Source of the DNA: Chthonomonadaceae bacterium
Lineage (GTDB): Bacteria; Armatimonadota; Chthonomonadetes; Chthonomonadales; Chthonomonadaceae
Length of the DNA stretch: 43,613 nt
Reading direction: 5' to 3'
Assembly (NCBI GenBank): GCA_027459665.1
Contig: DAIDHN010000032.1
Location: 1-43,613, forward strand
In this document: positions 1 through 43,613 of the stretch, piece after piece
How positions within the stretch are numbered: position 1 is the stretch's first letter
Layout of the letters: the number at the start of each line of letters is the position of its first letter
Position numbers and translations under genes: made by a program
The notes under the pieces: model-generated
What the model was told of the DNA's origin: nothing
What the model saw: the letters and a program-made list of their open reading frames with translations, nothing else
The model's database searches: none

Positions 1-368
1 ACCCCATCGCGGATAGCGCGCGCGCGATTCTCGACGGCCATATCGTGTTGTCGCGCCGTCTTGCGGAACAGGGGCATTACCCTGCCATCGACCTGCTGCA
101 GTCGGTGAGCCGCGTTATGACCCACATCTCCCCCCCCGAACAGGTGCAGGCCGCCAACCTGATGCGCAGCCTGATTGCCTCTTACCGCAATGCCGAAGAC
201 CTGATTCGCATTGGCGCCTATGTAGACGGCAGCGACCCTCGCATAGACAAGGCACGCAAGCATTTTGCCGCCATAGAACAATTTTTGCAGCAGCCGGCGC
301 AGGAAGCATGCAGTTATGCAGAAACCATGCGTACGCTGCTTACATGGGCAGGAACAGCAAATGCGTAG
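1..368 (+). CDS. fliI: Flagellar export ATPase FliI, C-terminal part (truncated by window start)
   Basis: This is the last ~121 codons of FliI, the ATPase that energises export of flagellar subunits through the flagellar type III apparatus; the frame is open from base 3. The opening PIADSARAILDGHIVLSR and the following GHYPAIDLLQSVSRVM are the conserved C-terminal signature of FliI/YscN rotary-type ATPases. The Walker motifs lie upstream of the window. The stop (366-368) overlaps the fliJ start by 8 bases, the usual fliI-fliJ coupling. Identification is by motif and by the flagellar neighbours that follow. Confidence 0.93.
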   Translation, partial: PIADSARAILDGHIVLSRRLAEQGHYPAIDLLQSVSRVMTHISPPEQVQAANLMRSLIASYRNAEDLIRIGAYVDGSDPRIDKARKHFAAIEQFLQQPAQEACSYAETMRTLLTWAGTANA

Positions 369-831
369 ATTTCGTTTTCGCCTGGAAAGCGTTTTGCAAG
401 TGAGAGAAGCGCTTGAAAAACAGCGTGAGCAGGAATACCAGGCAGCGCTCGGAGTAGTGCAAATAGCAGTGAACCACATGCAGCAGCTGCAGCAAAGCTT
501 TCAGCACACGCTTTCTGGCAGGCCGGGGGTGCTGCCAGGTGAACGCTTTGATGCCCCTTCTATTCGAGACAGAGAGCGCTATCTCTCTGTGCTGCAGACA
601 ATGCAGGAGGAGCAGATGCGCGTGCTGGAGGCGGCGCAGGCCAATGCCGAAGAAAAGCGCAGAGTGCTGGTAACCGCAAGGCAGGCACGCGAAGCGGTAA
701 GCACATTGAAACAAAGAGACCTTTCTCTGTATGAAATAGAAACACGCAAACAAGAGCAGGATGCTCTGGATGAAGCCGGAGCGCTGCGTCACGGTAGAAA
801 TACCCCAGCCAGCCAGAAGGAGGCAGCATAA
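361..831 (+). CDS. fliJ: Flagellar export chaperone FliJ
   Basis: This 156-residue protein is almost entirely charged, Gln-rich helix predicted to form a long antiparallel coiled coil, as in FliJ, which contacts the FliI hexamer and the export gate. The N-terminus MRRFRFRLESVLQVRE matches the FliJ family start (F-x-F-x-L-x-x-V/L-L). Length agrees with the usual ~145-150 residues. I chose the ATG at 361, which overlaps the fliI stop, over an earlier in-frame start at 316 because only the later one begins with the family N-terminus. It ends in a one-base overlap (TAATG) with the next gene. It acts in the cytoplasm at the base of the flagellum. Confidence 0.88.
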   Translation: MRRFRFRLESVLQVREALEKQREQEYQAALGVVQIAVNHMQQLQQSFQHTLSGRPGVLPGERFDAPSIRDRERYLSVLQTMQEEQMRVLEAAQANAEEKRRVLVTARQAREAVSTLKQRDLSLYEIETRKQEQDALDEAGALRHGRNTPASQKEAA

Positions 832-1409
832 TGCTATCAGATTATTCTGCTGCAATATCACGCATAGAAGCAATAGAGAGCAGGCTTCAGTCTGTACTTA
901 CACCTGCCAGCGCTGCCGCAGGCGCTGCTCCGCCTGCGTCTGCATTGCCAGCAGCTTCTACAGGCAGCTTTGCCAGTGTGCTGCAGCAGGCGTTTCCACC
1001 TGCGGCATCCAAACAGTATTCCCCCTACATTGAGGGGCTGATTTCGCGATATTCCAGCCAGTACGGGCTTTCTCCCAACCTGGTGAGGGCGGTAATCGCA
1101 CAGGAGTCGGATGGCAACGCACAGGAGGTTTCAAGCAAGGGAGCAATGGGCCTCATGCAGATAATGCCCCAGGAAGCCCGAAGCCTGGGGGTGAGCAATC
1201 CCTTTGACCCCGAACAAAACATTGCAGCAGGCACACGCCTGCTGGCAGGTTTGATGAAACGCTACAACGGCGATGTACCGCTCACTTTGGCAGCGTACAA
1301 TGCGGGGCCGGGCGCAGTGCAGAAATACAACGGAATACCACCCTACCCAGAAACAGAACATTATGTAAAACGAATACTGGGAATGATGGGTGCTCATACC
1401 ACTCCCTGA
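831..1409 (+). CDS. Flagellar-operon lytic transglycosylase (SLT domain, GH23)
   Basis: A 192-residue protein with an Ala/Pro-rich N-terminal ~60 residues and an SLT domain (~65-190). The catalytic Glu is E92 in AVIAQESDGN; the other family motifs are GAMGLMQIMP and LAAYNAGPGAVQKY. Such enzymes cleave the MurNAc-GlcNAc bond with 1,6-anhydro product formation. No signal peptide is visible, so I infer either export through the flagellar apparatus, as for FlgJ-type muramidases that open peptidoglycan for the rod, or a non-classical route. An AAGGAGG-like site precedes the ATG, which overlaps the fliJ stop by one base. The position between fliJ and motE supports a flagellar role. Confidence 0.88.
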   Translation: MLSDYSAAISRIEAIESRLQSVLTPASAAAGAAPPASALPAASTGSFASVLQQAFPPAASKQYSPYIEGLISRYSSQYGLSPNLVRAVIAQESDGNAQEVSSKGAMGLMQIMPQEARSLGVSNPFDPEQNIAAGTRLLAGLMKRYNGDVPLTLAAYNAGPGAVQKYNGIPPYPETEHYVKRILGMMGAHTTP

Positions 1410-1419
1410 AAGGACTACT

Positions 1420-1998
1420 ATGCCAAAAGCAGTAAAAATACTCGCACTCCTTCTGCTTCCCCTTGTACTGGCAGGCGGCGTGTTTGTTGGGCTGGTCAAA
1501 AAAAACGTGCTGCCCGGCCATAAATGGGCGGCTCAGCATGGGCCGCTGGGCATCGCAATGAAACTGATGGGGATACGGCCTGCCCTGGTCAAAAAATCAG
1601 GCAGGGCGCCCGCCCCCTCCACCGATCCGCTGGCGGCCGAGAAACAGGCGCTGCAGGCAGAGCAGCAGGCACTTGCCAAAGAGCAGTCAGACTGGCAGGC
1701 ACAGAAGCAGCAGGAAGAGCAGGCACTGCAGCACCCCGCGGCTCCCCCCGCTCCTGCCATCGATCCGCAGCAGATTGCACGGCTGGCAGATATCTATGGC
1801 AAAATGGACTCGGCAACCATCATCAAGATTTTCAGCAAAATGCCAGATGCCGAAGAAGTTGCCCTGCTGCGGCAAATGTCTGGCCGCAAAGTAGCGCACG
1901 TACTGGCTGGTTTGGGGCCAGACAGGGCTGCACAGATCACAGGTGAGCTGGCAGCAGCGCCTGCTGCCGCACCGCAGCAAACTGCAATGACTCAGTAA
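1420..1998 (+). CDS. MotE-like flagellar protein (TM, coiled coil, MgtE_N-like domain)
   Basis: A 192-residue protein: one transmembrane helix (~6-26), a Pro-containing linker, a Gln/Glu/Ala coiled coil (~65-105), and a C-terminal helical domain (~118-180) with IYGKMDSATIIKIFSKM, the MgtE-N/FliG-like fold found in MotE. MotE proteins act as periplasmic chaperones of flagellar motor components, and similar proteins of unknown role sit downstream of fliJ in many genomes. The ATG at 1420 follows GAAAGG; an upstream in-frame start at 1390 would lie inside the transglycosylase gene. The gene ends the visible flagellar operon. Family membership is well supported; the exact function is inferred. Confidence 0.75.
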   Translation: MPKAVKILALLLLPLVLAGGVFVGLVKKNVLPGHKWAAQHGPLGIAMKLMGIRPALVKKSGRAPAPSTDPLAAEKQALQAEQQALAKEQSDWQAQKQQEEQALQHPAAPPAPAIDPQQIARLADIYGKMDSATIIKIFSKMPDAEEVALLRQMSGRKVAHVLAGLGPDRAAQITGELAAAPAAAPQQTAMTQ

Positions 1999-2013
1999 TG
2001 GGCTGGCCAGGCT

Positions 2014-2583
2014 TCATGCAGGCAAATGTGCAGACTGCAGGTGATGCAGCAGTTGTTTCACTTCTCGCGGCCTGCTCAGCCGCAGCAGTTTATCCTGTCT
2101 GCAAGCCAGATAATGTTCTGCCAAAGCCCTGCTGCTCTGGTCACTCTCCCAGCCGGGCAGCTCGGCAGGCAGTTCACCATAATACCATGGCCAAACGCCT
2201 GCAGCAAATTTCAGCATGTTGAGCACTCCTGGAAATGCCTGGTCTCTTTTCAGGTCTGCAAGAATATGGCGAAATACAATACGCCGCCAGCAAAGCGCGG
2301 GGGGCATATCCAGCCATACAATTATGTCGGCGGCATCCAGCAGTGCGCCTGTCCAGGTAAGATACACCCCCTCTGTTACCCAGCCTGCTTGGCACACTAT
2401 CTTCTCAATATCCTCCCTGCGCATGGCGTCTTCCCTCCTCTGGCCGCAGCCGTGTTCATAGGCGGTTTTATCCAGTTCATAGCAGGGTATTTGCATCAAC
2501 GAGGCTGTTTTTCTGGCCAGCCAGGTTTTCCCGCTTCCGGGCATGCCCAGCACATGCATTCGGCAAACAGCCGGCAGGCTCAT
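2014..2583 (-). CDS. P-loop small-molecule kinase, adenylate-kinase-like (FlaR/topology-modulation type)
   Basis: A 189-residue protein with a Walker A motif GMPGSGKT near residue 14, then YELDKTAYEHG and a WVTEGVYLTW segment before hydrophobic IIVWLDMP. This order is typical of the adenylate-kinase-related group often annotated 'DNA topology modulation protein FlaR' or AAA_17. The substrate is unknown. The ATG at 2583 overlaps the trmFO stop in an ATGA, so the two are probably translationally coupled. Its 3' end faces the end of the flagellar operon 15 bases away. Confidence 0.7.
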   Translation of the reverse strand: MSLPAVCRMHVLGMPGSGKTWLARKTASLMQIPCYELDKTAYEHGCGQRREDAMRREDIEKIVCQAGWVTEGVYLTWTGALLDAADIIVWLDMPPALCWRRIVFRHILADLKRDQAFPGVLNMLKFAAGVWPWYYGELPAELPGWESDQSSRALAEHYLACRQDKLLRLSRPREVKQLLHHLQSAHLPA

Positions 2584-3980
2584 GTACGGGCCTCTGCTGC
2601 TGTAACATCAAGATAGCCGGCAAGCGCTGCAAGCGCCCTTTCGCCCTTGAGCCGCCCTCTCTCTCGCTTGTCGCGCACAGGTGTACCTTCCAGCTCGGGC
2701 ACAACCGCCCAGTTTGAGTTCATAGGGGCAAAATGCGCCGGGTCGCTTTCAACAAGATAGCGGCACAGAGAACCCAGCACCGTTTCGGCAGGCAGCGGCA
2801 TGGCTGGCAAACCCCAAGCCTGCCTGGCGGCATGTATGCCGGCAGCCAGGCCAACAGCCGCAGACTCCAGGTACCCTTCCACCCCGGTGATCTGACCAGC
2901 CAAGTATATCCCTGGCACTCGCCGCATTTGGCAGCATAAGTCAAGCAAACGCGGCGAATTTACATACGTATTGCGATGCATCACCCCATAGCGCACAATA
3001 TCAGCGTTTTCCAGCCCTGGTATCATGCGCAGTATCCTCTTCTGCTCCCCCCACTTCAAACGTGTTTGAAACCCAACCAGTCCCCACAGGGTGCCTGCCC
3101 GGTTTTCCTGGCGCAGCTGCACCACTGCCCACGGTCTGCGCCCCGTATGCGGGTCGGTAAGCCCTACTGGTTTCATGGGGCCAAATGCCAGTGTGCGCGG
3201 CCCCCTGCCGGCAAGCTCTTCTATGGGGACGCACATCTCAAAAAACCTGGTTTTTTCTGCCTGCTCAACCTCAAACTCGTGCAGCGGCGCCAGTTCAGCC
3301 TCGCACAGCGCAGCATGAAAAGCAAGGTACTCTTCTTTTTCAAACGGGCAGTTCAGGTAATCTGCGTTTTCTACAGGCACGCCTGCGCATCCGGCCGCAC
3401 TTTCCTCTGCAGCTTCCGGCTGTCCACCTCCCCTGCCCCGCCTTGAAGCACGAAAAATGCGGTTCATGTTCAGGCTCTCCAAAGTAACCACTGGCGCAAC
3501 AGCATCGTAAAACGACAGCGCTTCTTCACCCGTAAGTTCAGCCAGCTTCTCTGCCAGTGCATCAGAAGTAAGAGGCCCTGTTGCAATGATGAGCGGGCGG
3601 TCTGAAGGAATGTCTGTAAGCTCCGTTCGCTCCAGGCGAATGCGAGGATGCTGCTCTACAGCATGTGTGACCTCTTTTGCAAACTGTTCCCTGTCTACTG
3701 CAAGCGCTTCACCGGCAGGCACGCTGCAGCGGGCTGCAATGGGCAAAATAAGTGATCCCAGCCTGCGCATTTCCTCTTTCAGCACACCGCTTGCATTGGT
3801 AAGTAAATTGGATTTGAATGAATTGGAACAGACCAGTTCAGCCAGGTCTGCTGTTGTGTGCACAGGGGTTTTTCTCACGGGCCGCATTTCATACAGCGTC
3901 ACCATACATCCCCGCTCCGCCGCTGCCCATGCCGCTTCCACGCCTGCAAAACCGCCCCCTGCCACGCTGATATGTTTCAT
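2580..3980 (-). CDS. trmFO: TrmFO, folate/FAD-dependent tRNA U54 methyltransferase
   Basis: A 466-residue flavoprotein that makes m5U54 (ribothymidine) in the tRNA T-loop with methylene-tetrahydrofolate as carbon donor. The FAD-binding motif GGGFAGVEAAW is at the N-terminus, followed by YEMRPVRKTPVH and ELVCSNSFKSN, both diagnostic for TrmFO. Further family blocks are CPFEKEEY and GQITGVEGYLES. I set the start at the ATG at 3980, 8 bases after AAGGAG; a GTG nine bases earlier would overlap that ribosome-binding site. Length is slightly above the usual ~440, and a Gly/Arg/Glu-rich stretch around residues 180-200 looks like a small insertion. Downstream it is coupled to the P-loop kinase gene. 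Confidence 0.95.
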   Translation of the reverse strand: MKHISVAGGGFAGVEAAWAAAERGCMVTLYEMRPVRKTPVHTTADLAELVCSNSFKSNLLTNASGVLKEEMRRLGSLILPIAARCSVPAGEALAVDREQFAKEVTHAVEQHPRIRLERTELTDIPSDRPLIIATGPLTSDALAEKLAELTGEEALSFYDAVAPVVTLESLNMNRIFRASRRGRGGGQPEAAEESAAGCAGVPVENADYLNCPFEKEEYLAFHAALCEAELAPLHEFEVEQAEKTRFFEMCVPIEELAGRGPRTLAFGPMKPVGLTDPHTGRRPWAVVQLRQENRAGTLWGLVGFQTRLKWGEQKRILRMIPGLENADIVRYGVMHRNTYVNSPRLLDLCCQMRRVPGIYLAGQITGVEGYLESAAVGLAAGIHAARQAWGLPAMPLPAETVLGSLCRYLVESDPAHFAPMNSNWAVVPELEGTPVRDKRERGRLKGERALAALAGYLDVTAAEART

Positions 3981-4070
3981 TCTATTCACTCCTTATTCAG
4001 TTCAAAACATCGTAGGCACAGCAATACGCAATAAAGTGCAAAAACATCCGCACAGTGACTGGTCGTTCTA

Positions 4071-4098
4071 TTGACTTTTGTCTGTCTGGCAGTATACA
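4071..4098 (+). promoter_or_regulatory. Sigma-70-type promoter of the NlpC/P60 gene, leaderless geometry
   Basis: TTGACT (4071-4076) and TATACA (4093-4098) are separated by 16 bases. The ATG begins 8 bases after the -10, just where transcription should start, and no Shine-Dalgarno sequence fits in between. I infer a leaderless or near-leaderless transcript. The 3981-4106 gap also separates this gene from the divergent trmFO; I found no convincing promoter for trmFO. Confidence 0.7.
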
Positions 4099-4106
4099 CT
4101 GCCCTC

Positions 4107-4970
4107 ATGAATTATGCAGCAGCAGTCACCCGCAGCGTCTCTGCGATGCGGGCCGAGCCGCAGAGCGGCAGTGAACAGGTAAGCCAGGCGGTCATTGGCG
4201 AAATAGTGCAGGTCTCAGAAGAAAAAGGAGAGTATGCCCTTGCCCATACCCCCGACGGCTACCAGGGATGGATAGCGCGCAGGCATCTTTGCATTCTTCC
4301 TGCAAGCCAGACGCTCTGGACTGCGCCCGCCTCGCTGCACACTGTAGCTGCCCCCTTCACAGCCCTTCGCAAACAGCCCGAAGGAGAAATGCTTGCTCTT
4401 CTTCCCATGGGGGCCATGCTGCAAGTTTCTGAAAACCAGCCCCAATACGCTGAATGGCGAGCGGTAGAAAGCCCCTTGAGAATGGAGCAGGCAGGAGAAC
4501 TGACCGCAGGCTGGGTGCGCGCCTCAGACATGCTGGCCGCCCCGCTGGGCAAAACCTGCATTTCTTTTCATACAGAAACAGCAGCACGCCTTGCAAAAGA
4601 AGTACAGGGAGTTCCTTACCTGTGGGGAGGGGTGACCCCCTTTGGTTTTGACTGCAGCGGCTTTGTACAGCGCATCTACCGCCTGATGAATGTTATGCTT
4701 CCCCGCGATGCATGCGATCAGGCGCTCTGCCCTTTGGGAACGCTTCTGCCTGATCAAACTGAAATGCAGGCAGGCGACCTGATTTTTTTCTGCGGCCAAA
4801 ACAACCCGCACAAGAGAAACATAAGCCATGTCGCCCTGGCGCTTGGTCAAACACATTACATTCATGCTGTGGGTGGTGAAGGGGTAGTGGCAACGCCTTT
4901 CAACGACGATTTCTACTCTGCCCGTTACGAACAACGCGGCAGATGGCGGTATTCACCCCCCGGCGAATAA
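4107..4970 (+). CDS. SH3-NlpC/P60 murein-peptide hydrolase (YkfC-like)
   Basis: A 287-residue protein with two bacterial SH3-like segments (~5-62 and ~78-143) and a C-terminal NlpC/P60 papain-like domain (~155-285). The likely catalytic residues are C183 in FGFDCSGFVQ, H241 in ISHVALALG and H253 in YIHAVGG; YLWGG just before the Cys is also typical. The architecture matches YkfC-type gamma-D-glutamyl-L-diamino-acid endopeptidases that trim murein peptides during recycling. No signal peptide is seen from this start, consistent with a cytoplasmic recycling enzyme. An in-frame TTG at 4071 was rejected because it is the -35 box. No peptide-recycling partners are adjacent. Confidence 0.85.
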   Translation: MNYAAAVTRSVSAMRAEPQSGSEQVSQAVIGEIVQVSEEKGEYALAHTPDGYQGWIARRHLCILPASQTLWTAPASLHTVAAPFTALRKQPEGEMLALLPMGAMLQVSENQPQYAEWRAVESPLRMEQAGELTAGWVRASDMLAAPLGKTCISFHTETAARLAKEVQGVPYLWGGVTPFGFDCSGFVQRIYRLMNVMLPRDACDQALCPLGTLLPDQTEMQAGDLIFFCGQNNPHKRNISHVALALGQTHYIHAVGGEGVVATPFNDDFYSARYEQRGRWRYSPPGE

Positions 4971-5002
4971 CACTGCACTGCCCCTGCATATAACTGCAGC
5001 AG

Positions 5003-5062
5003 AGAAAGGCTTTTTCTGCCATAAGCGCAGCAAGCGCTCTGTTCAGCAGTAAAAGCCTTTCT
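5003..5062. terminator. Nested inverted repeat between convergent genes
   Basis: A perfect 12-base inverted repeat (5003-5014 with 5051-5062, AGAAAGGCTTTT arms) encloses a smaller AGCGC/GCGCT hairpin (5024-5038). It lies between the 3' ends of the NlpC/P60 gene and rplA. Arms that end in T or A runs on either strand suggest a bidirectional terminator. The rest of the 4971-5107 gap shows nothing else. Confidence 0.6.
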
Positions 5063-5107
5063 TAAGGTTTCATATTTGCAGTATGAGCCAATGCCTGTGC
5101 AGTGCTG

Positions 5108-5926
5108 TTATACGTGTTCCAGCAGCAGCTGCAGTTTTGGTATATCCAGCCCCAGGCCAGGCCCCATGGTAGAAGAAACAGTTGCTTTCAGAAGGTACTT
5201 GCCCTTGGCAGCCTGGGGTTTGGCTTTCACCAGAGCATTGATAAGCGCCAGCAGGTTTGCCTGCAAATGTTCAGCCGGATAAGATGCCTTGCCGATTGGG
5301 CCGTGTATAATGCCGTTTTTATCCACCCTGTACTCAGCACGGGTCGCTTTTTTGATTTCTTCCACTACAGCGGTAACATTGGGCGAAACAGTGCCTGCAC
5401 GCGGGTTGGGTGTTTTCTGCTTCAGAATAGCGCCCACGCGTCCTACCAGGGGCATCATGTCTGGCGTAGCAACAATAATATCGCAGTCTGCCTGGCCTTC
5501 TTTCTGAATGCGCTCTACCAATTCTTCTGCACCTACCAGGTCAGCGCCGGCAGCGCGTGCCGCATCGGCCTGTGCCCCTCGTGCAAAAACCCATACCACA
5601 CGGCTTTTGCCGGTACCATAGGGCAGGCTTGCAGCGCCTCTTACCATTTGGTCTCCATGGCGGGGGTCTACCCCCAGATTCACTGCGACTTCTATGGTCT
5701 CATCAAATTTTGCGGTAGCGTTCTGTTTCACCAGAGTAAGTGCATCTGCTATATCGAGCAGATTCTCTTTTTGCAATCCTTTTGCCAGTGTCTGATAGCG
5801 TTTGCTGTGCCTTGCGCGATGTGCTTTCGCTTTTCTGCGGGCTGCAGTAGAAAGCCCTTTGCGCTCTCCACCGCCTGCTGCTTCAGAGGCGGACTGTGCT
5901 GCTTCTGTAATTTCGGTATCTGCCAT
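5108..5926 (-). CDS. rplA: Ribosomal protein L1
   Basis: L1 of the large subunit, which binds 23S rRNA at the mobile L1 stalk and in many bacteria represses its own operon. The 272-residue sequence carries KFDETIEVAVNLGVDPRHGDQMVRG in split form (key words FDETIEVAVNLGVD and RHGDQMVRG) and the C-terminal TVSSTMGPG block. It is longer than the usual ~230 because of an N-terminal Ala/Glu/Lys-rich extension of about 35 residues. AAAGGA precedes the ATG. It is the last gene of the operon here: rplJ and rplL do not follow. Confidence 0.96.
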   Translation of the reverse strand: MADTEITEAAQSASEAAGGGERKGLSTAARRKAKAHRARHSKRYQTLAKGLQKENLLDIADALTLVKQNATAKFDETIEVAVNLGVDPRHGDQMVRGAASLPYGTGKSRVVWVFARGAQADAARAAGADLVGAEELVERIQKEGQADCDIIVATPDMMPLVGRVGAILKQKTPNPRAGTVSPNVTAVVEEIKKATRAEYRVDKNGIIHGPIGKASYPAEHLQANLLALINALVKAKPQAAKGKYLLKATVSSTMGPGLGLDIPKLQLLLEHV

Positions 5927-5985
5927 TTTTCTATCCTTTCAGTGGTCAGTGAAGCTTCTGCTTCTCCCACTTTGTACAGCAGTGA

Positions 5986-6399
5986 CTACCTGCTGCGTCC
6001 ATCGCCCTGCTTCTTTTCCTCGCTCTGCCGCAGTGGGCTGCGCCCGTCAGAATTGGGCTGCGAAACTCTTTTGCCCACCTGCGTCCACACAAGCCCTATC
6101 ACCAGCAGCCCCCAAAGGCCGAGGCCGTAACTTGCTCCAATGAGTACATTGTGCGTTTGTGACGGGTGAAACGGCAGAGAGGCAAATAGATTGAGCGCCA
6201 CCACGCTTACTGCACCTGCAAACAGACCTGCCCACACGGTGCGAAAGTAGAAGCGTGCCTTGCGCTGATCCTGCTCATAAGAGGCAACATGATAAACCTG
6301 CTGCAGATCGAGGCGTGCAACACGCTCGCGTACAGCGAGCCATCCTGCCCCCAGCACACTCATTATCAGGATGGTAACAGTCATGGGTGAGAGTACCAT
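5986..6399 (-). CDS. Uncharacterised three-helix membrane protein between rplK and rplA
   Basis: I do not recognise this 137-residue protein. It has three hydrophobic segments (~5-22, ~53-75, ~85-110), a charged cytoplasmic-looking loop (RERVARLDLQQVYHV, EQDQRKARFYFR) between the first two, and a polar, basic C-terminal tail of ~27 residues (SEEKKQGDGRSR). A good ribosome-binding site (AGGAGGG, 6 bases before ATG 6399) and tight spacing, 30 bases after rplK and 59 before rplA, show it is a genuine member of the ribosomal operon. An unrelated gene between rplK and rplA is unusual. A role in coupling translation to the membrane or SecE is only speculation. Confidence 0.7.
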   Translation of the reverse strand: MVLSPMTVTILIMSVLGAGWLAVRERVARLDLQQVYHVASYEQDQRKARFYFRTVWAGLFAGAVSVVALNLFASLPFHPSQTHNVLIGASYGLGLWGLLVIGLVWTQVGKRVSQPNSDGRSPLRQSEEKKQGDGRSR

Positions 6400-6429
6400 G
6401 AAACGCCCTCCTTTTGCCCCCGAACACCC

Positions 6430-6855
6430 CTACTGTACTATATCTATTCCCATAGAGCGTGCGGTGCCTGCCAGAATGCGCATGGCCGCTTCTATGTCAT
6501 TGGCATTCAGGTCGGGCATTTTCATTTCAGCCACCTGTCGCAGTTGTTCGGTGGTAATACGTCCCTTTTTTTCCTTGTTAGGGCGTCCCGAACCTTTGTC
6601 TGCTCCGGCGGCCTTCTTCAGAAGTTCTCCTGCCGGCGGGGTTTTGGTGATGAATGTAAACGATCTGTCTTCAAAAATGGTGATTTCAACCGGGATAACT
6701 GTACCCACCTGCGCAGCGGTTTTCTCATTGTATCCCTTGATAAACTCCATCATATTGATTCCGTAAGGCCCCAGCGTAGAACCTACGGGAGGTGCAGGGG
6801 TAGCCTTGCCTGCCGACAGCTGCAGTTTTACAACCGCTGTAATTTTTTTTGCCAT
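6430..6855 (-). CDS. rplK: Ribosomal protein L11
   Basis: L11, 141 residues (the usual length), binds the GTPase-associated centre of 23S rRNA and is needed for factor binding and the stringent response. Diagnostic stretches are [27 protein letters not shown] and the C-terminal [10 protein letters not shown]. No ordinary ribosome-binding site lies within 12 bases of the ATG; instead AAGGAG sits at the foot of a stable hairpin in the leader (see 6867-6893). Confidence 0.97.
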
Positions 6856-6866
6856 AAAATTCTGCA

Positions 6867-6893
6867 GAGAGAAAGCGTTTCCGCTTCACTCTC
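6867..6893 (-). promoter_or_regulatory. GAAA-tetraloop hairpin in the rplK leader, touching the ribosome-binding site
   Basis: On the minus strand GAGAG, a bulged U, GAAGCG, loop GAAA, CGCUUU and CUCUC form about 11 pairs including one G-U. The only good Shine-Dalgarno (AAGGAG) is at the 5' foot of this stem, and the rplK ATG follows 11 bases after the 3' foot. The hairpin could either hide the site or bring it to working distance. Because L1 classically represses rplKA translation through the rplK leader, this is a candidate autoregulatory site; that link is inferred. Confidence 0.45.
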
Positions 6894-6923
6894 CTTTCCT
6901 CCTCTGTTGCGGCAGAAGCCTGC

Positions 6924-7451
6924 CTAGATGACTTTTTCCACCTGCTGGAAGTCCAGCTCTACCTTGGTATCTCTGCCGAATATAGAGATGAGTACCTTCA
7001 GTTTCTCTTTTTCGGGATTTACGCTTTCAATTCTTCCGGTAAATTCGGCAAATGGGCCAGAAGTTACGCGCACCACTTCGTCTTTTTCAAAGCGTGCAAC
7101 AATTACAGGAGTGCGTGTTTCCATTGCCTGCAGAATCTCGCGCACTTCGTAATCCTTGAGAGGAATTGGGTGCGGACCAGGGGGAATAAAGCCTGTTACC
7201 CCGGTAGTAGATTTCACCAGAAACCAGGTTGCCTCGTTCAGTTCCATTTCCACCAGTACATAGCCTGGGTAAATTTTGCGCTGAACCTCCATTTTTTTTC
7301 CGTTGCGGGTTCTGGTTTCCGCTTCGGTGGGGATCAGTACGCGTAGCAGCTTGTCGCGCAGATTCATGGTTTCTGCCCGGCGCAGTATATTGGCCGCCAC
7401 TTTATTTTCGTGGCCAGAAAAGGTATGTACAGCGTACCAGTTGCGTTGCAT
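6924..7451 (-). CDS. nusG: Transcription termination/antitermination factor NusG
   Basis: A 175-residue NusG with an NGN domain (WYAVHTFSGHENKV at the start, KIYPGYVLVEM, and FIPPGPHPIPL) and a C-terminal KOW domain (GDEVRVTSGPF-like DEVVRVTSGPFAEFTGRI). NusG binds RNA polymerase and couples it to Rho or to ribosomes. It follows secE by 42 bases, the universal secE-nusG-rplK order. The Shine-Dalgarno before ATG 7451 is weak and distant (AAGGGA, 13 bases). Confidence 0.97.
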   Translation of the reverse strand: MQRNWYAVHTFSGHENKVAANILRRAETMNLRDKLLRVLIPTEAETRTRNGKKMEVQRKIYPGYVLVEMELNEATWFLVKSTTGVTGFIPPGPHPIPLKDYEVREILQAMETRTPVIVARFEKDEVVRVTSGPFAEFTGRIESVNPEKEKLKVLISIFGRDTKVELDFQQVEKVI

Positions 7452-7493
7452 TGTGGTCTGATTATCCCTTGTCGCGTTTGTGAACGCAAAAAC

Positions 7494-7745
7494 TCACAGC
7501 CTGCTAAACAGCCAGGTCAACACATTGTCCAAAACAAACATGTACAGCCCAACACTGATCAGAATACCAATCACCACATAGGTGAGTCGTATCACCTCCG
7601 GGCGGGTAGGCCAGGTGGTTTTCTTCATTTCCAGAACAACCGCCTGCAAGAAATTCTTGCGATCATCCAGCGCGGCTTTAGGATCGGTGTTTACACGATT
7701 TGCCGGGCTTTGTTTTTCACGATTTGCAGGGCGTTGGATCGCCAT
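7494..7745 (-). CDS. secE: Preprotein translocase subunit SecE
   Basis: An 83-residue single-span SecE of the short bacterial type: a basic N-terminus, the amphipathic EMKKTTWPTRPEVIRL signature that lies on the membrane surface, and one transmembrane helix (~58-78). SecE clamps SecY in the protein-conducting channel. I take ATG 7745 (GAGGG seven bases upstream); an earlier in-frame start at 7805 would approach the tRNA-Trp gene and adds a non-family sequence. Confidence 0.93.
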   Translation of the reverse strand: MAIQRPANREKQSPANRVNTDPKAALDDRKNFLQAVVLEMKKTTWPTRPEVIRLTYVVIGILISVGLYMFVLDNVLTWLFSRL

Positions 7746-7815
7746 GAATGTACCCTCTATTCGGACACTTTGCACGCAGGTGCAAGTTGCCTGATGTACC
7801 AGCATTTTAGAAAGG

Positions 7816-7888
7816 CAGGGGCAGAGAGGCTCGAACTCCCGACCTGCGGTTTTGGAGACCGCTGCTCTACCAGCTGAGCTATACCCCT
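7816..7888 (-). tRNA. tRNA-Trp (CCA anticodon)
   Basis: A 73-base cloverleaf on the minus strand: acceptor AGGGGTA/TGCCCCT, D-arm GCTC...GAGC, anticodon stem GCGGT/ACCGC with loop CTCCAAA giving anticodon CCA, and T-arm with GTTCGAG. The 3' CCA is not encoded (the next bases are CCT). Its place upstream of secE is the conserved one. Confidence 0.96.
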
Positions 7889-7910
7889 GTGCTGCAGAAA
7901 CTGCACTACC

Positions 7911-8081
7911 CTATTTCGCCTCACGATGCATGGTATGCTTGCGGCAGGCGGGCCGCGGGCAGTATTTTTTCAGTTCCAGGCGCTGATTATGTTTAATACG
8001 ATTTTTTGAGGTGGTGTAATTGCGAGACTTGCACTCTGTGCAGGCCATCACAACCACCACACGCGTCTCTTTTGCCGCCAT
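7911..8081 (-). CDS. rpmG: Ribosomal protein L33 with an enlarged second Cys knuckle
   Basis: A 56-residue L33 of the large subunit, too short for most ORF filters. It reads ...[18 protein letters not shown]..., then [17 protein letters not shown], all family features. The first Cys pair is CxxC (C14, C17). The second pair is C41 and C46, spaced CX4C, where zinc-binding L33 proteins normally have CPxC followed directly by RKHT; two residues (Pro-Ala) appear inserted. Zinc binding may still occur. The gene sits between tuf and tRNA-Trp, a common location. The ribosome-binding site is weak. Confidence 0.93.
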
Positions 8082-8100
8082 AGTATTCTATCCGTTTCCA

Positions 8101-8130
8101 GGCTGCTGTTCCGTTCCCGAAACAGCAGCC
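8101..8130 (-). terminator. 10-bp hairpin between tuf and rpmG
   Basis: GGCTGCTGTT (8101-8110) and AACAGCAGCC (8121-8130) form a perfect inverted repeat with a 10-base loop. It lies just after the tuf stop and before rpmG. No T-tract follows on the minus strand, so it is more likely a partial attenuator, processing site or mRNA stabiliser than a full terminator. Confidence 0.4.
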
Positions 8131-8139
8131 CATTTCTTT

Positions 8140-9339
8140 TTACTCGAAGATTTTGGTAACTACGCCTGCCCCTACTGTGTGTCCGCCTTCTCGCACTGCG
8201 AAGCGCAGTCCTTCTTCCATAGCGATTGGCTGTATCAGTTCAGCAGTAATGCGCACATTGTCTCCGGGCATCACCATCTCTACGCCTTCCGGCAGGTGCA
8301 TTTCGCCGGTCACGTCGGTGGTACGGAAGTAGAACTGGGGGCGGTAGCCGTCTACAAACGGCTTGTGGCGCCCTCCCTCTTCCTTGGTCAGAATGTATAT
8401 TTCACCCTGGAACTTGGTATGCGGCTTGATGCTGCCGGGTTTAGACACCACCTGTCCGCGCTCTACGTCGGTGCGGTTCACACCCCGAAGCAGTATGCCC
8501 GCATTGTCCCCGCCAAAGATCGTGTCGCATATCTTGTGGAACTGTTCAAGAGAGGTCGCGATGGTTGAGCGGGTAGGACGAAGTCCCACCACCTCAACAG
8601 GCTCGTTCACCTTCAGGGTGCCGCGCTCTACGCGGCCAGTCACTACAGTGCCGCGCCCGGTAATGGTGAACACGTCTTCAATAGGCATCAAAAACGGCTT
8701 CTCAACATCCCGCTCAGGCGTGGGGATAGAGGAGTCTACCGCATCCATCAAAGCCCATATCTTCGCATTCGCCTTGTCACCGCGGCTCGTGTCTTCGCTC
8801 AAAAGAGCCTCCGTGGCTGAACCACGGATCACAGGCACATCGTCGCCGGGAAACTCGTACTTAGACAACAACTCCCGAACCTCAAGCTCAACAAGGTCCA
8901 AAAGCTCCTCGTCGTCTACCATGTCGCACTTGTTCAAAAACACCACAACATAAGGTACCCCTACCTGACGAGCAAGAAGGATGTGCTCGCGGGTCTGGGG
9001 CATAGGGCCGTCTGCTGCAGATACCACCAAAATCGCGCCATCCATCTGCGCGGCACCGGTGATCATGTTCTTTATGTAGTCAGCGTGACCGGGGCAGTCT
9101 ACGTGCGCATAGTGGCGCTTGTCGGTCTCGTACTCGGCATGGTAAACGTTGATCGTGACCCCGCGGGCACGCTCTTCAGGAGCGCTGTCGATCTCATCGT
9201 ACTTCAATGCCTTGCTGCCGGTTGCCTCAGCAAGTACGCGAGTAATGGCGCTCGTCAACGAAGTCTTGCCGTGGTCTACGTGACCAATGGTGCCTATGTT
9301 TACATGAGGCTTCGTTCGCTCAAATTTCTGCTTGCCCAT
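8140..9339 (-). CDS. tuf: Elongation factor Tu
   Basis: A 399-residue EF-Tu, the GTPase that brings aminoacyl-tRNA to the ribosome. G1 motif [16 protein letters not shown] (G3), NKCD (G4), then the two beta-barrel domains ending in [20 protein letters not shown] precedes the ATG by 10 bases. It lies 92 bases downstream of tRNA-Thr and is probably co-transcribed with the tRNA genes, as in the thrU-tufB arrangement of E. coli. Confidence 0.98.
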
Positions 9340-9431
9340 TTCGGGTCTTCTCCTCCGCGCAGAAATTGCCTTGTTCTCTGCGCAACGTGCTTCTGCACCT
9401 GAATGCAGTCAGAATAATTGAATGTAAGACC

Positions 9432-9503
9432 AGCCCACACTGGGAATCGGACCCAGGACCTCTTCTTTACCAAAGAAGTGCTCTGCCTCTGAGCTATGTG
9501 GGC
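9432..9503 (-). tRNA. tRNA-Thr (GGT anticodon)
   Basis: A 72-base cloverleaf: acceptor GCCCACA/TGTGGGC with discriminator T, D-arm GCTC...GAGC, anticodon stem CTTCT/AGAAG with loop TTGGTAA (anticodon GGT), and T-arm with GGTCCGATTCC. CCA is not encoded. It starts 4 bases after the tRNA-Tyr CCA end. Confidence 0.96.
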
Positions 9504-9507
9504 GGGG

Positions 9508-9592
9508 TGGTGGGGAGACGAGGATTCGAACCTCGGAAGCATTCCGCAACTGATTTACAGTCAGTCCCCTTTGGCCACTCGGGTATCTCCCC
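9508..9592 (-). tRNA. tRNA-Tyr (GTA anticodon), CCA encoded
   Basis: A class II tRNA with a long variable arm: acceptor GGGGAGA/TCTCCCC, discriminator A, anticodon stem ACTGA-type around loop CTGTAAA (anticodon GTA), and T-arm GGTTCGAATCC. Unlike its two neighbours, the 3' CCA (9508-9510) is encoded. It is the first gene of the tuf-secE-rpl operon. Confidence 0.96.
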
Positions 9593-9614
9593 GCAAAAAC
9601 TGTCACACAAACTT

Positions 9615-9644
9615 ATACTCGGCGGCAGAAAGCGCACCGAGTAT
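9615..9644 (-). promoter_or_regulatory. Leader hairpin between promoter and tRNA-Tyr
   Basis: ATACTCGG (9615-9622) and CCGAGTAT (9637-9644) pair perfectly across a 14-base loop. It lies in the transcribed leader immediately downstream of the operon promoter. It may guide processing of the primary transcript or insulate the tRNA fold. The role is not known. Confidence 0.4.
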
Positions 9645-9649
9645 GGTTT

Positions 9650-9679
9650 AATATAGCACAGAACGCCGTCTTGCGTCAA
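9650..9679 (-). promoter_or_regulatory. Promoter of the tRNA-tuf-secE-rpl operon
   Basis: On the minus strand TTGACG (9674-9679) and TATATT (9650-9655) are 18 bases apart, close to the sigma-70 consensus. This points at the tRNA-Tyr gene about 50 bases downstream and is the only good promoter seen for the ten-gene operon. Confidence 0.75.
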
Positions 9680-10038
9680 GGTGAATGTGCCGCTCTGCCA
9701 TACACGCAATTAAAGCGCACCGAATTGATCCGCCTATCAAAAGTATATACCCTGCAGCATCATTTTGTGTTACTGCATTCGATTTCTATATAGTGTGCCG
9801 CAAGCACTGTCGGTTCACCCGGCTAGATGCCTGCCGCAGTAGTGAAACTCTGCGCACAATACCGACACTTTCATGCTTTATCAGCAGTAATACTTGTGTA
9901 AGGCAGTGTCTTATACCGATTTCAGCCATCACCGGCGCACAGGCAGCGCAGCAAGGTTTTTGAATCATGCCGCTTCCGTTCAACAGAAGGATTCTAATAC
10001 CTGTTTGCACAATAATTGTATTTGTTACGAATGAGCTG
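9680..10038. other. Intergenic stretch with no recognised gene
   Basis: This roughly 360-base, A/T-richer gap separates the divergent tuf-operon promoter from the diguanylate cyclase promoter. No conserved ORF, tRNA or strong hairpin was seen. A 74-codon minus-strand frame inside it has no ribosome-binding site or family look. Confidence 0.5.
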
Positions 10039-10066
10039 TTGACTAAACAGAAAACTACTGCATACT
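10039..10066 (+). promoter_or_regulatory. Putative promoter of the diguanylate cyclase gene
   Basis: TTGACT (10039-10044) and CATACT (10061-10066) are 16 bases apart. The predicted start is near 10073, giving a 30-base leader with AAAGGGA before ATG 10103. Confidence 0.5.
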
Positions 10067-10102
10067 GACTTCATTTTTGCACAGAAAGGGAAAAAGCCGA
10101 TA

Positions 10103-11809
10103 ATGAGCGGTGGGTATTCGACTGTACAGAATAAAGAAACGCTCACGGCTGCAAAAACGCCTCACGGCGCCTCTCAGGGCAAATCTGCAATGCGCATGCT
10201 GCAACCCCCTCTGCTCTGGCTCGCCCTGCTGCTGGCAGTGCTTGAAGTGCAGAAATATGGCTGGCGTTCTCACCATGCATGGGCAAACTTGCTGCTTTGC
10301 GCCCTTCTGGTATGGCAAAGCTACCCTGTACGCTCACGCTCGCTCATCAACCCCACCTTTCCCATATCGCTTACTTTCGCCCTGGCCATTTGGGTGTCTG
10401 GTTCTACGGCAGCGCTGGCGGCACTCGCTTCGGGCCTGCTGCTCTACCTGATTGCGCCAGCTCCGGCTGCCATGCGTCTGCGCTACCAGGGAATTCGGCT
10501 TGGTCTTGCCGCACTGCTCATGCCCCCCCTGCTTGCAGTACTGCACCCGCTTACTTCTGCATTGTCTGCTCTTATTGCTGCTGCTGTATTTGGTGCAGCC
10601 TCTTTCGCACTGGAAATGCTCAATCCGCCTGTACAGGGCGCATACCGCTTTGCACGCATGGTTCGTCTCTGGCTGCCTGCGCTCTGCTTCGGCCTGCCAG
10701 CTGTGGTTTTGCTAACGCCGCTGGAAAACCGCATTGGCATCGCAACTCTGCTGCCTTTGGCTCTGCTGCTGCTGCTGGCTGCAAGACTGGCAGCACAGTC
10801 TGCCGAGGTAAGAAGTCTGCACAGGCAGCTGCTTGCAGCAGAAGCCATGGGGCGCGCAAGCGTGACACAGGCCGAAAAAGCAAATCCCACTGCTCTTCTG
10901 CAGCATTTTCTTACACTGGCGGCAGAGCTGGTGCCGGCAGAAAGATCGCTTATCTGGATGCTCAACAACGAATCGGGGGAACTTAGCCCCTCGGTAGCAC
11001 TGCCGGAAGCAGGACCGTTTGAACAAAAAATTGCACGGTTTGGAGAAGGGCTGATTGGGCACGCAGCAGCGCGCATAAAGCCCAGGCTGATACCAGACGC
11101 CGCCGCCGACCCATATCGCGCACAGCGCGAGGCTGCAAGCGGAGCATGGCTGCTGTACCCTATTGTGGTGCATGGCATGGTGATGGGGGTAGCGCAGTGG
11201 ACTCGCAAGGAAACACAGCCGTTTACCCCCGAAGACATCGCGCGCCTCGACGCCCTGGCGCCGCAGGCTTCTATTGCACTCGAAAACATATCTATACGTG
11301 CACAGCTGCTTCGCATGGCAGAAACCGATGGGCTTACAGGTCTCTGGAATCAGAGAACCATGCACCATCGGCTGAAAGAAGAGGTAAAGCGCAGCATACG
11401 CTACCACCGCCCCATGGCTCTGCTTATGCTGGATGTAGACAGCTTCAAATCTTTTAACGACAGCTACGGCCACCCGGCAGGCGACCAGATGCTCTGTACC
11501 ATAGGGCATGTTCTTCAGGCCAGCGTGCGCAATGTAGACCACGTAGGCAGGTTTGGAGGAGAGGAATTTCTGGTGATTCTGCCAGAAACCACCAAAGATG
11601 CAGCATGCCAGCTGGGCGAACGCATACGGAAGGCAGTTGAAGAAAGAGGCTACGTAATCACTGGGCAGCAAAAAATACACCGCACGGTAAGCATAGGGGT
11701 TGCAGCCTGCCCGGAAGATGCACTGAATGCACCAGAGCTGCTGCAATGGGCAGACAAGGCTCTGTACAGCGCCAAAAGAAGCGGCAAAAACTGTGTAAAC
11801 TGGGCTTAA
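10103..11809 (+). CDS. Membrane-bound GAF-GGDEF diguanylate cyclase
   Basis: A 568-residue protein with six to seven hydrophobic segments (~33-235) resembling a 7TM/MASE-like sensor, a short coiled segment, a GAF domain (~265-395, LLYPIVVHGMVMGVAQW near its end) and a C-terminal GGDEF domain. The active loop is GGEEF at 485-489. The inhibitory I-site RxxD is present as RNVD (476-479), exactly five residues ahead, so product inhibition by c-di-GMP is expected. DGLTGLWNQR and DVDSFKSFNDSYGH are other GGDEF hallmarks. It makes c-di-GMP from two GTP. No EAL/HD-GYP or PilZ gene is in the window. The next gene starts 24 bases downstream and may be co-transcribed. Confidence 0.93.
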   Translation: MSGGYSTVQNKETLTAAKTPHGASQGKSAMRMLQPPLLWLALLLAVLEVQKYGWRSHHAWANLLLCALLVWQSYPVRSRSLINPTFPISLTFALAIWVSGSTAALAALASGLLLYLIAPAPAAMRLRYQGIRLGLAALLMPPLLAVLHPLTSALSALIAAAVFGAASFALEMLNPPVQGAYRFARMVRLWLPALCFGLPAVVLLTPLENRIGIATLLPLALLLLLAARLAAQSAEVRSLHRQLLAAEAMGRASVTQAEKANPTALLQHFLTLAAELVPAERSLIWMLNNESGELSPSVALPEAGPFEQKIARFGEGLIGHAAARIKPRLIPDAAADPYRAQREAASGAWLLYPIVVHGMVMGVAQWTRKETQPFTPEDIARLDALAPQASIALENISIRAQLLRMAETDGLTGLWNQRTMHHRLKEEVKRSIRYHRPMALLMLDVDSFKSFNDSYGHPAGDQMLCTIGHVLQASVRNVDHVGRFGGEEFLVILPETTKDAACQLGERIRKAVEERGYVITGQQKIHRTVSIGVAACPEDALNAPELLQWADKALYSAKRSGKNCVNWA

Positions 11810-11833
11810 CAAAAGCCTGTGAAGGAGTGAGCA

Positions 11834-12628
11834 ATGAAACTTGCTAGTCAGGAAGGTCTGGCTGCAGGAAATACCCTGCAAGAGAAACTGGACGCCCTCG
11901 CAGAAGCGGGATATGAAGGCATAGAGTTTTGGGGAGGCGGCCTGGCAGAACGAACAGATGAGATTCGCAGGGCATGCAAAGACCACCCGGTACAGCCGGC
12001 GGCTATTTGCGCTGGGTTTCAGGGCTGCCCGCTGGATGCAGACAAGCGGGAACGCGACAAGGCTTCAGCAGACATATGCCGCCTGCTTGAACTGGCAGGA
12101 GAGTTGAATATGGCCGGCCTCATAGTAGTGCCCGTTTTCGGCAGCCCTCGCATTCCCGATCTATCTCCCCTGGCCTCGGCAGTGCAGCTGGAAATGGACC
12201 TCCTGCTGAAACTATGCGAAGACTGGGCGCACGCTGCTGAAAAAGCAGGAACGGCAGTGCTGCTCGAACCGCTCAACCGCTACGAAACACACCTGCTCAA
12301 AACCCTGCAGGATGCGGCAGGCATCTGCGAAAAAATCGGCAGTCCGCACATCAAAATCATCGCAGATTTCTTCCACATGTCTATCGAGGAAGCTTCTATG
12401 CCTCATGCAATTGAAAAGGCAGCAAAACATATTGCTCATGTGCATCTGGCAGACAGCAACCGGCTCTTGCCCGGCTTGGGGCACACAGATTTCAAAAGTG
12501 GTTTCAACGCCCTTAAAAACATCGGCTACACTGGCTACATGTCTCTGGAATGCGGCAACCCCAATACAGACAAAATGCAGGGCCTTAAAACCAGTGCACA
12601 GTTTATGAAACAACAAATGATGCCATGA
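11834..12628 (+). CDS. Sugar phosphate isomerase/epimerase-like TIM barrel protein
   Basis: A 264-residue protein of the xylose-isomerase-like / AP-endonuclease-2 superfamily. Likely metal ligands are the Glu in LLEPLNRYE, Asp and His in IADFFHM, His in HIAHVHLADSNR and Glu in GYMSLEC. AAGGAG lies six bases before ATG. Members include hydroxypyruvate isomerase, tagatose/psicose epimerases and many uncharacterised enzymes; the substrate here cannot be assigned. The stop overlaps the next gene's ATG (ATGA). Confidence 0.82.
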   Translation: MKLASQEGLAAGNTLQEKLDALAEAGYEGIEFWGGGLAERTDEIRRACKDHPVQPAAICAGFQGCPLDADKRERDKASADICRLLELAGELNMAGLIVVPVFGSPRIPDLSPLASAVQLEMDLLLKLCEDWAHAAEKAGTAVLLEPLNRYETHLLKTLQDAAGICEKIGSPHIKIIADFFHMSIEEASMPHAIEKAAKHIAHVHLADSNRLLPGLGHTDFKSGFNALKNIGYTGYMSLECGNPNTDKMQGLKTSAQFMKQQMMP

Positions 12629-12834
12629 ATAACTCTTCCCTTTCTCTTGAAACCCGCCTTGCCTGGCTGGAACAGCAAACAGCCCTGCAGATAGATGACA
12701 AAATGCGGGAATTGCTGAAAAAAAGCCTGCAGCAGCTGGATGAGACTATACAGGCTCTGCGTGATTTTCCGCTGGAAGATGGAGCCTCAGAACCAGCACT
12801 GCTCTTTCAGGCAAAAGAAAGAGATGTACTGTGA
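12625..12834 (+). CDS. Small helical protein coupled to an amidase (GatC/AtzG-like position)
   Basis: A 69-residue, mostly helical acidic protein with no recognised domain. Its ATG overlaps the upstream stop (ATGA) and its TGA overlaps the amidase GTG start (GTGA), so it is firmly within the operon. Small helical partners such as GatC and AtzG stabilise amidase-signature enzymes and are encoded next to them, which makes an accessory-subunit role attractive. That assignment rests on size, predicted helicity and position, not on clear sequence similarity. Confidence 0.65.
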   Translation: MNNSSLSLETRLAWLEQQTALQIDDKMRELLKKSLQQLDETIQALRDFPLEDGASEPALLFQAKERDVL

Positions 12835-14237
12835 CCGAAGCACCACTGTACTACCAGTCTGCAACAGAACTAGGTGCGCTTATTCGCAAAAAACAGATCA
12901 GCTCTGTAGAACTTACGCAAATTTTTCTCGAAAGAGCAAAAAACGAAGGCAGGCAGCTCAATGCAATAAGTGAAGTAACAGAGGAGCTTGCACTGCAGCA
13001 AGCCAAACGGGCTGATGAAGAGCTTGTCTCAGGCGCAGTATGCGGCCCGCTGCACGGTGTGCCCTACGGGGCAAAAGACCTGCTGGCAGTATCGGGATAC
13101 CCGGTGCGGTGGGGGTCGCCTGCCCACAGCGAGCAGGTGCCAGACAGTGATGCAGCGGTAATCGCACGGCTGCGAAGCGCAGGAGCAGTACTCATCTGCA
13201 AACTTGCCATGATAGAGCTGGCTGGTGGCGGCAGCTACTCGTCGGCGGGAGCAAGTGCAACCGGGCCATGCCTCAACCCCTGGAACACCAGCCGGTGGGC
13301 AGGCGGTTCTTCCTCAGGGTCGGGGGCGGCAGCGGCAGCTGGAATAACCGGTTTCGCACTGGGAACCGAAACCTGGGGCAGCATCACAGTGCCTGCAGCG
13401 TTCTGCGGCATTACCGGGCTGAGGCCAACCTTTGGAAGAGTATCACGCACAGGGGCTATGGCACTCTGCTGGTCACTTGATAAAATTGGGCCAATGGCGC
13501 GTACCGCAGAAGACTGCGGGCACATTCTGGCAGCCATTGCCGGCCCCGACCCGCGTGATGCAGGGTGTGCAGCACGTCCATTCCGTTTTCAGCCAAAAAA
13601 GAAATGCGCTCCGCTGCGGCTGGGCATTCTCGAACATGACTACACCCATGCCCCGCAGGCCCAGACACTGTTTCAAAACGCACTGCAGGCGCTTCAGCAG
13701 GCAGGCCACACAGCACGGCCTGTTAAGCTTCCAGATGACCTGCCCGTCAACCAGGCCGCCTCGCTGATAGTCATGGCAGAAGGCTCTACAGCATTTGAAA
13801 ACCTGATACGCAGCGAACGCCTCGGCTTGCTGGCCGACCGGGATCAGCAGGCTGGTCTGCTTGCGGGGCTGGCGATTACTGCCTCAGATCTGATGCGTGC
13901 GCAGCGCATTCGCACCATTGTGGTGCAAGAGCTAAACAAAATATGGGATCAGTGCGACTTGCTGATAGCCCCTACCCTGCTCACAGGCGCACTTTCTGCC
14001 GAAATTCCGTTTCGAGAACAGAATAACCCCTGGGGTGGAAATGGCGGACCAGGCAATCTGGCAGGCTGGCCCTCGCTTTCGCTTCCCATGGGCTTCGATG
14101 CAGAGGGGCTGCCTATGGGGCTGGAATTGATTGGACCTGCCTGGAGCGAGCATCTCCTGCTCTCTCTTGGCATGCAGTACCAGCAGCGCACAAGCTGGCA
14201 CCGAATGTTTCCCGCAAATACATTTACCCGCAGCTAA
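12831..14237 (+). CDS. Amidase-signature hydrolase (GatA-like fold)
   Basis: A 468-residue amidase-signature enzyme with the Ser-cisSer-Lys triad: K82 in PYGAKDLLA, cis-Ser about S160 in AGGSSSGSG, and nucleophile S184 in ETWGSITVPA. The Gly/Ser-rich core and FCGITGLRPTFGRVSR are diagnostic. It could be a glutaminyl-tRNA amidotransferase paralogue, but no gatB is nearby and its partners are a TIM-barrel isomerase and a 69-residue protein, so a catabolic amide hydrolase (AtzE/Allophanate-hydrolase type) is more likely. The GTG start overlaps the upstream stop. The C-terminal region has NAPWGGNGGPGNLAG-like Gly-rich sequence typical of the family. Confidence 0.85.
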   Translation: MTEAPLYYQSATELGALIRKKQISSVELTQIFLERAKNEGRQLNAISEVTEELALQQAKRADEELVSGAVCGPLHGVPYGAKDLLAVSGYPVRWGSPAHSEQVPDSDAAVIARLRSAGAVLICKLAMIELAGGGSYSSAGASATGPCLNPWNTSRWAGGSSSGSGAAAAAGITGFALGTETWGSITVPAAFCGITGLRPTFGRVSRTGAMALCWSLDKIGPMARTAEDCGHILAAIAGPDPRDAGCAARPFRFQPKKKCAPLRLGILEHDYTHAPQAQTLFQNALQALQQAGHTARPVKLPDDLPVNQAASLIVMAEGSTAFENLIRSERLGLLADRDQQAGLLAGLAITASDLMRAQRIRTIVVQELNKIWDQCDLLIAPTLLTGALSAEIPFREQNNPWGGNGGPGNLAGWPSLSLPMGFDAEGLPMGLELIGPAWSEHLLLSLGMQYQQRTSWHRMFPANTFTRS

Positions 14238-14238
14238 A

Positions 14239-14280
14239 ACCGCTGCAGCCGCTTCTACTGTACAAAGCAGCTGCAGCGGT
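14239..14280. terminator. Bidirectional terminator hairpin between convergent operons
   Basis: ACCGCTGCAGC (14239-14249) and GCTGCAGCGGT (14270-14280) are perfect 11-base arms. On the minus strand the stem is followed at once by TTT, and on the plus strand by GTGCTGTTTT. It separates the amidase gene from the YbjQ-repeat gene. Confidence 0.6.
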
Positions 14281-14289
14281 GTGCTGTTT

Positions 14290-15417
14290 TCACCGTTTCT
14301 GGGCGCTGTTCAGCGACACGCCCACTGCGGTTTCCACTGCGTTTACAAAGGTATTTTTGTCACGGATAATAGCCTGTGCAGGCAGGGAGGGAGATACTGT
14401 GGTAAGCCCCTCCATCTTTTTCACGGCGGTGCCAATAGCCATAAACTCTATCATACCGCCTCCCAAATTGTACACATAGGTTTTAATCCCAACCACATCA
14501 TCTGCCCCTATCGCGCTGGCCTCGCCCGCAATGCGTGCAATAGCATTCTCTCTCGCCTCATAAATCAGGGTGGTAAGTTCGCTTATTTCTCCGCGCACCA
14601 GGCTTTTGACCAGTGCCGAGATACCGCCCACTACTCCCAGCGAATAAACCGAAACCCCAAGCAAAAGGCGCTGCGGCATGTATCCCAGGTGAATGAGATT
14701 CCACATTTCCTCATTGGTCAGGTCGCTGGTAACAGGCATGCTGGCACTGGTAGGAGGCAGCATGGGGTGATGAGACGCAGTGCCAATCATCACCATCTCC
14801 TGCATGCCCTGAAACGGTAGAATAGAGGTATTGATGCCCACCACGGCATTGCCGCCCGCCTGTTGTGCCTCATTGGCAATACGCTGAAGCGCAAGGTGCC
14901 GCGTTTTATTAAAAATCTCTGAAAATTCTTTCACCTCGCCCCGTCCAAGCCCGCGCATGGTACCCATCACGCCGCCGCCAACACCAATAGAATAGGCAAC
15001 GTTGCCAAATACAAAGTGAAGCGGATGAAAACCGGCATCTATCTGGCAGTAAAGTTCCTGGCCATCTGCCGAAGAAGAGAAGAAAGCACCTTCCTCGCTG
15101 TGCAGGCAGGAACCTATAGACAAAAACTCTATGTTGCCTGCCTGTTGCACCAAATCGCTGCTCACCCCGGTTATGCCGCATGCACCACGCTTCTGCGCCT
15201 CCTGAATCATCCGCTGAAAACCCTGCACCCGGCCTTCATGAATCAGGCTGGTCACCTGTGTTACCTCACCGCCCATCAGCGTCTTCAAACCGCTGCCCAG
15301 GCTGCCCAGCACACCCATCGAGTAGACGCTGTTTCCAATCACCAGATCGCCTGGCTTCATATTTTTAAGCTGCAGGCAGTATATTTCATTGCCCGAAAGA
15401 CCAGTCATAACAGACAT
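14290..15417 (-). CDS. Protein with three tandem YbjQ/UPF0145 domains
   Basis: A 375-residue protein containing three copies of the YbjQ (DUF74, UPF0145) domain, at about 20-115, 130-235 and 255-350. Each repeat has the same order: a G-N/V-S-V-Y-S-M/L-GV strand, then L-x-x-G-E-V/I-x-E/Q-x-T, a long helix (AREN..., KTRHLALQRI, EGRVQGFQRM), and an A/G-x-x-V/I-x-G-V/I strand ending in M/L-x-IG-T/S. Single-domain YbjQ proteins are ~105 residues and are reported as pentamers, so a three-in-one chain is unusual. I chose ATG 15417, with AGGAGG 7 bases upstream. It lies 70 bases after the pseudoprotease and is likely the last gene of that operon. Function unknown. Confidence 0.8.
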   Translation of the reverse strand: MSVMTGLSGNEIYCLQLKNMKPGDLVIGNSVYSMGVLGSLGSGLKTLMGGEVTQVTSLIHEGRVQGFQRMIQEAQKRGACGITGVSSDLVQQAGNIEFLSIGSCLHSEEGAFFSSSADGQELYCQIDAGFHPLHFVFGNVAYSIGVGGGVMGTMRGLGRGEVKEFSEIFNKTRHLALQRIANEAQQAGGNAVVGINTSILPFQGMQEMVMIGTASHHPMLPPTSASMPVTSDLTNEEMWNLIHLGYMPQRLLLGVSVYSLGVVGGISALVKSLVRGEISELTTLIYEARENAIARIAGEASAIGADDVVGIKTYVYNLGGGMIEFMAIGTAVKKMEGLTTVSPSLPAQAIIRDKNTFVNAVETAVGVSLNSAQKR

Positions 15418-15487
15418 ATTACTGCCTCCTCTTGTCTGGCGCACCCTGCCCATGCCCTGGTGAGCCAGACAGATATTCTGATAAAGT

Positions 15488-16360
15488 TTACTTGCCGGTT
15501 TTTTTCACTGGCACAGCCGCGGCTTCTCTCTTTGCCAGCAGCGCCTTTGCCCGCGTTTCAGCCTGCAGCACCACCGCATTTACCGCAGAAGAAGGCACCA
15601 GAAAGAACTGCAGCGGTGAACCGCCCCCGCCCAGTATGCTGCCCAGCATGCCAAACGGATTGCTGCCGCTTTCGGTAGGGGTAACGGTAGGTTTGAGAAG
15701 CGTCATTACACCCAGCACCTGCCCTGCTGCATTGTACACAGGCAGGCCCAGAGGCATTGCGGTTTCGGTAAGAAGAAACGCCGGGCGGGGCAGAACAATG
15801 CTGCCGCCAATGCGCGCTGTATGCAGATAAGGCGCATAGTTGTACCCTTTTTGCAAGCGGGTAATGCAGTATACCTCTTCTCCCAAACTCGCCTGCGCGC
15901 TTGAGTTCATATCCTCGGCAGTCAGAGCGCGCCCATCCAGGCCCTCAATCTGCACAAAACTCAGCCCCAGAATGCTGTCGGTAGCGGCCAGAAAACCGTT
16001 GTACTCCTTACTCTCGTCGCCAATCGTGATCTTGAAACCGGTTGGCACTGTTTTCATTTCAAACCCGCTGCCGGCAAGGCTGCCGAGAAGCTGCTGAAAC
16101 ACGTCGGTAGAGTAGGCGGATGTAGAGAGCATCACCAGACCAGATGGGCTTACCACTACGCCCTCTGCGTAGGTGTTGCCTTCGGTGTTTTGTGTATTGC
16201 TCCCTTCGCCCATCATGGTGCGGGTGATGATTTTTACTGTTACGATTTTTGGTGAATCGTTCTGCAGCAGTTTTTGTATGGGTAATGCCCCCTGTGCCAG
16301 AGCAGAAGACACAATGCAGATTGCACAGAATGCTGCACCAATAGTAAGCAAATGCTTCAT
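15488..16360 (-). CDS. Secreted catalytically dead trypsin-fold protein (HtrA-related pseudoprotease)
   Basis: A ~290-residue protein with a clear signal peptide (HLLTIGAAFCAICIVSSALAQ) and the strand pattern of a DegP-type S1C protease. GVVVSPSGLVMLSTSA matches the segment that normally reads GVIISPDGYVITNYHV, but the His position is Ser. DSILGLSFVQI matches DPMTDISVLKL with Gly at the Asp position. AMPLGLPVYNAAGQVLGV matches GNSGGPLVNMQGQVVGI with Leu at the Ser position. All three triad residues are therefore lost while the fold around them is kept. No PDZ domain follows. The ATG at 16360 begins the signal peptide; a GTG at 16384 directly after the upstream stop is the alternative. It follows an intact HtrA gene, so it may be a regulator or adaptor of it. 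Confidence 0.75.
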   Translation of the reverse strand: MKHLLTIGAAFCAICIVSSALAQGALPIQKLLQNDSPKIVTVKIITRTMMGEGSNTQNTEGNTYAEGVVVSPSGLVMLSTSAYSTDVFQQLLGSLAGSGFEMKTVPTGFKITIGDESKEYNGFLAATDSILGLSFVQIEGLDGRALTAEDMNSSAQASLGEEVYCITRLQKGYNYAPYLHTARIGGSIVLPRPAFLLTETAMPLGLPVYNAAGQVLGVMTLLKPTVTPTESGSNPFGMLGSILGGGGSPLQFFLVPSSAVNAVVLQAETRAKALLAKREAAAVPVKKTGK

Positions 16361-16384
16361 AAATTCAGTATTCTCCTTCTTCAC

Positions 16385-18463
16385 TTAGTGTGAGGGCTGT
16401 TTCCACTCCGGCTCAATAAACACAAAATCGGTAAGCGGCCCGCGGCGTACAAACAGGGTGATTACATGCGGATGCTTTGCACGCAGCGTACGCATTGCCT
16501 TCTTATACGAAAGCGTATCTGTTACATGAATGCCATTCACCGAAAGGATAAGGTCTTTCAGATTCAAGCCGCCAACATTGGCCCATCCTCCTTCGGTAAT
16601 ATCAGAAACAATTACCCCTTTCTGCGAGGCGCTCCAGTGCTGCTCTATCCGGTCAAACAGGGTTACATTGCGCACTGTACACTCCAGCAAATGGTCACGG
16701 TATGTAACTGCCTGCTGCACAGAAGCCGGTTCAGCCTGCAGAGTAACAGGCACTTGCAATGCCTTCCCGTTGCGCAAAATGGTGAACGCGGCTTTACTGT
16801 CTACGCTCAGATTCTCTATCTCCTGCTTCAGTACATCTGCATCCTGCAGGCGGCTTGCCTGCAGCGGCGAACCATTCAGTTCGGTAATTACATCTCCAGT
16901 TTTTAAGCCGGCCGCAGCTGCCTGGGTATAGGGCAGCACCTGGGTAATCAGAAAACCCTGCTTTTTTTGCAGGTGCAGCGTGGCAGCTATTTCTGGTATA
17001 AGCACCTGGGTTTTAACGCCCAGCCATGCATGCGGCAGGTCTGTGTTGTCATCGCTGTTTTGCTGCTGCTTCATGTTCAGCACAGTAAGCAGTTTCTCTC
17101 CCTTGTGCAGGCAGGTGAGTACCAGGGTATCTTTCTTGCCCAGTTCCTTCAGCATTTTTCTCAAATCGGCAGGGCTGCCTACCTCTTTTCCGTCTACAGC
17201 CCGTATCACATCATTGTCTGATAGTTTCGGCTGCGCGCCATCAACAGGCATACCGGGAAGTATGCCGCGAATCATTGCCCCACTGGTATCGGGAAGATGA
17301 TGCCGCAGGGCCATCATGGGAGTGATGCGCCGTACAGAAATGCCAAGTGCGGGCACCTCGCTCTCATGTCCCATCGCCGGCTGCATGGGGCTTACCACTA
17401 CAGGCAGATTCAGCACACTGCCTTCACGGGCAACACGCAAATGCGCTGTAGTACCTGGCTTAAGCGAAGCCACCATCTGATACAGCAGCGGTATCTGCTC
17501 AAAGTAAAGAGTGTTTGTCGGCTTTCCATTTATATCCAAAAGCACATCGCCTGCTTTCAAGCCTGCTTTCGCCGCACTTGAACCGGGCAGCACAGAAGAA
17601 ACCAGGGTGCCGGTAGTTCGCCCCATTTTTTGCACCGGCATAGGCGAAAAGCCAAGTGAACCCCGCACTACCCTGCCATAACGCAGCACAGAGTGGTATA
17701 CCTGAAGCACCAGGTTGGAAGGAATGGCAAAACCCACACCGTTTCCACCCAGTTCGTTGATGCCCACTACCTGCCCCTGCATGTTCACCAGCGGCCCGCC
17801 CGAATTTCCGGGCAGTATCAGCGCATCATGCTGTATCCAGCGGGTGAGCAGCCCGGTAACCTGCCCGTCATCCAGCGTCTGGTCTTCTATTCGGGTGCCT
17901 GTAAAATTTGTAAACACGCGTGATTTGTTTGAAACAACTCCCAGTGTAAGCGATGATGAAAGCATAAGCGGGTTGCCCATGGCCATCACAAACTGCCCTG
18001 CATGCAACAGGTTCGAATTGCCCAAAACGGCATAGGGCACGCGAATGACATGGCCGTTTTTTTGGGGCAGATTCAGCTTCAGCACCGATATGTCGGTCAT
18101 GGGGTCGTCGTATACATCACGGGCATCAAATGACTGGTGGTCTGCAAGAGTACAGGTGATATGGGTGGTGTGGCCGGCAACGTGGTAATTGGTAATCACA
18201 TATCCGTCGGGGCTGATAATCACCCCGCTTCCCCCAGCCAGGTCCCGGTGTACCCTTCCGCCGTCGTAATAGCGAAATACTACAAAAATATTCACCAGGG
18301 CAGGGTACACCCTGCTTTTGGCAGCGTTGATGCTGCTTTCAAGAGAATTCACATCACCAACTGGTATATTTCGAGAAAGCGCCGCGGCTGCAGTGGGCAT
18401 AGCACAGGCGATTCCAAGTGAAAGCAGGCAGGCAGCCCTTGTCAGGCTGTTTGGTAGAGACAT
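16385..18463 (-). CDS. HtrA/DegP-type serine protease with four PDZ-like domains
   Basis: A 692-residue secreted protease: signal peptide (~1-28), trypsin-like domain with an intact triad, H94 in TNYHVAG, D124 in DPMTDISVL and S221 in LPGNSGGPL. After it come four PDZ-like repeats at about 266-355, 370-460, 477-575 and 600-685, each with a GxLI/V..V.P.. AA.AGL..GDVI/L core (GLKAGDVLLDING, LSDNDVIRAVDG, GLKTGDVITELNG, GLNLKDLILSVNG). DegP, DegQ and DegS have one or two. HtrA proteases degrade or refold damaged envelope proteins, with PDZ domains controlling substrate access. GGGAGG precedes the ATG. It heads an operon with the pseudoprotease (gap too short for a promoter) and the triple-YbjQ gene. 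Confidence 0.92.
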   Translation of the reverse strand: MSLPNSLTRAACLLSLGIACAMPTAAAALSRNIPVGDVNSLESSINAAKSRVYPALVNIFVVFRYYDGGRVHRDLAGGSGVIISPDGYVITNYHVAGHTTHITCTLADHQSFDARDVYDDPMTDISVLKLNLPQKNGHVIRVPYAVLGNSNLLHAGQFVMAMGNPLMLSSSLTLGVVSNKSRVFTNFTGTRIEDQTLDDGQVTGLLTRWIQHDALILPGNSGGPLVNMQGQVVGINELGGNGVGFAIPSNLVLQVYHSVLRYGRVVRGSLGFSPMPVQKMGRTTGTLVSSVLPGSSAAKAGLKAGDVLLDINGKPTNTLYFEQIPLLYQMVASLKPGTTAHLRVAREGSVLNLPVVVSPMQPAMGHESEVPALGISVRRITPMMALRHHLPDTSGAMIRGILPGMPVDGAQPKLSDNDVIRAVDGKEVGSPADLRKMLKELGKKDTLVLTCLHKGEKLLTVLNMKQQQNSDDNTDLPHAWLGVKTQVLIPEIAATLHLQKKQGFLITQVLPYTQAAAAGLKTGDVITELNGSPLQASRLQDADVLKQEIENLSVDSKAAFTILRNGKALQVPVTLQAEPASVQQAVTYRDHLLECTVRNVTLFDRIEQHWSASQKGVIVSDITEGGWANVGGLNLKDLILSVNGIHVTDTLSYKKAMRTLRAKHPHVITLFVRRGPLTDFVFIEPEWKQPSH

Positions 18464-18754
18464 TCAATTCCTCCCATTTTCATGTCGACGAGAATGCACA
18501 GTCTTTCCTGCACTATTCCTGATACAGGTACGACAATCCTTCCCTCTCCCATCACGAAGCAGGTAAATAGATCTGATTTGGCTGGTAAACTGACGAAGCA
18601 TACAGGCACATGGTTTCAAAAAAGCCTCACTGCCTGTTTTTAGGTACAAAGGCGCTGCTGCTGAAAATGATGTGTCAAACTCTGTTATCAGATGCGTTAT
18701 TGTATAATGTGTACACCCAAATGCCCATTGTTCAGGTAATTAAAGGAGAGAAAC
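18464..18754. promoter_or_regulatory. Divergent intergenic region; perfect -10 (TATAAT) on plus strand
   Basis: The gap separates the HtrA gene (minus) from the small ORF at 18755 (plus). TATAAT at 18703-18708 is followed by GTGTACAC, a palindrome near the expected start site. No convincing -35 is 16-18 bases upstream (CTCTGT), so activator help is possible. No clear HtrA promoter was found. Confidence 0.45.
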
Positions 18755-18898
18755 GTGCGAATGCTGTTTTGCAAATGCAACGCTGCCGTTTGCACTGCCC
18801 AAAACGCACAAAAAATTCAACCTATGTCGCATCTCTCCTGCAGAGAAGCAGAAACAGCGCTTCTCGCTGACACACAAACTGACCTTCTGTCTACATGA
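18755..18898 (+). CDS. 47-residue Cys-containing small protein, coupled to DUF6807 gene
   Basis: This short frame begins at GTG 18755 (or ATG 18761) after a strong AAAGGAG site, and its TGA overlaps the next gene's ATG in an ATGA. The next gene has no ribosome-binding site of its own, so translation of this frame probably drives it. The product has Cys at the start (FCKCNAAVCTA) and a further Cys later, no membrane segment and no recognised family. It could be a leader peptide whose translation controls the downstream gene, or a small metal-binding protein. Confidence 0.5.
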   Translation: MRMLFCKCNAAVCTAQNAQKIQPMSHLSCREAETALLADTQTDLLST

Positions 18899-19752
18899 AA
18901 CCTCCACCAATACGACAACGGCAGGTATTGCTTCAAACTGTACCGGGAAGAGTAGATTTTCTGGTTCGCGGCGAGCGTTTTGCCTCCTGGCGCCACCAGC
19001 CTGGCATGCACAATGGTTTCAGCGCATTTACACTGCAGGATGAAAGAAGCCTCACCTCGCCTGCCCCAAACGGCCTTGCCTTCTGGATTGGCCACCCGGA
19101 TGTAAACGGGGTAAACTGCAGCGGCATGCCCGGTGCAAATGGAACCATAGCCGCGCTGCGCACCGAAGCAAGAAGAGGAATATACTCTGTGGGAATTCTG
19201 CAGGAATGCGCATGGATAAGCCCTGCGGGCGAAACCCTGCTCAGAGATTTAAGAAGGTTTCGCGTTGCAGCAGGAAATTGCGAGGGGGCAGTGCTTGATG
19301 TTACCCTCAGGCTGATACCGCCTCAGGGCAAAACGGTGGTATTTGGATCAAACCCCCACGACATTCTGCAGCTTCAGCTGGCGCATGCCCTTGTTCATCC
19401 TGAGCTGGGCCAGGTTAGAAACCGGCATGGAGATAGTTCAGGCGATGTACACCGCAAAAGCTCTCCCTGGCTGGCCGCTGCAGGAGTGGTGCAGGAGGAA
19501 ACCATAGGGCTTGCCTGGCTGGATCACCCGCAAAACCCGTTTTATCCCACCGACTGGAACTTTACCAGCGATGGAAGGCTCTCCCCTGCTCCCCTGCTTT
19601 GGGCTGGCATGCCTGGGGAACTACGTACACCTCTTACCCTGCGTTATCGCATTCTTGCCTACATGGGGTACATGGAGACAGGCTGGCTGGAGGCGCGCTA
19701 TGCCGAGTTTTTACGTGAACCGGCAAACGAAAACTTTGGAGACCCAATATGA
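18895..19752 (+). CDS. DUF6807 (PmoA-like) family protein
   Basis: A 285-residue beta-rich protein. Family-like features are a HNGFSAFTL/HQPGM segment near the N-terminus, GNCEGAVLDVTLRL, DVHRKSSPWLAAAGV followed by ETIGLAWLDHPQNPFYPTDW, where aromatic and His residues form the recognisable 'W..DHP.NP.YPT.W' signature of DUF6807, often annotated 'PmoA'. Many such genes occur beside sugar or glycan catabolic enzymes in Planctomycetota, Armatimonadota and Bacteroidota; the activity is not established. No signal peptide is visible. It is coupled at both ends by 4-base overlaps, to the small ORF and to an ABC ATPase. Confidence 0.7.
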   Translation: MKPPPIRQRQVLLQTVPGRVDFLVRGERFASWRHQPGMHNGFSAFTLQDERSLTSPAPNGLAFWIGHPDVNGVNCSGMPGANGTIAALRTEARRGIYSVGILQECAWISPAGETLLRDLRRFRVAAGNCEGAVLDVTLRLIPPQGKTVVFGSNPHDILQLQLAHALVHPELGQVRNRHGDSSGDVHRKSSPWLAAAGVVQEETIGLAWLDHPQNPFYPTDWNFTSDGRLSPAPLLWAGMPGELRTPLTLRYRILAYMGYMETGWLEARYAEFLREPANENFGDPI

Positions 19753-20750
19753 GCGCACTGCTGGAAGTAGAAGGGTTGAGTACAGGCTTTGGCCGTACCA
19801 GCAACACCATATCTGTGGTGCGCAGTGTGTCTTTTACGATGCAGCGCGGAGAAACAGTTGGTCTGGTAGGCGAATCTGGCTCTGGCAAAAGCATTACCGC
19901 TCTCTCAGTCATGGGCCTGCTGCCGCGGGGAGCGCGCATCACTGCAGGAGATATTTTGCTGAATGGCCAAAGTCTGCCTGCTCTCCCAGAAAAAGACTGG
20001 CAGCAAATACGTGGAAAACGAATAGCCATGGTTTTTCAAGACCCTTTTTCCTCCCTCAACCCAACTCTTACGCTTGGTGAACAGGTGGCAGAAGCGCTGC
20101 GTCTGCATCAGGGAATGAACCGCCGGCAGGCGCAGGAACGCACACAGGAACTTTTTCGCCAGGTCAATCTGCCAAATCCCGAACTAAAAATGCGACAGTA
20201 TCCGCATCAGGCAAGCGGAGGTCAGCGCCAGCGGGTGCTCACTGCCATGGCTTTTGCCTGTGACCCTGAGCTGCTGATAGCCGATGAGCCGACCACTGCG
20301 CTAGACGTTACCGTGCAGGCACAGGTGCTGCAGCTGCTTTTGCAAATGCAGCAGAGAATAAACACAGCCATTCTTCTGATTACTCACGATTTGGGCGTTG
20401 TGGCAGCAGTATGCAGCCGAATACTGGTAATGTATGCAGGCCAGATAGTAGAAAGCGGCCCTGTAAGAGAGGTTCTAACGCATCCTCAGCACCCCTATAC
20501 CCAGGCTTTGCTAGCCTCACTGCCGCCGAGACTGCCAGGGCCGGAGCGCAAACTCAGCTCACTGCCCGGCCAGCCGCCGGCGCCCGGCAAACTGCCTGCC
20601 GGATGTGCATTTGCCCCGCGATGCCCGCTTGCACAGCAAACACCATGCCGGCAGGTAGAGCCGGAACTTACCCAGCATGGCAGCGAAAGGCAGGTGCGGT
20701 GCCATTTTGCAGCCGCACCCCAGGCAATTTTCCACAAGCCGAAAGCGTAA
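19749..20750 (+). CDS. Oligopeptide/dipeptide-type ABC transporter ATP-binding protein (OppD/DppD-like)
   Basis: A 333-residue ATPase: Walker A GESGSGKS (41-48), Q-loop [11 protein letters not shown], signature ASGGQRQRV (the family usually has LSGGMRQRV), Walker [13 protein letters not shown], and H-loop ITHDLG. The C-terminal ~70 residues ([23 protein letters not shown]) carry the Cys-containing extension of OppD/DppD proteins. It should energise import of peptides, nickel or sugars with a second ATPase, two permeases and a binding protein, but none of these is in the window, so it is an orphan. Its ATG overlaps the DUF6807 stop by 4 bases. Confidence 0.9.
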
Positions 20751-20770
20751 AAAGGGCAAGGAGACTGAAC

Positions 20771-21682
20771 GTGCAGAAAATTCTGATCGGAACCAGAGCA
20801 AGCCTGCTGGCACGCACGCAGACAGAGTGGGTGGCACAGCAGCTGCGCAGCATGCATCCGGGGCTAATCACCGAGTTGGTTCCCATTCATACAACAGGTG
20901 ACGAACGGCGCAGCACGCCCCTTGCCCAGGTAGGCGCAAAAGGAATGTTTGTGAAGGAAATAGAAGAGGCGCTGCTGCAGGGCAGAATAGACATGGGGGT
21001 ACACAGCATGAAAGATATGCCTGCCCAAATGCCCCCCGGCCTCGAAATTGCCTGCGTGCCCGTGCGCGAAGACCCCCGCGATGCCCTGCTCACTCTCAAA
21101 AAGCTTACGCTGCAGCAACTGCCCCAGGGCGCGAGAATGGGAACCAGCAGCCCCCGCAGAAAAGCACTGCTGTCAGCCCTGCGGCCAGACTTGTGCTGGA
21201 ATGACCTGCGCGGCAACCTCGATACCCGCCTGCAAAGGCTGCAGGAGGGCAGGTTTGATGCCATCCTTCTGGCCTCTGCAGGTTTGAACAGACTAAAGCT
21301 GGGCCTCGAATTTGCCTGCGCCATCGAACCCGAAGTCTGCCTGCCAGCCCCTGCACAGGGTGCGCTGGCGCTGGAAATATGCAGCGCAAATCAGCAGGTG
21401 CGAGCAATTCTTATGCCCCTGCACCATATGGAAACAGCATGGGAAACCGATGCAGAACGGGCCTTTCTTGCTGCCCTGGGAGCAGGCTGCACGGTACCTG
21501 CCGCTGCTTTGGCACGCTGTACCGGCACAGAGCTGCGCCTGCAGTGCGCTGCGGCCAGCCCCGATGGAAACCGAATACTCAAAATAGAACTCAGTGCATC
21601 TGCACACCAAGCGGCAGCGCTGGGAAAACAGGCAGCGGAAAGACTGCTTGAACAGGGCGCTGCAGCCCTGTTGGAAGGATGA
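20771..21682 (+). CDS. hemC: Hydroxymethylbilane synthase (porphobilinogen deaminase)
   Basis: A 303-residue HemC that condenses four porphobilinogens into hydroxymethylbilane for tetrapyrrole synthesis. Motifs: IGTRASLLARTQT, KGMFVKEIEEALL, the active-site region GVHSMKDMP (catalytic Asp), GTSSPRRKALL, RGNLDTRL, APAQGALALE, and the dipyrromethane-carrying Cys in GAGCTVPAAALA. The GTG at 20771 follows AAGGAG by 7 bases and begins with the family N-terminus; the frame is open upstream into the ABC gene but that part is not HemC. It overlaps nadB by 4 bases. No other heme genes are nearby. Confidence 0.95.
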   Translation: MQKILIGTRASLLARTQTEWVAQQLRSMHPGLITELVPIHTTGDERRSTPLAQVGAKGMFVKEIEEALLQGRIDMGVHSMKDMPAQMPPGLEIACVPVREDPRDALLTLKKLTLQQLPQGARMGTSSPRRKALLSALRPDLCWNDLRGNLDTRLQRLQEGRFDAILLASAGLNRLKLGLEFACAIEPEVCLPAPAQGALALEICSANQQVRAILMPLHHMETAWETDAERAFLAALGAGCTVPAAALARCTGTELRLQCAAASPDGNRILKIELSASAHQAAALGKQAAERLLEQGAAALLEG

Positions 21683-23268
21683 TCGGAAACAACCCTATGA
21701 AGAGAGAAGTAGACTACCTGGTGATTGGCAGCGGGCTGGCAGGGCTTACATTTGCCCTCAATGCCTCAGCTGCCGGACGCGTTGCCCTGCTCACCAAGCG
21801 CTCTCGCTCTGATGCCAGCTCAAGCTGGGCGCAGGGAGGCATCGCCGGCGCACTGGGCGACGACGATTCATTTGCACTGCATCTGCAGGATACCCTGGTG
21901 GCAGGAGCAGGTCTGTGCAATACAGATGCGGTGGAGACGCTTGTGCAGGAAGGCCCGGAGCGCATACGCGAACTAATGGAAATGGGAGCGGGCTTCAACA
22001 CTGAAATAGATGAAGCAGGCAACACAGTGCTGCAGCTGGGGCGAGAGGGAGGCCACAGCAGAAACCGCATTGTACACACAGCAGACTATACAGGCTGGGA
22101 GTGTGAACGCACACTGCTGGAGGCAGTGCGCAATACACCTGAAATTGAAGTGTACGAACATTTTTTCGTTACCGATCTGGCCGTTGGCGGCCCGCAAGGC
22201 AGCCCTGAATGCCTGGGAGCATGGGTGGTAAACGCAGAAACTGGGGAGCAAAGCCTGTTTCGAGCAAAGGCAACCCTGCTGGCAACAGGCGGTAGCGGGC
22301 AGGTTTATCAGCACACCACAAACCCTCAGGTTGCCACTGGCGACGGCGCAGCCATGGCCTGGCGGGCAGGCGCGCTGCTGGCTAATATGGAATTTGTGCA
22401 GTTTCACCCTACCACGCTCTATCATCCCGATGCACGGGCGTTTCTCATCACAGAAGCGCTGCGCGGCGAAGGCGGCATATTGCAGCATGACAGCGGTGAG
22501 CAGTTTATGGAGAAATACCACCCCCTCAAAGAGCTGGCGCCGCGCGATGTAGTGGCAAGAGCCATTGTTCAAGAGATGAAGCGAACCAGCGCAGAATGCC
22601 TTTACCTCAACGTATCCCACCTGCCTTCCGACCTGCTGCACAGCCACTTTCCTACAGTCACCGAGCGCTGCCTCTCGGTAGGAATCGACATTACCCGGCA
22701 GCCCATCCCCATTGTTCCTGCTCAGCATTACCAGTGCGGCGGCGTGGTAACCGATCTCCACGGCGTTACCTCAATACCCCGGCTTTACGCGGCAGGCGAG
22801 GTAGCCTGTACAGGCGTACACGGCGCCAACCGCCTCGCATCAAACTCTCTGCTCGAAGCAATGGTGTTTGGCAGGCGTGCAGCTCTTCATGCACTGCAGC
22901 ATGCCCCTACCTATTCATCTGAGCAGCCTGTGCCGCTGCAAAAAACTTCTCCCGAAACCGACTCGGCCCAGCTTGCCTCCCTGTGGAAACAGGTGCGCTC
23001 ACTCATGCAGCGCAATGCAGGCATAGTGCGCACCAGCGCAGAAATGCAGAATGCTCTCGGCAAAATAGAAAGCATTCGCGAAAGCATCTGCCCGACTGTG
23101 GCGCACATGGAGGCTGTAGAGGCTGTGAACGCCATTCAGGTCGCCTCGCTTGTGCTGCAAAGCGCACTGATGAGGAAGGAGAGCCGAGGGCTGCATTATA
23201 CGCTCGACTACCCGAAATCTGTAGAGAGCGAGAGGCACGACACCCTGATTTACCGATCTGCTTTTTAG
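21679..23268 (+). CDS. nadB: L-aspartate oxidase
   Basis: NadB oxidises L-aspartate to iminoaspartate, the first step of de novo NAD synthesis. The 529-residue flavoprotein has the FAD-binding GSGLAGLTFAL motif, SSWAQGGIAGALGDDDS, GGHSRNRIVHTADYTG, TGGSGQVYQHTTNP, FVQFHPTTLYHP, ALRGEGG and GVHGANRLASNSLLEA, all diagnostic. The first ATG (21679) overlaps the hemC stop; the ATG at 21697 (KREVDYLVIG) is an alternative start. nadA and nadC are not in the window, so NAD genes are dispersed. Confidence 0.95.
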   Translation: MIGNNPMKREVDYLVIGSGLAGLTFALNASAAGRVALLTKRSRSDASSSWAQGGIAGALGDDDSFALHLQDTLVAGAGLCNTDAVETLVQEGPERIRELMEMGAGFNTEIDEAGNTVLQLGREGGHSRNRIVHTADYTGWECERTLLEAVRNTPEIEVYEHFFVTDLAVGGPQGSPECLGAWVVNAETGEQSLFRAKATLLATGGSGQVYQHTTNPQVATGDGAAMAWRAGALLANMEFVQFHPTTLYHPDARAFLITEALRGEGGILQHDSGEQFMEKYHPLKELAPRDVVARAIVQEMKRTSAECLYLNVSHLPSDLLHSHFPTVTERCLSVGIDITRQPIPIVPAQHYQCGGVVTDLHGVTSIPRLYAAGEVACTGVHGANRLASNSLLEAMVFGRRAALHALQHAPTYSSEQPVPLQKTSPETDSAQLASLWKQVRSLMQRNAGIVRTSAEMQNALGKIESIRESICPTVAHMEAVEAVNAIQVASLVLQSALMRKESRGLHYTLDYPKSVESERHDTLIYRSAF

Positions 23269-23283
23269 TAAAGGAGAGCGCTC

Positions 23284-24072
23284 ATGAGCAGTGATGCTCT
23301 GCTTGTACAATTACAGGGCAGCCTGTGTACTATTGCACTCAACCGCCCCGAACGCAGAAATGCGCTGGATGAAACGCTTATAGAGGCGCTCACTAATGCA
23401 CTGCACCAGGCAGCAGCCATGCCCGAAGTACGCATTGTAGCGCTGAGGGGAATAGGCAGTACTTTCTGTGCCGGGGCAGACTTGGCTGCAATGGCGCGTG
23501 CGGCAGATGCCCCGCTGGAGGAAAACCTGCAGGATGCCCGAAAACTGCAGCAGCTGTTTTATGCTCTCGACACACTTCCCTGTATTACTGTGGCGCTGGC
23601 GCAGGGAGCTGCAATAGGCGGAGGGGCCGGCCTGCTGGCGGCATGCGATGTTGCCATTGCATCGCCCGAAACCTTCTTCGCCTTCAGCGAGGTGCGCCTG
23701 GGTCTTCTTCCTGCAGTCATATCGCCCTACGTAGTACGCAAAATCGGGATGGGTACAGCCAGAACGCTTTTTGTTACTGGCAAACGCTTTCAGGCAGACG
23801 CAGCGCTGCGCATGGGCCTGATACAGCATATTGCGCAAAATCTGGATTCCGCACTGGATGATGAAGTTAAAAACGCTCTCAAAGTCAGCCCGCAGGCGGT
23901 AAAAGCCGTAAAAGAGCTGATGCGTATGCTGCCCTCTTTTTCTGCCGAAGAAACAGCAGAAGCAACCGCGCAAGCCATTGCGAGGGCACGCGCTTCAGAA
24001 GAGGGGCTTGAGGGAGTGCGCGCTTTTCTTCAAGGCCGCTCTCCTTCCTATTTCAGAGAGGAAACACCGTGA
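23284..24072 (+). CDS. Enoyl-CoA hydratase/isomerase, probable methylglutaconyl-CoA hydratase
   Basis: A 262-residue crotonase-fold enzyme: substrate loop RPERRNALD, oxyanion hole FCAGADLAAM, and GAAIGGGAGLLAACDVAIA. FAFSEVRLGLLPAVISPYV, with Pro-Ala-Val-Ile, is characteristic of methylglutaconyl-CoA hydratase (LiuC/AUH) rather than fatty-acid hydratases. Hydrating 3-methylglutaconyl-CoA gives HMG-CoA, the substrate of the lyase three genes downstream, and the carboxylase between them supplies 3-methylglutaconyl-CoA. AAGGAG lies 7 bases before ATG. It ends in a GTGA overlap with the carboxylase gene. Confidence 0.88.
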   Translation: MSSDALLVQLQGSLCTIALNRPERRNALDETLIEALTNALHQAAAMPEVRIVALRGIGSTFCAGADLAAMARAADAPLEENLQDARKLQQLFYALDTLPCITVALAQGAAIGGGAGLLAACDVAIASPETFFAFSEVRLGLLPAVISPYVVRKIGMGTARTLFVTGKRFQADAALRMGLIQHIAQNLDSALDDEVKNALKVSPQAVKAVKELMRMLPSFSAEETAEATAQAIARARASEEGLEGVRAFLQGRSPSYFREETP

Positions 24073-25589
24073 CTACCCGCATACGGCGCGTTCTGATTGC
24101 AAACAGAGGAGAAATTGCTGTTCGCATTGCAAAAGCATGCAGAGAAAGAGCAGTTGTTCCGCTGCATGTTTTTTCAGAAGCAGATCGAAATGCGCTGCAT
24201 GTACAGCAGGCGGAAACAGCCTGCTGCATAGGAGGTGCGCCTGCGGCTGAAAGCTACCTGAATGCTGCTGCCCTGCTCAATGCTGCAAAACAAATGAACG
24301 CAGATGCTGTGCATCCGGGATACGGTTTTCTTTCTGAAAACTCGCACTTTGCCCGATTATGCCAGGAGGCAGGGCTGACATGGATTGGGCCATCGCCGGA
24401 AACGATGGAGCAGCTGGGAGACAAGGCTAGAGCGCGCAAAATGCTTGCTCCCCTGGGAGTGCCGGTCCCTCCTGGCTTTGCTGAAGAAAATCCGAGCCTC
24501 GAAGAGCTGCAAAAGGCAGCAGAAAACCTGGGTGCGCCGCTGCTCATCAAGGCAGCTGCAGGCGGGGGCGGACGCGGCATGCGCGTAGTAACAGACCTTA
24601 AAGACCTGGAAGAAGCACTGCACAATGCCAAAACAGAAGCTAAAGCCGCCTTTGGAGACGACAGGGTATTGCTGGAACGCTTTCTGCAGCGCCCGCGCCA
24701 TATTGAGATACAAATTTTTGGCGATGCAGCAGGACGCGTTATCGCCCTCGGAGAAAGGGAATGTTCGCTGCAGCGCAGGCACCAGAAAATTGTGGAAGAA
24801 AGCCCCTCCCCTGCAGTATCACCCGAACTGCGGCAAAAAATGAGTGAAACAGCCTGTCTTATCGGCCGTGCCGCACAATACCAGAATGCCGGCACAGTAG
24901 AATTCTTGCTTGAATGCAAACCCGGTACAGAACCCGCCTACTACTTTCTTGAAGTAAACACACGCCTGCAGGTAGAACACCCGGTAACCGAGCTGGTAAC
25001 AGGGCTAGACCTGGTGCATTTGCAGTTGGATATAGCAGAAGGAGCAAGCCTGCCCGCACATTTGCCCGACTGTTTTGTGCCTAATGGCCACGCCCTGGAG
25101 GTGCGCTTGTATGCAGAAGACCCGGAACATGCATTTCTGCCTTCTGTAGGAAAACTTGAATGCTGTCATATGCCAGTCTCCCCTGGCATCAGGATAGACA
25201 GCGGGGTAGCAGCCGGCTCGGAAATATCGCCCTGGTACGACCCCCAAATGGCAAAAATCATTGCATACGCTCCAAACCGTTCGCTGGCAGTACGCCGCAT
25301 GCTCCAGGCACTGTGTGAGACGCAGGTTGCAGGGGTGGCTACCAATCAGGCTTTTCTGCTCGACCTGCTCGCTCACCCTGAGTTTGAAGCAGGAAATCTT
25401 TCCATTCACTTTCTCAACGACCATTTCCCCCGTTGGAGCGCAGCAGCAGTTCCGCCGGAGGGTGCGCTTCTTGCACTGGCTGCTGTTTTGCAGAAACACA
25501 GTGCCGTACCGGGTGCAGCACAGCCGGCAGAACAGCAGCAAAACCCATGGTTGTATTCTGAAAACTGGTGCAATGTGAGGATAAACTGA
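24069..25589 (+). CDS. Biotin carboxylase part of an acyl-CoA (likely methylcrotonyl-CoA) carboxylase
   Basis: A 506-residue biotin carboxylase that carboxylates biotin with ATP and bicarbonate. RRVLIANRGEIAVRI at the start, HPGYGFLSEN, the ATP-grasp loop AAAGGGGRGMRVV, RHIEIQIFGD, ECSLQRRHQKIVEESPSP and EVNTRLQVEHPVTE are all present. The protein continues past the BC domain to ENWCNVRIN, where fused MccA proteins pass into a BT domain. A TGA (25587-25589) ends it, one codon before the ATG of the biotinyl gene, which is in the same frame. Context with methylglutaconyl-CoA hydratase and HMG-CoA lyase points to leucine breakdown. The carboxyltransferase subunit is not in the window. Confidence 0.92.
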   Translation: MTTRIRRVLIANRGEIAVRIAKACRERAVVPLHVFSEADRNALHVQQAETACCIGGAPAAESYLNAAALLNAAKQMNADAVHPGYGFLSENSHFARLCQEAGLTWIGPSPETMEQLGDKARARKMLAPLGVPVPPGFAEENPSLEELQKAAENLGAPLLIKAAAGGGGRGMRVVTDLKDLEEALHNAKTEAKAAFGDDRVLLERFLQRPRHIEIQIFGDAAGRVIALGERECSLQRRHQKIVEESPSPAVSPELRQKMSETACLIGRAAQYQNAGTVEFLLECKPGTEPAYYFLEVNTRLQVEHPVTELVTGLDLVHLQLDIAEGASLPAHLPDCFVPNGHALEVRLYAEDPEHAFLPSVGKLECCHMPVSPGIRIDSGVAAGSEISPWYDPQMAKIIAYAPNRSLAVRRMLQALCETQVAGVATNQAFLLDLLAHPEFEAGNLSIHFLNDHFPRWSAAAVPPEGALLALAAVLQKHSAVPGAAQPAEQQQNPWLYSENWCNVRIN

Positions 25590-25592
25590 AAC

Positions 25593-26105
25593 ATGAAAGC
25601 AACTTTTCGGTGCAATGAAGAACTGTTTTCACTTTCTGCCCTCACCCTGCCCCAGGGCATTCAGATAACCCTTGCAGAAGAAAAAACTTTTACTGTTCAG
25701 TTACACAGCCGCGGCCAGGGTATGTATCTGCTGGAATGGCACAATGAAGACGGCATTGTGCGCCACGCTTCTGCTGCTGCAATGAAATGCGCCGGTGGAA
25801 CAGTGCAAATCTGTTTTGAAGGCAGAAACTATCTGTTTGAACTGGAACAGGGTTCAAAAAAACCGGAGACGGTATCGGGCAGCCTCACCGCCCCCATGAC
25901 AGGGGTGGTTTCTCAAATACTGGCTGCAGAAGGAAGTACTGCCCAGCGTGGAGATGCCCTGCTTACCCTGGAAGCAATGAAGGTGGTAGCTCCCATTGAA
26001 GCGCCCTTCACAGGCGTTATTCGCAGCATTATGGTGAAACAGGGAGAGCAGGTGCAGCAGGGGTGTTTGCTGGTGGAAATGGAGGCGGAAAATGACGGCG
26101 GGTAA
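25593..26105 (+). CDS. Biotin carboxyl carrier subunit (BT domain plus biotinyl domain)
   Basis: A 170-residue protein: an N-terminal beta-barrel-like region (~1-88), as in the BT linker domain of MccA, and a biotinyl/lipoyl domain (~95-165). The biotinylated Lys is in LEAMKVVAPI; the usual motif is AMKM, here with Val after Lys, which BirA generally tolerates. PMTGVV and EAPFTGVIRSIMV flank it. It lies in frame with the upstream carboxylase, separated by TGA and one codon. A weak GAGGA site 11-12 bases upstream could allow separate initiation. It overlaps the lyase gene by 14 bases. Confidence 0.88.
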   Translation: MKATFRCNEELFSLSALTLPQGIQITLAEEKTFTVQLHSRGQGMYLLEWHNEDGIVRHASAAAMKCAGGTVQICFEGRNYLFELEQGSKKPETVSGSLTAPMTGVVSQILAAEGSTAQRGDALLTLEAMKVVAPIEAPFTGVIRSIMVKQGEQVQQGCLLVEMEAENDGG

Positions 26106-26994
26106 ACTTGAATCAGTACGTGTGGTTGAGGTTGGACCGCGTGACGGGCTGCAAAACGAAAAAACCACGCTTTCGGTAGCAGCACGCGTGGCACTGGTAG
26201 GCATGCTGGCCCAGGCAGGTCTTTCTGAAATAGAGGTGGGAGCTTTTGTCCGCCCCGATCGCGTACCGCAGATGGCGCATACCGATTCGGTGCTTTCTCT
26301 GCTGCCTCAGCGGCCAGGTGTGCGCTATACGGTTCTGACACCCAACCTGAAAGGGCTGGACGAAGCTACAAAGGCGGGAGCAAATTCGGTTGCATTTTTT
26401 GCCAGCGCATCAGACACCTTTTCCAGGCGCAACACAGGCATGAGCCTCGCCGATTCGCTCAAACTGTACAGTAAACTGATTCCCGAAGCACTGCACCGTG
26501 AAATGCGGGTGCGCGCCTACATCTCTACTGCATGGGCATGCCCGTTTGAAGGAGAAATCTCTGTTGAACAGAGCGCCGGTACTGCATTAGCCCTGTATGA
26601 GGCAGGGGCGGAAGAGGTTGTGCCCTCAGATACCATTGGTCACGCGCAGCCGCATCAGGTTGCAGCGCTTCTGCAGCACATGGCGCAGCACATTCCTGCA
26701 GCGCAGACTGCCTGCCACTTTCATGACACCCAGGGCGGCGCCCTCGAAAACGTGCGTACTGCACTTCGCTGCGGCATACGAGTATTCGACAGTTCCTGCG
26801 GAGGCACTGGCGGATGTCCATATGCACCCGGAGCACCTGGCAATCTGGCCACAGAAAACCTGCTCACTCTTCTGAAAGAAGAGGGCTTTGAAACCGGCGT
26901 GCGGCTCGACCGTGTTGCCGCAGCAGTACGTTTTCTGCGCAGCAGACTTCACAGCACACAGAAAGCAGGAAACGCAGGCGCAGCAGAAGAATAA
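26092..26994 (+). CDS. Hydroxymethylglutaryl-CoA lyase
   Basis: A 300-residue HMGL-like TIM barrel lyase cleaving HMG-CoA to acetyl-CoA and acetoacetate. VGPRDGLQNEK at the N-terminus (catalytic Arg, Asp), CHFHDTQG (metal His residues) and the Cys-loop GGTGGCPYAPGAPGN are the signature motifs. The last step of leucine catabolism and its placement after the carboxylase genes agree. Start overlaps the carrier gene by 14 bases. Confidence 0.93.
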   Translation: MTAGKLESVRVVEVGPRDGLQNEKTTLSVAARVALVGMLAQAGLSEIEVGAFVRPDRVPQMAHTDSVLSLLPQRPGVRYTVLTPNLKGLDEATKAGANSVAFFASASDTFSRRNTGMSLADSLKLYSKLIPEALHREMRVRAYISTAWACPFEGEISVEQSAGTALALYEAGAEEVVPSDTIGHAQPHQVAALLQHMAQHIPAAQTACHFHDTQGGALENVRTALRCGIRVFDSSCGGTGGCPYAPGAPGNLATENLLTLLKEEGFETGVRLDRVAAAVRFLRSRLHSTQKAGNAGAAEE

Positions 26995-27052
26995 CTCTTC
27001 GAATATCACTGCAAACTTCTGCTCTTTACTGGCCAGAAAGGAATATTAACCT

Positions 27053-28180
27053 GTGACAGCTCTTTCTCTGCCCAAGCAGCCCGCCGGCATTGGCATTGTA
27101 GGCTGCGGCAACATCAGCAGCATCTATTTTCGCAATCTGCATCAGCGTTTTCGCAACACCACAGTACTTGCCTGTGCCGATCTCGACCTGGAGCGCGCTA
27201 AAGCCAGGGCAGAAGAATTTGGCGTACAGCATGCCTGCACTCCTGAAGAACTGATGAAAAACCCCGATATCAGCATCGTAGTGAATCTTACCATACCAAA
27301 CGCACACTACTCTGTATGCATGCAGGCATTGCAGGCAGGGAAAAATGCCTATGTAGAAAAACCCCTCTCGGTAGACCTGGAACAGGGAGAAGAACTTCAG
27401 AATGCTGCTGCAGCACGCGGTCTGCGCGTAGGGGGGGCGCCAGATACCTTTCTGGGCGGTGGAATACAAACCTGCAGAAAACTGCTGGATGAGGGATGGA
27501 TTGGCGAACCGGTTGCCGCTGCTGCATTTATGATGGGGCACGGACATGAGTCGTGGCATCCAGACCCTGAGTTCTACTACAAAAAGGGCGGCGGTCCTAT
27601 GTTTGATATGGGGCCGTACTACCTGACAGCGCTGGTAAACCTGCTTGGCCCCATAAAACGGGTAACCGGCTCTACACGCGTTACCTTTCCCGAACGAACT
27701 ATTACCAGCAAACCCAAATATGGAACAGTCATCTCAGTAGATACCCCCACCCACATTGCAGGGGTAATCGACTTCGAATGCGGTGCAATAGGCACCCTGG
27801 TAACCAGTTTTGATGTATGGTCGCATAGTATGCCCTGCATTGAGATTTATGGCACAGAAGGCAGTATGCGCGTGCCAGACCCCAACGGATTTGGGGGGCA
27901 GGTAATGATTCGACGTGCAGGCGCATCAGACTGGAGCGTGATTCCGCTTACACATGGTTTTGCCGAGAACGAAAGAGGCGTAGGCGTGGCAGACATGGCT
28001 GCCGGTCTGGTGTCTGGCCGCCTGCACCGTGCTTCAGGTGATTTGACCCTGCACGTGCTTGAAGCAATGCATGGTTTTCACATTGCAGCTCGTGAGGAAA
28101 AGCACTATGCCATGAAAAACCAGTGCCGCCGGCCTGCTCCGCTGCCGATGGGGCTGCCCAGCAACGCAGTAGATGCCTGA
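27053..28180 (+). CDS. Gfo/Idh/MocA family oxidoreductase
   Basis: A 375-residue NAD(P)-dependent dehydrogenase: Rossmann GIVGCGNISSIYF, then the conserved VEKPLSVDLEQG (EKP motif) and a C-terminal beta-sheet domain with GGGPMFDMGPYYLTALVNLLG, where the substrate-binding DxxxH/Y region is D-M-G-P-Y-Y. Substrates in this family are mostly sugars, inositols or their derivatives; none can be assigned. GTG 27053 follows AAAGGA by 10 bases. It is 58 bases after HMG-CoA lyase and could be the operon's last gene or separate. Confidence 0.9.
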   Translation: MTALSLPKQPAGIGIVGCGNISSIYFRNLHQRFRNTTVLACADLDLERAKARAEEFGVQHACTPEELMKNPDISIVVNLTIPNAHYSVCMQALQAGKNAYVEKPLSVDLEQGEELQNAAAARGLRVGGAPDTFLGGGIQTCRKLLDEGWIGEPVAAAAFMMGHGHESWHPDPEFYYKKGGGPMFDMGPYYLTALVNLLGPIKRVTGSTRVTFPERTITSKPKYGTVISVDTPTHIAGVIDFECGAIGTLVTSFDVWSHSMPCIEIYGTEGSMRVPDPNGFGGQVMIRRAGASDWSVIPLTHGFAENERGVGVADMAAGLVSGRLHRASGDLTLHVLEAMHGFHIAAREEKHYAMKNQCRRPAPLPMGLPSNAVDA

Positions 28181-28226
28181 TGGTGTGTGCCTTTATGAGT
28201 AGCATAAATCGCTTCAGAATGCATAA

Positions 28227-28273
28227 AAACAGAGTATGCTGCTGTACTTTATTTTGTACAAATACCTCTGTTT
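28227..28273 (+). terminator. Long imperfect hairpin upstream of the OB-fold gene
   Basis: AAACAGAG-TAT (28227-28237) pairs with ATACCTCTGTTT (28262-28273), and TGTAC (28243-28247) with GTACA (28256-28260) inside. It lies between the oxidoreductase stop and the next ribosome-binding site, and ends in TTT. It may be a terminator or a leader structure. Confidence 0.45.
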
Positions 28274-28301
28274 GAATATCTGGCTGCATAAGGAGCTTGC
28301 A

Positions 28302-28766
28302 ATGCATGGTAAAACAGCTGTCTGGCTGATACTTACTGCTGTTGTTTCAGCTGCCTCGGCTGCCCCGCGAAGCCAACTGAAAAAAAAGGCAGTTTACGGC
28401 ACTATTTCGTCTTCCAGTTCTGCCGTGGCACGCGCACTGCCTGCCAGCGCAATTACCGAAGCGAAAAAACTGACTGGCAAGCCTGGCGCATTTTTGGGGG
28501 TGGTAACAGAAGTTGATCTCTGTCAGAAAACCTGCAGAATGATCTATATCAACTTTTCCACCCCCTGGAGCAAAAGCATCAGTGCAGATATACCTGCAAG
28601 TGCATATGGCAAATTTCCCAATGTGCATCAGCTGCTGCATCGCAGAGTGCTGGTGACTGGCAGGTTCATTCTTTACGAGCGCAGGCACCCTGAAATACTG
28701 GTTTCATCGCCAGCGCAAATTCGTATCATACAAAACGCCCCTCGTGCCGGTTTAAAAGCAAAATAA
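28302..28766 (+). CDS. Secreted OB-fold protein of unknown function
   Basis: A 154-residue protein with a signal peptide (MHGKTAVWLILTAVVSAASAA), a Ser/Ala-rich linker, and an OB-fold-like domain (~60-145): LGVVTEVDL, then MIYINFSTPWSK, HRRVLVTGRFILYERRHPEILVSSPAQI. This pattern, with a 'V.G.I..Y...PEI.V..P.QI' ending, is seen in small secreted OB domains attached to nucleases and helix-hairpin-helix proteins. A binding role for nucleic acid or oligosaccharide is possible but unproven. AAGGAG precedes ATG 28302; the earlier ATG at 28236 lies in the hairpin and has no ribosome-binding site. Confidence 0.7.
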   Translation: MHGKTAVWLILTAVVSAASAAPRSQLKKKAVYGTISSSSSAVARALPASAITEAKKLTGKPGAFLGVVTEVDLCQKTCRMIYINFSTPWSKSISADIPASAYGKFPNVHQLLHRRVLVTGRFILYERRHPEILVSSPAQIRIIQNAPRAGLKAK

Positions 28767-28806
28767 GTGCATGCACCTGTTGCGCATATCAGGGCAGGTG
28801 CAGCAC
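28767..28806. terminator. Hairpin between convergent OB-fold gene and murI
   Basis: TGCACCTG (28772-28779) pairs with CAGGTGCA (28795-28802), and the flanking GTGC/GCAC extends the stem with one bulge. It covers the end of murI. It is placed to terminate both genes. Confidence 0.5.
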
Positions 28807-29625
28807 TCCCTCCTGCCAATAGGCTGAGCGTACGCAAAGAGAAGCAGCATCGCAATTGAGAAACAGGGCAGACTGCTGCCGCAATCGATCAGGATCTGCA
28901 GTTGTGTAGTACACATTTCTGCTCTCCGTTTTCTGTTCTGCTGCTAATCCTGCCACATTCAGTTCCCTCTGCAGCTTTTCTGCAAGAGGCTGTGCAGGGT
29001 CTACCCATTGCACAAAGGGTGCTGCCTTTTGCAGCGCTGGCAGCAAAAACGGGTAATGAGTACACCCGAGCACCACGGTATCTACCTCATTTGCACGCAA
29101 ACGCGCTATGTACTCTTCGGCGGCATGAAAGGCTTCCTCAGTATTCGCCCTGCCTTCCTCCACAATAGGTACGAAACGCGGACAGGCGACCTCTGTTACC
29201 TCAAGCCCGGCTCGAATGGAGTTCAATGCGGCAGTAAAAGCCCTGCTTTTTACAGTGCCCTCGGTGGCAAGAACTCCTACATGCCCATTGCAGGTTACGC
29301 TGGCTGCTTCCAATGCTCCCTGTGCAATAGTACCCATCGCTATTTTGCCGGGAAAACTGCTTTGTACCTGGCTCAGTGCGGTAGCAGATGAAATATTGCA
29401 CGCCATAACCACTGCTTTGCAGCCTTTTGCAAAGAGGGCGCTGCTGATAGCCTCTGCAAAGCCCTGCACCTCAGCAAGCGGCCTGCCCCCGTATGGAACA
29501 TGTGCCTGATCTGCTACAAACAGAGTGCTTTCGCAAGGCATCTGTTTTTGCAGGGCACGCAGCACGGTAAGCCCCCCCAGCCCAGAATCAAATATGCCTA
29601 TCGGAGCATTGCGCAAAGAGGTCAC
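28789..29625 (-). CDS. murI: Glutamate racemase
   Basis: A 278-residue MurI, making D-glutamate for peptidoglycan. IGIFDSGLGGLTVLRAL, PYGGRP, the first catalytic Cys in VMACNISSATA (usually CNTASA), and the second in LGCTHYPFL. The GTG start overlaps the GerMN gene stop (GTGA), so it is the third gene of a wall operon. Its end lies in the convergent hairpin. Confidence 0.95.
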   Translation of the reverse strand: MTSLRNAPIGIFDSGLGGLTVLRALQKQMPCESTLFVADQAHVPYGGRPLAEVQGFAEAISSALFAKGCKAVVMACNISSATALSQVQSSFPGKIAMGTIAQGALEAASVTCNGHVGVLATEGTVKSRAFTAALNSIRAGLEVTEVACPRFVPIVEEGRANTEEAFHAAEEYIARLRANEVDTVVLGCTHYPFLLPALQKAAPFVQWVDPAQPLAEKLQRELNVAGLAAEQKTESRNVYYTTADPDRLRQQSALFLNCDAASLCVRSAYWQEGVLHLP

Positions 29626-30119
29626 GGCGTACTGTTTCCATCTAGCTTCCCCGCAGTCTGAGTATGGTAATCTACATCAAAAGGGGTTGTCCAGTCGGTC
29701 ATCTGGCTGTCAAAAGGCTTGCCTTCTACCTGCACGCTCATCTGCTTTACGCCGGCAACAGTGCCTACCGCCTTGCGCAGCGCGGCCTGTGCTTCCGCCT
29801 CTGTTGTGTCTCCCATATCGGCCAGTTTGTTGAACTGATGACTAAAGTTGAGTACTGCCACACGGCGGTTTATCTCTACTTCAAGCAAACGGGTTCCCTT
29901 GGGAAGTATGGGGTGAAAGTTACGTGACTGCCGCAAAAGCAATGCATTCACTGCCTGCGTTACCTGCTCTGCCCGGCCCACAGTATGCGATGCGGGTGCA
30001 CTGGCAACAGGAGGCACGTGCGGCTGGGCAGGTTGAACATGATTTCCGGCCGGCGAAGAAGAATGACAGCCGCCCAGCAGCAGAGCCAGAGGCAAAACAA
30101 ACAATATATATCGTCGCAC
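29622..30119 (-). CDS. GerMN-domain lipoprotein
   Basis: A 165-residue lipoprotein: signal peptide with lipobox LLGGC (lipidated Cys ~18), a Pro/Ala/His-rich linker, and a GerMN domain (~50-150) containing LPKGTRLLEVEI, VAVLNFSHQFNKL and TVAGVKQMSVQVEGKPF. GerMN domains were first seen in spore germination protein GerM but occur widely in non-sporulating bacteria beside amidases and murI, as here. GTG start with AAGGAG 5 bases upstream. Role in the wall is unknown. Confidence 0.88.
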   Translation of the reverse strand: MRRYILFVLPLALLLGGCHSSSPAGNHVQPAQPHVPPVASAPASHTVGRAEQVTQAVNALLLRQSRNFHPILPKGTRLLEVEINRRVAVLNFSHQFNKLADMGDTTEAEAQAALRKAVGTVAGVKQMSVQVEGKPFDSQMTDWTTPFDVDYHTQTAGKLDGNSTP

Positions 30120-30128
30120 GGTTGCTCC

Positions 30129-32180
30129 TTATCTCAAAATCCCCGGCAGTGTCGGTACAAGCGAGGCAGTTTGTGAAGTACCCTCTACATAGGTGCGCAG
30201 GCCGCGTACAATTGCCTTTGCAATACGCGCCTGAAAATCGGGGTCTATCAGCTTGCGGCGGTCTACAGTGTTGTTGAGATAGGCCACCTCAATCAAAATG
30301 GCAGGCATTGTACTTTCGCGCAGCACCTCAAGCCCATGCTGATACAACATGGTGTCGGAGCGTGCGCCACGGGCAGGCAAGCCGCTTACTGCAAGAATAG
30401 ACCGCTCTACGCTGGTGGCAAGCGCCCTGCTGCTAGGGTCTTGCATATGATAATAAGTAGTTGTGCCAGAAGCGGCATTGGGCACAGAGCAGTCATCGTT
30501 GTGAATGGAAACAAAAAAGTCGGCATGAATCTGATTGGCAAGTGCAGGCCGATCTGCCAGAGGCACGTTTACATCGCGGTCGCGGGTCATTACCACCCTC
30601 ACCCCGGCAGCCTCCAGGTCGCGGCGCAGCTTAAGAGCGATTTGCAGCACAATGTTTTTCTCATCATAGCCCCCATAAACAGCGCCGGTAGCCACCCCGC
30701 CATGCCCCGGGTCTACCACAATGGTTTTGCCTGCCAGTACCCCTTCGGCATTGCGCGGAATGCGCAAATCGAAGTCAAGGTGATCGGGATCATTTTCGAT
30801 TGTAAACCCCAGGTAGCGGCTGGATTTCACCGTGATGCTGGTCTCTGGCGGAGATACTGCTGCATTGGGGTGCAGAGGCTGCACTATGGTTTCTATGCTT
30901 TGCACCAGGCTGGTATTGGGGGTTATCTGGACATCTGAAGGCTGTGCAAGCTGCAGGCCTACCCCAGGCAGCAAAATTTGAAGGCTGCCATCCGGCAGAT
31001 AATGTACCAGCGGCATCACTCTGGCGCCTGTTTGAATCACCAGGTGCGCCTCTATGGCATCCAGCGGCGTATACTGCACTGCAGTCACCAGAGGGGTACG
31101 CACCAGGTCGCCGCGCGAAGGAAGCTGCGCCTCTGCCCCAGGCTGCCCATTGTTAGCCGCTCCTGTTTGCCCCGCAGGCTGTACGGTTGTGGCCTGCTGT
31201 GTGGCGCTGCTGGCAGCAGAGCCAGCTGCGGCTGTGCCAGAGGCTGCAGTGGTTTGCCCAGAACCAGAGAGGACTGTTTTGCCTGCGCCATTGGTTTGAA
31301 CAGGAGGCGTTACTGTTTGAGACGTGCCCCTGCCGCCAGACAGACTGGCAGACTGCTGCGTGTTCACAGAAGCGGCAGCACCCTGTGAAGCTTTGGCAGA
31401 AGGGCCATGCAGTGCATTAGCCGACTGTACAGCGGGTACATTTACCACTATGCGAGTCGGACCGGAATGAACTGAGTGAATGCTCACCGTAATAAGCGGC
31501 AGGGTGGGAGCAGGGCTGTCTGTGGTGCGAATGGAAGCGCCGGGAGCCAGCAGCAGCACAACCCGTGCTGTAGAAAGACTAAACTGCCCAATTCGCACCC
31601 CGATTACATCGGGCGTGCCGGGTGGAACCGGCTGAGGCTGCACTCCCTCCGCCGCTACCGCTCCATAGCAGTCTACAATCCCCTTGCTCGACGCACTGTC
31701 TTTCAGCATCCACCTGGATGAAGGTACCGGAAAACTGGTTGTGATATGAAGAAAGCCTTGCTGCACAGAAACAGACGTTACATGAGCCAGCAGGTAAACA
31801 ACAGGCACGCCAGATTTCTTCACAGGGCTGCGTTCTACCTGACCGTTCACCAGTCTGGCCAGATCAGAAAGAGCCAGCATTCTGTGCCCATTCAGCTGCA
31901 AAAGCGCTAGTTCAGCATGAAGCGGCTTACCCTGTCTAAAAATTTGCAGCGTCTCGTCTCTCTGGCCGGGCTTACCCTGCAATCCAACCATGTCAAGTGC
32001 TTTCAGGGGCACAAAAACTTCATTTGCACTGGCAAGCGAATGCACCGGTCCTGCCAGCAGGCTGCCTCCAATGCGCACCTGAACATTCTGCAGGTTTTCT
32101 GCCAGACTGATTTGGCCAGCGAGCGCAAGAAATATGCAGATTAGAAGCGCCAATCTATTTTTACTGCTGGAGGATGCCAT
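30129..32180 (-). CDS. N-acetylmuramoyl-L-alanine amidase with AMIN domains
   Basis: A 683-residue secreted amidase that cuts the lactyl-peptide bond of peptidoglycan. Order: signal peptide (~1-27); a copper-amine-oxidase-N-like region (~30-120); a first AMIN domain (~190-265); an Ala/Thr/Gln/Gly-rich linker (~270-350); a second AMIN domain (~360-440); and Amidase_3 (~475-665). Zinc ligands are His in VVDPGHGG, Glu in GYDEKNIVL and His in VSIHNDD; the catalytic Glu is in LIEVAYLNN. AMIN domains localise amidases to the division site. CGGGAG precedes ATG. First gene of the amidase-gerMN-murI operon. Confidence 0.93.
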   Translation of the reverse strand: MASSSSKNRLALLICIFLALAGQISLAENLQNVQVRIGGSLLAGPVHSLASANEVFVPLKALDMVGLQGKPGQRDETLQIFRQGKPLHAELALLQLNGHRMLALSDLARLVNGQVERSPVKKSGVPVVYLLAHVTSVSVQQGFLHITTSFPVPSSRWMLKDSASSKGIVDCYGAVAAEGVQPQPVPPGTPDVIGVRIGQFSLSTARVVLLLAPGASIRTTDSPAPTLPLITVSIHSVHSGPTRIVVNVPAVQSANALHGPSAKASQGAAASVNTQQSASLSGGRGTSQTVTPPVQTNGAGKTVLSGSGQTTAASGTAAAGSAASSATQQATTVQPAGQTGAANNGQPGAEAQLPSRGDLVRTPLVTAVQYTPLDAIEAHLVIQTGARVMPLVHYLPDGSLQILLPGVGLQLAQPSDVQITPNTSLVQSIETIVQPLHPNAAVSPPETSITVKSSRYLGFTIENDPDHLDFDLRIPRNAEGVLAGKTIVVDPGHGGVATGAVYGGYDEKNIVLQIALKLRRDLEAAGVRVVMTRDRDVNVPLADRPALANQIHADFFVSIHNDDCSVPNAASGTTTYYHMQDPSSRALATSVERSILAVSGLPARGARSDTMLYQHGLEVLRESTMPAILIEVAYLNNTVDRRKLIDPDFQARIAKAIVRGLRTYVEGTSQTASLVPTLPGILR

Positions 32181-32259
32181 GATAACTCCCGCTTTCTCAT
32201 TATTTGCAACTGCTTTCCCCTATGTCCTGTACTCAATCTGCGGGAGGCAGTCTTTAACT

Positions 32260-32288
32260 ATTATCGGAAATAGTCTACCTGTTGTAAA
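32260..32288 (-). promoter_or_regulatory. Promoter of the amidase-gerMN-murI operon
   Basis: On the minus strand TTTACA (32283-32288) and GATAAT (32260-32265) are 17 bases apart, each one mismatch from consensus. A 12-base perfect palindrome GGCAATATTGCC at 32298-32309 lies 10 bases upstream of the -35 and might be an operator. The rest of the 32181-32419 gap shows nothing else. Confidence 0.65.
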
Positions 32289-32419
32289 GCAATAACAGGC
32301 AATATTGCCGGTATTGTGACGCTGCAGCACGCACAAAGCTGGGAAAGCGGCAGGCAAAACTGCCTTTAGTAAACGCAGGCGGTAGAATCGCTGTGACAGC
32401 AGCATGTTTTCCAGTAGAT

Positions 32420-33346
32420 TCAGCGCAACAGGCTGGAGGTATCAGCACCAGTTGTAATAGAAAAATTTTTCGTCAGGTTGTACTTGCTGCACACATCACC
32501 CAATGCCTGGTCTGCAGTTGCAGCCGACTGATCTGCGGAAGAGGACGAGTTGCCAAGCATTCCAGACAGCTCGCTCAGAGCTTCATTGGGGTTGCTCTGT
32601 GCATCCTTCAGAGCGTTATGAATGCTCTGAAACATACCCAGACAGGTATTGAGATGCTGATAATACGCTTCAAACAACGCTTCGCAAGCCTGAGGGTGGG
32701 GATGATTTTCAAAAGTCTGTGTCAATTGCAGCCACTGGTTACGTATGCTGCTGCTGTCTTGATTGATTTTGGGAAGAAATGTTTTGGCTGCAGCAGAGCT
32801 GCTGGCTGCTTTTATTTGGTCTGGTGTAATGTTGCCATAGGTAGAAAGCGCCTGCCCAAGTTCTTCTCCTATCAGCTTTTGTTTGGTAAGTTCCACCTGC
32901 TCAAGAAAGGCAAGGTAGTCTGAGATAGCGCTGGTATCGGGCGGCTGCTGAACTGCAGCGGGCTGCTGAACCAAAGGTGCCGCCGCAGGAGCCGATGGCG
33001 CCTGAACCAGCGGGGCGCTGAAGCCGGAAGCAGGCGCCTGAACCAGCGGAGCAGGCTGTATGGGTGAAGCCGGTTTTTGAAGCAGACGGGAGGCAGTAAA
33101 TCCTGCTGCACCCAACAGAGCCAGCAAAAGAATTACCAGAGGTACTGCCCATTTATTAGAAGAGGCACGAGGCTGGGAAAACACTGGTGAAGGCTGTATA
33201 TTCTGCTGCACAGGCACTGGCTGCTGAGGGCGGTAAGAGCCTGTTGCCTGATGTGGCGCAGCGGTGCCGGCAGCAATTGGCGCGCCACACTGCAGACAAA
33301 AGCGAGAGTTTGCAGGCACTTCAGCGGAGCAGCGTATACACCTCAT
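32420..33346 (-). CDS. Zinc-ribbon membrane protein of unknown function
   Basis: A 308-residue protein: N-terminal zinc ribbon CIRC...CLQC (C3, C6, C17, C20), a Pro/Gln-rich linker, a transmembrane helix (~66-86), three copies of an APLVQ(A/Q)P repeat (~98-128), and a C-terminal helical domain (~140-300) rich in Gln/Ser/Asn with two or three Cys. GGGAGG precedes ATG 33346. I do not recognise the C-terminal domain. Topology suggests a cytoplasmic zinc ribbon and an external helical sensor or binding domain. No operon partner is adjacent. Confidence 0.72.
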   Translation of the reverse strand: MRCIRCSAEVPANSRFCLQCGAPIAAGTAAPHQATGSYRPQQPVPVQQNIQPSPVFSQPRASSNKWAVPLVILLLALLGAAGFTASRLLQKPASPIQPAPLVQAPASGFSAPLVQAPSAPAAAPLVQQPAAVQQPPDTSAISDYLAFLEQVELTKQKLIGEELGQALSTYGNITPDQIKAASSSAAAKTFLPKINQDSSSIRNQWLQLTQTFENHPHPQACEALFEAYYQHLNTCLGMFQSIHNALKDAQSNPNEALSELSGMLGNSSSSADQSAATADQALGDVCSKYNLTKNFSITTGADTSSLLR

Positions 33347-33491
33347 TACAAAACCTCCCTGCGTTATACAGCCGTCGAATCAAATGTTCTATAGATAAAA
33401 GGCATCTTCCTGCAATTCTTTATATAAAAGCAGAGAAATGCCTATCTCTGTAAGACGACAAATGTGAGGGAATTGTTACCAAAAAAGACAA

Positions 33492-33569
33492 TGGGGCGAC
33501 TGATCGGACTTGAACCGACGACCTCCAGGGCCACAACCTGGCACTCTAACCAACTGAGCTACAGTCGCC
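33492..33569 (-). tRNA. tRNA-His (GTG anticodon), G-1 and CCA encoded
   Basis: Cloverleaf with an eight-pair acceptor: the extra G-1 (33569) opposite C73, then GCGACTG/CAGTCGC. Anticodon stem CCAGG/CCTGG with loop TTGTGGC gives anticodon GTG; the T-arm has GGTTCAAGTCC. The 3' CCA (33492-33494) is encoded. Its surroundings show no other RNA gene. Confidence 0.95.
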
Positions 33570-33658
33570 ATAGCAATAATTATTTTAGCATGAGAGCAGG
33601 GGCATTGTCAAATCAGAATTGCGCAAATTCCTTAACATAAATTTAATCTTTTACACGC

Positions 33659-33664
33659 TATAAT
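33659..33664 (+). promoter_or_regulatory. -10 element of the pseudopilin gene
   Basis: TATAAT at 33659-33664 is perfect. No good -35 lies at normal spacing; TTAACA is 21 bases upstream. The predicted start near 33671 gives a ~98-base leader before ATG 33769. Confidence 0.5.
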
Positions 33665-33700
33665 TTTTATCGACAAGCGTATATTTGACCGGGCAGTACG

Positions 33701-33754
33701 GCGGCTAAGCCGCACAGTAGAAAAAATGGGCCAACAGCCCTGCATCATTGATGC
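33701..33754 (+). promoter_or_regulatory. Three consecutive hairpins in the pseudopilin leader
   Basis: GCGGC-TAA-GCCGC (33701-33713), GGGC-CAACA-GCCC (33728-33740) and GCATC-ATT-GATGC (33742-33754) stand one after another, followed by the CGGAG ribosome-binding site and ATG. I recognise no known riboswitch: the conserved c-di-GMP-I (GEMM) sequences are absent. It may be a structured leader controlling or stabilising a highly expressed pilin mRNA. Confidence 0.45.
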
Positions 33755-33768
33755 CAACGGAGAATACT

Positions 33769-34686
33769 ATGAACATCAAGCGTACCCTCAAAAATGGGTT
33801 CACACTCATCGAATTACTTGTAGTTATTGCCATTATTGCCATTCTGGCTGCCATTCTGTTCCCTGTGTTTGCACAGGCGCGTGAAAAAGCGCGACAGGCA
33901 TCCTGTGTCAGCAACCTGAAACAACTCGGTCTGGCATTTCTGATGTATGAGCAGGACTACGATGAAACCCTGCCGGCGGCAACCTACTTTCACTTTATTT
34001 ACCAAGACCCTTCAACAGGCCAATTCAACGGTCAGTCGCTGCTGGAACCGTACATCAAAAATCATCCTGCCATGAGCAGGGGTACTGTGTGGGTGTGCCC
34101 AGATCTGGGCACGTACTACCAGGGAAAAAACAGTTTTGGGCAGTTTCTATGCACCTATACAATGAACGTGTTTCTCAGCCCCTCTTCGGTAGGAGGCATT
34201 CCAGACACAGATACCTGCTATACCCCGCCCTCGCTGCAAACTTCTGTAGGCTGGAACGGCCCCAACTATTCTGCTGAGTCTAACCTGGATTACAACAACT
34301 ATCCCCCTCAGGGAATCACCGATTCTGCCATAGTAGAGCCAGCCAACACCGACCTGCTGTTTGAAGGATTTGTAGAAGACGGCAATGCAAGCACAGACCC
34401 GTATGTGGGCCTCTCTCCCCGCGATGGAGACTTTATGAGCACCCGCGGTTTCTGGTCTACGCAAACACTGGCCAACAACTACTGGGGTTACCCTGTTCAG
34501 CCTGCAACCACCCCCTGGCACAGTTCGGTGAACAACTACCTGTTCAACGATGGGCATGTAAAAGCCATGCCGCCTTCCAAACAGGGCTACAACATTCAAA
34601 CAGACCTGCAAAACATCTGGCTGACGCATGACGGACGCGGCGGCGCCCCGATTCCTCCTCCAGACCCCAACACATGCAACGGCTGA
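33769..34686 (+). CDS. DUF1559-type pseudopilin with H-X9-DG tail
   Basis: A 305-residue pseudopilin. The prepilin peptidase site is [12 protein letters not shown] (cleavage after G10, Glu at mature position 5), followed by the hydrophobic [14 protein letters not shown] helix and [17 protein letters not shown], a signature of the DUF1559/SBP_bac_10 family in Armatimonadota and Planctomycetota. Near the C-terminus [13 protein letters not shown] is the H-X9-DG motif. These proteins are thought to use a type II secretion or type IV pilus system, but their function is not known; no other pilus gene is in the window. CGGAG precedes ATG 33769. Confidence 0.92.
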
Positions 34687-34700
34687 TTACTGTTCAAAAG

Positions 34701-34727
34701 CCTCCTCCTGCACTAGGCAGGAGGAGG
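34701..34727 (+). promoter_or_regulatory. 11-bp hairpin overlapping the lipoprotein's ribosome-binding region
   Basis: CCTCCTCCTGC (34701-34711) and GCAGGAGGAGG (34717-34727) pair perfectly with a 5-base loop. The right arm is itself a strong Shine-Dalgarno sequence, so the left arm can mask it. A second AGGAG (34731-34735) lies only 4 bases before the ATG. Without a T-tract it is a poor terminator, which favours translational control or mRNA protection. Confidence 0.55.
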
Positions 34728-34739
34728 CAGAGGAGAAAA

Positions 34740-34919
34740 ATGCGCAAACTTTTATTCCCGGTTTTGCTGGCAGCAGCGGCAGGCATAGCGCTGGCCGGTT
34801 GTCATCAAACACCTGCCTCCCCCCCTCCTGCTACCGTAACAAACCGTACCGCTGTAGATAGAACGGGGCGCAACAGGGCCACATGGAGCCACCCCATGCC
34901 TACCGGCGCTGGAAGGTAG
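34740..34919 (+). CDS. 59-residue lipoprotein downstream of the pseudopilin
   Basis: MRKLLFPVLLAAAAGIALAGC is a lipoprotein signal with lipobox LAGC; the mature ~39 residues are Pro/Thr/Arg-rich with no recognised domain. The start is the ATG at 34740 with AGGAG four bases upstream. It lies 53 bases after the pseudopilin stop and is probably co-transcribed, with an intervening hairpin. Function unknown. Confidence 0.65.
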   Translation: MRKLLFPVLLAAAAGIALAGCHQTPASPPPATVTNRTAVDRTGRNRATWSHPMPTGAGR

Positions 34920-35004
34920 CAAACAATAATACGAACATCTGTTCATACTGCTTTAGCGGGGGCAGCAAAGGCTTGAATACAGTCGCTGCCTGCTTGTGCA
35001 TTGT

Positions 35005-35343
35005 CTAGCCGGGGGGCCAGGTCATAAAACGTCCGCCCAGCACGTGAAAATGTAGGTGATGCACCGTCTGCCCCCCGTTGTCTCCGGTATTGATCACAGT
35101 TCGAAACCCCTCGCTGTGCAGATGCAGTGCGAGGGCTGTTTTTTGTACAGCCTGCAGCGCCTGCCCCAGTACTCCCGCATCTTCCACCTCTACCAGCGAA
35201 TTGTAGTGCCTGCGAGGAATTACCAGTATATGCACAGGCGCCTGTGGCTGTATGTCTGGAAACGCGATAAAATCGTCGTCTTCATAAACCGGCGAGACCG
35301 CAATGGCCCCTGAAGCTATTTTGCAAAAGATACAGTCAGACAT
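35005..35343 (-). CDS. HIT-family nucleotide hydrolase/transferase (HinT-like)
   Basis: A 112-residue HIT protein: CIFCKIASGAIAVSPVYEDD at the N-terminus in shortened view (CIFC zinc pair, KIASG), IPRRHYNSL, and the catalytic histidine triad HHLHFHVLGGR. HinT-type enzymes hydrolyse adenosine phosphoramidates. GGAGG precedes ATG; it starts 2 bases after the radical SAM gene stop, so the pair is one operon. Confidence 0.93.
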   Translation of the reverse strand: MSDCIFCKIASGAIAVSPVYEDDDFIAFPDIQPQAPVHILVIPRRHYNSLVEVEDAGVLGQALQAVQKTALALHLHSEGFRTVINTGDNGGQTVHHLHFHVLGGRFMTWPPG

Positions 35344-35345
35344 GC

Positions 35346-37340
35346 TTACCTCCGGCTTGCAGAAAGCAGCGGAAGCGCGTTGGGTACAAATGCAATGTTT
35401 TCACGCCTCGCTTTACCGCTTTCAGTATAAGCCCTGTCACAGGCGTTGCAAAACGTGCAGGGGTCTGTGTGGCAGTCATTGGTGGGCCTCGCTTCACAAG
35501 CTCTTTTGTACTCTGCACGCAAATAGGCTTTGCTCACACCGCACAGTATATGGTCCCAGGGCAGTGGTTCGCTGAGGTCTTTCTGTCTGTTGGCAAAAAA
35601 GGCAGGGTCTATTTCAGCTTCTGCCAGTGCCTTCTGCCATCTTTCCAGGCTCAGATATTCGTCCCAGGCATCAAATACCTGACCAGATTTCCATGCCTGC
35701 TCCACTGCATCCGCTACCCTGCGGTCTCCCAGTGAAAGTACCGCCTCCAGGTGAGTGGCATCGGCGTCATTGGGGCGATAAGATACTGCACGGTCTTTGA
35801 GCGAGCGTTTGAGCATTTGCTGTTTTCTATCTATCTCTCCCCTGCTGTCCTGGCCATGCCACTGAAACGGCGTGAACGGTTTGGGCACAAACGCAGAAAC
35901 CCCTATCGTGATGTTGGGGTTTTTCACCCCGCACCGGCGTGCAACAGCGGCACACTTCTGAGCCAGCTGCCCTATTGCCAGCACATCTTCATCGGTTTCA
36001 GTGGGCAGCGAAATCATATAATAAAGCTTGAGGCGCTGCCAGCCGTTCTGGAATGCGGTTTCACAGGCAAGAAACAAATTCTCTTCAGTTACTCCCTTGT
36101 TCACCACATCCCGCATACGCTGCGAACCTGCCTCAGGTGCAAATGTAAGCCCCGTCTTGCGTACCTTGTTTATCTCCTGCACAAGGTGAACGCAGTCGCG
36201 GTCGGCGCGCAGTGAAGGCAGTGAAACCCCTACCTTGCTGTCTGCATACCGGTCTATCAAATCATGCACTACATCATTTACCCGGCTGTAATCTGCGGTA
36301 GAAAGCGATACCAGTGATATGTCTTCATGCCCGGTGTTTTTCACCAGTTCTTCTGCCAGCTGCGCCAGTTTTTCAGGAGTTTTCTCGCGCACTGGCCGGG
36401 TAATCATACCTGCCTGGCAGAATCGGCAGCCACGGGTGCAGCCGCGCATTACTTCGAGTGAGATGCGATCGTGCACAACTTCAATAAAGGGAATAATTGG
36501 CCGTGTTGGGTAATCAAGCGCATCCACATCTTTTACCCACTGCCGCTCCACGGCAGGGCGAATGCCTTCCCGCATGGGTTTCAGCCCCAAAAAGTGCGGC
36601 ATGGTATCAAAAATCAGCGATGCCTCCGCTTCAGTGCGGCCAGCAGCATGCAGACGCTCCAATCTCTGCTGCGGGGTTTCGTAACCTGCTTCATAGAAAC
36701 GAGGCACATAGCACCCTTCTATCTGTGCTATCTGAAAGAGCAGTTCTTCTCTTGAAAGCTCTCGGTATTGCTGATATGTGCTGGTAATTTGATCCATCAC
36801 CGCTTCGGCTTCCCCTATCACAAACACATCTATAAAAGGCGCCATTGGCTCAGGATTGAACGTTGCATGCCCGCCTGCAAATATGATGGGCCAGCGCCCT
36901 CCATCTGCTGGCGGCATATCTCTCTCAAGCGAATGAATGGGAATACCGCTCAGATCTAGCATATTGAGCACATTGGTGTACGAAAGCTCAAAAGAGAGCG
37001 CAAAGCCAATCAGATCAAATTGAGCCAGCGGGGTGCGGGTTTCGAGAGAAAAAAGCGGCATGCCGCTGCTGCGCATAGCCTGCTCCATATCAGGCCACGG
37101 GGCGTAGCTGCGTTCTGCCAGGCAGTCACTGCGCAAATTGATAAGATGGTACAAAATGCTGCATGCCAAATTAGACATGCCTATCTCATAGGCATCGGGA
37201 AATGCAATGACATACCGTACATCTACACTGCTGTGATCTTTCACAATAGAATTCAACTCGCCCCCGGTGTAGCGGGCTGGGCGCGCTACCTGAGGCAGAA
37301 TTTCCTCCAGCATGTCATCTATTTGAATACGAGTAAGCAT
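35346..37340 (-). CDS. TIGR03960-type B12-binding radical SAM protein
   Basis: A 664-residue protein of the TIGR03960 group. N-terminal B12-binding-like Rossmann region (AFPDAYEIGMSNLACSILY, FAGGHATFNPEPMAPFID), then the radical SAM domain with the [4Fe-4S] motif CTRGCRFCQAG (CxxxCxxC). Near the C-terminus CHTDPCTFCNAC is a further Cys cluster. The reaction is unknown; relatives are often beside DUF2344 genes, which are absent here. AAAGGA precedes ATG 37340. Promoter-like TATAAT lies at 37390-37395 (minus). Co-transcribed with the HIT gene. Confidence 0.9.
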   Translation of the reverse strand: MLTRIQIDDMLEEILPQVARPARYTGGELNSIVKDHSSVDVRYVIAFPDAYEIGMSNLACSILYHLINLRSDCLAERSYAPWPDMEQAMRSSGMPLFSLETRTPLAQFDLIGFALSFELSYTNVLNMLDLSGIPIHSLERDMPPADGGRWPIIFAGGHATFNPEPMAPFIDVFVIGEAEAVMDQITSTYQQYRELSREELLFQIAQIEGCYVPRFYEAGYETPQQRLERLHAAGRTEAEASLIFDTMPHFLGLKPMREGIRPAVERQWVKDVDALDYPTRPIIPFIEVVHDRISLEVMRGCTRGCRFCQAGMITRPVREKTPEKLAQLAEELVKNTGHEDISLVSLSTADYSRVNDVVHDLIDRYADSKVGVSLPSLRADRDCVHLVQEINKVRKTGLTFAPEAGSQRMRDVVNKGVTEENLFLACETAFQNGWQRLKLYYMISLPTETDEDVLAIGQLAQKCAAVARRCGVKNPNITIGVSAFVPKPFTPFQWHGQDSRGEIDRKQQMLKRSLKDRAVSYRPNDADATHLEAVLSLGDRRVADAVEQAWKSGQVFDAWDEYLSLERWQKALAEAEIDPAFFANRQKDLSEPLPWDHILCGVSKAYLRAEYKRACEARPTNDCHTDPCTFCNACDRAYTESGKARRENIAFVPNALPLLSASRR

Positions 37341-37389
37341 TTATCTTCCTTTCACAAACTCATCCCGGGCAATATTCTGTAATAGGGAT

Positions 37390-37395
37390 ATTATA
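37390..37395 (-). promoter_or_regulatory. -10 element of the radical SAM-HIT operon
   Basis: TATAAT on the minus strand, ~50 bases before ATG 37340; the hexamer 17 bases upstream is poor (GGTGTT). The remaining 37396-37491 gap shows nothing else. Confidence 0.5.
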
Positions 37396-37491
37396 ACATG
37401 CCTGCTGCAGAAAACACCTGAGCAAGCAGGCGAAACCGGATAAACCTGCGTTTTACAAACGATTGTGCAGAGCATGCAGCAAAAGGCAAAG

Positions 37492-38727
37492 TCAGTTTAC
37501 AAGAACGATTCCCTGCAGCCCTGCCAGCATAAATGTGTTGCTTCTGTGCCCCGAAGAAACATCTTTCATCGTGTGTTGAGTTCGAATGGTTACAGCTGCT
37601 TTGCCGGGGTTCACGGCCGCCAGCCCGCGCGAAAACCGTCGCTGCCAGCTGCCATCCGTCTGCTGTGCCGAGTCGCCAACAGGTTTTCCCAGATCAACAT
37701 CGTATTCCGGGTACCACCAGTGTTGGCCTCTCCATCTGGTACTGAGGTCATATGAGTAGTATGCGCCAAGCAGAAGAGCGGTTGCCAGCCCGAATACCAT
37801 GCGCTTATGCTGCGAAAAACCATGCTGCAGCAGAGCGGTTTGCTGTTGCTGTGGCAGTTTCCAGGCATTGTAAGGGCATTGCACGCCGCTGCCGCACGAA
37901 AGCGTGGTAAGCACAGGCTGCTGTGCATGAGTAAGCCACCACAAACAGATGTCGGCCGCCTCCTGCCAGGTACGCTTCCCTTTTATCACCGAATTTACAT
38001 AATCTTCCAGCAGAACCCCATTCAGCCATGGTGCAGCTTCACGTCCTGCCTGGTTTGCCATTACCACACAGCTTTTTCCAACCAGTTCACGCACGCGGGC
38101 GGCAAGCGTGGTTTTTGCCTGTCTCCATGTACTGTTCAGCCAGTTCAAATCGCTGTATCTGCCTGTGCCATTCGATTGAAAATGAAGCGTATGATTCTTA
38201 AACAGATTGCACTCCCAACTGTCAAACCAGGGACTCATGCTGTCTAGAAACACACCATCCAGGTCTAGTTGACTACTATGTCGCAAACAGCGTTTGGCAA
38301 GCCACTCTACTACCTCAGGCTGGCCAAGATTCAGCATGGCGCTCCCTGGCCAGCCTTTCACAATAGAGCCGTCGGTGTAGCGCAGCCAGGCATCTTTGGG
38401 CATGTTGGGCGTATTCAGCGGCGCATCGGGCGCGCCAGTGTACTCCAGCAGCCTGAACTGGGGATTGATTTGTCTTATCTGCCTGAGATTGGCGTTGGTT
38501 TTTCTGATCTGCTCAGCATCACTGTAATCTACATCAATCCCGCCCAAACAGAGGCTGCATCGGGCTGCATACTCCAGTTCCTGCCGGCTCATATGAGGAC
38601 CAATGCCAACGCCATAGCAATTGGTAATGCGAATAGTGCGTGCGGGCGTAGGGGAAGCATTGGCAGTTCTCTCAACACCGGCACACAGCGCTGCCATCAG
38701 TATCTCACGCCTGGTATATGGTCTCAT
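37492..38727 (-). CDS. Putative secreted glycoside hydrolase (GHL15-like), Tat signal
   Basis: A 411-residue protein starting MRPYTRREILMAALCAG, a twin-arginine-like signal. The barrel region contains GGIDVDYSDAEQ, LLEYTGAPDAP, SAMLNLGQPEVVEWL and the acid-rich LDLDGVFLDSMSPW, which resembles the hypothetical glycosyl hydrolase family 15 (PF14885) where an Asp ends strand 4. Aromatic GQHWWYPEYDVDLGKPVG lies later. Substrate unknown. ATG 38727 follows AGGAG by 10 bases; an in-frame start 39 bases earlier lacks the signal. It stands alone between two operons. Confidence 0.68.
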   Translation of the reverse strand: MRPYTRREILMAALCAGVERTANASPTPARTIRITNCYGVGIGPHMSRQELEYAARCSLCLGGIDVDYSDAEQIRKTNANLRQIRQINPQFRLLEYTGAPDAPLNTPNMPKDAWLRYTDGSIVKGWPGSAMLNLGQPEVVEWLAKRCLRHSSQLDLDGVFLDSMSPWFDSWECNLFKNHTLHFQSNGTGRYSDLNWLNSTWRQAKTTLAARVRELVGKSCVVMANQAGREAAPWLNGVLLEDYVNSVIKGKRTWQEAADICLWWLTHAQQPVLTTLSCGSGVQCPYNAWKLPQQQQTALLQHGFSQHKRMVFGLATALLLGAYYSYDLSTRWRGQHWWYPEYDVDLGKPVGDSAQQTDGSWQRRFSRGLAAVNPGKAAVTIRTQHTMKDVSSGHRSNTFMLAGLQGIVLVN

Positions 38728-38775
38728 TTTAGTATTTCTCCTGTACAGCATAGCGCTGCGCTGCAAAACCTTCTC

Positions 38776-40374
38776 TTACCTGCAAGGAGGTATGGTTTCA
38801 TACAAAGGCAGCTGTACACGCACCAGTGTTCCCTTGCCGATCTGGCTCATCCATTCAATGCTGCCCTGGTGTGCAAGCACAATCTCCCTGCAAATAGCCA
38901 GCCCCAAACCTGTACCGCCCTGCGCACGCGTTCGAGAGGCATCAGCACGGTAAAACCTCTCTCCAAGATGAGGCAGATGCACTGCCGCAATGCCTTCTCC
39001 TGTGTCTTCTACTTCCAGCAAAAGCATTCTTACTGTTTGCTGGCGGGCGCGCACTGCTACCTTACCTTGTTCAGGAGTGTAGCGCAGTGCATTGTCAAGC
39101 AGGTTGGTAACCAGCCTGGCCAGTTGTTCAGCATTGCCTGCCGCGGCCAGGTTTTCAGGCTCTATAACCAAACTTACAGCAGGTGAATGCGGGCGTGCAG
39201 TAGATTTTATACAATGCTCCAGCAAATCTCGCACTGCCACCAGTTCCACATGCAACGGACGCACTCCGCTGTCCAGCAGCGCCAGCAAAAGCAGGTCTTG
39301 CACCAGTTTACGCATCTGGTCGGCTGCGCCATCCATATCAGCTACGGCTTCCCTTGTTTCCTCACTCAGCCCTGTTTCTTCCAACAGCAGACTGGTATTG
39401 GCTTTGATCACAGTAAGCGGTGTTTTCAGTTCATGCGATGCATCCGCAGTAAAGCGCTTCTGCAGCTCCACCAGTTCCTGCAGCTGCTTCACCAGCGCCT
39501 CCCTTTCTGCAAAAGCTCCTTCCAGTCTTTCCAGCATACCGTTGCAAGTAGCTGCCAGCTGCGCAAACTCATCTGCGCCAGCTGCGGGCAGCCTTTCAGA
39601 CAGGTGGTCTGCGCTCATGTGCTGCAGTGAGCGGCTTATCTGGCGTACTGGCTGCAGGGCGCTGCCGGTGAGCGCTGCTCCTCCCAGGGCAGAGAGCAGA
39701 ACGGCAAAGGGGAAGAGGGTCAGCAGGGCGCGGTCTACATTCTCAAGAGTATGCTGCATCCCTGCCAGCGAAACGCTGAATTGATACACCACAGTGCCGC
39801 CGCCGCCTTTTAGTGTTCCCATAAGTACACGCACAATACTGCTGCCCTGCTGCACTGTGCCATATGCCTCTCCATGCAGAGCGCGCTGCAATAAAGGTTT
39901 ACTCAACAGCGGAGACGGCGGGTTAAACGGCAGCGGATTGCCGTATACATCAAAAAAGTGCGGCATCCCTCCTGCAGGTCCGCCAGGGCCAGGCCGATGA
40001 AAACGTCTGCCTTCTGGTCTTCTGAGGGCAAAACCAGGCTGACCGCCTGGCGGTGCGCCAGGCATACCGCCAAACCTGGGAGGGCCGCCGGGCGGGCTGC
40101 CCATCATGCCGTCAAATCCGGGGCCAGGCGGGCCACCCGGCATGCCGCCAAAACCTGGCCCCCCATTGCGGGGTGGAGCAGGCGGCATATGCTGCAAATG
40201 AGAGGCCCTTGCTGCCAGTTCCTGATCGGCTGCGCGCAGCAAATTGCTTTCTACTACAAAATGCAGTACAGCGCCCAGTAAAACAAACAAAAGGGCAAGC
40301 ACTGCAATATTCCAGGCTAGCAGTCTTGCCCGTACACTGTGCAAGAGGGGAAAATCATGACCGGCTTTGCTCAT
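38776..40374 (-). CDS. Sensor histidine kinase with Gly/Pro/Met-rich external domain
   Basis: A 532-residue kinase: TM1 (~20-41), an external domain (~42-215) whose first part (~63-137) is Gly/Pro/Met-rich with repeats such as GFGGMPG and PPGGPPRFGGMPG, TM2 (~216-236), HAMP (~237-290), HisKA with H314 in DASHELKTPL, and HATPase_c (N box LLDNAL near 428, G box DTGEGI and GGTGLGLAI). It autophosphorylates and passes phosphate to the regulator encoded just upstream. ATG 40374 overlaps the regulator gene by 20 bases with GAGGA before it. A Met-rich segment suggests metal or redox sensing, but this is inference. Confidence 0.92.
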   Translation of the reverse strand: MSKAGHDFPLLHSVRARLLAWNIAVLALLFVLLGAVLHFVVESNLLRAADQELAARASHLQHMPPAPPRNGGPGFGGMPGGPPGPGFDGMMGSPPGGPPRFGGMPGAPPGGQPGFALRRPEGRRFHRPGPGGPAGGMPHFFDVYGNPLPFNPPSPLLSKPLLQRALHGEAYGTVQQGSSIVRVLMGTLKGGGGTVVYQFSVSLAGMQHTLENVDRALLTLFPFAVLLSALGGAALTGSALQPVRQISRSLQHMSADHLSERLPAAGADEFAQLAATCNGMLERLEGAFAEREALVKQLQELVELQKRFTADASHELKTPLTVIKANTSLLLEETGLSEETREAVADMDGAADQMRKLVQDLLLLALLDSGVRPLHVELVAVRDLLEHCIKSTARPHSPAVSLVIEPENLAAAGNAEQLARLVTNLLDNALRYTPEQGKVAVRARQQTVRMLLLEVEDTGEGIAAVHLPHLGERFYRADASRTRAQGGTGLGLAICREIVLAHQGSIEWMSQIGKGTLVRVQLPLYETIPPCR

Positions 40375-41053
40375 GTTCCTCACTTTCAGGCCGGCGCAGA
40401 GTGTACCCCAGCCCACGCACTGTATGAATGAGCTTATCGGGAAAATCTGCATCTATTTTTTTGCGCAGCAGACCTATGTATACATCTACTACATTTGAGA
40501 AATTGTCTTCATCCTGCCAAAAGCGTTCCTGTATCGTATCGCGTGATAGCACACGGCCTTCGTTGGCGGCAAGCGCCTCAAGCAAAACGTATTCGCGGGC
40601 ACTCAGAGCAATATCTCTGCCAGCCCTGCTTACCCGGTGCAGTATGGTATCTACTTCCAGATCATGAATGCGAATCAGACGGGAGCGATGTACCTGCTCA
40701 CGTCGCAGCAGGGCCTGTACGCGGGCAAGCAGTTCTGGAAAAGCAAATGGTTTGGGCAGATAATCATCTGCTCCAGCCTCAAGCCCCTCTACTCTTTCGG
40801 GCACTGCACTTTTTGCCGTAAGCATGAGTATGGGCATGCTGCAGCGCTTCTCACGCAATGTGCGGCATATCTGCATGCCATCCATGCCAGGCAGCATCAA
40901 ATCAAGCACAGTCAGTGCATACTCGCCAGTAAGAGCCTGCCGCAGTCCTTCTAGGCCATCGCTGGCCAGCGTTACCTCAAAGCCTGCTTTTTCCAGTCCG
41001 CGCTGCACAGCCCGCGCAATGGCCGGCTCGTCTTCCACATACAGTATGCGCAT
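40355..41053 (-). CDS. OmpR/PhoB-family response regulator
   Basis: A 232-residue two-domain regulator. Receiver: acidic VEDEP, phosphoacceptor D51 in VLDLMLPGMDG, T in LMLTAK and Lys ~101. C-terminal winged helix with LSAREYVLLEALAANEG and the terminal VRGLGYTLRR. It binds DNA as a phospho-dimer and forms a pair with the overlapping kinase gene. AGGAGG precedes ATG; TATAGT upstream (~41085-41090, minus) may be the -10. Confidence 0.95.
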   Translation of the reverse strand: MRILYVEDEPAIARAVQRGLEKAGFEVTLASDGLEGLRQALTGEYALTVLDLMLPGMDGMQICRTLREKRCSMPILMLTAKSAVPERVEGLEAGADDYLPKPFAFPELLARVQALLRREQVHRSRLIRIHDLEVDTILHRVSRAGRDIALSAREYVLLEALAANEGRVLSRDTIQERFWQDEDNFSNVVDVYIGLLRKKIDADFPDKLIHTVRGLGYTLRRPESEEHEQSRS

Positions 41054-41128
41054 CGTCTGTCCTCCTGCTTCCCTGGTTTATGTGCACTATACCAGCAAGA
41101 GATGAAACAGAAATGAATAAATACCGGT

Positions 41129-42094
41129 TCACCCCTGGCGCATCTGGGCTATCAGTTCTGCTTCCTGTTCACGCGTAATTGCCTCAGGATACTGCTGACC
41201 CAGCGCCCATTCGCGTGTGTCACGCACTGTTTCAACAGGCGTGCGCATAGTATAGCCAGCCTGCATGGCATGCTGGCTGCACAGGTGCATGTGTCTGCGC
41301 TGTGCATGCCCCGCAGGCCGGTAAAGGGGAAGCTGCATAAAATTGAGTTTCGCCTTCTGCAAAATTACAGCAGATACCCAAATCGGATTTTCCACGCCAA
41401 GCACGCCCATAAATTCCGCCCAGGTAATTCTTGGGCCGGCAATGTTGAAAGCCCCTGTCAGATTCTGCTCCAAAGCCGTTACCGTAAAGTGAGCCAGATC
41501 ACGCACATCTGCTACCTGCAAATAGTCGTCGCCTTCACCGGGCGCCAGCATTTCGCCACCCAAAGCGGCTCGCCATATCCACCATGGATACCTCTGGCTC
41601 GGGTCAAACGGGCCGGTAACACCCTGTGGGCGCAGCAGAATCGCTCGGTCTTTACAGGCCTCCTGCACAATATTTTCACAGGTCACCTTTACCTTACCAT
41701 AGGTAACATTGTCCAGTTCAGTCACTTCTTCGGCAGCAGGTTCCTTGCGCAGATGATCTTCTGTAATTGGAACCGGATCACAATCGCTGTACACGGCAAC
41801 CGAACTGACAAACAAATAGCGATTCACCCGGCTGCCCAGCGCCTGCGTACTGCAGCGCACCTGCTGGGCGTTGTACCCGCTCACATCAATGCATGCATCC
41901 CATTCTCTTCCCAACAGCGCATGCAGGCCGGTAGGACCATGATCACGGTTGCCATAAAGACGTTCTACCTCGGGCTGCAGCGGATCAGGAGACTGTCCTC
42001 TGGTAAACACGCTTACCTCATGCCCTGCTGCCAGAAATGCTTCGACTATATGCCTGCCAATAAAAATTGTGCCGCCCAGAATTAGGATTTTCAC
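41129..42094 (-). CDS. NAD-dependent epimerase/dehydratase family protein
   Basis: A ~321-residue extended SDR. NAD-binding GGTIFIGRHIVEAF, catalytic-type YGKVKVTCE (YxxxK), SSVAVYSD, LLRPQGVTGPFDPSQR and YLQVADVRDLAHF are clear. It resembles nucleoside-diphosphate-sugar epimerases often called 'isoflavone reductase/CSP41-like', but the substrate is unknown. The start is uncertain: GTG 42094 gives the family N-terminus VKILILGG without a clear ribosome-binding site; TTG 42112 is an alternative. Confidence 0.82.
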   Translation of the reverse strand: MKILILGGTIFIGRHIVEAFLAAGHEVSVFTRGQSPDPLQPEVERLYGNRDHGPTGLHALLGREWDACIDVSGYNAQQVRCSTQALGSRVNRYLFVSSVAVYSDCDPVPITEDHLRKEPAAEEVTELDNVTYGKVKVTCENIVQEACKDRAILLRPQGVTGPFDPSQRYPWWIWRAALGGEMLAPGEGDDYLQVADVRDLAHFTVTALEQNLTGAFNIAGPRITWAEFMGVLGVENPIWVSAVILQKAKLNFMQLPLYRPAGHAQRRHMHLCSQHAMQAGYTMRTPVETVRDTREWALGQQYPEAITREQEAELIAQMRQG

Positions 42095-42236
42095 AACATC
42101 ATTGTGGCACAATCTTTATGAATACTCTTTTTTCCTGTAGAGGCGGCAGCAGAGACAAATTCTTCTGTTTGCGGGTACTCTGACAGGAAGAAATTGCAAG
42201 CACTGGCTTTTGTGTTATCTGTAGCAATTCTAACGA

Positions 42237-42250
42237 CGCGCAAAAGCGCG
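42237..42250 (+). promoter_or_regulatory. Short hairpin in the galE leader
   Basis: CGCGC-AAAA-GCGCG (42237-42250) lies ~20 bases before the galE ATG. A weak promoter TTGCAA...TATCTG (42194-42221) precedes it. Confidence 0.35.
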
Positions 42251-42270
42251 ATACTGGCAAGGAGCAAACT

Positions 42271-43245
42271 ATGATACTGGTAACCGGCGGAGCAGGTTAC
42301 ATTGGCAGCCATTATGTGCAGTATGCCCTGGAACAAGGTGAACAGGTAGTCGTACTGGATAATCTGGTGTTTGGGCATCGCGAGGCAGTTCCTGAAGGAG
42401 TAGAACTGATAACAGGTGACATGGGCGATACTGACTTAATGAACAAAATTTTCACCGAGCACAATATTGATGCAGTAGTTCATTTCGCGGCCTACGCCTA
42501 TGTTGGAGAATCGGTGACAGACCCATGCAAGTACTACAATAACAACACTGTGGCCACACTCAATGTGCTGGATGCCATGCGGCGGCATAAGGTAAATCGT
42601 TTTGTATTTTCTTCTACCTGTGCTACTTTCGGCAACCCGGTACGCGTGCCAATGGATGAAGAACATCCACAAAGCCCCATCAATCCTTACGGCCAGTCGA
42701 AGTATTTTGTAGAACAAATTTTGCGTGCCTATCACCATGCCTACGGGTTTCAGTTTGTTTCTCTGCGCTACTTCAATGCAGCAGGCGCCGACCCAAAAGG
42801 CCGCATTGGAGAAAGCCATGACCCCGAAACACACCTTATTCCACTCATAATGCAAACGGCACAGGGAAAGCGCCAGCACATTGGCATTTTTGGTACAGAC
42901 TACGATACTCCCGATGGCACCTGCATTCGCGACTACATTCATATTCTAGACCTGGCACAGGCGCATGATTTGGCCCTGAAACGATTGCGCTCCGGAGGCG
43001 AAAGCGCTTTCTACAATCTGGGAACAGAACAGGGCTATTCGGTGCGCGAGGTAGTAAGCGTGTGCGAAAAAGTATGCGGTCGCAAAATCGCCGTGCAGGA
43101 ACTGCCTCGTCGCGCAGGCGACCCGCCAAGGCTGGTCGCATCGGCCTCAAGAGCAAAAAAGGAACTTGGCTGGCAGCCCCGCTTTGAAAATCTGGAAGAG
43201 ATAGCACAAACAGCCTGGAACTGGGAGACCAGTCGCAGGTATTAG
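42271..43245 (+). CDS. galE: UDP-glucose 4-epimerase
   Basis: A 324-residue GalE interconverting UDP-glucose and UDP-galactose. NAD-binding GGAGYIGSHYVQ, HFAAYAYVGESV, SSTCATFG, the catalytic YGQSKYFVE (YxxxK), RYFNAAGADPKGRIGE and NLGTEQGYSVREV are all GalE features. AAGGAG precedes ATG by 7 bases. It is likely monocistronic: the opposite-strand hairpin at 43352 follows. Confidence 0.95.
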   Translation: MILVTGGAGYIGSHYVQYALEQGEQVVVLDNLVFGHREAVPEGVELITGDMGDTDLMNKIFTEHNIDAVVHFAAYAYVGESVTDPCKYYNNNTVATLNVLDAMRRHKVNRFVFSSTCATFGNPVRVPMDEEHPQSPINPYGQSKYFVEQILRAYHHAYGFQFVSLRYFNAAGADPKGRIGESHDPETHLIPLIMQTAQGKRQHIGIFGTDYDTPDGTCIRDYIHILDLAQAHDLALKRLRSGGESAFYNLGTEQGYSVREVVSVCEKVCGRKIAVQELPRRAGDPPRLVASASRAKKELGWQPRFENLEEIAQTAWNWETSRRY

Positions 43246-43520
43246 GGTGTGCCTAACCTGCAGTATGCTCTTATGTTTTTCTCTTGCATGCAGAAGCATA
43301 TGCATAAAATCATGCCTTTGCATCTAACCAGATCACAAAAACAGATACCAAATCAGCGGCAGTTTCACAGGTATGAAACTGCCGCTGATAAACTTTAAAA
43401 CATACGTAAGTACGATAAAAAGACTGTTTTCGCCTGCGGTATAAGCGAAATGCTATAGCTGCAAAACATTCACGGTTGGCAATTCAATCAACTTTCACAG
43501 CTTCTGTAGCATTTCACCAT
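43246..43520. terminator. Intergenic region with a 16-bp perfect hairpin (43352-43389)
   Basis: The arms ATCAGCGGCAGTTTCA and TGAAACTGCCGCTGAT (43352-43367, 43374-43389) pair perfectly around a 6-base loop. No strong T-tract follows in either direction. It sits between galE and an opposite-strand gene and could be a bidirectional terminator. The rest of the gap holds no gene that I can see. Confidence 0.5.
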
Positions 43521-43613
43521 TTAGCCCATCAGATCGTTCCAGCCCTCTGCCTCCAGCACACGGTCTATCAGAGCTTCCAGCTGCCCTACATTTGTCATCG
43601 CCTCAATACGCTG
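43521..43613 (-). CDS. C-terminal end of an unidentified protein (truncated by window end)
   Basis: An open frame runs in from the window end and stops at TAA 43521-43523, giving 30 residues ending in LEALIDRVLEAEGWNDLMG. The tail resembles the C-terminal helix of Rpn/PDDEXK-family transposase-like proteins, whose final residues are often L-x-x-L/I-x-R-x-L-x-A; that similarity is weak. Function undetermined. Confidence 0.45.
   Translation of the reverse strand, partial: QRIEAMTNVGQLEALIDRVLEAEGWNDLMG

Follow-up and report, generated by a model that had tools for sequence, protein, structure and literature searches.

A four-PDZ HtrA protease and its dead HtrA-like neighbour: a candidate two-subunit envelope protease system in Armatimonadota and Planctomycetota

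HtrA proteases are usually viewed as homo-oligomers whose own PDZ domains regulate them. A locus of a Chthonomonadaceae bacterium (contig DAIDHN010000032.1; the window is the whole 43,613-nucleotide stretch analysed, from an assembly of 3.67 Mb, G000, closest among named genomes to Chthonomonadaceae and other Armatimonadota) raises the question of whether such a protease may have a separate, non-catalytic partner. There an HtrA gene is followed by a gene for a secreted HtrA relative, here termed PP, and by one for a triple-YbjQ protein, which the initial annotation read together as a possible undescribed envelope quality-control module. Its description of the layout was borne out: the three genes share the minus strand and are separated by 24 and 70 bases.

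16385..18463, minus strand: HtrA serine protease (P0001), 692 aa, predicted to be exported, with four PDZ domains; stop codon included
17666..18346, minus strand: S1C protease domain of HtrA, residues 40-266
18182-18184, 18092-18094 and 17801-17803, minus strand: HtrA triad codons for His94, Asp124 and Ser221, respectively (profile alignment)
17060..17665, minus strand: PDZ1-PDZ2 of HtrA, residues 267-468 (Pfam, segment HMMs, AlphaFold2 model)
16394..17050, minus strand: PDZ3-PDZ4 of HtrA, residues 472-690, whose counterpart in the class B arrangement (below) sits on PP (segment HMMs)
16361..16384, minus strand: HtrA-PP gap, 24 bases, with Shine-Dalgarno-like AAGGAGA (sequence)
15488..16360, minus strand: PP, a pseudo-HtrA (P0002), 290 aa, predicted S1C fold without the triad; stop codon included
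15830..15859, minus strand: PP hallmark motif RLxKGYDYAP, residues 168-177, here RLQKGYNYAP, replacing the 'GNP' loop of HtrA
15491..15550, minus strand: Ala/Pro/Lys-rich tail of PP
15418..15487, minus strand: PP-YbjQ gap, 70 bases, with Shine-Dalgarno-like AGGAGG (sequence)
14290..15417, minus strand: triple YbjQ_1 protein (P0003), 375 aa, placed outside the conserved module (Pfam, synteny)

A Shine-Dalgarno-like sequence stands ahead of each of the three starts. In a scan against shuffles neither gap contained a terminator-like site, and the number of promoter-like sites did not exceed that in shuffled sequence. We infer co-transcription of the HtrA, PP and YbjQ genes.

The first product has a signal peptide-like N-terminus, a Trypsin_2 domain (6.1e-26) and four PDZ stretches detected by Pfam; its AlphaFold2 model (mean pLDDT 81) shows an S1C barrel and four PDZ folds, with a low-confidence linker (residues 466-477) joining PDZ2 to PDZ3. 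The trypsin-like domain, the His-Asp-Ser triad, the GNSGG motif and the PDZ domains that follow place it in the HtrA/DegP family (MEROPS S1C). Profile alignment finds the triad intact (His94/Asp124/Ser221) and His, Asp and Ser kept in all paired HtrAs wherever the site is covered, in agreement with the earlier reading of an active HtrA with four PDZ-like domains. With 374.4 bits it stays below the curated cut-off of the Do family model TIGR02037 (416.2 bits), and the window HtrA would represent a related subfamily not filed under that model. Four-PDZ HtrAs form a distinct orthologue group, since full-length members score at least 332 bits in Armatimonadota, against at most 177 for other HtrAs of the relatives.

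PP, read from the ATG at 16360, likewise begins with a signal peptide-like segment, ending ALA-QG; besides this, none of its top-scoring windows is strongly hydrophobic. It escapes most sequence comparisons: Pfam Trypsin_2 matches it below the cut-off (E = 0.0032, 18.6 bits versus 27.6), no NCBIfam model matches it, and a contig scan with the PP sequence alone gave no match. A PDB sequence search was also empty, and fold comparison was therefore used. The AlphaFold2 model of PP (pLDDT 87) is a well-ordered fold that matches HtrA S1C domains in the PDB at Z 18-19 across 172-215 residues, and hhalign of the PP profile with the paired HtrAs gives a probability of 98.5%. By this modelling, PP is predicted to have the S1C fold, an HtrA-like double beta-barrel.

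Profile alignment puts the triad sites of PP at Ser81 (for His), Gly132 (for Asp) and Leu204 (for Ser), so PP lacks the residues of an active S1C protease, and the claim that the secreted relative has lost the whole triad is right for the window protein. Across the family the loss is less uniform: among 47 homologues the His site holds His in 0/47 and the Ser site Ser in 2/47, while Asp is kept in 25/47. R168 is invariant in 47 homologues, and D128 is invariant as well. The tail is often Ala/Pro/Lys-rich and ends in Lys in 27 of 48 distinct homologues. HtrA PDZ ligands typically have a hydrophobic end, whereas most PP C-termini have Lys there, so nothing indicates that the PP tail docks in a PDZ groove. 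Some genomes carry PP genes in tandem: four lie downstream of HtrA in G324 (L195, G324:C78:14377-17754), and two each in G158, G178, G186 and L117.

We surveyed 205 Armatimonadota and 393 Planctomycetota genomes, mostly metagenome-assembled, with other phyla covered by one pattern scan. The PP pattern was built from the closer alignment, A2, as alignment A1 had no patternable stretch; in named genomes it matched in Armatimonadota and Planctomycetota. PP occurs in 29 of the 61 relatives of the window genome. Among the Armatimonadota the four-PDZ HtrA was found in 55 genomes, every one of which also has PP; PP was found in 59. The four PP-only genomes have PP at a contig end (G003, G154), a truncated HtrA beside PP (G169), or an adjoining HtrA split in two frames (G170). 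In Planctomycetota, with a PP threshold of at least 100 bits, the identical 39 of 393 genomes carry both a full-length four-PDZ HtrA and PP. Fisher tests of co-occurrence, which ignore the relatedness of the genomes, give 1e-45 and 1e-54. Presence and absence alternate inside at least nine Armatimonadota families (f1, f3, f5, f7, f8, f14, f15, f19 and f28), and within these HtrA and PP vary together.

Gene order is also conserved. In 41 distinct loci HtrA lies directly upstream of PP on the same strand, which upholds the HtrA-PP part of the gene order that the initial annotation had proposed to look for in related genomes. PP loci with upstream sequence but no HtrA there are L043/L099, L054 and L106, and L112 has a mere HtrA fragment ahead of PP. 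L054 comes from G049, whose four-PDZ HtrA is on another contig; G189 likewise keeps HtrA and PP on different contigs. Both genes are retained unlinked in G171 (one contig, 862 kb and 3,086 kb, about 2.2 Mb apart) and in G562 (469 kb and 187 kb, about 280 kb apart). To judge from gene content, the four-PDZ HtrA of both phyla almost always appears with a secreted, dead HtrA-like partner.

Pairwise distances of PP and HtrA across 21 genomes correlate at 0.93, in a test of the co-evolution that the initial annotation suggested looking for, and at 0.89 in a partial correlation allowing for NadB (controls chosen by phmmer); PP and NadB distances correlate at 0.61. Operon linkage explains part of this correlated divergence, and 0.89 is therefore not independent proof of contact. 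PP evolves faster than HtrA (mean distance 2.13 versus 1.56).

Examination of the weaker Planctomycetota PP matches revealed a second arrangement, class B (L189-L194, L234-L250 and L253), in which an active-type two-PDZ HtrA is followed by a PP fused to two PDZ domains. HMMs were built from the PDZ segments of four-PDZ HtrAs, and the comparison is one of HMM scores, not of a tree. The PP-borne PDZs of class B score 107-179 bits with PDZ3-4 and 47-100 with PDZ1-2, preferring PDZ3-4 in 18/18 cases, whereas those of the adjacent HtrAs score 144-169 bits with PDZ1-2 and 64-111 with PDZ3-4, preferring PDZ1-2 in 14/14. As controls, two ordinary HtrAs from unlinked genes show no PDZ3-4 preference, and a class B profile search independently matches the C-terminal half of four-PDZ HtrAs. 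These preferences place PDZ3-4 on the protease in class A, where its junction is the low-confidence linker noted above, and on the pseudoprotease in class B. Armatimonadota and some Planctomycetota have the pair on the protease and other Planctomycetota loci have it on PP; G234, G235 and G257 contain both classes. The class B PP of L189 appears to keep the triad His, with the Ser and Asp sites lost, so that decay differs between members.

That the same PDZ pair can be borne by either polypeptide is strong inferential evidence that HtrA and PP belong to one complex. The relocation suggests that the two act as one two-part machine, although contact does not follow from a gene being split or fused. 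In the simplest history, a two-PDZ HtrA would have been tandem-duplicated, the second copy would have lost catalysis, and its PDZ pair would have moved to the first, an order of events we infer.

Co-occurrence, adjacency, retention when unlinked, correlated divergence and the PDZ3-4 relocation together strongly support the earlier proposal that the protease and its dead paralogue are a functional pair. We think it probable that HtrA and PP together form a two-subunit protease system of the envelope, with PP as a non-catalytic regulator or scaffold partner. Both would be exported to the envelope, where HtrA would be the cleaving subunit; PP, with the HtrA barrel kept and the triad gone, would assemble with it, either in a mixed oligomer or through docking, and would set how active it is, its access to substrates or its state of assembly. 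PDZ3-4 would functionally belong to the partnership, whichever polypeptide bears them. The physical complex, the direction of regulation and the quality-control role are presumed parts of this scheme, and the sequences are compatible with PP as a regulator, a substrate trap or a scaffold. Within it, the lineage-dependent placement of the PDZ pair would make PP an integral non-catalytic subunit, and we lean, a little more cautiously, towards a two-subunit HtrA machine, not described before, in Armatimonadota and Planctomycetota.

PP might instead be devoted to HtrA as its inhibitor, decoy or substrate, produced along with it, consumed or displaced under stress and never a stable subunit. Its second place in the gene order, its single domain in class A, its conservation combined with faster evolution than HtrA, and the tandem copies in G324, G158, G178 and G186 would all suit such a role, but class B PP bears its own PDZ pair with homology to the protease's, which would be odd on a disposable substrate, and the modelled fold of PP is well ordered; we regard this explanation as unlikely. 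Somewhat less probable again is that PP does a separate non-catalytic job, such as MamO-like metal binding or the binding of an acidic surface by its Lys-rich tail, and is merely co-transcribed. With MamO there is an earlier example of an S1C domain put to another use (PMC4794232), and the Lys-ended tails would fit a binding function. Against it stand the retention of both genes when unlinked, the PDZ relocation, and the lack of a conserved His column in PP homologues (highest His fraction 11%), which rules out a MamO-like metal site.

An envelope module of all three genes, in which YbjQ has a functional part, is very improbable. Pfam confirms the annotated identity of the third gene, with three YbjQ_1 (PF01906) stretches (2.9e-42, 143.9 bits versus a gathering score of 23). 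Short gaps and a common strand do recur in G000, G001, G011 and G004, but only in these four genomes does the triple-YbjQ orthologue adjoin PP; it is located elsewhere in G003, G005, G012, G013 and G015, occurs in G006 where PP is absent, and is missing as a neighbour from the majority of PP loci. The protein has no signal peptide-like start and appears to be cytoplasmic. Synteny thus rejects YbjQ as a module member: it is, on this comparative evidence, a bystander and recent neighbour outside the conserved unit, perhaps co-transcribed with HtrA-PP. The initial annotation's undescribed module stands in its protease-pseudoprotease part, a conserved pair, and falls in its YbjQ link and three-gene order. 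Two more YbjQ-repeat genes adjoin each other at another site in the window genome (G000:C45:16008-17572), and the same type of cluster is found in many relatives. It is scarcely credible, finally, that PP remains a hydrolase whose active site has moved. The invariant D128 and R168 and the Asp at the triad site in 25/47 would be expected of one, but in class A the His site is never His and the Ser site almost never Ser, and the homologues hold no conserved Ser/Cys/His set.

We return to the reading of HtrA and PP as two subunits and compare it with known systems. In structure the PP model comes closest to the S1C-NTF2 domain of RsgI9 from Clostridium thermocellum (7sjy, Z 18.8, with matches within 1 Z counted as tied); this domain is part of an anti-sigma factor and, unlike PP, is not paired with an HtrA. 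CspBA and CspC of Clostridioides difficile have a subtilisin fold and serve in spore germination. They have no PDZ domains. They are reported to be pseudoproteases with a regulatory part in a protease cascade (PMC6636752, PMC12880746), much as proposed for PP. The DegP/DegQ (Do) HtrAs (e.g. 2zle, 4a8a) share the order of protease domain and PDZ domains with the window HtrA, which differs from them in having two more PDZ domains and a dead partner that is almost obligate.

The nearest known case is MamE/MamO of magnetotactic Alphaproteobacteria, likewise an active PDZ-bearing HtrA with an S1C-fold pseudoprotease (PMC4794232), and Foldseek places the MamO structure 5hm9 with the top hits to the PP model. 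MamO is set apart by its TauE domain, its di-histidine metal site and its function in magnetosomes (PMC4794232), whereas PP has neither a TauE domain nor a conserved di-His or His-Asp site and is therefore not a MamO; its partner, a four-PDZ HtrA, also differs from that of MamO. Pseudoproteases are described as having arisen independently in three magnetotactic taxa (PMC4794232). A literature search, poor on subscription papers, returned no description of the HtrA-PP pair. If our reading is right, the pair would be a second, non-magnetosome instance of pseudoprotease control of an HtrA, and its two natural designs, which differ in whether the protease or the partner bears PDZ3-4, make the complex directly testable with wild-type proteins of either kind.

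Follow-up and report, generated by a model that had tools for sequence, protein, structure and literature searches.

A very probably native division of the methylcrotonyl-CoA carboxylase alpha subunit in a Chthonomonadaceae bacterium and its relatives in the Armatimonadota

A biotin carboxylase gene followed by a biotinyl gene

A Chthonomonadaceae bacterium very probably carries a native split MccA, in which the two parts of the methylcrotonyl-CoA carboxylase (MCC) alpha chain are encoded by separate genes, the BT domain is most likely rebuilt from both chains, and an MCC-type carboxyltransferase (CT) for leucine breakdown is encoded elsewhere. Judged by comparison with related sequences, the TGA at 25587-25589 is the native end of the biotin carboxylase (BC) gene. 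The relevant features of the window, by which we mean the whole 43,613-nt stretch of DNA analysed, are as follows.

23284..24072, + strand: enoyl-CoA hydratase/isomerase family gene, probable methylglutaconyl-CoA hydratase (Pfam ECH_1, 3.4e-44)
24069..25589, + strand: standalone BC, 506 aa, GTG start, ending at a TGA read as native
25458..25502, + strand: predicted C-terminal helix (BC residues 464-478), putative counterpart of the BT-domain central helix (AlphaFold2 model of the joined chain; BT anatomy from PMC4673880)
25548..25568, + strand: putative hook aromatics, BC Trp494 and Trp500 (Trp500 pairs with the hook Trp of fused MCC in alignments)
25577..25581, + strand: GAGGA, 11 nt ahead of the biotinyl ATG and a possible ribosome-binding site for that gene
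25587..25589, + strand: TGA terminating the BC gene, at position 507 when the chains are joined
25593..26105, + strand: biotinyl subunit, ATG start, 170 aa, BT beta-barrel and BCCP domain
25593..25844, + strand: BT barrel, eight predicted strands within joined residues 508-592 (AlphaFold2 model)
25980..25982, + strand: codon of the biotinylation lysine in EAMKV, K638 of the joined chain, invariant in the alignments
26092..26994, + strand: hydroxymethylglutaryl-CoA (HMG-CoA) lyase gene (NCBIfam NF004283, 345.6 bits against a cut-off of 246; Pfam HMGL-like)

As the first-pass annotation had described, the BC and biotinyl reading frames share a common frame with the single codon AAC between them, and its remark on a GAGGA ahead of the biotinyl ATG was correct as to sequence; GGATCACCTCCTTTCT occurs once in the genome as an exact match, and this site was assumed to be the 16S 3' end. 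The joined chain of 676 residues that it gave holds as the sum of the two proteins (506 + 170), but reading through the stop gives 678 codons, the TGA included. Pfam recognises Biotin_carb_N, CPSase_L_D2 and Biotin_carb_C in the first protein, and Biotin_lipoyl (7.2e-17) and no CT domain in the biotinyl protein, while no NCBIfam model was matched above its cut-off by either. The TGA of the crotonase-family gene overlaps the GTG start of the BC gene as GTGA, and the last 14 nt of the biotinyl gene are shared with the HMG-CoA lyase gene.

The cluster at 20750-26994 (+), which follows a porphobilinogen deaminase-like ORF and a FAD_binding_2 protein, has hardly any gaps. The FAD_binding_2 protein, upstream of the hydratase, resembles an L-aspartate oxidase by inspection, and with only 15 nt before the hydratase gene, unrelated pathways may share a common transcript. 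Elsewhere in the window, a 386-aa protein (14290-15453, -) contains three YbjQ-type stretches, and a 176-aa ORF (28236-28766, +) has no match in Pfam or PHROGs at E 0.001.

Carboxyltransferase partner and substrate

The most likely CT partner of the pair, as judged from sequence, is a 534-aa protein encoded at G000:C15:2641-4245 (-), which scores 732-738 bits against MCC beta. The genome of the window has no other full-length CT match; the two further matches are a pair on contig C21 that we take to be AccA/AccD-like. MCC-type CTs are marked by a Phe in the active-site region and by an N-terminal helix segment, according to PMC4673880. The C15 protein has a Phe that aligns with human MCC beta Phe191 (a position counted by hand), and its N-terminal segment aligns with that of MCC beta by sequence. 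Together with the neighbouring genes, the CT makes an MCC-type substrate, and hence a role in leucine (isovaleryl-CoA) breakdown, most likely.

The leading alternative is a split acyl-CoA carboxylase acting on another substrate, be it geranyl-CoA, propionyl-CoA or several. The best PDB match of the C15 CT, 9tps (755 bits), was deposited as a propionyl-CoA carboxylase (PCC) beta subunit and speaks for this reading; the Phe at the MCC-specific site, the N-terminal segment aligned with MCC beta, and the HMG-CoA lyase and hydratase genes adjoining the pair speak against it, and we regard it as improbable. An isovaleryl-CoA dehydrogenase was not identified in the genome, whose two acyl-CoA dehydrogenase matches sit in reading frames of unusual length (652 and 606 aa).

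Orthologues across the Armatimonadota

We searched 291 Armatimonadota genomes and found BC matches in 82 of them at E 1e-132, with none in the other 209 at that threshold. We read the loci whose BC match extended beyond residue 460 or so, and G179 in addition; these, together with G036 and the window, make up a set of 62 MCC-type BCs, and six AccC-type loci that were also read (G018, G033, G190, G193, G212 and G290) were excluded from it. This choice of loci would miss BCs lacking a tail, so that a count of 62/62 with a tail is conditional on it, while the count of 62/62 unfused is unaffected.

In a first set of 41 genomes the nearest BCs end where the window BC ends, and across the full set the BC gene ends in a stop at the equivalent place in all 62 MCC-type loci (window included), with no continuation into a biotinyl domain in any of the 62 loci read. 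The stop codon itself varies (TGA in 29, TAG in 22, TAA in 11). Six Armatimonadota pairs are directly adjacent, with the biotinyl start at +3 (window), +9 (G002), +19 (G008), -8 (G028), -11 (G030) and -4 (G048), taking the first base beyond the BC stop as zero. Their relative frames are 0, 0, 1, 1, 1 and 2, only two of the six being in frame. Since all three frames occur among adjacent pairs, the common frame of the window is a one-in-three outcome and not the trace of a fused gene.

In ten other genomes (G083, G086, G087, G094, G132, G144, G157, G160, G161 and G170) the best biotinyl match lies on the same contig as the BC but 69 kb to 2.1 Mb away, the distance being 69 kb in G144 and 130 kb in G087, with positions of 5,227 kb against 3,109 kb in G086 and 395.8 kb against 2,521 kb in G170. 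The two genes lie on separate contigs in G010. Biotinyl matches of family f22 span mainly the second half of the profile and those of f23 the whole of it, making the partner assignment less sure for f22. The start Met of the window biotinyl protein aligns with those of its relatives, whose starts were chosen by hand. In G010, a 4HBT thioesterase-family gene (L032:872-1495, +) lies just 5' of the biotinyl gene, and in G047 (L092) a similar frame, seen by eye, directly follows the BC stop, between the BC and biotinyl genes.

Fused chains and the tree

A profile of fused chains (A3), in which the joined window chain was added to 35 fused ones, recovered a single stop-free full-length chain among the 291 Armatimonadota genomes at E 1e-205. 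This chain, in G137, is a PCC alpha (3n6r, 771.8 bits, against 531.3 for MCC), and the same genome carries a split BC too; no fused MCC alpha was found among the 291 genomes with this profile and threshold. In no row but that of the window does the fused profile reach its end across a stop. The G137 chain (C143:1463-3526, -; L256), as the lone fused PCC alpha at this threshold, may reflect a transfer or a contaminant contig.

Outside the phylum, we considered the best 80 of 440 named loci. Fused chains account for 42 of these best 80, many with PW....DGWR where the window BC ends, and split loci, again among the best 80 of 440, are L163, L165 and L166, titled Eremiobacterota, and L168, titled 'bacterium'. 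In all four the BC ends in ...ELGxWR.. and its stop shares bases with the start of the biotinyl gene (ATGA or GTGA), which is in frame +2; downstream, L163, L165 and L168 have an HMG-CoA lyase-like frame, whereas the sequence of L166 stops too early to reveal one. A quick tree of 41 Armatimonadota rows (14 of them from family f22) and 66 of the 80 named loci, leaving out 13 Pelagibacteraceae and L213, places the window BC within a starred clade of 34 Armatimonadota rows, every one of which is split. On this unrooted tree, the fused and separate states require at least two changes.

The first-pass annotation had listed four options for the in-frame TGA, and the orthologues, split at the same place, support the one that it called a real two-subunit enzyme. 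It had also named the orthologue comparison in advance as the evidence that could tell against a broken gene, and this comparison found separate, mostly out-of-frame genes. A recent nonsense mutation dividing a fused mccA, leaving it broken or half-working, is suggested by two in-frame ORFs one codon apart whose joined chain can be aligned with fused MccA along its whole length. We consider it very unlikely, because the split, at this very position, is shared by all relatives in the clade, which end alike with differing stop codons, their partner genes lying mostly out of frame or elsewhere, because a fused MCC alpha is absent from the 291 genomes at E 1e-205, and because both window ORFs are intact, with the biotinyl start aligned as described.

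Readthrough of the TGA by a near-cognate tRNA or as selenocysteine, yielding some fused enzyme alongside the short BC, was another of the options and is equally unlikely. The frames agree, a hairpin lies 3' of the TGA, and the genome has a tRNA-Sec match above the Rfam cut-off (71.6 bits). Against this, the other in-frame relative, G002, has TAA as its BC stop, stop codons vary, and the remaining relatives have an out-of-frame or unlinked partner; where the partner genes are unlinked, readthrough cannot make the enzymes of those relatives. The hairpin is unremarkable (z -1.46, equalled by 16 of 200 shuffles) and fused kin have no Cys at the TGA column of the alignment, read by eye; on these two grounds a selenocysteine or readthrough codon was rejected. 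The tRNA-Sec match itself (G000:C3:49185-49279, -; locus L240) indicates that the genome may make selenoproteins elsewhere. The least probable of the listed options, a sequencing or assembly error that created the TGA in a fused gene, is opposed by the 62/62 relatives read (window included) that end the BC gene at this position, with various stop codons, and by an ATG and GAGGA placed as a second gene requires.

Position of the break within the BT domain

Predicted structure suggests that the break lies within the BT (subunit-linking) domain, with the central helix and a hook aromatic left on the BC and the first barrel strand opening the biotinyl chain. In phmmer alignments, P. aeruginosa MCC alpha spans the break, the window BC being aligned to residue 498 (DGWR) and the biotinyl protein to 540-652. 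The best PDB matches of the window BC are 9tps (459.6 bits) and 3u9s (458.5 bits), the PCC 6ybp scoring lower (436.4 bits). Human residue 543 (an R there, counted by hand) stands opposite the hook Trp of fused MCC in the alignment, as does window W500 through profile A3.

An AlphaFold2 model of the joined chain, with the TGA read as Trp and an alignment of 36 rows, reached pLDDT 87.3 and pTM 0.85. It contains a helix (464-478), a loop (480-505), eight strands within 508-592 and the BCCP domain thereafter, with the hook loop 480-505 below pLDDT 50; modelled without the BC, the barrel reaches a pLDDT of only about 55-75. The joined model matches P. aeruginosa MCC 3u9t (Z 53.0, rmsd 4.6, 532 residues, model 2-600) and human MCC 8j7d (Z 51.5, rmsd 5.3, 633 residues). 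Ranks 1-3 of the structure search are plain BCs (Z 53), tied with MCC, and the support for BT comes mainly from the ranges matched by 3u9t and 8j7d. The biotinyl model by itself gives low TM-scores (0.38-0.41, query-normalised), the matches listed being all biotin-dependent carboxylases. The BT features (helix 464-478, W500 and strands 508-592) are thus predicted across two chains, the hook at low confidence.

The tail was then counted in 66 standalone BCs, the 62 from Armatimonadota and the four from outside the phylum. W, F or Y occupies position 500 in 66/66, position 501 is R in 63 (the window has Cys), and position 494 is W in 61 and F in the remaining five; the chain ends 2-15 residues past position 500 in all 66. 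The persistence of this BC tail while the barrel sits on the other chain fits a docking role.

Comparison with known carboxylases

A literature search on methylcrotonyl-CoA carboxylase in Armatimonadota/Armatimonadetes found none, with subscription journals outside its scope, which is weak evidence of novelty. Fused MCC alpha (P. aeruginosa 3u9s/3u9t, human 8j4z) has BC, BT and BCCP in the same order as the window, and the joined chain aligns with it over its full length; it is, however, one polypeptide, whereas the window has two genes, divided after the BT hook and ahead of the first barrel strand. AccB/AccC of acetyl-CoA carboxylase are, like the window pair, separate BC and BCCP genes, but the AccC-type BCs of Armatimonadota (the six read and that of the window genome itself) end near residue 450 without the helix and hook, whereas the window BC has this tail. 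The B. subtilis yngH/yngHB type, of which we take YngH to be the BC, also has a separate biotin carrier (BLAP) beside carboxylase genes. In PMC4016012, these adjoining genes may form an MCC and BLAP is handled as an 8.7 kDa tagged protein. At that size BLAP is too small for a barrel, which the 170-aa biotinyl protein of the window is predicted to have.

In the two-subunit pyruvate carboxylase of M. flagellatus, the C-terminal helix of the BC lies inside the barrel of other chains, and a stop placed before this helix abolishes the holoenzyme, according to PMC5059739. This enzyme offers, by analogy, a precedent for a window BC helix in the barrel of another chain. The pyruvate carboxylase barrel is formed from two CT-BCCP chains, whereas the window barrel is predicted within one BT-BCCP chain, and the window BC retains a hook too, unlike the pyruvate carboxylase. 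Its BCCP stands behind a pyruvate-type CT, whereas the window biotinyl protein has no CT domain.

Proposed assembly and significance

In the proposed native split MccA, the first gene would yield a BC with a C-terminal helix and hook, and the second a biotin carrier opening with a BT beta-barrel. Ribosomes would terminate at the TGA and start the biotinyl gene at the ATG at 25593, probably by termination-coupled re-initiation with help from the GAGGA. The BC would restore a BT domain in trans by placing its C-terminal helix in the barrel of the other chain, and the hook would dock on the CT. Biotin would then move from the BC to the MCC-type CT encoded at G000:C15, and with the flanking hydratase and HMG-CoA lyase the enzyme would serve leucine (isovaleryl-CoA) breakdown. 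For the Armatimonadota and some Eremiobacterota at large, we lean, with some reserve, towards a three-protein MCC with a divided BT domain, the BC contributing the helix and hook, the other chain the barrel and biotin, and the helix being threaded in trans.

The in-frame TGA is to be taken as a gene boundary, and annotators are warned not to 'repair' it. If the trans reading is true, a break exactly at the joint between hook and barrel would make these enzymes a natural test of whether BT modules are separable and of the ways in which carboxylase genes divide or merge. Should a BT domain in trans be confirmed, this would be the second type of enzyme, after the two-subunit pyruvate carboxylase, in which a BT-like domain is divided; the C-terminal helix together with [WF]-x5-[WFY]-R would be a sequence mark by which the BCs of split MCC could be distinguished from AccC, and one more state would enter the history of fusion and fission among biotin carboxylases.
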